Part shown: in pieces, positions 1 through 39,606 of the stretch | Position numbering within the stretch: position 1 is the first letter of the stretch | Layout: the number at the start of each line of letters is the position of its first letter | NCBI GenBank assembly: GCA_903889965.1 | Contig: CAISZM010000074.1 | Location: 1 to 39,606, forward strand | DNA from: an uncultured Elusimicrobia bacterium | GTDB lineage: Bacteria > Elusimicrobiota > Elusimicrobia > Elusimicrobiales > UBA9959 | DNA length: 39,606 nucleotides | Direction: 5' to 3' | Made by a program: the position numbers and the translations under genes | Notes under the pieces: generated by a model | The model's input: only the letters and a program-made list of their open reading frames with translations | The model's database searches: none | What the model was told of the DNA's origin: nothing

Positions 1-75
1 GCGCCCGTGGTGAAATGGATATCACAGGAGCCTCCGAAGCTTCTAGTGCAGGTTCGATTCCTGCCGGGCGCACCA
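1..75 (+). tRNA. tRNA-Arg (anticodon CCG)
   Basis: A complete cloverleaf can be folded by hand. The acceptor stem 1-7 pairs perfectly with 65-71, the D stem is 10-13/22-25, the anticodon stem is 27-31/39-43 with one G-U pair, and the T stem is 48-52/60-64. The anticodon loop at 32-38 reads CTCCGAA, placing anticodon CCG at 34-36, which decodes the CGG arginine codon. The T loop is TTCGATT, the discriminator base is A72, and the CCA end is encoded at 73-75. The promoter lies outside the window. Confidence 0.96.
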
Positions 76-180
76 AATTCTGGAAACCCGGAGCGGCCGC
101 CTGTGGCGGACGCCCTGAAATTTTAGATTAAGATTTTTTATCGCGCTGATAAAGATCCCGATATCCCGACGCGGTTCCCA

Positions 181-1632
181 ATGACAACTTCGAAAACTAT
201 CCTCGTCACCGGACCTACCGGTTACATAGGCGGCCGCCTTATCCCGCGCCTGCTTGCGCGCGGCTACAAGGTCAGGGCCCTGGCCCGGCATCCGGAGGAC
301 CTTGAGGGCCGGTCCTGGTCGGGCAGCGTCGAGATATTTAAGGGCGACGTGTTCCTCGGGCAGGGCCTCAAGGAGGCGCTGTCGGGAGCGGACGCCGCCT
401 ATTACCTGATACACTCGATGGCTGATGCCGTGGACTTCGAGTCTTTCGAGGAAACCTCCGCCAAGAACTTCGCCGCGGCGGCGAGTGAAGCCGGCGTAAA
501 AAAAATCATTTACCTGGGAGGGCTGGGGGGGGAAGCCGCCGGGCTTTCGCATCACCTGCATTCGCGCCACCTCATGGGCCAGATAATGCGTTCGGCAGGC
601 CTTAACGTCACGGAGTTCCGGGCCGCGGTGATAGTCGGTTCCGGAAGCATCTCATTTGAGATAATACGCTACCTGGTGGAACGCCTGCCTTTAATCCCCA
701 GCTTCCCTCATCTTTGCGACACGCACTGCCAGCCGGTGGCCATCCGGGACGTGCTGGCCTACCTCTCGGCGGCTCTGGATAACCCCCTCTCGGACGGTAA
801 AGTTATCGAGATAGGCGGCTCGGGCGTATATACCTACCGCGAATTGATGAATATTTACGCGCAAAGCCGCGGGCTCAGGCGCAGTTTCTTCAGCTTCCCC
901 CTGTGGTCGCCGGAACTTTCCGCAAGGCTGGTCGGCCTGCTCACGCCGGTGCCAGCCGTGCTGGCCAAGCCCCTGCTTGAAAGCCTGTCAAACGACGTGG
1001 TTTGCTCATCCGACGAGGCCCTTAAGATATTCCCCGATATAAAGCCGCTGGACTACCGGACCGCCGTGCAGTACGCGCTCATGCGCGTAAGCGGGCACGA
1101 TGTGGAAACTTCCTGGACGACGGCCTACAGGCCGCGTTACGCCAAGCGCAGTTCATTCATCGACACGGAGGGGCTGATACTACAGGACCATTACATGACT
1201 TTGGACGCGTCCGCGGAGAAGGTTTTCCGGGTGTTCACAGGCATAGGGGGCGAGCGCGGCTGGTTTTACGCGCAGTGGCTTTGGGACCTGAAGGCCCTGC
1301 AGGACAGGTTTATAGGCGGTGTCGGCATGCGCCGGGGAAGGCGTAATCCGGAAGTTATATGCCAGGGCGAGGCGCTGGACTTCTGGCGCGTTGAGCGCGT
1401 TATAGAAGGACGCATGCTGCTGCTGCGCGCCGAGATGAAACTGCCGGGCAAGGGCTGGCTGCAGTTCGAGGCTCAGCCGTTGAGCGGCAATTCCGCCGTG
1501 CTCCGTTTAACCTCGTATTTTGAGCCTCGGGGGTTCTTCGGCAATATTTATTGGTACCTGCTTTACCCGGTGCATACTTATATATTCCGCGGTCTGATGC
1601 GCGAAATACGCCGCCGCGCGCTCGAGCTATGA
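181..1632 (+). CDS. Two-domain SDR oxidoreductase with DUF2867-like C-terminus
   Basis: This 483-residue protein starts with an atypical short-chain dehydrogenase/NmrA-like Rossmann domain. The NAD(P)-binding glycine motif GPTGYIG is at residues 11-17, followed by a typical beta-alpha alternation to about residue 300. From about residue 330 to the end it resembles the DUF2867 domain (SRPBCC-like fold) that is fused to such SDR domains in many bacteria. The family is probably a cytosolic NAD(P)H-dependent reductase or epimerase of unknown substrate. The ATG at 181 has no clear Shine-Dalgarno sequence. The stop codon overlaps the next start (ATGA at 1629), so the two genes are probably co-transcribed and translationally coupled. 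Fold and family are well supported; the reaction is not. Confidence 0.85.
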   Translation: MTTSKTILVTGPTGYIGGRLIPRLLARGYKVRALARHPEDLEGRSWSGSVEIFKGDVFLGQGLKEALSGADAAYYLIHSMADAVDFESFEETSAKNFAAAASEAGVKKIIYLGGLGGEAAGLSHHLHSRHLMGQIMRSAGLNVTEFRAAVIVGSGSISFEIIRYLVERLPLIPSFPHLCDTHCQPVAIRDVLAYLSAALDNPLSDGKVIEIGGSGVYTYRELMNIYAQSRGLRRSFFSFPLWSPELSARLVGLLTPVPAVLAKPLLESLSNDVVCSSDEALKIFPDIKPLDYRTAVQYALMRVSGHDVETSWTTAYRPRYAKRSSFIDTEGLILQDHYMTLDASAEKVFRVFTGIGGERGWFYAQWLWDLKALQDRFIGGVGMRRGRRNPEVICQGEALDFWRVERVIEGRMLLLRAEMKLPGKGWLQFEAQPLSGNSAVLRLTSYFEPRGFFGNIYWYLLYPVHTYIFRGLMREIRRRALEL

Positions 1633-2531
1633 GCCGGAGCGGGAAGCGTATTCCCCTGAACTGGGCCTGGGGCGTCATTCATGGCCGTAAGGATGAGCGC
1701 GCCGCTTGCGTGCCGGAGGCGGATCAGGCCTTCGCCAACGATAAATTTATTTTAAATCAGAAGCGTCTGGCGATAGGCGATAAGTACACGGTGTCCGACC
1801 AAAAGGGCGACCATTTGATGTACGTCGAGAGGCCGCGCTATGTTCTTTTGGACGCGCTTGCCGTGCTTGGCGGCATAGTTCTGGGGATATTAAATTACAT
1901 TTGCTTCGCCCCGCTGGCCGACGCATGGGGCAGCGAGGTGCCCGAAGGCGTAGGTCTTGCGCTGGTCACCACCGCCAGCATCCTGATAATGGCAATATCC
2001 GTCCTGTTATTTTTGAAAAAACGCAATATTACAGTATACCGGGATGAAAGCAGGGCCGAGATCCTGCTGCATATCCTGCAGGGCGGTAAGAGGCCGCTCT
2101 TTACGGGATCTTTTACCGTTGCGGACCCGAAAGGAAATACGCTGGCCAGGCTTACCTGTAAATCCGTGCGCAACCTTCTTGTAAAAAGCTGGGATTGTCA
2201 TGATAAGTCCGGCAGGTTGTTGTTCACGGCCGGAGAAAACTCCATTATCCGCTCAGTATCGCGGCGTCTGGCGGGCGGGTCTCTCGGCCTGCTGCACGCC
2301 AGCCTGCTGTTTTACGGCCCGGATGGGAATATCCTGGGCAAGTTAAAGCGTAAAAAGACCGTTCTTGACCGCAAATCATCTTACGATAATTTCGTTGCCT
2401 GGGGCGCAACCAACCGCAAAAAGGCCGTTCTGGAATCTTATGTGCTCGATATGTCGGCGGACCGCCTGCATTCGGTGGATCGCCGCGCGGCGCTGGCTAT
2501 GGCCGCGATATTCGACGTTGGCGAGAAGTGA
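1629..2531 (+). CDS. Membrane protein resembling LURP-one/scramblase (tubby-like) family
   Basis: The open frame extends upstream, but the ATG at 1629 overlaps the stop of the SDR gene and is the natural start, giving 300 residues. No signal peptide is seen. A segment near residue 40 (FILNQKRLAIGDKYTV, then a D-x-x-G turn) resembles the start of LURP-one/phospholipid-scramblase-related domains. Two strongly hydrophobic stretches at about 73-95 and 105-130 look like a membrane hairpin, followed by beta-rich repeats of the form (V)ADPKGNTLARL and FYGPDGNILGKL. This suggests a tubby-like beta barrel interrupted or anchored by two helices. Function is unknown, perhaps lipid binding. A protein with similar C-terminal texture is encoded at 34793-36400. 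The family assignment rests on pattern resemblance only. Confidence 0.7.
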   Translation: MSRSGKRIPLNWAWGVIHGRKDERAACVPEADQAFANDKFILNQKRLAIGDKYTVSDQKGDHLMYVERPRYVLLDALAVLGGIVLGILNYICFAPLADAWGSEVPEGVGLALVTTASILIMAISVLLFLKKRNITVYRDESRAEILLHILQGGKRPLFTGSFTVADPKGNTLARLTCKSVRNLLVKSWDCHDKSGRLLFTAGENSIIRSVSRRLAGGSLGLLHASLLFYGPDGNILGKLKRKKTVLDRKSSYDNFVAWGATNRKKAVLESYVLDMSADRLHSVDRRAALAMAAIFDVGEK

Positions 2532-2597
2532 ACGGGATCGCGGCCGCGTGGGCCGGCCGGTTGGCTGAGCCCCGGCATATCCGCCGGCTGTGATGGG

Positions 2598-2799
2598 TCA
2601 GTTCAGGATATGACAGGCGCTGCGCAGCTTGTTCACCCACAGGGCTATTTCCACCAGGTCAAGTTCGCTTATCTCCGGGAAGCGCGCCGCTCCTGTAGAA
2701 ATCAGGCCATTTAAGCGCGCGGTAGATGTATGCCGTGAGGGCGCCGGTCTTGCGCGCCCGATAGCTTTCGGTCAGCCACTCGTTAACCGTCCATTTCAT
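2598..2799 (-). pseudogene. Small minus-strand gene interrupted by a one-base shift
   Basis: On the minus strand an ATG at 2799-2797 has a strong Shine-Dalgarno (AAGGGGGCTT) directly upstream at 2801-2810. Its frame reads MKWTVNEWLTESYR and continues to about YIYRAL. A different frame then carries a plausible continuation (NGLISTGAARFPEISEL to KLRSACHILN) ending in TGA at 2598-2600. Joining them needs one base to be skipped, near the AAA (plus-strand ttt) at 2710-2712. The product would be 66 residues of unknown family. It may be a decayed gene, a sequencing or assembly error in the A-run, or a +1 recoding site. The rest of the 2532-2940 interval shows no other convincing gene. Confidence 0.4.
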
Positions 2800-2940
2800 A
2801 AAGCCCCCTTTTATGACCGCGGCAGCAGATAAGTGAGCAGGGAACGAAGAAGTTATGAAAATAGTGTAGCAGGCGTGCGCGACACCGTCCTGTCGGGTTG
2901 ATAAACACTTATCCCGCATAATTTTCTAAAATATACGCTG

Positions 2941-3783
2941 ATGCCGACTCTAAGAACGATATTCCCGGCGGTATTCGCGGCCGTCCTTCTGCTGGCCCCG
3001 GCCGTTTCCGCCCGCCAGCGGGGGGATGAGCGAAATGTCTTCAGATCCTACTATACGCCGGAATACCTCGCTTTCAGGGCGCGCATCATGGCGGAATTCT
3101 CCGGCGTCAAGGCGGGGAAATTCAGCGAGTTCGTGAAACCCTCGCGCAAGGACACGGCGAAAAACGGCGATCTTAAGGTGATGGCGCTTACCTTCGACGC
3201 CTGCGGCGGGCGTCACAGCGGCTACAACGCCGCTCTTATAGATTACCTCCGCCGCGAGCAGATCCCCGCGACCTTGTTCGTCAGCGGCATCTGGCTCGAG
3301 AAAAACAAAAGCACCTTCGCGGAGCTGGCGAAAGACCCGCTTTTTGAAATAGAAAATCATGGCCTTATGCACCGCCTGTGTTCCACCGAAGGCCGTACGA
3401 TGTTCAAGGTCCATGCGACGCGGAACCTTAGCGACGTCATTGACGAGATGGAACTGGGCGCGAGAAGAATATCCGGGCTCAGCGGCCGCCGCCCGCTTTT
3501 CTTCCGCTCCGCGACCGCTTATACAGATGAGCTTTCCCTGAAAGTGGCGAAGCGGCTGGGCATGGAGGTGGTCAGTTATGACATCTTGTCCGGCGACGCA
3601 AGCAAGGCTTCCGCTAAAACAATGGAGAAAAATATTTTAAAAGGCGCGCGGCATGGAGCCGTGGTGATAATGCATTTTAATCATCCCGAATGGCACGAAA
3701 AAGAGGCGCTCGAGATGGCTGTCCCCGAGCTGCGCAAGCGCGGTTTTTCCTTCGCCAGGCTTGAGGATTTTACTATACAGTAG
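2941..3783 (+). CDS. Exported polysaccharide deacetylase (NodB/CE4-like)
   Basis: The 280-residue product has a signal peptide (hydrophobic core at about residues 8-24, likely cleavage after AVSA) and a CE4 NodB domain. Motif 1 is TFDAC, with the candidate catalytic base Asp86. Motif 2 is NHGLMH, with metal-ligand candidates His140 and His144. Motif 3 is FFRSATAY with Arg189, and the C-terminal motif has His245 in MHFNH. The second Asp of the classical TFDD motif is Ala, as in some divergent CE4 subfamilies, so metal coordination may differ. The likely role is deacetylation of peptidoglycan or an exopolysaccharide outside the cytoplasm. It stands alone and is followed by an intrinsic terminator. 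No clear Shine-Dalgarno precedes the ATG. Confidence 0.88.
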   Translation: MPTLRTIFPAVFAAVLLLAPAVSARQRGDERNVFRSYYTPEYLAFRARIMAEFSGVKAGKFSEFVKPSRKDTAKNGDLKVMALTFDACGGRHSGYNAALIDYLRREQIPATLFVSGIWLEKNKSTFAELAKDPLFEIENHGLMHRLCSTEGRTMFKVHATRNLSDVIDEMELGARRISGLSGRRPLFFRSATAYTDELSLKVAKRLGMEVVSYDILSGDASKASAKTMEKNILKGARHGAVVIMHFNHPEWHEKEALEMAVPELRKRGFSFARLEDFTIQ

Positions 3784-3814
3784 GGTCTTGCTCCCCGATT
3801 TCAGTTGGCGTCCC

Positions 3815-3849
3815 GGGCCGCATAAATTTGTGCGGCCCGCTTGTTTTTT
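3815..3849 (+). terminator. Rho-independent terminator after the deacetylase gene
   Basis: An 8-bp perfect G+C-rich stem (3815-3822 with 3831-3838, arms GGGCCGCA/TGCGGCCC) with an 8-nt loop is followed by a T-rich tract ending at 3849. It lies 31 nt after the deacetylase stop codon. Confidence 0.85.
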
Positions 3850-3915
3850 GGCATCTTTAACGGCGGGCTTGACCACTGGGTGAGCGCGGCGAATAGCGCG
3901 GCGCGGCCAGGGGGG

Positions 3916-3944
3916 TTGACAAGTCAAGGTTCGTCTGTTATACT
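3916..3944 (+). promoter_or_regulatory. Consensus sigma-70 promoter of a noncoding transcript
   Basis: TTGACA at 3916-3921 and TATACT at 3939-3944 are separated by exactly 17 nt. This is one of the best promoters visible in the window. The -35 box is part of a dyad, TTGAC-AA-GTCAA (3916-3927), that could be an operator. Expected transcription start is near 3951. No credible protein-coding gene follows before the terminator at 4289. Confidence 0.85.
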
Positions 3945-3950
3945 CGTAAT

Positions 3951-4289
3951 GTAGTCTTGATCTTTTCAGAGCGCCGTCGGTGTTGTTGTTTCGGGGCTCC
4001 CGGTCATCCGGGCCCCAGGCGCGTATCCCCCGGTTCGCGGTTTATTATCGGCGCGTTCGCGGGGAGTGCCCGGACCGTCTCCCGCCCTTTAGGGCGGCGC
4101 GGTTTCCGGGTCCCGGTTCGGCTGGCCGCCTTGAGGCGTAGCTTGCTCCCGGGTGGGTGTTCCGGTCCGGCCGCTTAGGCGTCCGGGTCGCCCGGTCCGC
4201 CCCTTAAGTAAGCGGTTGTTGGTTCGGTTATAGCGGTTATGGCCCGTGTGCCAATTGAAGAGCCCCCGTTCGCGGGGGCTCTCATTTTT
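3951..4289 (+). ncRNA. Structured noncoding RNA of about 340 nt, family not recognised
   Basis: The segment is bounded by a consensus promoter (3916-3944) and a strong terminator (4259-4289), and has no convincing ORF with a ribosome binding site. Several G+C-rich hairpins can be drawn. In one, 3971-3975 pairs with 4018-4022 around a nested GGGG/CCCC and CCCGG-TCAT-CCGGG hairpin. In another, 4069-4077 pairs with 4100-4110 around CCGCCC-TTTA-GGGCGG. A small CGCC-TTGA-GGCG hairpin lies at 4127-4138. The words CGGTTCG and CCGG recur. I looked for and did not find the conserved cores of RNase P RNA, the tRNA-like end of tmRNA, or the SRP apical loop; the length is also wrong for a typical 6S RNA. 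The 3' end probably coincides with the T-run. Transcription is inferred, not shown. A divergent member of a known RNA class remains possible. Confidence 0.68.
4259..4289 (+). terminator. Strong intrinsic terminator with a TTCG loop
   Basis: A 10-bp perfect stem (4259-4268 with 4273-4282) is closed by a TTCG tetraloop and followed by CATTTTT. It ends the noncoding transcript starting near 3951. The next gene, recQ, begins 171 nt further on, so this is not the terminator of a protein gene. Confidence 0.9.
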
Positions 4290-4459
4290 ATGCCTGGAAA
4301 GACCGGCTGGCATCTTTTTAGCCATAAAATGCCGGTCAGGTGATCGGAAGGCGCGGTAAAATCCTCCGTTCCGCATGCTATAGTATTTCAAGCGCTTCCG
4401 GTTTCCCGCGGGCAAAAACGCGGGCCCGTATCGATATTTAACCGGAAGATCATCTTTTC

Positions 4460-6316
4460 ATGACGCCAGAAAAAGTTTTAAAACAGCACTGGGGTTACAC
4501 CGTATTCAAGCCGCTGCAGCGCGAGGCGATAGAGGCCGCGCTCTCAGGGCGTGACTGCCTCGTTGTCCTGCCAACGGGCGGCGGCAAAAGCCTGTGCTAC
4601 CAATTGCCGGCCGCCATGGGCGGCGGCCTGGTACTGGTCGTATCCCCGCTGATAGCCCTCATGGACGACCAGGTGGCCGCCGCGCGCGAGGCCGGGCTGG
4701 CCGCGGACGCGCTGCACTCCAATCTGAAAGCTGCCCCCAGGCGCGAAGTCTACGCCAATCTCGCCGCCGGCAGGACAACCTTGCTGTACGTAAGCCCGGA
4801 GCGCCTGCTGGCCGGGGACCTGTTCGACCTGATAGCCCCGCGCCTGATACTTGCCGCCGTGGACGAGGCGCACTGCGTCTCACATTGGGGCCACGAGTTC
4901 CGCCCGGAATACCGCCGCCTTACGGAGGCGCTGGACCTTTTCCCGAAAGCCGCGCGCATGGCGCTCACCGCCACCGCCACGCCGGCCGTCCGGGAGGATA
5001 TCCTGGCCCAGCTGGCGCTGCGCTCCCCCGCGGTGCTTGTCGGTCACCCTGACCGGCCCAACCTCGTTTACCGCGCTTTCCCCCGCCGCGACCAGTTCAA
5101 ACAGGTGCTGGAGACGGTGCGCCGCCATCCTGGCGAGGGCGGAATAGTTTACGCCCAAACCCGCAAGGACGTGGAACGCCTGGCCGCAAAACTTAAAGCT
5201 GAGGGTGTTTCGAGCGCTCCGTACCACGCGGGCCTGAACGCCGGGGAAAGGCGCAAGGCGCAGGACGACTTCGTGAACGAGCGCCTGGATGTGGTGGTGG
5301 CAACCATAGCCTTCGGCATGGGTATAGACCGCTCGAACGTGCGCTATGTTGTGCACGCGAATACGCCGCGCTCGGTGGAGCATTACCAGCAGGAGAGCGG
5401 CCGCGCCGGGCGCGACGGCCTGAGCGCCGAGTGCACGCTGTTATTCTCGGCATCCGACCTGGCCACTCACCGCTGGCTGGCAAAAAAAGACGTAAACCTT
5501 TCGCCCGAGCGCGCCCGGACCATAGAGCGGCAGCTGCGGGACATCGGCCGCTTCGCGGTCTCGCCGGTCTGCCGCCACAGCCTGCTGTCGGAGCATTTCG
5601 GGGAGCCATACCCGGCTGACGGGACACCCGCCGGGGCGGGGGGGTGCGGGGCCTGCGACGTTTGCCTTGGCGAGACGAAGGGCCTCACCGAGGAGGAGGC
5701 CCGGCTTACGGCCAAAAAGGTTTTAAGCGCGGCCTGGCGCGCCGAGGGCCGCTACGGCACCGGCTACGTTGTGAACCTGCTGCTGGGCCGCGCAAGCGAG
5801 CGCATGGCCGCGAACGGGCACGATCAGCTTAAGGTTTTCGGCCTGCTCAAAGAGGCCGGCGAACCCGCCGTACGCTCGTGGATAGACCAGCTTATAGTGC
5901 AGGATTGCCTGGAGGTCACCGAGGACGGCGAATATCCCCTGCTGCGCATAACCGCCGCCGGACGGGCCCTCTGCCAGGACAAGGGAATGGTGCGCCTCGG
6001 CCTGCCCGCGCAGCCGGCAAAAGGCAGGAAAAAATCCAAAGCCCTCAAAAACGCGCCCGGCGTCTTCTTGAGGGAGGATGAGGAACTGTTCGAAAAACTG
6101 CGGGCGCTGCGCCGCTCGCTGGCCGACAAGGCAGGCATACCGCCCTATGTTGTCTGCCACGATACGGCTCTGCTGGAAATGGCGGCCTCCAAACCGCTGA
6201 CCCTCGACGCCCTGCTCGGGATAAAAGGCATGGGCGAAAAGCGCGTGGAAAAATACGGCAGGCTTTTCCTCGGCGCTATAACCGCCCTTCCCGACGTGGA
6301 ACAGGGGAATATGTAA
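4460..6316 (+). CDS. recQ: ATP-dependent DNA helicase RecQ
   Basis: At 618 residues this is the normal length for bacterial RecQ. All superfamily-2 motifs are visible: the FKPLQ Q-motif near residue 17, Walker A TGGGKS with Lys43, DEAH at 135-138 within the RecQ-specific aromatic-rich loop CVSHWGHEF, TATAT motif III, and QESGRAGRDG motif VI. A zinc-binding RQC region follows at about 372-404 (C, then CGACDVC), then a winged helix, and an HRDC domain at about 535-612 ending in GIKGMGEKRVEKYG. It unwinds DNA 3'-5' in recombination and replication-fork repair. No strong Shine-Dalgarno sequence is seen. It lies downstream of the noncoding RNA locus and is probably transcribed separately. Confidence 0.97.
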   Translation: MTPEKVLKQHWGYTVFKPLQREAIEAALSGRDCLVVLPTGGGKSLCYQLPAAMGGGLVLVVSPLIALMDDQVAAAREAGLAADALHSNLKAAPRREVYANLAAGRTTLLYVSPERLLAGDLFDLIAPRLILAAVDEAHCVSHWGHEFRPEYRRLTEALDLFPKAARMALTATATPAVREDILAQLALRSPAVLVGHPDRPNLVYRAFPRRDQFKQVLETVRRHPGEGGIVYAQTRKDVERLAAKLKAEGVSSAPYHAGLNAGERRKAQDDFVNERLDVVVATIAFGMGIDRSNVRYVVHANTPRSVEHYQQESGRAGRDGLSAECTLLFSASDLATHRWLAKKDVNLSPERARTIERQLRDIGRFAVSPVCRHSLLSEHFGEPYPADGTPAGAGGCGACDVCLGETKGLTEEEARLTAKKVLSAAWRAEGRYGTGYVVNLLLGRASERMAANGHDQLKVFGLLKEAGEPAVRSWIDQLIVQDCLEVTEDGEYPLLRITAAGRALCQDKGMVRLGLPAQPAKGRKKSKALKNAPGVFLREDEELFEKLRALRRSLADKAGIPPYVVCHDTALLEMAASKPLTLDALLGIKGMGEKRVEKYGRLFLGAITALPDVEQGNM

Positions 6317-6401
6317 AGGCGGGCGGCTCTTTTTCGGTGTCTTGAGCGGCCGGAGATTTGTTAGTATGATAGCGGCTGTAGTGTCCGTAAAAAAGGAAAA
6401 A

Positions 6402-6629
6402 ATGAAACCCTATAAGAACTTAAGCGGGAAATCAACGGTGGCTTCTTACGAACTGGCTAAGGATTATGTGACCGTCGGTTTCAAAACGCAGGCTGTTTAC
6501 CGGTATTCCAACCAGAGCGCCGGCAGCGAAAACGTAAGGCAGATGAAGACGCTCGCGCTGGCCGGAAAGGGCCTGGGCACCTTCATAGAAGCCAAAGTGA
6601 AAAAGCTGGCCGACAGGAAAATAAGGTAA
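6402..6629 (+). CDS. Small KTSC-like domain protein
   Basis: The frame is open upstream to a TTG at 6342, but the ATG at 6402 follows an AAGGAAAA Shine-Dalgarno-like stretch and begins the conserved part, giving 75 residues. The sequence pattern (STVASYELAKDYVTVGFK, then VYRYSN, then a small helical segment ending GKGLGTFIEAKVKKLADRK) matches KTSC-type domains, small soluble proteins sometimes attached to lysyl-tRNA synthetase or found alone. No catalytic residues are apparent and the role is unknown. It sits between recQ and the RNase HI gene on the same strand with short gaps. Confidence 0.75.
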   Translation: MKPYKNLSGKSTVASYELAKDYVTVGFKTQAVYRYSNQSAGSENVRQMKTLALAGKGLGTFIEAKVKKLADRKIR

Positions 6630-6653
6630 GACGCGGCCGGCGGTATCCGGGCG

Positions 6654-7388
6654 ATGGAAAAGACCATACACATATACTGTGACGGGGCCTGTTCCGGCAA
6701 TCCCGGGCCGGGCGGCTGGGCGGCGGTGATCATATTTCCCGAAGGCCGCGTTCGCGAGTTAGGCGGGGGCGAGCGGCCCACTACCAATAACCGCATGGAG
6801 ATGTCCGCCGCCATAGCGGCGCTTGTAGCGGTGCGTGAGCGGCCCGAACCGGTCAAGCTGTACACGGATTCAGGGCTTCTCGTTAACGGCATCAAGGGCT
6901 GGATACACGGCTGGAAACGCAAAGGCTGGATCACGTCCGAAGGCAAGCCAGTGGTCAACCGCGACCTATGGGAGAGCATAGACGCCCTGGCGCGGACCCG
7001 CGGCCGCCTCTCCTGGGTGCACGTAAAGGGCCACGCCGGCCAGGAAATAAACGAGCGCTGCGACGTCATAGCGGTAGCTTTCTCCAAAGGGCTGCGGCCT
7101 GACCTTTACGACGGGCCCGCCGTGGGCTGCGGCTATTCGCTTCTGGAGCCCGAAGCCGGGCATCTGCACAAGCCCGCGCCGCGCGGGATCCGGGGTTCCT
7201 CAAAACCGAAGTCAAAAACAGGCGGGTTCTACCTGAGCCTGGTGGACGGCCGCGTGGAACGCCACGCCACCTGGTCCGAATGCCAGGGGCGCGTCAACGG
7301 CGTTTCCGGAGCCCGTTTTAAAAAAGTAAGTTCCGCCGAAGAGGAACTGGCAGTCCTTAAGCTTTGGGGATCGGCCCCGGGCAAATAA
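6654..7388 (+). CDS. rnhA: Ribonuclease HI with C-terminal viroplasmin-like domain
   Basis: Residues 4-147 form an RNase H domain that degrades the RNA strand of RNA-DNA hybrids. The catalytic carboxylates are Asp10 (CDGACSGNPGPGGW), Glu49 (NNRMEM), Asp72 (YTDS) and Asp137 (NERCD), and His127 lies in the KGHAG loop. After a basic linker, residues 191-240 (GFYLSLVDGR, TWSECQ, VNGVSGARFKK) match the viroplasmin-like RNA:DNA-hybrid-binding domain. In eukaryotic RNase H1 and several bacteria that domain is N-terminal; here it is at the C-terminus. The gene follows the KTSC-like gene after 24 nt and probably shares its transcript. The assignment is firm; only the domain order is less usual. Confidence 0.95.
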   Translation: MEKTIHIYCDGACSGNPGPGGWAAVIIFPEGRVRELGGGERPTTNNRMEMSAAIAALVAVRERPEPVKLYTDSGLLVNGIKGWIHGWKRKGWITSEGKPVVNRDLWESIDALARTRGRLSWVHVKGHAGQEINERCDVIAVAFSKGLRPDLYDGPAVGCGYSLLEPEAGHLHKPAPRGIRGSSKPKSKTGGFYLSLVDGRVERHATWSECQGRVNGVSGARFKKVSSAEEELAVLKLWGSAPGK

Positions 7389-7539
7389 TATAAAAAGTCA
7401 GCGGCGCAGGCGCCCCCATTGCCCTTTATGCTTATGCCGGGGTGGGCCCAATGCCGCGAAATAACGGGGCTTTAGAACCTTAAGCGAACGGCCGCTAAGT
7501 CGTACAATATTAGAACAGCAAAAAATCAGGAGGCATTAA

Positions 7540-8202
7540 ATGAAAAAGTTGTTTTTCTTCTCAGTCGCAGCGTTAACGCTCGTTTCCGCCAATTCCGTGT
7601 TCGCCGGGGCTTCCAAAGCCGCGGACCAGTTGGCCCTTCAGGCTCCCCAGCAGACGGAAGCCGCCGCGGTTCCGGAAGCCAGCTCGGACAAGCTGACCGT
7701 TATCATGACGGAGAAAGGCAAGCCCGTCAGGACCATTTACTTCGAAGCCGATAAAACCAACAAAGGGAATCCCTGGGTTGACGGTCTCATCGATGTCATC
7801 GCGAACAGCGGCAACAATAACAACAACAATTACCCGGGAAACCACGGCTACGGTGATATGAATTGCGTGGCGATGGACCAGGGGTATGAAGAGCACTGGG
7901 GCGGGCACGGCGGCGGGCCTGACTATATGCGTTCCTGCCAGGAATGCCTCTCTATACACGGCAAATGCCGGTACACGTGCTCCGTTCAGCAATTCGTCTG
8001 CACGGCCCAGTTCAACCCCGCTCAGACAACGGGGAACCCTCTCCCCACCTTTACCGGCGACCTGCGCGACGACGAAGGCAGCGCCAGGGACAGTGCGTCG
8101 CTGCATTGCATGCAGTCGGTCCAGGGACAGGCGGGCTATTGCTCCGTCACCGGCTGCAACCGCCAGGAACAGGACGTCCGGAGCGGTACCTGCTGGAAAT
8201 AA
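7540..8202 (+). CDS. Exported Asn/Gly- and Cys-rich hypothetical protein
   Basis: The 220-residue product has a clear signal peptide (MKKLFFFSVAALTLVSANSVFA) and an AGGAGG-like ribosome binding site 7-12 nt before the ATG. The mature part runs through an Ala/Gln/Pro-rich stretch, a segment with beta-strand character (TVIMTEKGKPVRTIYFE), an Asn run followed by YPGNHGYG (about residues 92-104), and a C-terminal region with 10 cysteines that suggests disulfides. I do not recognise the family. The short Asn/Pro/Gly/His linker recalls the NHPGN repeats of the secreted protein at 19569-20885, and the preceding residues (DGLIDVIANSG) resemble its DDVLDIVNTLG. A possible -10 box TACAAT lies at 7503-7508 without a good -35. 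A strong terminator follows, so it is probably monocistronic. Confidence 0.8.
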   Translation: MKKLFFFSVAALTLVSANSVFAGASKAADQLALQAPQQTEAAAVPEASSDKLTVIMTEKGKPVRTIYFEADKTNKGNPWVDGLIDVIANSGNNNNNNYPGNHGYGDMNCVAMDQGYEEHWGGHGGGPDYMRSCQECLSIHGKCRYTCSVQQFVCTAQFNPAQTTGNPLPTFTGDLRDDEGSARDSASLHCMQSVQGQAGYCSVTGCNRQEQDVRSGTCWK

Positions 8203-8224
8203 GAGCAGTTAACTTTTAAAACGC

Positions 8225-8260
8225 GAAGAAGGCGGGCTGGGCCCGCCTTCTTCTATTTTT
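8225..8260 (+). terminator. Intrinsic terminator after the exported Cys-rich protein gene
   Basis: A 13-bp perfect stem (8225-8237 with 8241-8253) with a 3-nt loop is followed by TATTTTT. It lies just past the stop codon at 8202. Confidence 0.92.
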
Positions 8261-8493
8261 ATACATGCCCGTCTTTGGGCAAATGCGTATTCAAGCGGCG
8301 GGATAATTTGACCGGTCGCACGGACAGCCGTTCCGGAGGCGAAAAACCGATAAGAACGCCGCCGCTTTTGGTATCATAGCGGTACAAGGACCTTTTCGCG
8401 GATCTGGCGGGCGGGAAAAGGGGGGTCCGGGGGGCGTGACAGCTGCGCTTATGTTCCCCGCTTGTTAACCTGTACGCCGTGCCGGTGATCAAC

Positions 8494-9583
8494 ATGAAAA
8501 ACACGGGAAGCTTTAAGAATATCCTGTTCGTAACGGTCCCCGCTTTGCTGGTTATTTTTATTATCCTGGAGTTGTTTTTCAGGTTCGTTATCCCCGCCTC
8601 TGATCCTCCCGGGCAATATTTCGACGAACAGGAAAGGATGTACAGGTATTCCAGCGTGCGAAAAAGCGGGATGATAACGATCGGCAGATTCGCCGGGATC
8701 AAAAGCAAAGTGGGACATAAACAACATGGGATGGAACTATCCTGTCGATTATTCCGCCCGCAAAGATAAAAAACTTATCGCGGTAATAGGGGATTCCTTC
8801 ATCGAAGCGTTCCAGGTGGACGCGGATAAAAATTATCCCTTTTTATTGAGAGGGAAGCTGTATCCGGATTATGAGGTATACGCGTTCGGAGCAAGCGGGG
8901 CCGCCTTGTCGCAGTATCTGCACATGGCAAGATATGTCGACAGGCACTTTGATCCTGACGTCCTGATAATCAATGTGGTGCACAACGATTTCGCCCAAAG
9001 CATTTTAGAGTTCTACTCCCAGAAAAGTCATTTTATGCGCGTCTCCCACGAGAAGGGCAAGCACGCTTTCGTCGAAATACCGCCGGTTTTAAGCGGCGAA
9101 CAGGAGAGGTTTAACAAGATCAAGAGGCTGCTGGGCAGGAGTTCTTTGTTCCGGTATTTGTTCATAAATCTCCGGATCGCGGATATGCTGACAAAACATT
9201 GGCCAGGCGGGTATTTCGAGGCGAATGTACAGCCCGAGGAAGTCCGGAGCCACGAAAAGGCTATTTATGAGGCAACTGATTACCTGGTGCGTAAAATAAA
9301 GGAGGAAAATATCAGCAGAAGGGTGATCTTTGTGCTCGATGCTCCAAGGCAGGCGATATACAGCGGTTCTTTAAATTCAAGCCGTGTCCTGTGGATGCAC
9401 GAAATGATGCGGAAGATCTGCGCAAAGCGCGATGTCGGATATATCGACCTGACGGAGCCGATGAAACTCGATTTCGCAAAAAACAACAAAAGATTCGATT
9501 CGGAGATAGATAATCATTGGAATGCATACGGGCATAAATTCGTGGCGGATATCGTTTATGAATATTTGAAAGGCCGGAAATAG
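8494..9583 (+). pseudogene. Membrane-anchored SGNH/GDSL-like hydrolase, frame-disrupted
   Basis: Two adjacent frames together make one protein of about 360 residues. The first frame, from ATG 8494 (or GTG 8479), gives a short cytoplasmic start and a transmembrane helix (VPALLVIFIILELFF), then runs to about RFAGIKSK. The second frame carries KWDINNMGWNYP at about 8708-8743 and the catalytic domain. Its SGNH blocks are GDSF (Ser nucleophile), the Gly of GASGAALSQY, HND in NVVHNDF, and DNHW near the C-terminus. The frames join if one base is skipped within the A-rich AAAAGCAAAG at 8701-8710. The second frame alone could start at ATG 8726, but without the anchor. Both halves look conserved, so a single-base sequencing error or a very recent mutation is likely. 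Related proteins modify cell-surface glycans (DltD/AlgX-like fold). The gene looks more A+T-rich than its neighbours. Confidence 0.75.
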
Positions 9584-9630
9584 CTTCGGGTCCTTAAGGA
9601 CAATTAATTTACTGGGAATTCCGGAAGGGC

Positions 9631-11667
9631 ATGAAAACATTATTTTTAACCGCATTGTCCGCTTTTACCCTCTGGCCGTGCCTGCCCGTTAACTGTTCCG
9701 GAGGCGCCGGGGCCGTGAGCTCCGTAGTAAAGACGGAGGTTAAGGTTATAGGCGGACATCCGCGGATACTGATCGACGGAAGGGACAGCGTAACTTTCGT
9801 GAACAGGATGGATTACCTCCTGTTCCCGGGGCGCTCCGACTACGGGGATGGAACCTGGCTTAAAGGCGTGAAAAAACAGATAGGGGCTATGAAAGCTAAG
9901 GGCGCCAATACCCTGATACTTGACATTTTCTGGCCGGACCTGGACCGTTCGGCGCGCCGCCCCGCGGATATAGGCGCGGCTTTGAATTTTGCGCCCCTGG
10001 ACGAAGCCATGCGCTACGCCGCGCAAAACGATATTCACGTCATGATAGACCCCAAGATCGACACCTTCCTGGCCGGCTGGTGGCAGAGGGAGCGGGGTTT
10101 CCCGGAGGCCGTGAAGCGGGCGATGAACGAAGTTTGCATTCCCCAGGAAAAAGATTCGGACCACGCTTGCGTTCCCGAAGAGATCTGCGCTCCCGGGGAC
10201 GACAGGTGCTGCGGTCAGCCCAGGGAGGCGCTGTACTGCTGCGACCTGGACAGACAGAACGGAGCGGCTTTAATGCACGAGAGCGGCCTGCCGATGTGCG
10301 CCCCTTTTCACGGGAACCCGGCCTATAGCCGGTGCTCCGACTGTGAAACAGATTCCTACGGCTGGAAATATAATGTGCCGTCGATGGGCTCCGAGGCGTT
10401 TAAAAAAGATTATTCGGCTTACCTGACCGCCCTGGTAAACCGGTATAAGAGCAACCCCGCTTTGATAGGATGGGTCTTCTCCCTCGGCCCCTCGGGCGAA
10501 GACGAGTACGGGCCCAGCTATATCGTGCTCAGCTTCGGCGTATACGGAGGGCTGAAGGGTATCTCGGAGCATCCCGGGCAGGTGGCTGATTATTCGGAGA
10601 GCGCGCAGAAAATGTTCCGCTCCTGGCTCAGGGGGAGATACGCGTCAGACTCGGAGCTGGCGCGGGCGTGGGGCGAAGACGGCCTGACCCTGGCGGCGGC
10701 TAAACTCCCGGACCCGAAAAAATTACTCAAGGAAGGCAAAGACGGGCCTTTCCCGGATAATTTCTTCACCGTGTTCTGGATAGATCTTAGCGATTTGACG
10801 CGGCAGGGCAGGGACCTGTACGACTTCAGGGAACACGTGCGCGACGAGTACAGGGCATACTTCACCGGGCTTATCAAACGTCTGGACGGAGGCCATATCC
10901 TGGGTCTTTTCGGCGGAAATAACGCCGCCATTTACCGCAGTCCGTACATAGACGCGGTCCTGAACTCGAACCATGTCGAATATTCAAGGGACGGCTACGC
11001 CGAATCCAACCTTATCGCTATACTCGGCGAACTGAGCAATAAATACGGGAAAGCCAATATCTTTACCGTAGAGAGCACCGGGCCCGGAGGGGCCGGCCTA
11101 TCCGGGAGCAATCCCGACAAGGCACGGCAGAAAGCCGCGCTTCTGCGCTCCTGGAAAACGATAAAATGCCTGGGCGCCTATCCGGGCTATACGAGCGGCG
11201 TATTAAGATCCGATCCTGTGCCGTCCTGGGGAAGGACCGACATGCAGATCCTCGGGGAAATCGGCTCTTATGCGCCCCGCGGCGGCTGTATTTGCGACCT
11301 TGTTCCGCCGAACGCAAAGGTACTGAACAGGCGCACGGTAGCGGAACTCGCCCGCATTTTCGGGCTGCGGGATTACACCTGCACTAAAAACGGTGAAACC
11401 GGGCCGGATCTGCCGGATGAGAATGCGCCGGGCGCGGAAGGAGCGGAAGAGCCCCCGGCTCCCGGGCGGAGCCCCTGCATGGATTCCTGCACGAAGAAAT
11501 ACAGCGACCCTGTAAAGTGTTCGTCGCAATGCGGCGTCGTCCTGCCGGTTCCCGCTCAAAGCCCTGGCGGCGGGGCAGGCGGCAGCGGGGGAGGCGGGAA
11601 GTGCGGCGACGGGACCTGCGACGATTTTGAGAGATCGAACGGGATGTGCCCGCGGGACTGCAGGTAA
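9631..11667 (+). CDS. Large exported glycoside-hydrolase-like protein with Cys-rich insert and tail
   Basis: The 678-residue product has a signal peptide, and GGAAGGG lies directly before the ATG. The central part reads like a TIM-barrel glycosidase of the beta-galactosidase/GH42-like clan: PRILIDGRDSVTF early, IGAMKAKGANTLILDIFWPDLD, LDEAMRYAAQNDIHVMIDPKI, and NPALIGWVFSLGPSGEDEYG. Candidate acid/base and nucleophile are Glu290 or Glu292 and Glu481 (FTVESTGPGG). The family is a guess from fold pattern. Unusually, residues 169-238 form an insert with 10 cysteines. The C-terminus has a Pro/Glu-rich linker, a CMDSC segment, a Gly-rich linker and a final CGDGTCDDFER-x5-CPRDC module typical of secreted Cys-rich repeats. 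It probably acts on an extracellular glycan. No partner gene adjoins it. Confidence 0.7.
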   Translation: MKTLFLTALSAFTLWPCLPVNCSGGAGAVSSVVKTEVKVIGGHPRILIDGRDSVTFVNRMDYLLFPGRSDYGDGTWLKGVKKQIGAMKAKGANTLILDIFWPDLDRSARRPADIGAALNFAPLDEAMRYAAQNDIHVMIDPKIDTFLAGWWQRERGFPEAVKRAMNEVCIPQEKDSDHACVPEEICAPGDDRCCGQPREALYCCDLDRQNGAALMHESGLPMCAPFHGNPAYSRCSDCETDSYGWKYNVPSMGSEAFKKDYSAYLTALVNRYKSNPALIGWVFSLGPSGEDEYGPSYIVLSFGVYGGLKGISEHPGQVADYSESAQKMFRSWLRGRYASDSELARAWGEDGLTLAAAKLPDPKKLLKEGKDGPFPDNFFTVFWIDLSDLTRQGRDLYDFREHVRDEYRAYFTGLIKRLDGGHILGLFGGNNAAIYRSPYIDAVLNSNHVEYSRDGYAESNLIAILGELSNKYGKANIFTVESTGPGGAGLSGSNPDKARQKAALLRSWKTIKCLGAYPGYTSGVLRSDPVPSWGRTDMQILGEIGSYAPRGGCICDLVPPNAKVLNRRTVAELARIFGLRDYTCTKNGETGPDLPDENAPGAEGAEEPPAPGRSPCMDSCTKKYSDPVKCSSQCGVVLPVPAQSPGGGAGGSGGGGKCGDGTCDDFERSNGMCPRDCR

Positions 11668-11730
11668 GCTTGTAAACCGCGGCAGGCGGCATAGTGCAAC
11701 CAAAAGTGTTCCCGGCCCGTAACGCTTATA

Positions 11731-12327
11731 ATGGCTGAAAACGAAATAGAGCTGACGCGCCGCTGCCTTGGCGGGGACAGCTCCGCCTTTTCCGGCATCC
11801 TTGAGATCTATCAGGACAGGGTATATAGTTTCGCTCTGCGCCTCCTTAAGGACCCGCAGGCGGCGGAAGACGCCGCGCAGGAAACGTTCGTCAAGGCCTT
11901 CCGCGGTCTTTCCTCGTATGACCCGGCCTGCCCGTTCGCCCCTTGGCTTTTCCGGATAGCCCACAATGCCGCCATGGACGCTCTCCGCGCCCGCAATAAA
12001 ACCGTTTCCATGGACGCTGAAGATTTTTCAGACCTTCCCGACGGCGCTGTCCCCGTTGAGGATGGAGTGGGCGCCGCCCTGGACGCGGAGCGCATAGAGG
12101 CCTTGCTGGCCTCGCTGCCGCCGCTGTACAGCGAGGTCTTGCTGCTGCAGTACCGCGAGGACATGGGCCCGGCCGAAATTGCCCGCGTAATAAACGCGCC
12201 GGAGGGCACGGTAAAGAACAGGCTGTTCCGGGCCAGGGAAATGATGAAGGCTAAAATGGCCGCCGACCCGGAACTGATGCAACCGTTCACGGGCCGGGGC
12301 CGTATTGAAGGAGAGACCGTAATATGA
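11731..12327 (+). CDS. ECF-type RNA polymerase sigma factor
   Basis: The 198-residue protein has sigma region 2 at about residues 10-85 (FSGILEIYQDRVYSFALRLL, then AEDAAQETFVKAFRGL and PWLFRIAHNAAMDALR). Region 4 lies at about 125-180 (LASLPPLYSEVLLLQYREDM, then EIARVINAPEGTVKNRLFRAREMM). There is no region 3, as expected for the ECF group. It should direct RNA polymerase to a regulon that may include its own operon. The stop overlaps the start of the next gene (ATGA at 12324), a typical sigma/anti-sigma arrangement. A TATAAT sequence overlaps the start codon and is probably fortuitous. The target promoters are not known. Confidence 0.95.
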   Translation: MAENEIELTRRCLGGDSSAFSGILEIYQDRVYSFALRLLKDPQAAEDAAQETFVKAFRGLSSYDPACPFAPWLFRIAHNAAMDALRARNKTVSMDAEDFSDLPDGAVPVEDGVGAALDAERIEALLASLPPLYSEVLLLQYREDMGPAEIARVINAPEGTVKNRLFRAREMMKAKMAADPELMQPFTGRGRIEGETVI

Positions 12328-12776
12328 ACGCCGACAATACTGAAAAACTTATAGCCAAGGCTATCGCCGCCCTGCCTTATAGCAGCCCCCGGGCCGGGTT
12401 CGGTGCCCGGGTGATGGCCGCGATAGAGGAGCAGGCGGCGGCTGAAACCTGGCTGCAGCGGGCATTGAAGGCAGGCGGTGTTATTGTCGCGGCCTGGTCA
12501 GCGGGACTGTCTTTCCTGGCGGCCCGCCTGATCCACGCAAACTTCGGGAATATCGCGGCCGCGCTCATAGAGCCCGGAGGCGTTTCGCGGGCGTTCAGCC
12601 TGCTGGCCGCGCATGGAGCGCTTATACTGGCAAAACTGGCCGCAGCTGCCCCGCTGATCGCGGGTTGGGCCCTGGATGCCATGCCCCCTTATCACGAAAT
12701 GACGGCCGCCGCGATCCTCTGCGCGGCGGCCGTCGCCCCTTTGGCGCGTATCAGGACGGCCGCGGATAAAAACTGA
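12324..12776 (+). CDS. Probable membrane anti-sigma factor
   Basis: This 150-residue protein overlaps the ECF sigma gene by four bases. Its N-terminal ~45 residues are soluble and helical (TEKLIAKAIAALPYSS, FGARVMAAIEEQ). Three hydrophobic Ala-rich segments follow at about 52-70, 90-115 and 125-143, the likely membrane spans. No CxxC or HxxxC zinc motif of the ZAS class is visible. Its role as anti-sigma factor is inferred from position, overlap and the soluble-then-membrane topology, not from sequence similarity. It is followed after 20 nt by the bactofilin-like gene. Confidence 0.6.
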   Translation: MNADNTEKLIAKAIAALPYSSPRAGFGARVMAAIEEQAAAETWLQRALKAGGVIVAAWSAGLSFLAARLIHANFGNIAAALIEPGGVSRAFSLLAAHGALILAKLAAAAPLIAGWALDAMPPYHEMTAAAILCAAAVAPLARIRTAADKN

Positions 12777-12796
12777 CGGTTATGGAGAGAATTGAA

Positions 12797-13921
12797 ATGA
12801 AAAAAATTAAAAAATACGCATTACTTGCCTTAACGCTGGCCTGCTTTGCCACGGCCGCGCACGCGCGCCGGGACGAGCTGCGCCACGAGGACGTGCTTAT
12901 TGAAAAAGGCCAGACCTTCAGCGGGGATGTGGCCACGGACAAATCCATAACCGTAAACGGCGTGCTGGACGGGGACGCCGTCTCCATAGGCGGGTCCTCG
13001 GTAACCGTCAATGGGGAGGTAACCGGCGACATCGTCTCCATGGGCGGCGCGATATTTATACCCGGAACGGCGGCGGGGGATGTCGTGAGCGTGGGCGGCC
13101 CCATCGGGATATCCGGTAAAGTTTCCGGCAATGTGGCGAGCGTGGGCGGCCGCGTATCGCTTTCCGGGGCCGGGCAGGTGGACGGCGATATATCGGCCGT
13201 CGGCGGTTCCGTGGTTAAAAGTGAAAACACGGTCCTCAGGGGCGAGGTGCGCAACCTGGACATTCGCGCGCTTCGTAATGTGCTGCCGCGGGTGCTGAGG
13301 CTGTCGCGCTATGCCTCGGGGGGGGACAGGCGTAAACTCAACCCCTGGCTGATAGGCGGCCTTATAGGGCTCGGATTCGCTATCTTATTCTCCATAGTAA
13401 TTACCGTGTTCATACTGTTGCTTCTGCCGGCGGTCTTTTTCCCGAGGAACGTCGAGACCGTGGCCGCGGCAATATCCGGGGACATGTGGCGCGCCTGCGG
13501 CACAGGAGCCCTTATGCTGATGGGTTTTTTTCCGGGACTTGTCCTTATGGTCGTTTCGGTGCTGGGGATCCCCTTGGTCCCGTTCGCGCTGGCGCTGTTC
13601 GCGGCGGCCGGGGTGCTGGGCCTTAGCGCTTTCAGCGTGGTCCTGCAGAGCAGGTTCTTTGAAGGTATAAAGAAGGCCGGGCCGGCCGGGCTTCCCGGTA
13701 AGGCAGCCGCCGGCGGCGGCGTGATGGTACTGCTGCTGTTCTTCGGGAAAATGATACCTTTCATAGGCGGTATTCTTTCCCTCGCGGGCTTAATGCTGAT
13801 GGCTTTCGGTGTAATGCTGGGGCTTGGCGCAGTCTGGATGACCAGGATGGGCACCCGCGGTCGTAATTCGCCCGCAGCTCGGCCGCAGGCGCAAGGGCCC
13901 GGCACAGCCGCGACCGCCTGA
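12797..13921 (+). CDS. Bactofilin-like polymer-forming domain with transmembrane region
   Basis: The frame opens at 12782, but ATG 12797 has GGAGAG at 12784-12789 upstream and begins a signal-peptide-like segment (MKKIKKYALLALTLACFATAAHA), giving 374 residues. Residues ~30-150 consist of short repeating beta strands such as ITVNGVLDGDAVSIGG, VTVNGEVTGDIVSMGG and ISGKVSGNVASVGG. This is the right-handed beta-helix pattern of bactofilin/polymer-forming domains. Residues ~180-360 hold several hydrophobic spans. Unlike cytoplasmic bactofilins, the beta-helix should lie outside the inner membrane. Together with the sigma and anti-sigma genes it forms a three-gene operon, suggesting envelope-stress or envelope-structure control. 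Molecular function is unknown. Confidence 0.82.
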   Translation: MKKIKKYALLALTLACFATAAHARRDELRHEDVLIEKGQTFSGDVATDKSITVNGVLDGDAVSIGGSSVTVNGEVTGDIVSMGGAIFIPGTAAGDVVSVGGPIGISGKVSGNVASVGGRVSLSGAGQVDGDISAVGGSVVKSENTVLRGEVRNLDIRALRNVLPRVLRLSRYASGGDRRKLNPWLIGGLIGLGFAILFSIVITVFILLLLPAVFFPRNVETVAAAISGDMWRACGTGALMLMGFFPGLVLMVVSVLGIPLVPFALALFAAAGVLGLSAFSVVLQSRFFEGIKKAGPAGLPGKAAAGGGVMVLLLFFGKMIPFIGGILSLAGLMLMAFGVMLGLGAVWMTRMGTRGRNSPAARPQAQGPGTAATA

Positions 13922-13951
13922 AAAAACGGAACAGGTGCTGATTTAAATCAG

Positions 13952-13981
13952 TTGACATCGCTCAAGGGCAAGCGGTAGAAT
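13952..13981 (+). promoter_or_regulatory. Sigma-70-type promoter for the papain-like protease gene
   Basis: TTGACA (13952-13957) and TAGAAT (13976-13981) are separated by 18 nt. The predicted start is near 13988, leaving a 5' leader of about 44 nt with GAGGT upstream of the ATG at 14032. Confidence 0.75.
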
Positions 13982-14031
13982 TTGCCTTTAAACCTGTCGC
14001 CAGCGTTCAACAATTATAAAGAGGTAGACGA

Positions 14032-15042
14032 ATGATCAACAAAAGATATATATCCGCGTTAGCGGGCATCTTCGTTTTGAGCGTATTCGCAGCGGCTTCC
14101 TACGCGCAGGAGCGCGCATCCGACGACGTTAAGGACCAGGTCGCCAGGGTGCAGAATGCCATAAAAGAAAAGGGCGCCAATTGGACGGCCGGCGAAACCG
14201 CCGTCGCCAGCCTTCCACGCGAAGACTGGCGCTACCTGGTAGGCTTGAATTTCGAGCCCGTGGGCGCGCCGCCCGCGCCGCTTGTCGCCGCGGCCGGGTT
14301 GCCGGTTTCGCTGGACTGGCGCGATCTTAACGGGAATTTCGTGACCGCGCCCCGCAATCAGAAAAAATGCGGTTCATGCTGGGCCTTCGCCATGACCGGC
14401 GGCCTGGAATCGTATATCCTGCGGACCCAGAACAAGCCCGGAACGGACATCGATCTTTCCGAGCAGGTGCTGGTCTCCTGCAGCGGCACGGGCTCCTGCG
14501 GCGGCGGGCGCCTGTCCGCGGCCTTCCTGAAGAAGACCGGGCTTCCGCTGGAATCCGCCTATCCCTACACCGCCACGAACGGCGACTGTTCCGCAGCCGC
14601 CCCCGGCTGGCAGGGCTCCGCATACAAGATAGGGAACTGGGGCTCGGTTCCCCAGGATCTCGAGTCTATAAAAGCCGCTTTGGTGAATTACGGGCCCCTG
14701 CCCATCGCCATGATGGTGTATGAAGATTTCATGTACTACAAGACCGGGGTTTATTCCTACACGACCGGGAAAAAGCTGGGCGGCCACGCCGTGCTGCTGG
14801 TGGGTTACGACGACGCCGGGCAATATTTCATAGTCAAGAACAGCTGGGACAGCGGCTGGGGGGAAAAAGGCTTTTTCAGGATAGCCTACTCGCAGCTTGA
14901 GAACGAGGTCTCCTTCGGCCTCAGCGCCATAGCGTACTATGACTCAAAGGCGGACGGCTTCCCGGCCTCAGGCTTCAATCCGGAGGCCGCATCCATGCGC
15001 ACAGCCCCGATATTCGAAACGGCTGCCGGCTGGACCCGCTGA
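14032..15042 (+). CDS. Exported papain-like (C1) cysteine protease
   Basis: The 336-residue precursor has a signal peptide (to about residue 25, AASYA), a short propeptide and a C1A peptidase domain. Catalytic residues are all present: the oxyanion-hole Gln109 and nucleophile Cys115 in NQKKCGSCWAF, His251 in GGHAVLLVGYD, and Asn269 in KNSWDSGWGEKGF. The substrate-pocket landmark CGGG is at about 155-158. Cysteines at 112, 149, 155 and 185 could form the usual disulfides. It probably degrades extracellular or periplasmic protein after pro-segment removal. It has its own promoter and is followed by the exported deiminase gene on the same strand after about 140 nt. Confidence 0.95.
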   Translation: MINKRYISALAGIFVLSVFAAASYAQERASDDVKDQVARVQNAIKEKGANWTAGETAVASLPREDWRYLVGLNFEPVGAPPAPLVAAAGLPVSLDWRDLNGNFVTAPRNQKKCGSCWAFAMTGGLESYILRTQNKPGTDIDLSEQVLVSCSGTGSCGGGRLSAAFLKKTGLPLESAYPYTATNGDCSAAAPGWQGSAYKIGNWGSVPQDLESIKAALVNYGPLPIAMMVYEDFMYYKTGVYSYTTGKKLGGHAVLLVGYDDAGQYFIVKNSWDSGWGEKGFFRIAYSQLENEVSFGLSAIAYYDSKADGFPASGFNPEAASMRTAPIFETAAGWTR

Positions 15043-15180
15043 CGGAGCCCGCGCGGGTCCTACAAGGATCTGCCCTTAATACCCATGCGTGGAGAGCTTC
15101 CTCCATTTATAATTTAACAGTGACCCGCCGGAGCCGGGTTTCGCGCGCATATAGCTGAAATGGAGCTGAAAGACCACCTC

Positions 15181-16416
15181 ATGAAAAAACTCAACTTATT
15201 CACCGCATTGTTCTTCGCCGGACTTTTTTCCTCCTCCGCCTTTGCCCTGGATCTGAATAAACCCCTTCCAAACTGGATAGACGCCGGCCGTGAGAGATCG
15301 GACGGCAGGCCGCCGTCGATAATTCCCGGCGAGAAAGCCGCGCCTCCCGCGGATTTCCGCATACCGGCCGAATACGAGCCCGTGGGCGCGGTGGTGATCG
15401 GCTGGGCCGGCTATACTGACATGCTCTCTTTAATAGGCAAGGCGGTTACCGGCCCCGGCCATGCGCAGCTCTGGGGCGTGTCGGCCCCGGCCAGCGTGCC
15501 GGGGGTTCCCGCCGCCAGCTACTCAAGGATAAACGCACCCATAGACACTGTATGGATGCGCGACTACGGTCCCTTCGGTGTCTCCGCGGGCCAAGGGCGC
15601 CCCGGCATAGTGGACACCATTTACCGCCATTACCAGTATCGCCGCAACGACGATGCCCTGCCGGCGAACCTGGGGAAGGTCAAAAAAATTGAAGTTTACA
15701 GCATGCCTATCATACTGGACGGCGGCAACCTGATGGTGGACTCCAAGGGCGACCTGTTCATGACTAAGCGCACCTATATCTGGAACTCGGGCATGTCGCC
15801 GGAAGCGGTGGACTCGGCGCTTAAAAGCTACTTCAACGTGCGCAATATCTACGCCTTTGAGTACGCCGGTTACCCGGGTGAGCCGGCCGACGGCACCGGG
15901 CACATGGACATGTTCATGAAACTGCTTAACGACCACACGGTCCTTATTTCCGTGGCCGAAACCGAACCCTTCAAGACCAACGCGGAAAAGGCCATCGCTT
16001 TCTTCAAGGGCCGCAAGGCCGCGGACGGCGAGCCCTTTAAGGTTATACAGGTAAAGGGCTGGCAGGATTCAGGCACCTGGTACACCTATACGAACTCCCT
16101 GATAGTGAACAAGGTCGCCATAATACCGTCTTATTCCGGGCATCCCGAAGAGGAAGCCGCGGCCAAGGCCGCTTACCAGGCAGGGATCTCCGGGGTTACC
16201 GTGGTACCCGTGCCCTCCGAAGACAGCATCAGGGACGGCGGCTCCATACACTGTGTGACGCAGACCATACCCGTGCTGCCGGGCCGCGCGCTTGACGCCG
16301 GCGAAGTGTTTACGGCCAAGCCTGAATTTACCGGCGTGGATATTTCCGGTGCCATAGTGCCGCTGAGGTACTCAGGCGGCTCCAAGGCGCTGGATCAGCT
16401 TATAAACGGTTTGTAA
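15181..16416 (+). CDS. Exported agmatine/peptidylarginine deiminase-family protein
   Basis: The frame opens at ATG 15160. ATG 15181 is preferred because it starts a clean signal peptide (MKKLNLFTALFFAG to AFA), giving 411 residues, though neither start has a well-placed Shine-Dalgarno. The protein matches the guanidino-modifying (PPAD/AguA) fold: WMRDYGPFG with Asp128, an LDGGNLMVD strand, GHMDMF with His241 and Asp243, TNSL with Asn305, and the nucleophile Cys358 in GGSIHCVTQ. Family members hydrolyse a guanidino group to citrulline or N-carbamoylputrescine plus ammonia. An exported form may act on peptidyl-arginine, as in Porphyromonas PAD, but the substrate cannot be read from sequence. 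It ends at a bidirectional terminator and follows the exported C1 protease. Confidence 0.9.
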   Translation: MKKLNLFTALFFAGLFSSSAFALDLNKPLPNWIDAGRERSDGRPPSIIPGEKAAPPADFRIPAEYEPVGAVVIGWAGYTDMLSLIGKAVTGPGHAQLWGVSAPASVPGVPAASYSRINAPIDTVWMRDYGPFGVSAGQGRPGIVDTIYRHYQYRRNDDALPANLGKVKKIEVYSMPIILDGGNLMVDSKGDLFMTKRTYIWNSGMSPEAVDSALKSYFNVRNIYAFEYAGYPGEPADGTGHMDMFMKLLNDHTVLISVAETEPFKTNAEKAIAFFKGRKAADGEPFKVIQVKGWQDSGTWYTYTNSLIVNKVAIIPSYSGHPEEEAAAKAAYQAGISGVTVVPVPSEDSIRDGGSIHCVTQTIPVLPGRALDAGEVFTAKPEFTGVDISGAIVPLRYSGGSKALDQLINGL

Positions 16417-16435
16417 GGCGTTCTTGCCCTCAGAT

Positions 16436-16466
16436 AAAAACCGCCGGCATACGCCCGGCGGTTTTT
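16436..16466 (+). terminator. Bidirectional intrinsic terminator
   Basis: The sequence AAAAA + CCGCCGG, a 7-nt loop, then CCGGCGG + TTTTT forms a symmetric hairpin with A-run and T-run (16436-16466). It can end the deiminase transcript on the plus strand and the metallo-beta-lactamase transcript on the minus strand. Confidence 0.92.
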
Positions 16467-16501
16467 ATTTCCCATGTAAAAATACTTAATAAGCGGCGCG
16501 T

Positions 16502-16529
16502 CGTACGCGACACTACGTTGTCGCGTACG
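16502..16529. repeat. Perfect 10-bp inverted repeat between convergent genes
   Basis: CGTACGCGAC at 16502-16511 is repeated inverted as GTCGCGTACG at 16520-16529 with an 8-nt centre. There is no T-run, so it is not a classical terminator. It lies just downstream of the bidirectional terminator and outside the coding frames of the neighbouring genes. It could be a protein-binding dyad or a small structured RNA end. Confidence 0.7.
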
Positions 16530-16580
16530 CCTGCTACACTATTTGTGAGCGGGGAGGCCGGATATATGGGGAAAACGCGT

Positions 16581-17558
16581 TCAGTCTTCGCTGGGTTCTA
16601 CCGGTTCGGAAAGGCCGTCCACGGAAAATTCCTGCGTGCCGTCCAGGTCGCTTCGGAATACGGAGGCGCCTACTGCTTTGATGCGGTCGATCGAGGATTG
16701 GGCCGGGTGCCCGTAGTTGTTCTTGCCGACTTCTATGAAGGCTTTCTTGGGCATTACGGTCTCCAGGAAGGCTTGGCTGGAGGAGTATGGGCTGCCGTGG
16801 TGTCCGACCTTAAGCACGTCGGACTTGAGTTCAGCGCCGAACCGCGCCACCATGCGGGCTTCCGCGTCGCTTTGATCGTCGCCCACAAAGAGCATAGAAG
16901 CGTTTTGATACGTGACCTTTATAGTAAGGGAACAGTTATTTATAATGCTTCCGTCGCTGCTTTGCACGGGCTCGGGGCAGGAGTTGAAGACTTTTACGCC
17001 CAAGCCGCCGGGACCCCATGAAATATCGTCTCCGGGGGCCGGGTAGAAGGTATTGACGCCCAGGGCTTTAACCTGGCTGCGCAGCGCCTCATCCCCGGTG
17101 GCGGCGGTGTTATCCATGCGCGTATCGTAAAAATTGCCTACAGTGATGGCCGAAAAAACATACTGCAAGCCTTTATAGTGGTCCGCGTGGGGGTGCGTGA
17201 GCACCACATAGTCTATCTTTGAAACTTTCTTCTGGCTGAGGAACTGGGCGAGGGCGCCGGTGGCGGACTTGGAGGGGCCGCCGTCTATAAGGGCGTTCTG
17301 GCCGTTGGGCAGTTCCAGATAAATGGAATCGCCCTGCCCGACGCTGAGGAAATAAACGTTCAGCCCGGGGGCCGCCGTATAAAGGGTTGCGTTTCCCGGG
17401 ACCGGAGCCAGCGGTATTTCGACGGCCGGAACGGAATTATTCAGCTGATCGAGGGATTGGGCGCTGGCGGCGGGAGAAAAACGAAATACGGATAAAAAAA
17501 GTATTACAGCGGAGACGGCTGCTTTGCGTGCTGTGGATGCGGGAGGGTTCTTGTTCAC
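16581..17558 (-). CDS. Exported ComEC-like metallo-beta-lactamase-fold hydrolase
   Basis: The minus frame is open far upstream, but the GTG at 17558 gives a start immediately before a signal peptide (K-rich start, then AVSAVILFLSVFRFSPAASA), for about 325 residues. The mature domain is the ComEC/Rec2 C-terminal type: VYFLSVGQGDSIYLEL, LIDGG, the metal motif THPHADH, SDG...CSLTIKV, MLFVGDD and VGHHGS. In ComEC this domain is fused to a DNA-uptake channel; here it is free-standing and exported, so it may be an extracellular nuclease or phosphodiesterase. That role is an inference. The transcript probably ends at the bidirectional terminator 16436-16466. Confidence 0.88.
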   Translation of the reverse strand: MNKNPPASTARKAAVSAVILFLSVFRFSPAASAQSLDQLNNSVPAVEIPLAPVPGNATLYTAAPGLNVYFLSVGQGDSIYLELPNGQNALIDGGPSKSATGALAQFLSQKKVSKIDYVVLTHPHADHYKGLQYVFSAITVGNFYDTRMDNTAATGDEALRSQVKALGVNTFYPAPGDDISWGPGGLGVKVFNSCPEPVQSSDGSIINNCSLTIKVTYQNASMLFVGDDQSDAEARMVARFGAELKSDVLKVGHHGSPYSSSQAFLETVMPKKAFIEVGKNNYGHPAQSSIDRIKAVGASVFRSDLDGTQEFSVDGLSEPVEPSED

Positions 17559-17863
17559 GTGTTGTAATCCATCTCCACTTGCCGGGGTCCGTCCGAGCGC
17601 AAACCCGATTGCCGAGCCCCTTCCGTGGTGAATCCGGATTAAGGTCCGGAGGTGGATGCTCCCCAGCCAATCCCGGGGATTACACGTTAGCACGCATAGT
17701 TTACAGCCCGGGATGACTTCACTCAAGGGCCAAAGGACCTATGTGTCTATAGGTCTAAAGGCCTAATCGTTATCGCGTGAACGGCGGCCGGGTTCGCCGC
17801 CATTAACCGCGTTGAAGAAGCACCTTTATGTGTCCGGGCAAATGGTAAAATTGAGATTAAAGC
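17559..17863. other. Divergent intergenic region between hydrolase and Pif1 helicase genes
   Basis: This 305-nt gap separates the start of the minus-strand hydrolase from the plus-strand helicase. It holds several small dyads (for example CCGGA/TCCGG around 17633-17649 and AATCCC/GGGATT near 17669-17682). The 17728-17763 dyad is described separately. I considered a structured leader for the hydrolase mRNA but matched no known riboswitch core. No strong promoter could be assigned to either gene. Confidence 0.4.
17735..17767. promoter_or_regulatory. Candidate regulatory element, copy A
   Basis: A 33-bp stretch resembles the one at 20992-21024 without gaps (about 21 of 33 positions by eye). The shared core has CCTATGT on the left and GGTCT followed by AGG on the right. 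In this copy GACCTAT (17736-17742) and ATAGGTC (17749-17755) form a dyad, flanked by GGCC on both sides (17728-17731 and 17760-17763). It lies about 100 nt before the helicase start and about 180 nt before the divergent hydrolase gene. Confidence 0.45.
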
Positions 17864-19447
17864 ATGACCGAAGATACGCATATAGAATTTAACGAGCAGT
17901 TCGCCAAGGCGCTGCATCTGCTGCAGCACGGCAGCCGCAACCTGTTCGTGACCGGCAAAGCTGGTACCGGCAAGAGCACCCTCCTGCGTTATTTCCGCGC
18001 CCATACCTCGAAAAAAATTGTGGTGCTGGCCCCCACGGGCATAGCCGCCCTGAACGTGGCCGGGGAAACTATACACGCCTTCTTTGGCTTCAAGCCCGGC
18101 ATAACCCCGGACAAGGTTAAGCGGGCCCGCAAAAAGGATGCCGAGGTATACAAGGCCCTGGAAGTTATAGTAATAGACGAGGCCTCCATGGTGCGGGCCG
18201 ACCTGATGGACTGCGTCGACGCCCACATGCGGCTGAACGGGCGCGACCCCTCCCTCCCCTTCGGCGGCGCGCAGCTGGCCCTGTTTGGCGACCTCTACCA
18301 GCTTCCGCCGGTGGTTACCGGCGCGGAACGGGAAATATTCTCCTCCTATTACGATGGCCCGTATTTCTTCAACGCGATGGTTTTTAAGAAGGCCGGGCTT
18401 GAATATCTTGAGCTTGAGAAGATCTACCGGCAGAAAGACCAGGGCTTTATAGATATACTTAACGCGATAAGGAACAACTCTATAAAACCGGCGCAACTGG
18501 CCAGCCTGAACCGCCGGACCGGCGCGGACGTGGAAAGTTCGGGCAGGGGCGTGGTGGTGAGGCTCCTGACCACCAACTTTGACGCCGCCCAGATAAACAA
18601 CGAGCGCCTGCGGAGCCTTGACGGACGCGCGCACGTTTACCGGGCCGGGATAACCGGCAAGTTCACCCGCGATTCGTACCCCGCTGACGAGGAACTTCAC
18701 CTTAAACCCGGCGCCCAGGTTATGATGCTGAATAACGACGCGCACGGCCGCTGGGTGAACGGAACCATGGCCGCGGTCCAGGATATCATGAGGGGGCTGC
18801 CGGGTGAGGCCGACGTGATACACGTCCGGCTGGACGACGGCTCAGTGGAACCTGTAGAGGCCGTTTCCTGGGAACTCTTTCATTTTACCGTGGATAAAGA
18901 GGCCGGCAGGATAAAAACCGAGACCGCGGGTACCTTCACGCAGTATCCGCTCAAACTGGCCTGGGGTGTTACCATACACAAGAGCCAGGGTAAAACTTTC
19001 GAGCGGGCTATAATAGATCTTGGGCGCAGGGCTTTCGCCGCTGGGCAGACCTACGTGGCGCTCAGCCGATGCGTGTCGCTGGAGGGGCTGTCGCTCGCGC
19101 GCCCGGTTCGTCCCTCGGACGTGATGACCGACTGGCGGATAGTGCGCTACGTGACCGGCCACCAGTACGGGGCAAGCGAGCTGGCTATGCCGCTGGCTGA
19201 GAAAATCAAGCTTATAGAGCAGGCTATAGAGGACGGCAGCCTGCTCGAGATGACCTATCTTAAGGCGGCCGACGAGAAGAGCCGCCGCACCGTAAGGCCC
19301 GTAGCCGTGGGCGACTGCAGCTACATGAATAAAACTTTCAAGGGGCTTGAAGCCCACTGCCTTGAGCGCGGCGCCAGCCGTGTTTTCCGGGTGGACCGTA
19401 TACTGGAACTTAAAGTGGTGTGCGGCGAAAGTCCTTCCGACGTCTAA
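17864..19447 (+). CDS. Pif1-like SF1B helicase with C-terminal WYL domain
   Basis: The 527-residue protein carries Walker A GKAGTGKST (31-39), LAPTGIAA motif Ia, Walker B VIDEAS (Asp105-Glu106), GDLYQLPPV motif III, the TIHKSQGKTFE segment near residue 373, and YVALSRC motif VI near 400. This is a Pif1/RecD-like 5'-3' DNA helicase. Residues ~438-520 (KIKLIEQAIEDGSLLEMTYL, SRRTVRPVAV, ECYM-like YMNKTFKGLEAHC, RVFRVDRI) match a WYL domain, a ligand- or nucleic-acid-binding module common in regulators. A Pif1-WYL fusion is known from Thermotoga elfii. It is likely cytosolic and involved in replication, repair or G-quadruplex processing. It stands alone and ends before a bidirectional terminator. 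Confidence 0.93.
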   Translation: MTEDTHIEFNEQFAKALHLLQHGSRNLFVTGKAGTGKSTLLRYFRAHTSKKIVVLAPTGIAALNVAGETIHAFFGFKPGITPDKVKRARKKDAEVYKALEVIVIDEASMVRADLMDCVDAHMRLNGRDPSLPFGGAQLALFGDLYQLPPVVTGAEREIFSSYYDGPYFFNAMVFKKAGLEYLELEKIYRQKDQGFIDILNAIRNNSIKPAQLASLNRRTGADVESSGRGVVVRLLTTNFDAAQINNERLRSLDGRAHVYRAGITGKFTRDSYPADEELHLKPGAQVMMLNNDAHGRWVNGTMAAVQDIMRGLPGEADVIHVRLDDGSVEPVEAVSWELFHFTVDKEAGRIKTETAGTFTQYPLKLAWGVTIHKSQGKTFERAIIDLGRRAFAAGQTYVALSRCVSLEGLSLARPVRPSDVMTDWRIVRYVTGHQYGASELAMPLAEKIKLIEQAIEDGSLLEMTYLKAADEKSRRTVRPVAVGDCSYMNKTFKGLEAHCLERGASRVFRVDRILELKVVCGESPSDV

Positions 19448-19520
19448 AATGCGCAATTAGGCCCGCCGGCCCGGGGGACGGCAGGTCCGGACTCCGCGGT
19501 TCGCCTCCGGCACTGGAATA

Positions 19521-19556
19521 AAAAAACCCGGCGCCTTGCGGCCGCCGGGATTTTTT
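19521..19556. terminator. Bidirectional intrinsic terminator between convergent genes
   Basis: AAAAAA + CCCGGCG (19521-19533) and CGCCGGG + A + TTTTTT (19543-19556) form a symmetric hairpin. It serves the helicase gene on the plus strand and the NHPGN-repeat gene on the minus strand. Confidence 0.9.
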
Positions 19557-19568
19557 CTGGCTGCGTTG

Positions 19569-20885
19569 TTATTTCAGGTCAAAGCTCTCTATGGTGCTGG
19601 CTTCGGCGCCGGTTGAGAGCGGGCCGCGGCGTGTGAACTTTATGGTTATCATGTACTTGCCGGGCTTGGGAGCGTTCATAAGCTTGATGTCATACGAAGG
19701 GGCCACGTCGAAGGAGCCCTGAGCGTTTATCTCCACGAACGAGTTAGCAATACCCTCCGGGGTGAGCTGTGTCATATCCGGGATGTTCATGCCGCTTACG
19801 GATATGTCTATCTTCTCGCCCTTGAAGTACATGGCCCGGTTGTCGTTCAGCACCAGGCGCACGTCGCCGGCGGCAGTTACTCCCACGCTGTTAACGGAGA
19901 GCTCTTTTGAATCCGGGTTGGACGGCTTTTTCAAGCCTGGCGTCAGGTCGAAGACGGTGGCATGGCCGAAGAAAAATCCGTCATGGTCCTGGGAGTTTAC
20001 CGTGTACTGGTAAAGCATGTCCGAGGTGTCGACGCGGGGCGAATTGCCCGGGTCAAGGCAGACCTTAAGGTTCTCTTTCTCCCAGGTCTCAAGGGCGCGG
20101 GGCCCTATGTTGACGGTGATCTTCCTGGTGAAGTACCGGCCGGTATGCCTGCAGTACTGTACCCCGTTGTTCATATAGCAGTCGAAGCTAGGCTCTTCGC
20201 CGCTGAGTTCCTCGGTGCGGGTGTTGGGTGTTTGCGCGGAGAATTCCCAGGTGCGGCAGTTCAATTCGGGATAGACGGGTGAATAGGGGTAACCATCGTG
20301 GCTATCCCAGCCGTCGTGATTGCCGGGGTGGTTGTCCCAGCCGTCGTGGTTGCCGGGGTGGTTGTCCCAGCCGTCGTGGTTGCCGGGGTGGTTGTCCCAA
20401 CCGTCATGGTTTCCGGGATGGTTATCTATATTCCCGGGGTGGTTGTCCCAACCGTCGTGGTTTCCGGGATGGTTGTCAATGTTGCCGGGGTGATTGTCCC
20501 AGCCGTCGTGGTTGCCGGGATGGTTATCGATATGTCCGGGGTGGTTATCGATATTTCCGGGGTGATTATCGAAGTTCCCGGGATGATTGCCGATATTGCC
20601 GGGGTGGTTATCGATATTTCCGGGGTGATTATCGAAGTTCCCGGGATGGTTGCCTATATTTCCGGGATGGTTATCAAAGTTCCCGGGATGATTATCGTTG
20701 TGGCCGCCATTATTAACCGGCTGGAAATGGCCCGGTTGGGGAATCCCGCTATACTGCTGGGGACCAAGCGTATTAACGATATCCAGCACATCGTCTATTC
20801 CCTTGTCGAAATCAACCTCCGCGGCGTATGCGCCGGTAGAAAGAGCGAGCGCGGCCGCTACCGCGAGCAAACTTGATTTTTTCAT
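19569..20885 (-). CDS. Exported protein with NHPGN-type tandem repeats
   Basis: The 438-residue product has a signal peptide (MKKSSLLAVAAALALSTGAYA) and GGGAGGG 4 nt before the ATG. Residues 65-194 are 16 tandem units beginning NHPG: ten 7-residue units (NHPGN + ID, FD or IG) and six 10-residue units (NHPGNHDGWD). They are rich in His, Asn, Asp and Gly. Residues ~205-438 look beta-rich, with cysteines near 207, 235, 244 and 279 and an ending resembling an Ig-like or carbohydrate-binding fold. I do not recognise the family. The repeats could bind metal or form an extended spacer on the cell surface; this is speculation. The gene is monocistronic by context, with a candidate regulatory element about 110 nt upstream. 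Confidence 0.82.
   Translation of the reverse strand: MKKSSLLAVAAALALSTGAYAAEVDFDKGIDDVLDIVNTLGPQQYSGIPQPGHFQPVNNGGHNDNHPGNFDNHPGNIGNHPGNFDNHPGNIDNHPGNIGNHPGNFDNHPGNIDNHPGHIDNHPGNHDGWDNHPGNIDNHPGNHDGWDNHPGNIDNHPGNHDGWDNHPGNHDGWDNHPGNHDGWDNHPGNHDGWDSHDGYPYSPVYPELNCRTWEFSAQTPNTRTEELSGEEPSFDCYMNNGVQYCRHTGRYFTRKITVNIGPRALETWEKENLKVCLDPGNSPRVDTSDMLYQYTVNSQDHDGFFFGHATVFDLTPGLKKPSNPDSKELSVNSVGVTAAGDVRLVLNDNRAMYFKGEKIDISVSGMNIPDMTQLTPEGIANSFVEINAQGSFDVAPSYDIKLMNAPKPGKYMITIKFTRRGPLSTGAEASTIESFDLK
20304..20693 (-). repeat. Coding tandem repeat, 16 units of 21 or 30 bp
   Basis: The DNA here consists of imperfect 30-bp units (encoding NHPGNHDGWD) toward the low-coordinate end and 21-bp units toward the high-coordinate end. 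Synonymous differences between units show that selection has kept the peptide pattern. The antisense strand is open too, but only because of the repeat periodicity. Unit number is likely to vary between strains. Confidence 0.93.
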
Positions 20886-20991
20886 TGTTCCCTCCCGTAA
20901 GCAGGCGCCGTGAATAAAGCGCCTTGAATGTATTGTAGGTTAAACAGAGAGATCCCGAATGAGGCAATAGGACTATCCGGAGGATGTTTAA

Positions 20992-21024
20992 CGGCCTATG
21001 TCATTTTGGGTCTTTAGGGTCAAT
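20992..21024. promoter_or_regulatory. Candidate regulatory element, copy B
   Basis: This is the counterpart of 17735-17767, with the shared CCTATGT and GGTCT core. Here the right half contains a direct repeat, GGGTC-TTTA-GGGTC. It lies about 107 nt upstream of the minus-strand NHPGN-repeat gene and about 88 nt upstream of radC. In both copies the minus-strand neighbour encodes an exported protein. Confidence 0.45.
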
Positions 21025-21111
21025 TCTTAACCCGACAATACGGTGTCCGGCTGGCCTGCTATGCTATTTATCGGCGGTTCGGGCCGACGGTTTGCCGTCT
21101 AAGGGGGGGCT

Positions 21112-21786
21112 ATGAAAGGCGCTGGGACGATACAGGATATGCCGAGGGTGGAACGGCCGAGGGAAAAAATGATGCGTTATGGCCCGGAGAAGCTGGCGGA
21201 GGAGGAGCTGCTGGCCATAATACTGCGCACCGGCGCGCGTGGGAAAAACGTGCTGGACCTGGCCGGGGAACTTTTGAAAAAGTTCGGCAGGGGAGATATC
21301 GCGAAGGCCGGCTTTGGCGAGCTGAGCTCCACCCCGGGCCTGGGCCCGGCCCGCGCCTGTGAGATACTGGCGGTTTTCGAACTTGGCCGCCGCTACCTTA
21401 ACGGCAAGAAGGGGGGGATATATCTGAAACCGCGCGACATCTGGGAGGAGCTGCGCGACATACGCGAACAGAAAAAGGAGCACTTTATCGTTTTTTACCT
21501 TGATACGCGAAATCAGGAGATAAAACGCGATATCGTTTCAGTGGGCACGCTCAATTACAACCTGGTGCACCCGCGGGAGGTTTTCGAACCCGCGGTAAAA
21601 AACCTGGCCGCAAGCGTAATAGTGGCACACAATCACCCCTCGGGTTGCCTTGAGCCGTCCGATGAGGACCTGTCGCTTACAAAGCGGCTGGTTCAGGCCG
21701 GGAAGCTTTTGGGGATAGAGGTGCTGGACCACGTGATAGTCACAAGGGAGGGTTTTATGAGCTTCAAACAAAAAAACCTCATGTAG
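21112..21786 (+). CDS. radC: RadC family JAB/MPN-domain protein
   Basis: At 224 residues it has the usual RadC layout: an N-terminal helix-hairpin-helix region (RPREKMMRYGPEKLAEEELLAIILRTG, then TPGLGPARACEI) and a C-terminal MPN/JAB metalloprotease-like domain with the JAMM ligands His173, His175 and Asp184 in HNHPSG-x5-SDED. Historically called a DNA repair protein, its biochemical role is unsettled. It precedes the serine operon but is separated by a promoter at 21811, so it is probably transcribed separately. Confidence 0.95.
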   Translation: MKGAGTIQDMPRVERPREKMMRYGPEKLAEEELLAIILRTGARGKNVLDLAGELLKKFGRGDIAKAGFGELSSTPGLGPARACEILAVFELGRRYLNGKKGGIYLKPRDIWEELRDIREQKKEHFIVFYLDTRNQEIKRDIVSVGTLNYNLVHPREVFEPAVKNLAASVIVAHNHPSGCLEPSDEDLSLTKRLVQAGKLLGIEVLDHVIVTREGFMSFKQKNLM

Positions 21787-21810
21787 TTTCCCCCGGCTCC
21801 GGGCGGAGTG

Positions 21811-21839
21811 TTGAATATAACTTTTATTATATTTATAAT
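21811..21839 (+). promoter_or_regulatory. Sigma-70-type promoter of the serC-serA operon
   Basis: TTGAAT (21811-21816) and TATAAT (21834-21839) have a 17-nt spacer in an A+T-rich stretch. Predicted start is near 21846, leaving a leader of about 27 nt with AGGAG before the serC ATG. Confidence 0.8.
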
Positions 21840-21872
21840 GTGGTATCAGCTCAGCGAACAGGAGAACGTAAA

Positions 21873-23051
21873 ATGGAAAAACCCGCACTGAAACCCGTAT
21901 GCCCCAATTTCTCTTCCGGCCCCTGCGCCAAGCGCCCGGGCTGGACCGTGGACGCCCTTAAGAACGCGCTCGTGGGGCGGTCCCACCGCTCAAAGGAAGG
22001 CAAGGCCAGGCTGCAGGAAGTTTCAGACCGCATGAGAAAGGTCCTGAACCTGCCCGCCGGCTACCGCATAGGCGTGGTGGCCGGTTCCGACACCGGCGCG
22101 GTGGAACTGGCGATGTGGACCATGCTCGGCCCGAGGCCGGTGGATATATTCGGCTGGGAATCCTTCGGCAAGGGCTGGATCACCGACGCGGTAAAGTACC
22201 TGAAGCTCCAGAACGTGCGCGAATTCAAGGCCGACTACGGTAAGATCCCGGACCTTTTGAAGGCCGACCCATCCCACGACATAATCTTCACATGGAACGG
22301 CACCACCTCGGGAGTGAAAGTGCCGAACCTCGACTGGCTTCCCGCCGGTCACGACGGCCTCGCCATCTGCGACGCCACCTCAGGGATCTTCGCCATGGAG
22401 ATGGACTTTTCCAAGCTCGACGTGATCACTTTTTCCTGGCAGAAAGTGCTGGGGGGGGAGGCCGCGCACGGCGTGATCATCATGTCGCCCCGCGCAGTTA
22501 AGCGGATGGAGGAGAACGAGCCCAAGGCCGGCTGGCCCGTGCCCAAGATATTCCGCCTGGCGGCCGAGGGCAAGCTGAAGCCGGGCGAGCTTGAATATAA
22601 TACCGTCAACACGCCCTCCATGCTGTGCGTAGAGGACGCGATAGACGCTCTGAAGTGGGCCGAGAGCATCGGCGGCTGCCCGGCGCTGGTTAAGCGCTCG
22701 AACGCCAACCTGGCCGCTTTCGAGGAGTGGGTGGCTAAATCCGAGTGGATAGATTTCCTGGCCGAATCGAAAGAGATCCGCTCCAACACCTCCGTCTGCT
22801 TCAAGATCAAGGCGGGCTGGTTCCAGAAGCTTTCCGACGAGGAGAAGACCAAGGCGGCCAAGAAGATAACCTCTATGCTCGACAAAGAGGGAGTGGCCTA
22901 CGATATCAACTCCTACGGCAAGGCCCCGGCCGGTATCCGCGTGTGGTGCGGCGCCACCGTGGAAACCTCGGATATAAAAGCCCTGACCCCGTGGCTTGAC
23001 TGGGCCTATGGCGTTGTCGCCAAAGAATACTCGAAGGAGACACTGAAATGA
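21873..23051 (+). CDS. serC: Phosphoserine aminotransferase (alphaproteobacterial/archaeal-type)
   Basis: The frame extends upstream to 21840, but ATG 21873 has AGGAG 8 nt before it and starts the conserved sequence, giving 392 residues. The opening (VCPNFSSGPCAKRPGW) and the PLP-lysine motif SWQKVLGGE with Lys191 identify the serC_2-type class-V aminotransferase rather than the E. coli type. It converts 3-phosphohydroxypyruvate plus glutamate to phosphoserine plus 2-oxoglutarate in serine biosynthesis. The serA start overlaps its stop (ATGATG around 23048), indicating translational coupling. Confidence 0.95.
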   Translation: MEKPALKPVCPNFSSGPCAKRPGWTVDALKNALVGRSHRSKEGKARLQEVSDRMRKVLNLPAGYRIGVVAGSDTGAVELAMWTMLGPRPVDIFGWESFGKGWITDAVKYLKLQNVREFKADYGKIPDLLKADPSHDIIFTWNGTTSGVKVPNLDWLPAGHDGLAICDATSGIFAMEMDFSKLDVITFSWQKVLGGEAAHGVIIMSPRAVKRMEENEPKAGWPVPKIFRLAAEGKLKPGELEYNTVNTPSMLCVEDAIDALKWAESIGGCPALVKRSNANLAAFEEWVAKSEWIDFLAESKEIRSNTSVCFKIKAGWFQKLSDEEKTKAAKKITSMLDKEGVAYDINSYGKAPAGIRVWCGATVETSDIKALTPWLDWAYGVVAKEYSKETLK

Positions 23052-23998
23052 TGAAAGTCCTGATCGCAGACAAAGCCGACGCCCTGTGCGAGAAGGTGCT
23101 GAAGGAAAAAGGCCTTGAGCCGGTGGTCAAGACCGGGATGAAGCCGGAAGAACTGAAAGCCTGCGCGGCGGAGTTCGACGCCATTATAGTCCGCTCCGCC
23201 ACCACGCTTACCCGCGACATCATTGCGGCCGCCTCGAAACTGAAAGCGGTCGCCCGCGCCGGCTCCGGCGTGGACAATATCGACGTCGCCGCCTGCTCGG
23301 AAAAGAAAGTGCTGGTGATGAACACGCCGTTCGGCAATACAGTATCAACGGGCGAGCACGCGATAGCCATGATGATGGCGCTGGCGCGCCACATACCCCA
23401 GGCAAACGCCTCCACCCACGCCGGGAAATGGGAGAAGAAAAAATTCGAAGGTGTGGAGATAACCGGGAAGACCCTGGGCGTAATAGGCTGCGGTAATATC
23501 GGCGCGGTGGTGGCGGACCGCGCGCGCGGCCTTAAGATGAACGTGCTGGTCTTCGACCCGGCCATGACGTCCGCCCGCGCCGTGGAGCTGGGGGTTAAAA
23601 TGGCCACGCTCGAGGAATTGTACGCCAAATCGGACTTCATCACCTACCATGTGACCATAAACCCGGCCACGAAGGGCATGCTGAACAAGGACGCGATATC
23701 CAGGATGAAGAAGGGTGTGCGCGTCATCAACTGCGCCCGCGGCGGCATTATGGTCGAGGAGGATATAAGATCCGCCCTCCTCGGCGGTCAGATGGCGGGG
23801 CTTGCCTGCGACGTGTACGCAAAAGAGCCGGCCACCGAGCATATTTTCTTCGGCATGGAAAATGTGATAGCCACTCCCCACATAGCGGCTTCCACGAAGG
23901 ACGCCCAGGTGACGGTGGCAAGGCAGGCAGCGGAGCAGATAGCCGACTACCTGCTCAACGGCAAGCGCACCAATGCCGTCAATGGCGATAAGGTCTGA
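23048..23998 (+). CDS. serA: D-3-phosphoglycerate dehydrogenase, short type
   Basis: The 316-residue protein has the D-2-hydroxyacid dehydrogenase fold: Rossmann motif GCGNIG (147-152), and catalytic Arg231 (NCARGG), Glu260 (AKEPAT) and His278 (TPHIAAST). The substrate loop contains VRSATTLT and AGSGVDNID. It lacks the ACT or ASB regulatory domain of the long enzymes, so allosteric serine control is not evident. It oxidises 3-phosphoglycerate to 3-phosphohydroxypyruvate with NAD, the first step of serine synthesis. It overlaps serC, and the DUF1015 gene follows after about 31 nt. Confidence 0.95.
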   Translation: MMKVLIADKADALCEKVLKEKGLEPVVKTGMKPEELKACAAEFDAIIVRSATTLTRDIIAAASKLKAVARAGSGVDNIDVAACSEKKVLVMNTPFGNTVSTGEHAIAMMMALARHIPQANASTHAGKWEKKKFEGVEITGKTLGVIGCGNIGAVVADRARGLKMNVLVFDPAMTSARAVELGVKMATLEELYAKSDFITYHVTINPATKGMLNKDAISRMKKGVRVINCARGGIMVEEDIRSALLGGQMAGLACDVYAKEPATEHIFFGMENVIATPHIAASTKDAQVTVARQAAEQIADYLLNGKRTNAVNGDKV

Positions 23999-24029
23999 CC
24001 GTCCGCAGGCGGCGGGCTTGAGAGGCACA

Positions 24030-25286
24030 ATGGCAAAACTTCCTTTATTCACTCCGATCTACGGCATACGTCCCGCCCCTGGCAGGGCGCAGGAGATAAT
24101 AGCCCCGCCTTACGATGTGATGAACTCGGATGAGGCCCGCGAGCTGGCCAAAGGCAAGCCGCTGAGCTTTTTGCACGTTTCCAAGGCGGAAATAGACCTT
24201 CCCCCCGGCACCGACCCGCATTCCGAAGCCGTTTATAAAAAAGCCGCGGAAAACTTCAGTAAAATGCTGGAGCAGGGGGTGCTTATAAGGGAGGGCAAGC
24301 CCATATTCTACGTATACCGCCTGCAGATGGGCGGGCATATACAGACCGGGCTGGTGGTCGGAGCCTGCGTGGACGACTATGACGCCAACCGCATTCGCAA
24401 GCATGAGTTCACCCGCCCCGTCAAAGAGGACGACCGCGTTAACCAGATAAAATTCGTGCGGGCCCAGACCGGGCCCGGGCTCATAGCCTACAAGCAGATA
24501 CCCGCGGTGGACGCCATCATAAAGAAGACGGTGAAAAAACAGCCCGAGTTCTCCGCGACCGGCGCCGGGGGCGTGATACACACCCTGTGGACGCTGGATG
24601 ATGAGGCCGATATAAAGGCCGTAGTGTCCGCCTTCGAGGAACAGAAGGCCGTCTATATAGCCGACGGCCACCACCGCAGCGCGGCCGCGAGCCGCGTAAA
24701 AAAAATGATGGCCGCCGAGCGCGGCGCCGCTCATACCGGCACCGAGCCCTATAACGCCTATCTGGCCGTCGCCTTCCCCGTGGACGAGATGAAGATCTGG
24801 GACTATAACCGGGTCGTGAAAGATCTTAACGGCCTTACGCCGGCGGCCTTCATGGCCAGAATAAAGGAAAGCTTTGAGGTGCGGGAGGCGGCCGGCCAAG
24901 CGAAGCCCTCCGCCCGGCGCGAGTTCGGGCTCTACCTGGGCGGTCATTGGTACCTGCTTAAACCCTCCGTAAAAACCCCGGCCAGGGCGGATGACCCCGT
25001 CAAAGCCCTGGACGTCAGCGTCCTTTCCGACCTGGTGCTCGACCGCATACTGGGCATCAGGGACCTGCGTAAATCAGACCGCGTGGACTTCGTGGGAGGG
25101 ATACGCGGACTTGGGGAGCTTGAAAGGCGCGTCAATTCCGGGGAGATGGCCGCGGCGTTCGCGCTGTTCGCCACCTCTCTGGACGAGCTGATCTCCGTGG
25201 CGGACGATAACCAGGTTAGGCCGCCCAACTCCACCTGGTTCGACCCGAAGCTGGCCGACGGCGTAGTTTCCAACCCGCTGCTGTAA
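24030..25286 (+). CDS. DUF1015 family protein in the serine operon
   Basis: The open frame reaches back into serA, but ATG 24030 follows AGAGG with good spacing and begins the conserved start (LPLFTPIYGIRPAPG, IIAPPYDVMNSDEARELA). The product has 418 residues. DUF1015 hallmarks seen include the KHEFTRPVKEDDR motif, the YIADGHHRSAAA motif and a C-terminal VDFVGG segment. The superfamily is related in fold to ParB/SerK-like proteins. DUF1015 genes often sit next to serC/serA, and here it takes the position where a phosphoserine phosphatase (SerB) would be expected. An activity on serine or phosphoserine is plausible but is my inference. Confidence 0.9.
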   Translation: MAKLPLFTPIYGIRPAPGRAQEIIAPPYDVMNSDEARELAKGKPLSFLHVSKAEIDLPPGTDPHSEAVYKKAAENFSKMLEQGVLIREGKPIFYVYRLQMGGHIQTGLVVGACVDDYDANRIRKHEFTRPVKEDDRVNQIKFVRAQTGPGLIAYKQIPAVDAIIKKTVKKQPEFSATGAGGVIHTLWTLDDEADIKAVVSAFEEQKAVYIADGHHRSAAASRVKKMMAAERGAAHTGTEPYNAYLAVAFPVDEMKIWDYNRVVKDLNGLTPAAFMARIKESFEVREAAGQAKPSARREFGLYLGGHWYLLKPSVKTPARADDPVKALDVSVLSDLVLDRILGIRDLRKSDRVDFVGGIRGLGELERRVNSGEMAAAFALFATSLDELISVADDNQVRPPNSTWFDPKLADGVVSNPLL

Positions 25287-25382
25287 GGTCAGGAGCTCCC
25301 GGCGGGGAAATTCCCGGCGCAGGGATCACCTGTCCCATAGGCGGGGCGAGATGCGGCGTCCGTTAGCGGTCAAAAAGCAAGC

Positions 25383-26486
25383 ATGATAAGAACGATATAT
25401 CGCTTCTTTGCGGGTTCCGGCTCCCGGGCCTTAGTCTCGGGCGTGGCGCTGTTCGTGCTGGTATCCGGCTTCGATTATTCACTGCGGAACGAGATCTCCC
25501 TGGACTTTTTTTATTTCCTCCCGATCTTTATCATGACATGGAACGGGGGCCGCCGCTGGGGCCTGTTAGCGGCTTCCGCGGGGGTGGTGGTGTGGCTCAC
25601 CGACGAAAGGGTATTCCTTCCCGGTTTCGCCGCCCAGATGCATATCGTGATATGGAACGCCGCGGTGCGCCTGGCATTCTTTTCCACGGTAGTTTTACTG
25701 ACGGATAAGATCAGGGTCCTCCTGGCCCGGGAGCGGGGCGTGGCCAAGCTGAAGTCGGGGATGATACATATCGTCAGCCACGAGTTCAACAATGCCCTGA
25801 CCGGCCTTTCCGCCGGGCTGTACCTGCTGAGGGAAACGGACCCGTCGGCCGGGGACGAATCCCGCTCCGCGCTTTACACCGCCATGGCATCTTCGCAGAG
25901 CCACCTGACGCTTTATGTTAAAAATATCCTCAACGAGGCCCGCATGGAGGGGGGCAGATTCAAGATAGAAAAGCAGCCTCTGGCGCTCAGGGAACTGGCC
26001 ACTGCGGCGGTGACATCCGTGGGAGAGCTGCTGAGGCAGAAGGAAATAAAAATTTCGATGGAGATGCCGGAAATGCCGCTGCTGGTCAGCGTGGACCAGG
26101 AGGCGCTGGCCCTGGTAATAAGCAATTTGCTCGGCAATGCCGTGAAATATACGCCCCGCGGAGGGGACATAACCGTACGGATAGAATCGCCGGAAGAAAG
26201 GCGGGGAACCGTGGTGTTCTCGGTTGAGGATTCCGGCATAGGCATTTCCCTGTCCGATCTTAAGAAGATAACGACCGGTTTCTACAGGACGGCGGAAGCC
26301 CAGGCCCAGGCCGGAGGGTTCGGCCTGGGGCTGAAGATAGCCCACGAGCTGCTGGAGCTGCACGGCAGCCGCCTGGAAATAGTAAGTGAAAAAGGAAAAG
26401 GTTCCTGTTTCTTTTTCGAACTGCCGCTGCTTTCCGGCCCCGGAAAGAGGATTTTACCCGCGGTGGCGAAAAAGGCTTCCGTATAA
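25383..26486 (+). CDS. Membrane sensor histidine kinase
   Basis: The 367-residue protein has an N-terminal membrane module with about four hydrophobic segments (residues 16-33, 40-53, 58-74, 85-107). Then come a HisKA domain with phospho-acceptor His133 in SHEFNN and a HATPase domain: N box NLLGNAVKY, G1 DSGIGIS, G2 GFGLGL. There is no HAMP, PAS or large periplasmic sensor, so the stimulus is probably sensed in or at the membrane. The acceptor box HEFNN replaces the common HELRT. The receiver-only regulator gene 68 nt downstream is the likely partner. No strong Shine-Dalgarno is visible. Confidence 0.93.
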   Translation: MIRTIYRFFAGSGSRALVSGVALFVLVSGFDYSLRNEISLDFFYFLPIFIMTWNGGRRWGLLAASAGVVVWLTDERVFLPGFAAQMHIVIWNAAVRLAFFSTVVLLTDKIRVLLARERGVAKLKSGMIHIVSHEFNNALTGLSAGLYLLRETDPSAGDESRSALYTAMASSQSHLTLYVKNILNEARMEGGRFKIEKQPLALRELATAAVTSVGELLRQKEIKISMEMPEMPLLVSVDQEALALVISNLLGNAVKYTPRGGDITVRIESPEERRGTVVFSVEDSGIGISLSDLKKITTGFYRTAEAQAQAGGFGLGLKIAHELLELHGSRLEIVSEKGKGSCFFFELPLLSGPGKRILPAVAKKASV

Positions 26487-26554
26487 AGCGGCGCGCAGGA
26501 TATGCGCGTGTTTCCTGGAATAGAATCAGGTGCGGGTAAATAGGACCAGCCGCG

Positions 26555-26989
26555 ATGAAACATAAAATACTGATCATTGATGACGATGAAAGCGTGCTTT
26601 TCGTCGTCAAAAAGATATTCGAGGAATGCTGCGAGGTGCTTACCGCGTCCGGCGGCGAGGCCGGCCTTGAAGCGATACGGCGCGAAAACCCGGTCTTCGT
26701 TTTCCTTGACATAAAGATGCCGGGGATGTCCGGCCTGGAGGTCCTTGAACTTCTAAAAGACACCGTTCCGGCGCCGCTTGTCTGGATGCTGACCGGCGAA
26801 GAAGACATGGAGACGGCCATGCGCGCGATGGAAAGCGGGGCCAGCGGCTACATCACCAAGCCTTTCCATATAGACCAGCTGCGGCATATCGTGATGAGCG
26901 CCATCGCGGCCCGGGAAACAAAGCGGCATGGCGGCACTCCCCCGGACGATAAACCATGGCACTTGGCGCAAAAGAAGACCGATAAGTGA
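26555..26989 (+). CDS. Receiver-only response regulator
   Basis: This 144-residue protein is a single CheY-like receiver domain. The acidic pocket is DDD at 9-11, the phospho-acceptor is Asp52 (FLDIKMPGMSG), the switch Thr is Thr80 (MLTGEED), and Lys102 is in YITKPF. A short basic tail of about 25 residues has no DNA-binding domain. It presumably takes phosphate from the adjacent kinase and acts by protein-protein contact. Its stop overlaps the GTG start of the transglutaminase-like gene. Confidence 0.94.
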   Translation: MKHKILIIDDDESVLFVVKKIFEECCEVLTASGGEAGLEAIRRENPVFVFLDIKMPGMSGLEVLELLKDTVPAPLVWMLTGEEDMETAMRAMESGASGYITKPFHIDQLRHIVMSAIAARETKRHGGTPPDDKPWHLAQKKTDK

Positions 26990-27669
26990 AAGCGCCCGGG
27001 ATTTTCTCGCGCTTTTCCAAAGCGCAGCGCGCCGTCCTGCGGCGGTTGGACAGTCCCCGCAAGGTCCAGGATTTTCTCGATTATGAAATTTCCTACAACG
27101 ACGCGCCCGGCACCTGTTTTCCCCCGCTGGAGGTCTTAAAACAGCGCAGGGCGCACTGTATAGAGGGGGCGATGCTGGCGGCCGCGGCTTTCCTCTACCG
27201 CGGAAGGAGGGCGATGCTGCTTGACCTGCGCGCCAACCCTCGCGACGACGACCACGTGATAGCTCCTTTCCGGGAAAAAGGGCTTTGGGGAGCCGTGGCC
27301 CATTCCCATTTCTGCGGCCTTCGCTACCGCGAGCCTGTCTATAGGTCATTCGCCGAACTCGCGCGCAGTTACTTCGAGTTCTATTACAATAACCGCGGGG
27401 AAAAGACGCTGCGCGAGTTTTCCGACCCGCTGGATGCCAGCACTCTCAAGCCGGAGTGGCTGTATTCCGACAAGAACGTTTTTTTTGTGAGCCGCAGTCT
27501 GGACTCCCAGCGTCACCACCGGATAGCCGCGCATCTGCAGGAAAAGGATCTGCGCGGGGCCGATTCGCTGCTGCTGGAAGCCGAGGTCCTGGGGGGCTCG
27601 CGCCTGGCGCTTATGCGCCGCCGGCCGCGGCCTTATTCCAGCCTGAAGCTGCCGCGCCGGCCGCACTGA
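26986..27669 (+). CDS. Transglutaminase-like cysteine protein
   Basis: A GTG at 26986 overlaps the preceding stop, giving 227 residues with no signal peptide. The core matches bacterial transglutaminase-like folds: Cys58 in RRAHCIEGAMLAAA as nucleophile and His90 in DDDHVIAPF. The third member of the triad is not obvious. Basic residues dominate the C-terminal tail. Members can be peptidases or amidases; the substrate is unknown. The overlap with the receiver gene suggests co-expression with the two-component system, and the nitroreductase gene follows after 4 nt. Confidence 0.75.
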   Translation: MKAPGIFSRFSKAQRAVLRRLDSPRKVQDFLDYEISYNDAPGTCFPPLEVLKQRRAHCIEGAMLAAAAFLYRGRRAMLLDLRANPRDDDHVIAPFREKGLWGAVAHSHFCGLRYREPVYRSFAELARSYFEFYYNNRGEKTLREFSDPLDASTLKPEWLYSDKNVFFVSRSLDSQRHHRIAAHLQEKDLRGADSLLLEAEVLGGSRLALMRRRPRPYSSLKLPRRPH

Positions 27670-27673
27670 ATTT

Positions 27674-28231
27674 ATGACCACAAACACCGTCCTGGAAGTA
27701 ATTAAAAGCCGCAGGAGCATCAGGAAGTATCTCCCCGAACAGGTAAAGGATGCGGAACTTAAGGCCATACTTGAGGCCGGGGCTTACGCTCCAAGCGCGC
27801 ACAACGACCAGTCCTGGCATTTCACCGTCGTAAGGAACAAGGACCTGCTGGACCAGATCAGCGCCAGGGCCAAGGAGATCATGGCCGGGCAGGGGACGGA
27901 TTGGGTGAGGGCCATGGGGACGAACAAGCTGTTCCATGTTTTCTACCACGCGCCGGCGGTGATAGTTGTTTCCATGCGCTCGGACGCGCTGTCGCCGCTG
28001 GTCGATTGTTGCGCCGCCATAGAGAACATGCTGCTGGCCGCGGAGAGCATGGATATAGGGACCTGCTGGATAGGTCTTGCCCGCTACTATTTTGCCCTGA
28101 AGGACGAACTGGCCCCTCTGGAAATACCGCCCGGCTACGAGCCCTGTTACGCGGTCGCGCTGGGCTACAAGGGCCAGCGGCCGTCCCGCGCGCTTCCGCG
28201 GAAAAAAGGCGCGGTAAATTATATAGATTAA
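27674..28231 (+). CDS. Nitroreductase family FMN oxidoreductase
   Basis: The 185-residue product shows the short nitroreductase-fold pattern: RRSIRKY near the start (FMN phosphate contact), AGAYAPSAHNDQSWHF (FMN ring region), and the C-terminal IENMLLAAESMDIGTCWIG followed by GYEPCYAVALGYKGQ. Such enzymes reduce nitro compounds, quinones or flavins with NAD(P)H and act as dimers in the cytosol. The physiological substrate is unknown. It is tightly linked to the transglutaminase-like gene upstream and the prepilin gene 13 nt downstream. Confidence 0.93.
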   Translation: MTTNTVLEVIKSRRSIRKYLPEQVKDAELKAILEAGAYAPSAHNDQSWHFTVVRNKDLLDQISARAKEIMAGQGTDWVRAMGTNKLFHVFYHAPAVIVVSMRSDALSPLVDCCAAIENMLLAAESMDIGTCWIGLARYYFALKDELAPLEIPPGYEPCYAVALGYKGQRPSRALPRKKGAVNYID

Positions 28232-28244
28232 CTCCCCCGGTACG

Positions 28245-28712
28245 ATGAGAAATATTAAAACACACGGTTTTACGCTGGTTGAAATGATGGTGGTGGTGCT
28301 GATAATAGCCATATTGGGCGCCGTTGCCATTCCTAAATTTGCGGACCTGGTGAAGAAATCCCGGGAGGGGGCCACGCTCGGGCATCTCGGCTCCTTACGG
28401 AGCGCGCTTTTTGTCTACTACGGGGATAACGAGGGCACATTCCCTTCCGGGCCGGCCGGCTACAATACGACCTTCCTCGAGGGCGCCATGGTGCCCAAAT
28501 ATCTTCCCCGCTGGCCGGAGGCATACACACCCGGGTATCACGGCAGGACCGGAGCGGTAGATACAATAAACGGAGGGGACCCGGCACTCTCCGTCCCGGA
28601 CGACAGCGGGGGGTGGGTGTATGTCAGCAGCGCCGGCGCCACCGATTGGGGCCGCATAAATGTGGAGTGCTACCAGGCCACGATCAGAGGCGATATCTGG
28701 AGTACGTATTAA
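28245..28712 (+). CDS. Type IV pilin/pseudopilin-like protein
   Basis: The 155-residue precursor has a class III prepilin peptide: short basic leader ending in Gly8, then FTLVEMMVVVLIIAILGAVAIP with Glu at +5, the prepilin peptidase recognition pattern. The helix continues with KKSREGATLGHLGSLRSAL and a globular C-terminal domain rich in Gly, Pro and Tyr (residues ~65-155). It resembles GspG-like pseudopilins or minor pilins. No other pilus genes are in this window, so it probably uses an assembly system encoded elsewhere. Confidence 0.92.
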   Translation: MRNIKTHGFTLVEMMVVVLIIAILGAVAIPKFADLVKKSREGATLGHLGSLRSALFVYYGDNEGTFPSGPAGYNTTFLEGAMVPKYLPRWPEAYTPGYHGRTGAVDTINGGDPALSVPDDSGGWVYVSSAGATDWGRINVECYQATIRGDIWSTY

Positions 28713-28757
28713 AGGGGCTGGCGTCTTTCGGCTCGGCATTTCTTTACAAGGGAAAAA

Positions 28758-29093
28758 ATGGGAACTCCTGATAACGTTATTGGCGGGGCGGCGCGCTCCT
28801 GCTGGTCCTGCAAGGCCGTGATCGCTGCTGAAGACAGTTACTGCAGGGTATGCGGCAAGGGGCAGGGGAGCCATGTGCCGTGGCAGTATAAGCATTGGGG
28901 CATAATCGTCATTACGCTTTTCGGCCTGGGCCCGTTCAGCCTTTTTTACCTCAGGCGCTCCCCGGTAATTTCGCGCAACGCCAAATTCGGCTATACCGCG
29001 GTCATACTTCTGCTGACCCTCTTCGTGCTGGACCGGATCTATAAAGCGTGGGTGGTTTTCCAGGCGTTGCTCGGCAGCCTGCCGGTTTATTAA
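28758..29093 (+). CDS. Zinc-ribbon membrane protein of unknown function
   Basis: The 111-residue protein starts with a zinc-ribbon pattern, CWSC (15-18) and CRVC (29-32). Two hydrophobic segments follow at about 47-65 and 78-98, the likely transmembrane helices. AAGGGA precedes the ATG. The family is not recognised; small zinc-ribbon membrane proteins of this layout are common and poorly understood. It lies 45 nt after the prepilin gene and may share its transcript. Confidence 0.75.
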   Translation: MGTPDNVIGGAARSCWSCKAVIAAEDSYCRVCGKGQGSHVPWQYKHWGIIVITLFGLGPFSLFYLRRSPVISRNAKFGYTAVILLLTLFVLDRIYKAWVVFQALLGSLPVY

Positions 29094-29152
29094 AGTCCGG
29101 AGTTCGCGCGGTTCGGTTTACGGCGCTCCGGGCGCCGGAGGGCGTGGATCTT

Positions 29153-29182
29153 TTGCCGGTAAAGTTATTTATTGGATAAAAT
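29153..29182 (+). promoter_or_regulatory. Possible promoter of the pyruvyltransferase operon
   Basis: TTGCCG (29153-29158) and TAAAAT (29177-29182) are 18 nt apart in an A+T-rich stretch. It would start transcription about 120 nt before the ATG at 29311. The -35 box is only a partial match. Confidence 0.4.
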
Positions 29183-29310
29183 AATATCGGCATAACACAT
29201 CTTCCGCATTCCTGCGGGCAGCGGTGTTAAATGCTGAAACCTGGTAAAAATGCATGGTCAGAGACCGGACCGGTGCGGGGTGCCCGGAATTCCGGTTTAA
29301 GCGCGTGAAT

Positions 29311-30540
29311 ATGGCTAAAAAACATATAAAGATATTGGTGGGCGGCGTACCTTACGGCTGCGATAATGTGGGGGATGAAGCTATCCTTCTCGGTATTGTC
29401 GATTCTCTCAAAAAAGCTTTGCCATCAGCTGTCATTACCGTCAGCACCCGCACACCACTGGAAACAGCGCGGAAACTCCGGGTCAGGACCGTGCCCTTGT
29501 ACGGTTTTGTCCCGCCAAGATACAGTCATATCGGACTATTGAGGGAATTATTCTCAACGGATATCTTTCTCTGGGGCGGGGCGACCGGGCTGTCGGATTA
29601 CCCCGGAGTCCCGCTGTACCTCGGGCGGCTGGCTAAACTGCTGGGCAAAAAGCTTGTACTGTACTCCGTAGGGATGAACGACGAACTTAATCCAAGTTTC
29701 TACAAGCTGCGGCCTGGCGGCAAGACGACCATATTGCGGTTTCTCGGGAGGTTGTTCGATCTTAAAGAGGATCCTGTAAGAAAATATGAACAGGCATTAG
29801 CCGGTCTTACGCGAAAAAAGATAAAACGCCTGCTCAATAAAGCCGATCTGGTCATCGTCCGGGATGAGCAGACCAAAGCGCTTCTTTCCGCCATCGGAGT
29901 TACCGCGGACGTCCATGCGACGGCTGACCCGGCGGTGCTTATCGAACCGGTCTCCGGTATCAGGCTGGACCGGATCTGGAAAGGTCAAAAACTTTGGGAG
30001 GACGATAAACCGATCGTCGTGTTCGGCATCTCTTCGCAGTCCAAAATAAATCAGGTCCAGGACGTGGCTTTATTGGCCGACCATCTTATTAAAGAGCGCT
30101 TTTGTCACGTTTTGTATGTATCTATGGGGCGCAATGACCGGTCTGTAAGCGACGAGATCATGAAAAAGATGCTTTGCGGGGACGAGGCCAGGGTGCTCGA
30201 GGGCTTTTTCGAGCCTGAAGAGATAGCGGGCATACTCGGCAAGGCCAGCCTGGTGATCAGCTCCAGACTGCACTTATTGATCCTGGCCAGTATTTCAGGC
30301 GCGCCGATCGCCGGGATCTCCAGGGGGAGTAAGATAGATAATTTTTTAAGCCTGTTCGGGGAAAGATCCTGCGGCGGGTTCGAGTCATTCGATCCCGAGG
30401 CCCTTAAACGAACCGCCGTGCGCTTGTTGAAAGACCAAGCCGCGTACCGGAAAAAAGCCGGGGCGAAATTAGAGGAACTTAAGGCAAAGGCCAGGGAAAA
30501 TATCAGGCTGCTGGAAGAGTTCGCCGGCAAATCGTTTTAG
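29311..30540 (+). CDS. Polysaccharide pyruvyl transferase family protein
   Basis: The frame opens at 29254. ATG 29311 (or GTG 29305) is preferred because the conserved sequence begins MAKKHIKILVGGVPYGCDNVGDEAIL, giving 409 residues. The family pattern (CsaB/PF04230) is clear: GCDNVGDEAIL, LWGGATGLSDY, YSVGMN, VIVRDEQT, and the C-terminal VISSRLHLLILASISGAPIAGI followed by KIDNFL. Members transfer pyruvate from phosphoenolpyruvate to sugars of surface polysaccharides. The FrhB-like gene directly downstream is a frequent companion in such clusters. Local base composition seems more A+T-rich than the flanking housekeeping genes. Confidence 0.92.
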   Translation: MAKKHIKILVGGVPYGCDNVGDEAILLGIVDSLKKALPSAVITVSTRTPLETARKLRVRTVPLYGFVPPRYSHIGLLRELFSTDIFLWGGATGLSDYPGVPLYLGRLAKLLGKKLVLYSVGMNDELNPSFYKLRPGGKTTILRFLGRLFDLKEDPVRKYEQALAGLTRKKIKRLLNKADLVIVRDEQTKALLSAIGVTADVHATADPAVLIEPVSGIRLDRIWKGQKLWEDDKPIVVFGISSQSKINQVQDVALLADHLIKERFCHVLYVSMGRNDRSVSDEIMKKMLCGDEARVLEGFFEPEEIAGILGKASLVISSRLHLLILASISGAPIAGISRGSKIDNFLSLFGERSCGGFESFDPEALKRTAVRLLKDQAAYRKKAGAKLEELKAKARENIRLLEEFAGKSF

Positions 30541-30571
30541 CGTATTTTTGTGTAAAAAGGCCGGAGCGAAT

Positions 30572-31861
30572 ATGGGCTTTGAATTGCTGAGGCGCGAGGT
30601 CATAGACAAGAATTTATGCTGCAGGTGCGGCAGTTGCGCCGGTATTTGTCCCAGGGGGAATATCGTTTTTACGGATACGCGCGGAGCCTGCCTGCCCCAG
30701 GGCTCCGGTAATTGTCCTGAAACATGTGATCTGTGCGGTAAGGTGTGTCCCGGAGGGCATTTCGACCTTTCACCGCTGCGTCAGATCAGCGGGCTGTCTT
30801 TTGCCACCGGGATAGGCGCCTGCCTTAACATATCCCTGCTGAAGGCCGCGGACAAGACGCTAAGGGAAATGTCCACTTCCGGCGGGGCAGTTACCGCCCT
30901 GCTTATCGCATTCCTTGAAAAAGGCCTGATAGACGGCGTGATATCGATCGGCCCGGACCCGGAAAGTCCGACCGGATCCGCGGCAAAAATACTGTCATCG
31001 GCGGAAGAGATAAAAGCCCATACACAGAGCCGGTACTGCGTATGCCCGCTCAACCAGTTAATGCCGAAACTGGAAGCTGGTAAGAAATACGCTTTAGTCG
31101 GTTTGCCCTGCATGGTCGACGGCCTGCGCAACATGATGGAGGTCCGGGAATCCCTGCGCGGGCAAGTAGTGATAACTTTGGGTCTTTTTTGTCATTCAAC
31201 CATGTTTTATTCAGCGACCGAAAAGTTGCTGGAACTTTACAGGCCCCCGGTGGCCCGCTCTTCGGTAAAGAATATCCGGTACCGCGAGGGCAAATTCCCC
31301 GGCGGTTTCGCGGCCCATGACGGCAAGGGTGGTGCGACAGAAATTATTCCGCTGCCCGACTATATGCAGCTTTTTAACCGTCATTCTCTCAACAGGTGCA
31401 GGCTATGCATCGATCATTACAGCGCCTTTTCCGATCTGGCTTTCGCCGATCCGTTCCCTTTCCTCGACGAATTAGCCGAGAATGACCAGAAATGGACGGT
31501 TGCCATCGTCAGGACCGCGGCGGGGCAAAAATTCGTTAACGAAGTTCTCGGGAATGACGATCATGTCGTGTCTAAAAAGGTTACAGAACGGAATATCGCC
31601 AGGTTAAATGACAAGTTGAGGGCCATCCAATCCGTTCACCTTAAGCAGGTGGCTATGACAAAACAAATAGGCCTGCCCGCGCCCGGCTACAATATCCCGT
31701 TGCCCAGATCCACCTTGCCGCGAGCGGTCGTTAACTTGTTCAGGGTATACTTGTTCGGGAATATAATGCTGTCCTGCAGGCAAATGCTGCTAAAGGTCTG
31801 TACGCTTAATCAGGCCGGCGCGGCGCATACAAAACTTACGAAGCGATACAAATCATTTTAA
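30572..31861 (+). CDS. FrhB/FdhB-type iron-sulfur oxidoreductase (coenzyme F420 hydrogenase beta family)
   Basis: The frame opens at 30548, but ATG 30572 follows GGAGCGAA and gives 429 residues. Two iron-sulfur cysteine clusters lie at the start: CCRCGSCAGICP and a second block with CDLCGKVCP. The middle matches the FrhB domain (STSGGAVTALLIAFLE, KYALVGLPCMVDGLRN, GLFCHSTM, a late CRLCIDH). In methanogens this family binds F420 and flavin; in bacteria it often accompanies pyruvyl transferases in polysaccharide clusters, probably acting as an oxidoreductase on the glycan or its precursor. It starts about 31 nt after the pyruvyltransferase stop and is likely in the same operon. Confidence 0.9.
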   Translation: MGFELLRREVIDKNLCCRCGSCAGICPRGNIVFTDTRGACLPQGSGNCPETCDLCGKVCPGGHFDLSPLRQISGLSFATGIGACLNISLLKAADKTLREMSTSGGAVTALLIAFLEKGLIDGVISIGPDPESPTGSAAKILSSAEEIKAHTQSRYCVCPLNQLMPKLEAGKKYALVGLPCMVDGLRNMMEVRESLRGQVVITLGLFCHSTMFYSATEKLLELYRPPVARSSVKNIRYREGKFPGGFAAHDGKGGATEIIPLPDYMQLFNRHSLNRCRLCIDHYSAFSDLAFADPFPFLDELAENDQKWTVAIVRTAAGQKFVNEVLGNDDHVVSKKVTERNIARLNDKLRAIQSVHLKQVAMTKQIGLPAPGYNIPLPRSTLPRAVVNLFRVYLFGNIMLSCRQMLLKVCTLNQAGAAHTKLTKRYKSF

Positions 31862-32004
31862 CCAGGCGCTGGCCCCGGTCACGGTCGTCAGGTCAGGTCC
31901 GGGCAGTAACGCCCGTTCCCGGTGCGGCGGTCTGACGCCGCTTAAAAGCGAAGTCCGATCCATACATGATCCCGGTGCCCTTCCCGCGGGATCGGTCCGC
32001 CAAT

Positions 32005-32038
32005 AAAAAGGGCGCCCGTTTGCGCGGACGCCCTTTTT
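32005..32038. terminator. Bidirectional intrinsic terminator
   Basis: AAAAAGGGCG (32005-32014) and CGCCCTTTTT (32029-32038) form a perfect 10-bp hairpin with a 14-nt loop. It sits between the convergent FrhB-like gene and gdhA and can serve both. Confidence 0.92.
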
Positions 32039-32054
32039 ACAGGTTCAGAATACT

Positions 32055-33488
<1,434 letters not shown>

Positions 33489-33506
33489 CTAAAATCCTAT
33501 AAGTTC

Positions 33507-33535
33507 ATGTTACAAACCTAAATCCGGATTGTCAA
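33507..33535 (-). promoter_or_regulatory. Promoter of gdhA
   Basis: Read on the minus strand, TTGACA (33535-33530) and TAACAT (33512-33507) are separated by 17 nt. The predicted start is near 33500, leaving a leader of about 63 nt before the ATG at 33437. Confidence 0.75.
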
Positions 33536-33593
33536 CACGCGCGGGACAGCTGAAAAACGGGGAGCCGCCGCGCATTTTTGTTAGAATTCAGGC

Positions 33594-34622
33594 ATGAGTT
33601 ATATCATGGCCCTCTCCGCCGCCCTGCTCTTCGCCGTATCTGTTCCGGCCGGGAAACTGCTGCTGGTTCACTTGAAACCCCTGGAGCTGTCAGCGTTCTG
33701 TTACCTCGGGAGCGGCATCGGGCTTGCAGCCTGGCGCGCTTTGGCGGGGCGTCCCGGGGCGGAGGCCGGGCCGGGCCGGGGAGATCTTCCGTACCTGGCC
33801 GGTTTTGTGCTGTCCGGAGGGGTGCTGGCGCCGTTGGCTTTGTTCACGGGGCTAAACCTCACCCGCTCCTCTTCCGCCGCCATGCTGCTGAATTTTGAGC
33901 TGGTTTTCACCTCCCTGATAGCTATCTTTTTCTTCAGGGAGCATGGGGGGAGGCGCTTCTGGACGGCGGCCGTCCTTGTCACGGCCGGGGGGCTCGCCCT
34001 CGCCCGGGAGGGCGCCGGACCCGGGGCCGACGCCGGGGCCCTGCTGGTGCTGGCCGCCGGATTTTTCTGGGCCGTTGATAATAACCTGACCGCGCGAGTT
34101 TCGATAAAGGACCCCGTGACGCTGGCCGCCGTAAAGGGTCTGGCCGGGGGTCTTATAAACGCCGCTTTGATCCTCGGGGCACGGGGTTCACCGCCCGAGT
34201 TCAGGTGGGCCGCCGCCGCCATGCTGCTGGGCCTGGTATGCTACGGTTTCAGCCTGGTGCTGTTCATACTGGCCATGCGCGGCATGGGCGCTTCGCGCGC
34301 CGGCGCTTTTTTCGGCGCTTACCCGTTCATGGGGGCCGCGCTCAGCGTGGTCCTGCTCGGCGAGCCGGTTACCGCGCGGCTGCTGCTGTCGGGCGGGCTT
34401 ATGCTGGCCGCCTTCGTGCTTTTGGCCGCCGAGAAACATTCCCACGCCCACAGCCACGAACCTCTTGAGCACGACCACGGGCACACCCACTCCGACGGCC
34501 ACCACTGGCATGTCCACGCGGCGGTCGCCGCGGAGCCTCATTCCCACCTGCACACTCATGCGCCGGGGGAGCACGCGCATCCGCACCTCCCCGACGCGCA
34601 CCATCGGCATCGGCACGCCTGA
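33594..34622 (+). CDS. EamA/DMT-family transporter with histidine-rich C-terminal tail
   Basis: The 342-residue protein has about ten hydrophobic helices arranged as two EamA repeats (first about residues 1-135, second about 150-278), the drug/metabolite transporter fold. The tail, residues 280-342, contains 23 histidines in 63 positions, mostly as HxH and HH pairs with Asp/Glu, and is very probably metal-binding. His-rich extensions occur on a subset of DMT proteins and on Zn, Ni and Co transporters. The tail should face the cytoplasm if the count of ten helices is right. The substrate is unknown, but a role in metal export, import or metal-dependent control is plausible. Confidence 0.88.
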   Translation: MSYIMALSAALLFAVSVPAGKLLLVHLKPLELSAFCYLGSGIGLAAWRALAGRPGAEAGPGRGDLPYLAGFVLSGGVLAPLALFTGLNLTRSSSAAMLLNFELVFTSLIAIFFFREHGGRRFWTAAVLVTAGGLALAREGAGPGADAGALLVLAAGFFWAVDNNLTARVSIKDPVTLAAVKGLAGGLINAALILGARGSPPEFRWAAAAMLLGLVCYGFSLVLFILAMRGMGASRAGAFFGAYPFMGAALSVVLLGEPVTARLLLSGGLMLAAFVLLAAEKHSHAHSHEPLEHDHGHTHSDGHHWHVHAAVAAEPHSHLHTHAPGEHAHPHLPDAHHRHRHA

Positions 34623-34792
34623 ACTCACCGTATGCAGGCCGCAGGCTGCCAAGCCGGGCCGCCGACCGCGGAAGGGACCGCGCCTCGTCCTTTAACCCCG
34701 CCCCGCGTCTTGCGGCCGCGTAAGCCGGTAAGGGCGCGCAACGTGTGACTTTGGCGGCGACAATATCCTATACTCTAAAGTTGCACGAGGCT

Positions 34793-36400
34793 ATGAAAAA
34801 ATCGCTTATCATCTGCGCGGCCTTGCTTTTCGCCTTATCCCCGCGCGTCCCGGCGGGCGAGTTCAGGGATAAGGGGGAAACCATAGCCGTGGATTTTCCC
34901 GCAGGATGGAGCGTCGGGAGCAGCGACGATTCCGCTGTGACCCTGAAGCTGGAAAAAGGCAAGGCGTTCTTCGAATTTTCCAAACAAGACTCTGAACTGG
35001 GAGATTGTTACCTGCAGGCCCGCGTGCGGGAACAGGTCGATTCCCTGCGCAGCAAGGGTACCGCGTTGACAGGGGACATACGTTCCGCGGGCATACGCGG
35101 AGTTTCCAAGGCCTACTACACCTCCTATGAATCCATGGGCTCCGAGGCGTACATGGCCTTCTTCACTTACAATGGCGCGTCGTACGCTGTTTCCGCCAGC
35201 GGTCTGGACGAGGGGGATTTTCGCGCCATAGTTTCCGGCATCAGGAAGCCGGGAGAGAAGATAGAGACTCCAAAGCCCTATAAAGCCAAGACCTCGCGCG
35301 GAAAGAAAGGCAAAAACGAGGATGAGGAGGCGGGTTTCTCCGGGCAGAAGCCCGCTGAGCCGGGGCCGGAGATCCCCGCCGCGGAGATCGATGTCTCTAC
35401 CGGCTCCATACTGAACGCTTTCGCCCGATCCGAAGGCCCCGAGGTTCCGCGCCGTGATTTTCTCGATGTCCTCATAAAACTGGCCGGGGAGCGGGAGGGC
35501 GGAAGCCTGCCCCCCTATCTGCCGCGCCGCCCGCTGCCCCTGAAGTTCTGGGGGATCCTCGCGGCCCTCTGGGTGGCGGGGGCCTTCTACGCAAAAGCGG
35601 CGGCCGCCGCTTACCTCAACCCGAAGCAGCCTCCGCGGCCGGCCGAAGTGCCTCCGGACTTTTTTTTCCCCTTCGTGGTTTCCAGGGCGGCCACGCTCAG
35701 GAAAGTTACTTACAACATACTTACCAGGCAGAATCAGCTGCTGCTGGCCGATTTCCCCTGCGGGTATGAGTCTTACGCGGCCGTGTCGTTCTACGGCTGT
35801 CTGTTCTTCCACGCTTTCTGGAGCGTGCTCGCTCATGCGGGGCGGGGCGGGCTCGTGGCCGGCCTTCTCCTGCGCCTCCCGTTCGGCAGGGCTTTCGCCT
35901 CGCTGCCGGAGATATTTTTTATAGTGCCGTTCGTCATCGGCGCCGCCATGTATTTCACCAGGCTTCACCCGCTGCGCCTTTATGACGCGCAGTCCAACCT
36001 CCTTATGGAGGTGAAGCCCGACGCGGCCTATTGCATCATCAGGGATGGCGGAGGCAAGGAGGTCGCCCGACTGGTGCGCAAGGGCGGGTTCATGAACAGG
36101 CGGTGGGAGTTCGTGGACACCGACAACCAGGTGGTTTTTTCCATACGCGACGATTTCCCCAGAGGTACCGTGATGCGGAAACTTTTCGGCAATCTGGGGG
36201 GCGTTCTGCGCTCCCATTACGGAATTTTCGCGCAGGAGCGCCGGGCCGGTTTCGTGTTCCTGGACCCCACCTCCCCGGACCGTTTCCAGGTGCACATGGA
36301 TTTTGCCTTCGCGCGTCTGAGCCATCCCGCGCAGATACTGGCGGCCATGCTCTACGTGATTTCCAGGGAGAGGGACCCGTTGTACCCGTCGCCGTTTTAG
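34793..36400 (+). CDS. Exported/membrane protein with PsbP-like N-terminus and tubby-like C-terminus
   Basis: The frame opens at 34745. ATG 34793 begins a signal peptide (MKKSLIICAALLFALSPRVPAG), giving 535 residues, with GAGG just upstream. Residues ~22-155 (IAVDFPAGWSV, FEFSKQDS, YAVSASGLDEGDFRAIVSGI) look like a PsbP-type ligand-binding domain. A charged linker follows, and hydrophobic segments occur around 250-280, 330-360 and 365-395. From about 300 there is a beta-rich region with GYESYAAV, RLYDAQSNLLMEV, WEFVDTDNQVVFSI and YVISRERDP, similar in texture to LURP-one/tubby-like domains such as the 1629-2531 product. I know of no defined family with this exact layout. A TATACT box lies at 34769-34774. 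The PFK gene follows after 50 nt. Confidence 0.65.
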   Translation: MKKSLIICAALLFALSPRVPAGEFRDKGETIAVDFPAGWSVGSSDDSAVTLKLEKGKAFFEFSKQDSELGDCYLQARVREQVDSLRSKGTALTGDIRSAGIRGVSKAYYTSYESMGSEAYMAFFTYNGASYAVSASGLDEGDFRAIVSGIRKPGEKIETPKPYKAKTSRGKKGKNEDEEAGFSGQKPAEPGPEIPAAEIDVSTGSILNAFARSEGPEVPRRDFLDVLIKLAGEREGGSLPPYLPRRPLPLKFWGILAALWVAGAFYAKAAAAAYLNPKQPPRPAEVPPDFFFPFVVSRAATLRKVTYNILTRQNQLLLADFPCGYESYAAVSFYGCLFFHAFWSVLAHAGRGGLVAGLLLRLPFGRAFASLPEIFFIVPFVIGAAMYFTRLHPLRLYDAQSNLLMEVKPDAAYCIIRDGGGKEVARLVRKGGFMNRRWEFVDTDNQVVFSIRDDFPRGTVMRKLFGNLGGVLRSHYGIFAQERRAGFVFLDPTSPDRFQVHMDFAFARLSHPAQILAAMLYVISRERDPLYPSPF

Positions 36401-36450
36401 TCCCGCACGGAGGGCCGTGTCCATACGCTGCGAGAGTTTACGAGGTGATC

Positions 36451-37545
36451 ATGAAAATAGGTATTCTTACGGGCGGAGGGGACTGCCCCGGTCTTAACGC
36501 GGTGGTACGCGGCGTAACGAAATCCGCGCTCAGGCGAGGCTGGGAGGTCATCGGTTTCCGCGACGGTTACCGTGGCTTGGTTGAAAAGGATTTTGTCCGG
36601 CTGGGGGATAGGGACGTTTCCGGCATAATTATCCGGGGCGGCACGATACTCGGTACCTCCAATACGGCGAACCCGTTCGCCTATACGCTCGAGCCGCTCG
36701 GTTCCAGCGAAAAGCCGAAGGACCTCTCCAGGCTGGCCCTGGAAAATTTCCGCGATCTGGGCCTTGGCGCGCTTGTCGCTATAGGCGGCGACGGCACCTT
36801 GACGATGGCCGAGCAGCTTTATAAAAAAGGGATGCCGGTAATAGGCGTGCCCAAGACCATAGACAACGATCTTTCGGCCACGGACATAACCTTCGGTTTC
36901 GACTCCGCGCTGAACGTGGCTACGGAGGCGGTGGACCGCGTGCACACCACGGCGGAGTCCCATCACCGTGTCATGATAGTGGAGACCATGGGCCGGTACG
37001 CCGGCTGGATAGCGCTGCGCGCCGGTATAGCCGGCGGCGGCGATATAATACTGCTGCCGGAGATACCGTACCGCGCCCGGGATATCGTGGGCGCCGTCCT
37101 GGAGCGGAAGCGCTGCGGTAAGAAATTTTCCATCGTGGTGGCGGCGGAAGGCGCCCGGCCGGAAAAAGGGGAGATGACCGTCACCAGGGTGGTGAAGGGG
37201 TCTCCCGACCCGGTGCGCCTGGGCGGGGTTTCCTACAAGATCGCGGAACTGCTGGAAGGCAAGGTGGGGCTTGAGACCCGCGTGGTGGTGCTCGGCCACG
37301 TGCAGCGCGGCGGCGAGCCCACTCCCTTCGACCGGTGGCTGGCCACCGGCTTCGGGGTTAAGGCGGCCGAACTGCTGGCTAAAAAACAATTCGGGCAGAT
37401 GGTCTCGTTCAGAAATTACGGCTTCACCTCGGTCAAGATAGCGCAGGCTGTGGGGAAGCTGCGGCGCGTTTCTCCCTCGTCGCAGGAAGTGAAGGCGGCC
37501 CTGGCGGTCGGCACCAGTTTCGGGAATACCCGTGTTACGGGCTAA
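36451..37545 (+). CDS. pfkA: 6-phosphofructokinase, ATP/PPi group uncertain
   Basis: The frame is open from 36031 because of overlap with the upstream gene, but ATG 36451 follows GAGGTGATC and starts the conserved MKIGILTGGGDCPGLNAV, giving 364 residues. Motifs are GGDGT (112-116), PKTIDND with Lys135 and catalytic Asp138, and the fructose-6-phosphate segments ETMGRYAGW and HVQRGGEPTPFDR. Gly at the position equivalent to E. coli 104 combined with Lys at the 124 position places it in the mixed (group III-like) PFK class, where phosphoryl donor is not predictable. It catalyses phosphorylation of fructose 6-phosphate in glycolysis. Confidence 0.94.
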   Translation: MKIGILTGGGDCPGLNAVVRGVTKSALRRGWEVIGFRDGYRGLVEKDFVRLGDRDVSGIIIRGGTILGTSNTANPFAYTLEPLGSSEKPKDLSRLALENFRDLGLGALVAIGGDGTLTMAEQLYKKGMPVIGVPKTIDNDLSATDITFGFDSALNVATEAVDRVHTTAESHHRVMIVETMGRYAGWIALRAGIAGGGDIILLPEIPYRARDIVGAVLERKRCGKKFSIVVAAEGARPEKGEMTVTRVVKGSPDPVRLGGVSYKIAELLEGKVGLETRVVVLGHVQRGGEPTPFDRWLATGFGVKAAELLAKKQFGQMVSFRNYGFTSVKIAQAVGKLRRVSPSSQEVKAALAVGTSFGNTRVTG

Positions 37546-37599
37546 TGCCCCGGGGCATGGCGGCTACGGCGCCGCGGGCGCCAAAGGCGTATCGGATAT

Positions 37600-38328
37600 A
37601 TGACCACTGAATTCTTATACGGGGTTAATACCGCGGAAGAGGTCCTGAAGGCCGGGCGCCGCAGGGCTCTTCGCCTGGTGATAGCCCGCGGGGAGAACAG
37701 TCAGCGCATACTGGGCCTGGTGTCGCTGGCCAGAAAAGGCGGCGTAAAAGTCGAATTTTGCGACCAGCGGGCGCTGGATAAGCTGGCCAACGGCGGCAAT
37801 CACCAGGGTGTGATACTTGAAACAGAGCCCCCGCGCAGGATGGACCTGAATTCCGCGCTGGAGTCGGAAAAAGACCTGAAGAAGACCGTCTGGGCGGGCC
37901 TGGACGGCATAACCGACCCGATGAACCTGGGGGCGATAATACGGTCAGCCGCCTGCCTGGGCGTCTCCACGGTCATACTGCCGGAACGCCGTTCAGCCGG
38001 GATAACCCCGACAGCGCAGAAGGCGGCTTCGGGGGCGGTGGAACGGATCAATATTATCGAAGTGGTTAACATGAACCAGACCATCATAAAGCTGAAGGAA
38101 AAAGGTTTTTGGGTTTACGGTATGGATATGGGCGGCAAGCCGCTGCCCCAGGTGGATTTTGTTCTCCCGGCTTTCATTATAATCGGTTCCGAGGGTGAAG
38201 GGCTGCACGCGAAGACCAGGGAACATTGCGACGAAATAGTTTCCATCCCGCAGAAGGGGGGGGTGGAAAGCCTGAACGCGGGCAATGCCGCGGCGGTGGT
38301 TTTTTACGAACTCTCCAAAAGGATCTAG
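37600..38328 (+). CDS. rlmB: SPOUT-type RNA 2'-O-ribose methyltransferase (RlmB/TrmH family)
   Basis: The 242-residue protein has the N-terminal substrate-binding domain (LYGVNTAEEVLKAG, QRALDKLANGGNHQGV) and the C-terminal knotted SPOUT domain with its three motifs: DPMNLGAIIRSA, IIGSEGEGL and VESLNAGNAAAVVFYEL. It should transfer a methyl group from S-adenosylmethionine to a ribose 2'-hydroxyl, by homology G2251 of 23S rRNA (RlmB). Related TrmH enzymes act on tRNA, so the target is probable rather than certain. Motif 3 reads SLNAG instead of the usual SLNVS. It lies 54 nt after the PFK gene. Confidence 0.93.
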   Translation: MTTEFLYGVNTAEEVLKAGRRRALRLVIARGENSQRILGLVSLARKGGVKVEFCDQRALDKLANGGNHQGVILETEPPRRMDLNSALESEKDLKKTVWAGLDGITDPMNLGAIIRSAACLGVSTVILPERRSAGITPTAQKAASGAVERINIIEVVNMNQTIIKLKEKGFWVYGMDMGGKPLPQVDFVLPAFIIIGSEGEGLHAKTREHCDEIVSIPQKGGVESLNAGNAAAVVFYELSKRI

Positions 38329-38353
38329 GCCGTTCCGGGTGCGGCTCCCCCCG

Positions 38354-38388
38354 AAAAAACGACAACGCGGGCACTGGCCCGCGCTGTC
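38354..38388 (-). terminator. Intrinsic terminator of the minus-strand small RNA
   Basis: Read on the minus strand, GACA + one mismatch + CGCGGGC pairs with GCCCGCG + TGTC (38361-38388), closed by a 4-nt loop and followed by G and six T residues (38354-38359 as A on plus). Confidence 0.9.
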
Positions 38389-38441
38389 TCCCTCAGAAAC
38401 TTATGGAGCGGAAAGCAACCGTCGATAAGGTGTTCCGCTCC
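38354..38441 (-). ncRNA. Small RNA of about 90 nt with own promoter and terminator
   Basis: On the minus strand a consensus promoter (38475-38448) predicts a start near 38441, and a strong terminator ends at 38354. No ribosome binding site or usable ORF lies between. The 5' half folds into a hairpin with arms GGAGCGGAA and TTCCGCTCC around a loop of about 19 nt. A short single-stranded stretch containing CTGAGGGAGACAG leads into the terminator hairpin. It does not show the SRP or 6S signature, and I do not recognise a known family. It lies between the convergent RlmB-type gene and the upstream SPASM gene. Transcription is inferred from the promoter and terminator only. Confidence 0.65.
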
Positions 38442-38447
38442 GGGGAT

Positions 38448-38475
38448 AGTATAACAGATATTATCGGTTTGTCAA
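38448..38475 (-). promoter_or_regulatory. Consensus sigma-70 promoter of the minus-strand small RNA
   Basis: On the minus strand TTGACA (38475-38470) and TATACT (38453-38448) match consensus with a 16-nt spacer. Just upstream, at 38485-38498, lies CTTGAC-N2-GTCAAG, a dyad like that at the -35 box of the promoter at 3916. The sequence CTGTTATACT is shared by both promoters. Confidence 0.82.
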
Positions 38476-38520
38476 GGGGTAATCTCTTGACAGGTCAAGG
38501 CCGCGCTCTTGCCCCGCTTT

Positions 38521-39357
38521 TTATGCGTCCGCCGCGCCGGGCGCCGCGAAGCCGCAGGAGCGGCAGTAGGCTGGCATATCCGTGCCGCCCGCTATTCTTT
38601 TCCGCAGGGCCAGGGCGCCGGGGCCGGATAGTATCTCGGCAAGCGGCCTTTCGGCTATATCGCCGAGGGTGAGCGCGCCGTCAAAGTCGGCGCAGCACGG
38701 GACAACGCGCCCGTCGCTCAGTATGCCGAAATGGTGCTTCAGGCCGAGGCAGCCGTGTTCGGTCCCGGACCCTCCGGCGCCAGGCCAGTCGAATAAACCG
38801 CCGAAATTCAGGAAAACACCCTCCCCGAGTTTTACGAAATCCGCGCCCGGGTTTGCCGCCGCGCCGAAGGCGGCGAGCATGACTTTCAGCGTTTCCCTGA
38901 AGAAATCGTCCGCGCCTGCGGAGCGCAGGCGGAACCCGACTATAAGCCGCGGCGGCTTCGAAAGCGCGAACTCCGCGAGCCGTTTCACCTCGCGCGGGCG
39001 CTCGGCCGCGGGCAGGCAGGAGAGGGCGTGCAGCGAGATGGAGATCTGCGACAGGCAGTTTTCGTTAAAAAGCGACGGCGGGAACCGTCCCAGCAGGACG
39101 CCGTTCGTCACAAGGTTAACTTTAAGCCCGAGCCTCGAGCATATGCGCAGTATTTCCGGGAAGTCCGGGTGGGTAAGAGGCTCTCCAAGTACATGCAGCG
39201 AAATTACCCCGGCCAGCTTAGCGGCCTGCGCGGCTGCGCTTTCGAACAAAACGGGTGACATGGAGACCCCGGGCCTGGACGAACGGGCGCAGAAACCGCA
39301 GGCCAGGTTGCAGCCGTTGGTTATTTCGATAAAGGCCCGCCTGAAAGGTTTCTTCAT
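38521..39357 (-). CDS. Radical SAM protein with SPASM-like C-terminus
   Basis: The 278-residue protein starts close to the radical SAM cluster motif CNLACGFC (Cys16, Cys20, Cys23), which binds the 4Fe-4S cluster that cleaves S-adenosylmethionine. LHVLGEPLTHPDF and VNLVTNGVLL are the usual radical-SAM barrel landmarks. The C-terminal third (CLGLKHHFGILSDGRVVPCCADF, then LGDI and CRSCGF) is a SPASM-type auxiliary-cluster domain. Members modify peptides or sugars and mature other enzymes. The substrate is not evident and no precursor peptide gene is seen nearby. No clear Shine-Dalgarno can be named. Confidence 0.92.
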   Translation of the reverse strand: MKKPFRRAFIEITNGCNLACGFCARSSRPGVSMSPVLFESAAAQAAKLAGVISLHVLGEPLTHPDFPEILRICSRLGLKVNLVTNGVLLGRFPPSLFNENCLSQISISLHALSCLPAAERPREVKRLAEFALSKPPRLIVGFRLRSAGADDFFRETLKVMLAAFGAAANPGADFVKLGEGVFLNFGGLFDWPGAGGSGTEHGCLGLKHHFGILSDGRVVPCCADFDGALTLGDIAERPLAEILSGPGALALRKRIAGGTDMPAYCRSCGFAAPGAADA

Positions 39358-39606
39358 CTAGTGGATTATAGCAGGCAATTCCGCCCTTTTCATAATTAAG
39401 CGTCCTTGTTTAGCATAGGTACGGGCCAGTCATGGGGTTGCCCATTCCGCCGCGCAGTTCCCCCCGAAGCGGGGCCCCCCTCCCCAAAGCGGCCGTATGA
39501 TACGCATAGCGCCTGGCCGTCCGTTGCGCATAGCGCTTTTATACGGCACAGGCATAGCCCAGTTACGGCACAAGATAGCGTCCGATGACACATTGCAAGC
39601 GTAGTA
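39358..39606. other. Right-end stretch with no supported gene
   Basis: About 250 nt from the start of the SPASM gene to the window edge contain no credible gene. Short words recur (GCATAGCGC, GCATAGC, TACGGCACA), and a 65-codon minus-strand open frame covers part of it without a ribosome binding site or recognisable protein. It may be the edge of a feature that continues past the window. Confidence 0.4.

Follow-up and report, generated by a model that had tools for sequence, protein, structure and literature searches.

In outline, CsrB, CsrC and RsmZ are stand-alone, paralogous RNAs in which a short motif is repeated on a molecule of many hairpins. Ms1 RNA measures about 300 nt, and OLE, ROOL, GOLLD and raiA are large, conserved, non-coding structured RNAs of bacteria. 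Unpaired adenine is normally common in structured RNA. According to the report on Bacteroides (PMC11697453), FopS RNAs consist of a single-stranded 5′ stretch and a terminator hairpin, have 14 members in one species and occur with RbpB, so that an RRM-type protein can accompany paralogous RNAs. Searches of an open-access library gave no work on RNA of Elusimicrobiota.

The locus described here was analysed in a window (the whole stretch of DNA studied, 39,606 nt) from an uncultured Elusimicrobia bacterium. Its RNA belongs to a real family, which is new, missing from Rfam 15 and conserved in three genera of one phylum. Like CsrB, CsrC and RsmZ, the family is stand-alone and paralogous and repeats a short motif over many hairpins; unlike in CsrB and RsmZ, this motif is CGGU and not GGA (A-N-GGA), and both GGA (3.7 per kb in the RNA body, 16.5–17.6 in the flanks) and AGGA (0.1 versus 3.3–3.5 per kb) are depleted. 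The partner protein CsrA was found in 0 of 32 genomes of the genus (control positive in 3 of 14), which excludes the best known titration pair. With 6S RNA and Ms1, the RNA shares its stand-alone structured nature and a size of a few hundred nucleotides, but it is without their rod and central bubble, without an Rfam match and present at one to five loci per genome. Like OLE, ROOL, GOLLD and raiA, it is large, conserved, structured and non-coding; unlike them, it has no Rfam match, is adenine-poor and has a promoter pattern that does not occur in the viral contig collection searched. FopS resembles it as a set of paralogous RNAs in RRM-carrying bacteria and, as described in that report (PMC11697453), differs from its large multi-hairpin body and its one to five loci.

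Genomic context and class of the RNA

The promoter (3916–3944, plus strand) is composed of a −35 box TTGACA (3916–3921), which lies within the inverted repeat TTGACAAGTCAA (3916–3927), a 17-nt spacer and a −10 box TATACT (3939–3944); the coordinates of both boxes were checked. The initial annotation had called this promoter perfect: it is present, and perfect at −35 only, with the consensus matched at 11 of 12 positions overall. Judged from the −10 box, the RNA would start near 3951, which gives an adenine-poor, CGGU-rich RNA of about 339 nt with many hairpins (3951–4289, plus strand), as seen in its fold z-score and body composition. Its 5′ end TGTAGTCTTGATCTTTT (3950–3966) is conserved and probably single-stranded, according to the alignment of 65 copies and to shared 5′ words. 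The conserved 3′ segment TGGCCCGTGTGCCAATTGA (4240–4258), taken from the alignment of copies, precedes an intrinsic terminator (4259–4289) that was identified by a terminator scan and by comparison of copies; its hairpin AGAGCCCCCG-TTCG-CGGGGGCTCT (4259–4282) is followed directly by CATTTTT. The TTCG-capped terminator proposed earlier was thereby located, and its expression is matched in 60 of 65 full-length copies. Within 2800–5600, promoter-like sites numbered two against a shuffle mean of 0.8; the terminator scan was weak there, with six sites against 3.9 (sd 2.1) in shuffles. Upstream of the window's own promoter the A+T content is 24 %, that is, there is no A/T-rich stretch; such a stretch precedes the promoter in 38 of the 65 copies.

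The locus is flanked upstream by a polysaccharide deacetylase gene (2941–3783), which is followed by a terminator-like hairpin of its own (3814–3839), and downstream by recQ (4460–6316), in agreement with the earlier view that it stands alone between two genes.

A search of the element (3780–4470) against Rfam 15 gave nothing at the gathering threshold and, at E values up to 10, only seven matches below that threshold, the best with E 0.22; Rfam had no match for two copies from sister genera (L204, L205) either. The interpretation as a stand-alone structured RNA outside the known classes is thus supported, as is the statement that the cores of RNase P RNA, tmRNA and SRP RNA are missing here. 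Even at E values up to 10 the element was not matched by RNase P RNA (RF00010) or SRP RNA, and no tmRNA (RF00023) was found in the window. The genome carries its own RNase P RNA on contig C37 and its own tmRNA on another contig (G000:C49); RNase P RNA is above the cut-off in 29 of the 32 genus genomes. The small SRP RNA model (RF00169) matched 0 of these 32 genomes, though 11 of 14 controls were positive. These searches, with the one for 6S RNA described below, indicate that the locus is neither RNase P RNA nor tmRNA, 6S RNA or small SRP RNA.

Protein coding was rejected, as neither the lengths of internal gaps nor the spacing of substitutions has a three-base periodicity. Among copies 75–99 % identical, gap lengths modulo 3 equalled 1, 0 and 2 in 60, 12 and 11 cases, respectively. 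The longest ATG frame has a median of 1 codon; the longest frame with any start has a median of 88 codons and is read as chance, stop codons being rare because adenine is rare. The initial annotation would have been contradicted by a conserved small ORF inside the element; gap lengths, periodicity and frames all lack a coding signal.

A leader or riboswitch of the downstream gene was likewise rejected. By mechanical ORF calls, the nearest downstream ORFs of 72 loci fall into 61 clusters, the commonest of which accounts for three loci, and lie on the same strand in 43 cases and on the opposite strand in 29; such varied and often opposed neighbours indicate that the RNA serves no one downstream gene. 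Upstream, one ORF cluster recurs at 11 of 74 loci and the deacetylase cluster at 10. These recurring neighbours, together with the division of the copies into subfamilies, led us to reject an RNA of a mobile element or phage for now; a search of a viral contig collection with the promoter pattern gave nothing.

The inverted repeat of the promoter was considered as a private operator of the RNA and rejected, since protein genes and another short RNA likewise have CTTGACAAGTCAAG in front of them. It often forms the −35 part of a promoter (genomes G000–G036); exact sites number 0–8 per genome in family f1 and 0 in 24 genomes of family f2, and its reversed control has one site in all genomes together. 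The other short RNA, found in two genera (L189, L200), is about 85 nt long with a terminator, contains GTGAACTCCC and lies just downstream of CTTGACAAGTCAAG with the same palindromic promoter; it has no Rfam match at the gathering threshold.

Conservation, folding and covariation

Of the 32 genomes in the Elusimicrobiota genus to which the window belongs, 31 were matched by nucleotide searching, the single exception being a 1.4 Mb genome that is 66 % complete; the total was 33 of 61 genomes, including two weak matches to the promoter end in sister genera. Covariance models of the core identified copies in two sister genera of the same family, in four genomes altogether, three of which have promoter and terminator patterns and the fourth the terminator pattern only. 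In a draw from the whole phylum, 24 of 294 genomes matched, in 3 of 90 genera and all in one family; these counts are lower bounds, because models R2 and R3 use strict filters and lose weak copies, and since R2 missed 11 of the 32 genus genomes, absence beyond the three genera is not proven. The conservation in relatives anticipated for an RNA of this kind is therefore present. A scan of a named genome collection with the promoter pattern returned 60 stretches, all from records titled Elusimicrobia, Elusimicrobiales, Elusimicrobiota or plain "bacterium".

For the copy set, 80 stretches were taken; 74 loci, the window included, carry a copy, and 65 copies from 30 genomes are full-length by our own cut. 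Over 31 genomes there are at least one to five loci per genome if tandem copies are taken as one; these figures are minima, given that one copy (G015:C56) was seen only in covariance-model searches. All 65 full-length copies have a consensus-type promoter, with TTGACAAGTCAA exact in 63 and a −10-like box spaced by 17 nt in 64 and by 16 nt in one. Their tree resolves subfamilies A1, A2 and B: A1 includes the window and is often found just downstream of a deacetylase relative, several A2 copies lie near recQ, and B lies near another gene set. Two full copies of the RNA gene stand about 335 nt apart at one locus (L046, 3488–4802), and two partial copies about 10 nt apart at another (L050, 1618–2265).

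Folding of 3951–4289 on the plus strand gave −166.2 kcal/mol (z −3.48), and 0 of 100 shuffles were as stable, in keeping with the hairpin-rich, gene-free segment reported initially. The minus strand has the identical z of −3.48, so that folding alone cannot fix the strand; strand and reality are settled by conservation across copies, and on balance the selected product is the plus-strand RNA.

The core region (4068–4168) contains two hairpins. Hairpin 1 (4069–4110, plus strand) is built from P1 (4069–4073/4106–4110), P2 (4075–4077/4100–4102) and P3 (4082–4087/4092–4097); hairpin 2 (4112–4153, plus strand) has an outer stem (4112–4116/4149–4153) and an inner hairpin (4127–4130/4135–4138). Model R2, prepared from 13 rows and a hand-written structure, aligned 51 matches from 74 sources, with standard pairs in 95.3 % of 1474 cells. 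In the structure-fitted alignment (A3), whose rows are related and whose counts lean towards the hand-written structure, two-sided changes were found at 19 of 30 core pairs (8.0 in shuffles, 2 to 12 in partner-slid controls), with a covariation score of 0.241 against 0.137 in shuffles and 0.051–0.086 after sliding. All six P3 pairs of hairpin 1 have two-sided changes in the fitted alignment, and helices 4–6 of hairpin 2 are paired in 94–98 % of cells.

Alignments that were not fitted to the structure gave weaker tests. For the 23 type-A copies, 83,845 column pairs were compared; the top-scoring one belongs to hairpin 1 and is canonical throughout, and none of 150 null alignments generated along the tree reached its score. 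The other canonical pair of the same helix has E 0.05. Eight pairs of this set have E up to 0.5, three of them fully canonical; the second-best pair (E 0.013) is a non-canonical one (48 % canonical), and cross-correlations of the hairpin pairs account for two of the others. When 37 copies (type A and close kin) were used, the best pair fell in the same helix (E 0.08), and two of three pairs with E up to 0.5 were at least 92 % canonical. Among type-B copies alone, 20 simulations left a single pair, which sits at the limit of their resolution. RNAalifold, applied to a MAFFT alignment of the core (52 of 58 core matches), returned 12 pairs, none with a two-sided change, which in our reading is due to misaligned loops; model R1, derived from that result, was used in no search, and the hand-written structure on 13 rows was used instead. 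Core pairing is supported by covariation: the covarying base pairs, for which R-scape had been suggested and for which our own simulation test was used in its place, are present in fitted and unfitted alignments.

A further 5′ domain (3971–4022, plus strand) is proposed, in which GCGCC (3971–3975) would pair with GGCGC (4018–4022); in the window it is assigned by homology only and is absent from the window's own lowest-energy fold. Type-A alignments show the stem as GCGYCG paired with CGRCGC. Its arms were found by pattern in 47 of 65 copies and are fully paired in 46 (GCGTCG/CGACGC 8, GCGTCG/CGGCGC 6, GCGCCG/CGGCGC 32), counts that are indicative only, as most letters are fixed by the pattern, which in the window hit a site that is not homologous. 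The 3′ hairpin part of the same regular expression gave no consistent hairpin.

Adenine depletion and CGGU repetition

Two features go beyond the initial annotation, namely the depletion of adenine and the repetition of CGGU. Composition was followed along 61 copies and their 300-nt flanks: adenine makes up 21–25 % of the upstream and 19–21 % of the downstream flank, 12–16 % of the first tenth and the last two tenths of the body and 3–5 % of tenths 2 to 8; the depletion starts and stops with the predicted transcript bounds. Trimmed bodies contain 0.4 to 10.9 % adenine (median 5.3 %), and the window body contains 7.1 %, with CGGU 11 times and ACCG once. Three delimitable copies from sister genera have 7–9 % adenine and 7, 10 and 14 CGGU. 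So sharply bounded a near-absence of adenine is unusual for structured RNA, and we know of no precedent for this composition.

Each RNA carries 8 to 26 CGGU (median 13). The motif has a density of 36.8 per kb in the body, compared with 3.3 and 4.5 per kb in the flanks and 0.8 per kb for ACCG; over 65 bodies, CGGU occurs 905 times, compared with 323 in dinucleotide shuffles and 13 occurrences of the reverse complement. In 72 poorly alignable segments (1,576 nt), 77 CGGU were counted against 21 (sd 4.2) in shuffles, which would fit selection on how many motifs there are and not on where they stand. The predicted unpaired probability is 0.61 for the U of CGGU and 0.18 and 0.25 for its two G (0.19 for G in general). 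Since these two G are predicted to be mostly paired, the motif may not be a binding site but arise as a by-product wherever GC helices give way to U linkers.

For comparison, adenine was determined in 250-nt stretches before 16S (31–36 %, five genomes), in 400-nt 16S–23S spacers including tRNA genes (24–26 %, five genomes), in RNase P RNA (22 %, 12 of the 29 found) and in the genome's own tmRNA (23 %). None of these is adenine-poor, and the depletion is therefore no general effect of high transcription.

Proposed function and alternatives

The stand-alone gene, strong promoter, retained paralogues, variable arms around a fixed core and strand-specific repeated motif together resemble protein-titrating RNAs, and CGGU is a motif repeated beyond chance, as looked for in such RNAs. 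Our main reading, put at a probability of roughly 0.4, is that the window RNA is a copy of a new stand-alone, trans-acting family that titrates a protein. The strong promoter would make the RNA, whose rigid GC helical frame would display many CGG-U helix-to-linker junctions and nearly adenine-free, U-rich linkers; these repeated sites would bind and hold several copies of one protein, which the RNA would tune by titration, following the logic of CsrB or of 6S and Ms1 with another motif and partner. The strong promoter and the one to five loci per genome suggest an abundant housekeeping or regulatory RNA, as had been proposed from the promoter and hairpins.

The question of which protein, if any, reads an adenine-poor, CGGU-rich RNA can be tested. 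One candidate partner was looked at, a small RRM protein encoded in the genome itself as a single-RRM ORF of 111 aa with a glycine-rich tail (G000:C62:8452-8661, L227). Of the 32 genus genomes, 31 encode RRM proteins, and each of the four sister genomes with the RNA has a relative, one of them a fragment; the 24 genomes of f2, the other family sampled in the order, gave neither an RRM protein nor the RNA. RRM proteins are also encoded by 13 of the 18 family genomes in which R2 detected no RNA copy and by three of five further family genomes, so that the co-occurrence is not specific and the candidate is a lead only.

A bolder version, which we hold to be conceivable and somewhat doubtful, is that these RNAs form an adenine-excluding class, in which selection removes adenine, paired and unpaired alike, and multiplies CGG-U junctions. 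A protein would recognise these junctions, and adenine would break or misdirect the complex; alternatively, the RNA might be made or survive under ATP scarcity or in the presence of adenine-specific nucleases. If true, this would amount to a new design principle of RNA and a new global regulator in Elusimicrobiota.

It is unlikely that the RNA is instead the polymerase-binding RNA of this lineage, a stand-in for 6S or Ms1 that would hold RNA polymerase when growth slows. Ms1 is a reported precedent for another RNA of this function (PMC9130861, PMC4191392), and the 6S model (RF00013) matched 0 of 32 genus genomes, an absence that weighs little, as its control is positive in only 5 of 14 known genomes; the predicted fold is a chain of hairpins without a long rod and central bubble, and no 6S match was obtained in the element even at E up to 10.

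We consider it improbable that the RNA is a scaffold or self-assembles, with palindromic CCGG helices linking molecules into a multimer. CCGG occurs 603 times in the bodies against 394 expected, and variable arms on a fixed core would suit such a role, but short GC hairpins use CCGG anyway. Similarly small odds are given to an antisense sRNA that would pair with mRNAs through its conserved unpaired 5′ end (UGUAGUCYUGNUCUYU) and be stabilised by the rest. This end ranks with the most strongly conserved parts, and adenine amounts to 12 % in the first tenth and to 3–5 % in the seven that follow; initiation or promoter escape could equally conserve it, however, and the long structured body with a covarying core exceeds the needs of a stabiliser.

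Very improbable, and already weakened, is the reading of adenine depletion as a mutational by-product of very high transcription, with CGGU arising from GC hairpins and the RNA itself perhaps idle: G and T predominate in the variable segments (A 0.08, C 0.22, G 0.41, T 0.30), which fits the A-to-G and C-to-T direction of transcription-linked change, but adenine is not scarce in other spacers and RNAs that the genus transcribes strongly, covariation shows selection on structure, and the RNA has long been retained (31 of 32 genus genomes).

Two further features were observed elsewhere in the window. A 2dG-II purine riboswitch aptamer (RF03165, 76.2 bits; 17620–17690, minus strand) sits at the start of an ORF (16581–17726, minus strand) whose product reads like a protein of the metallo-beta-lactamase fold, and another minus-strand ORF (19569–20885) carries a long tandem array of DNHPGN-type units.
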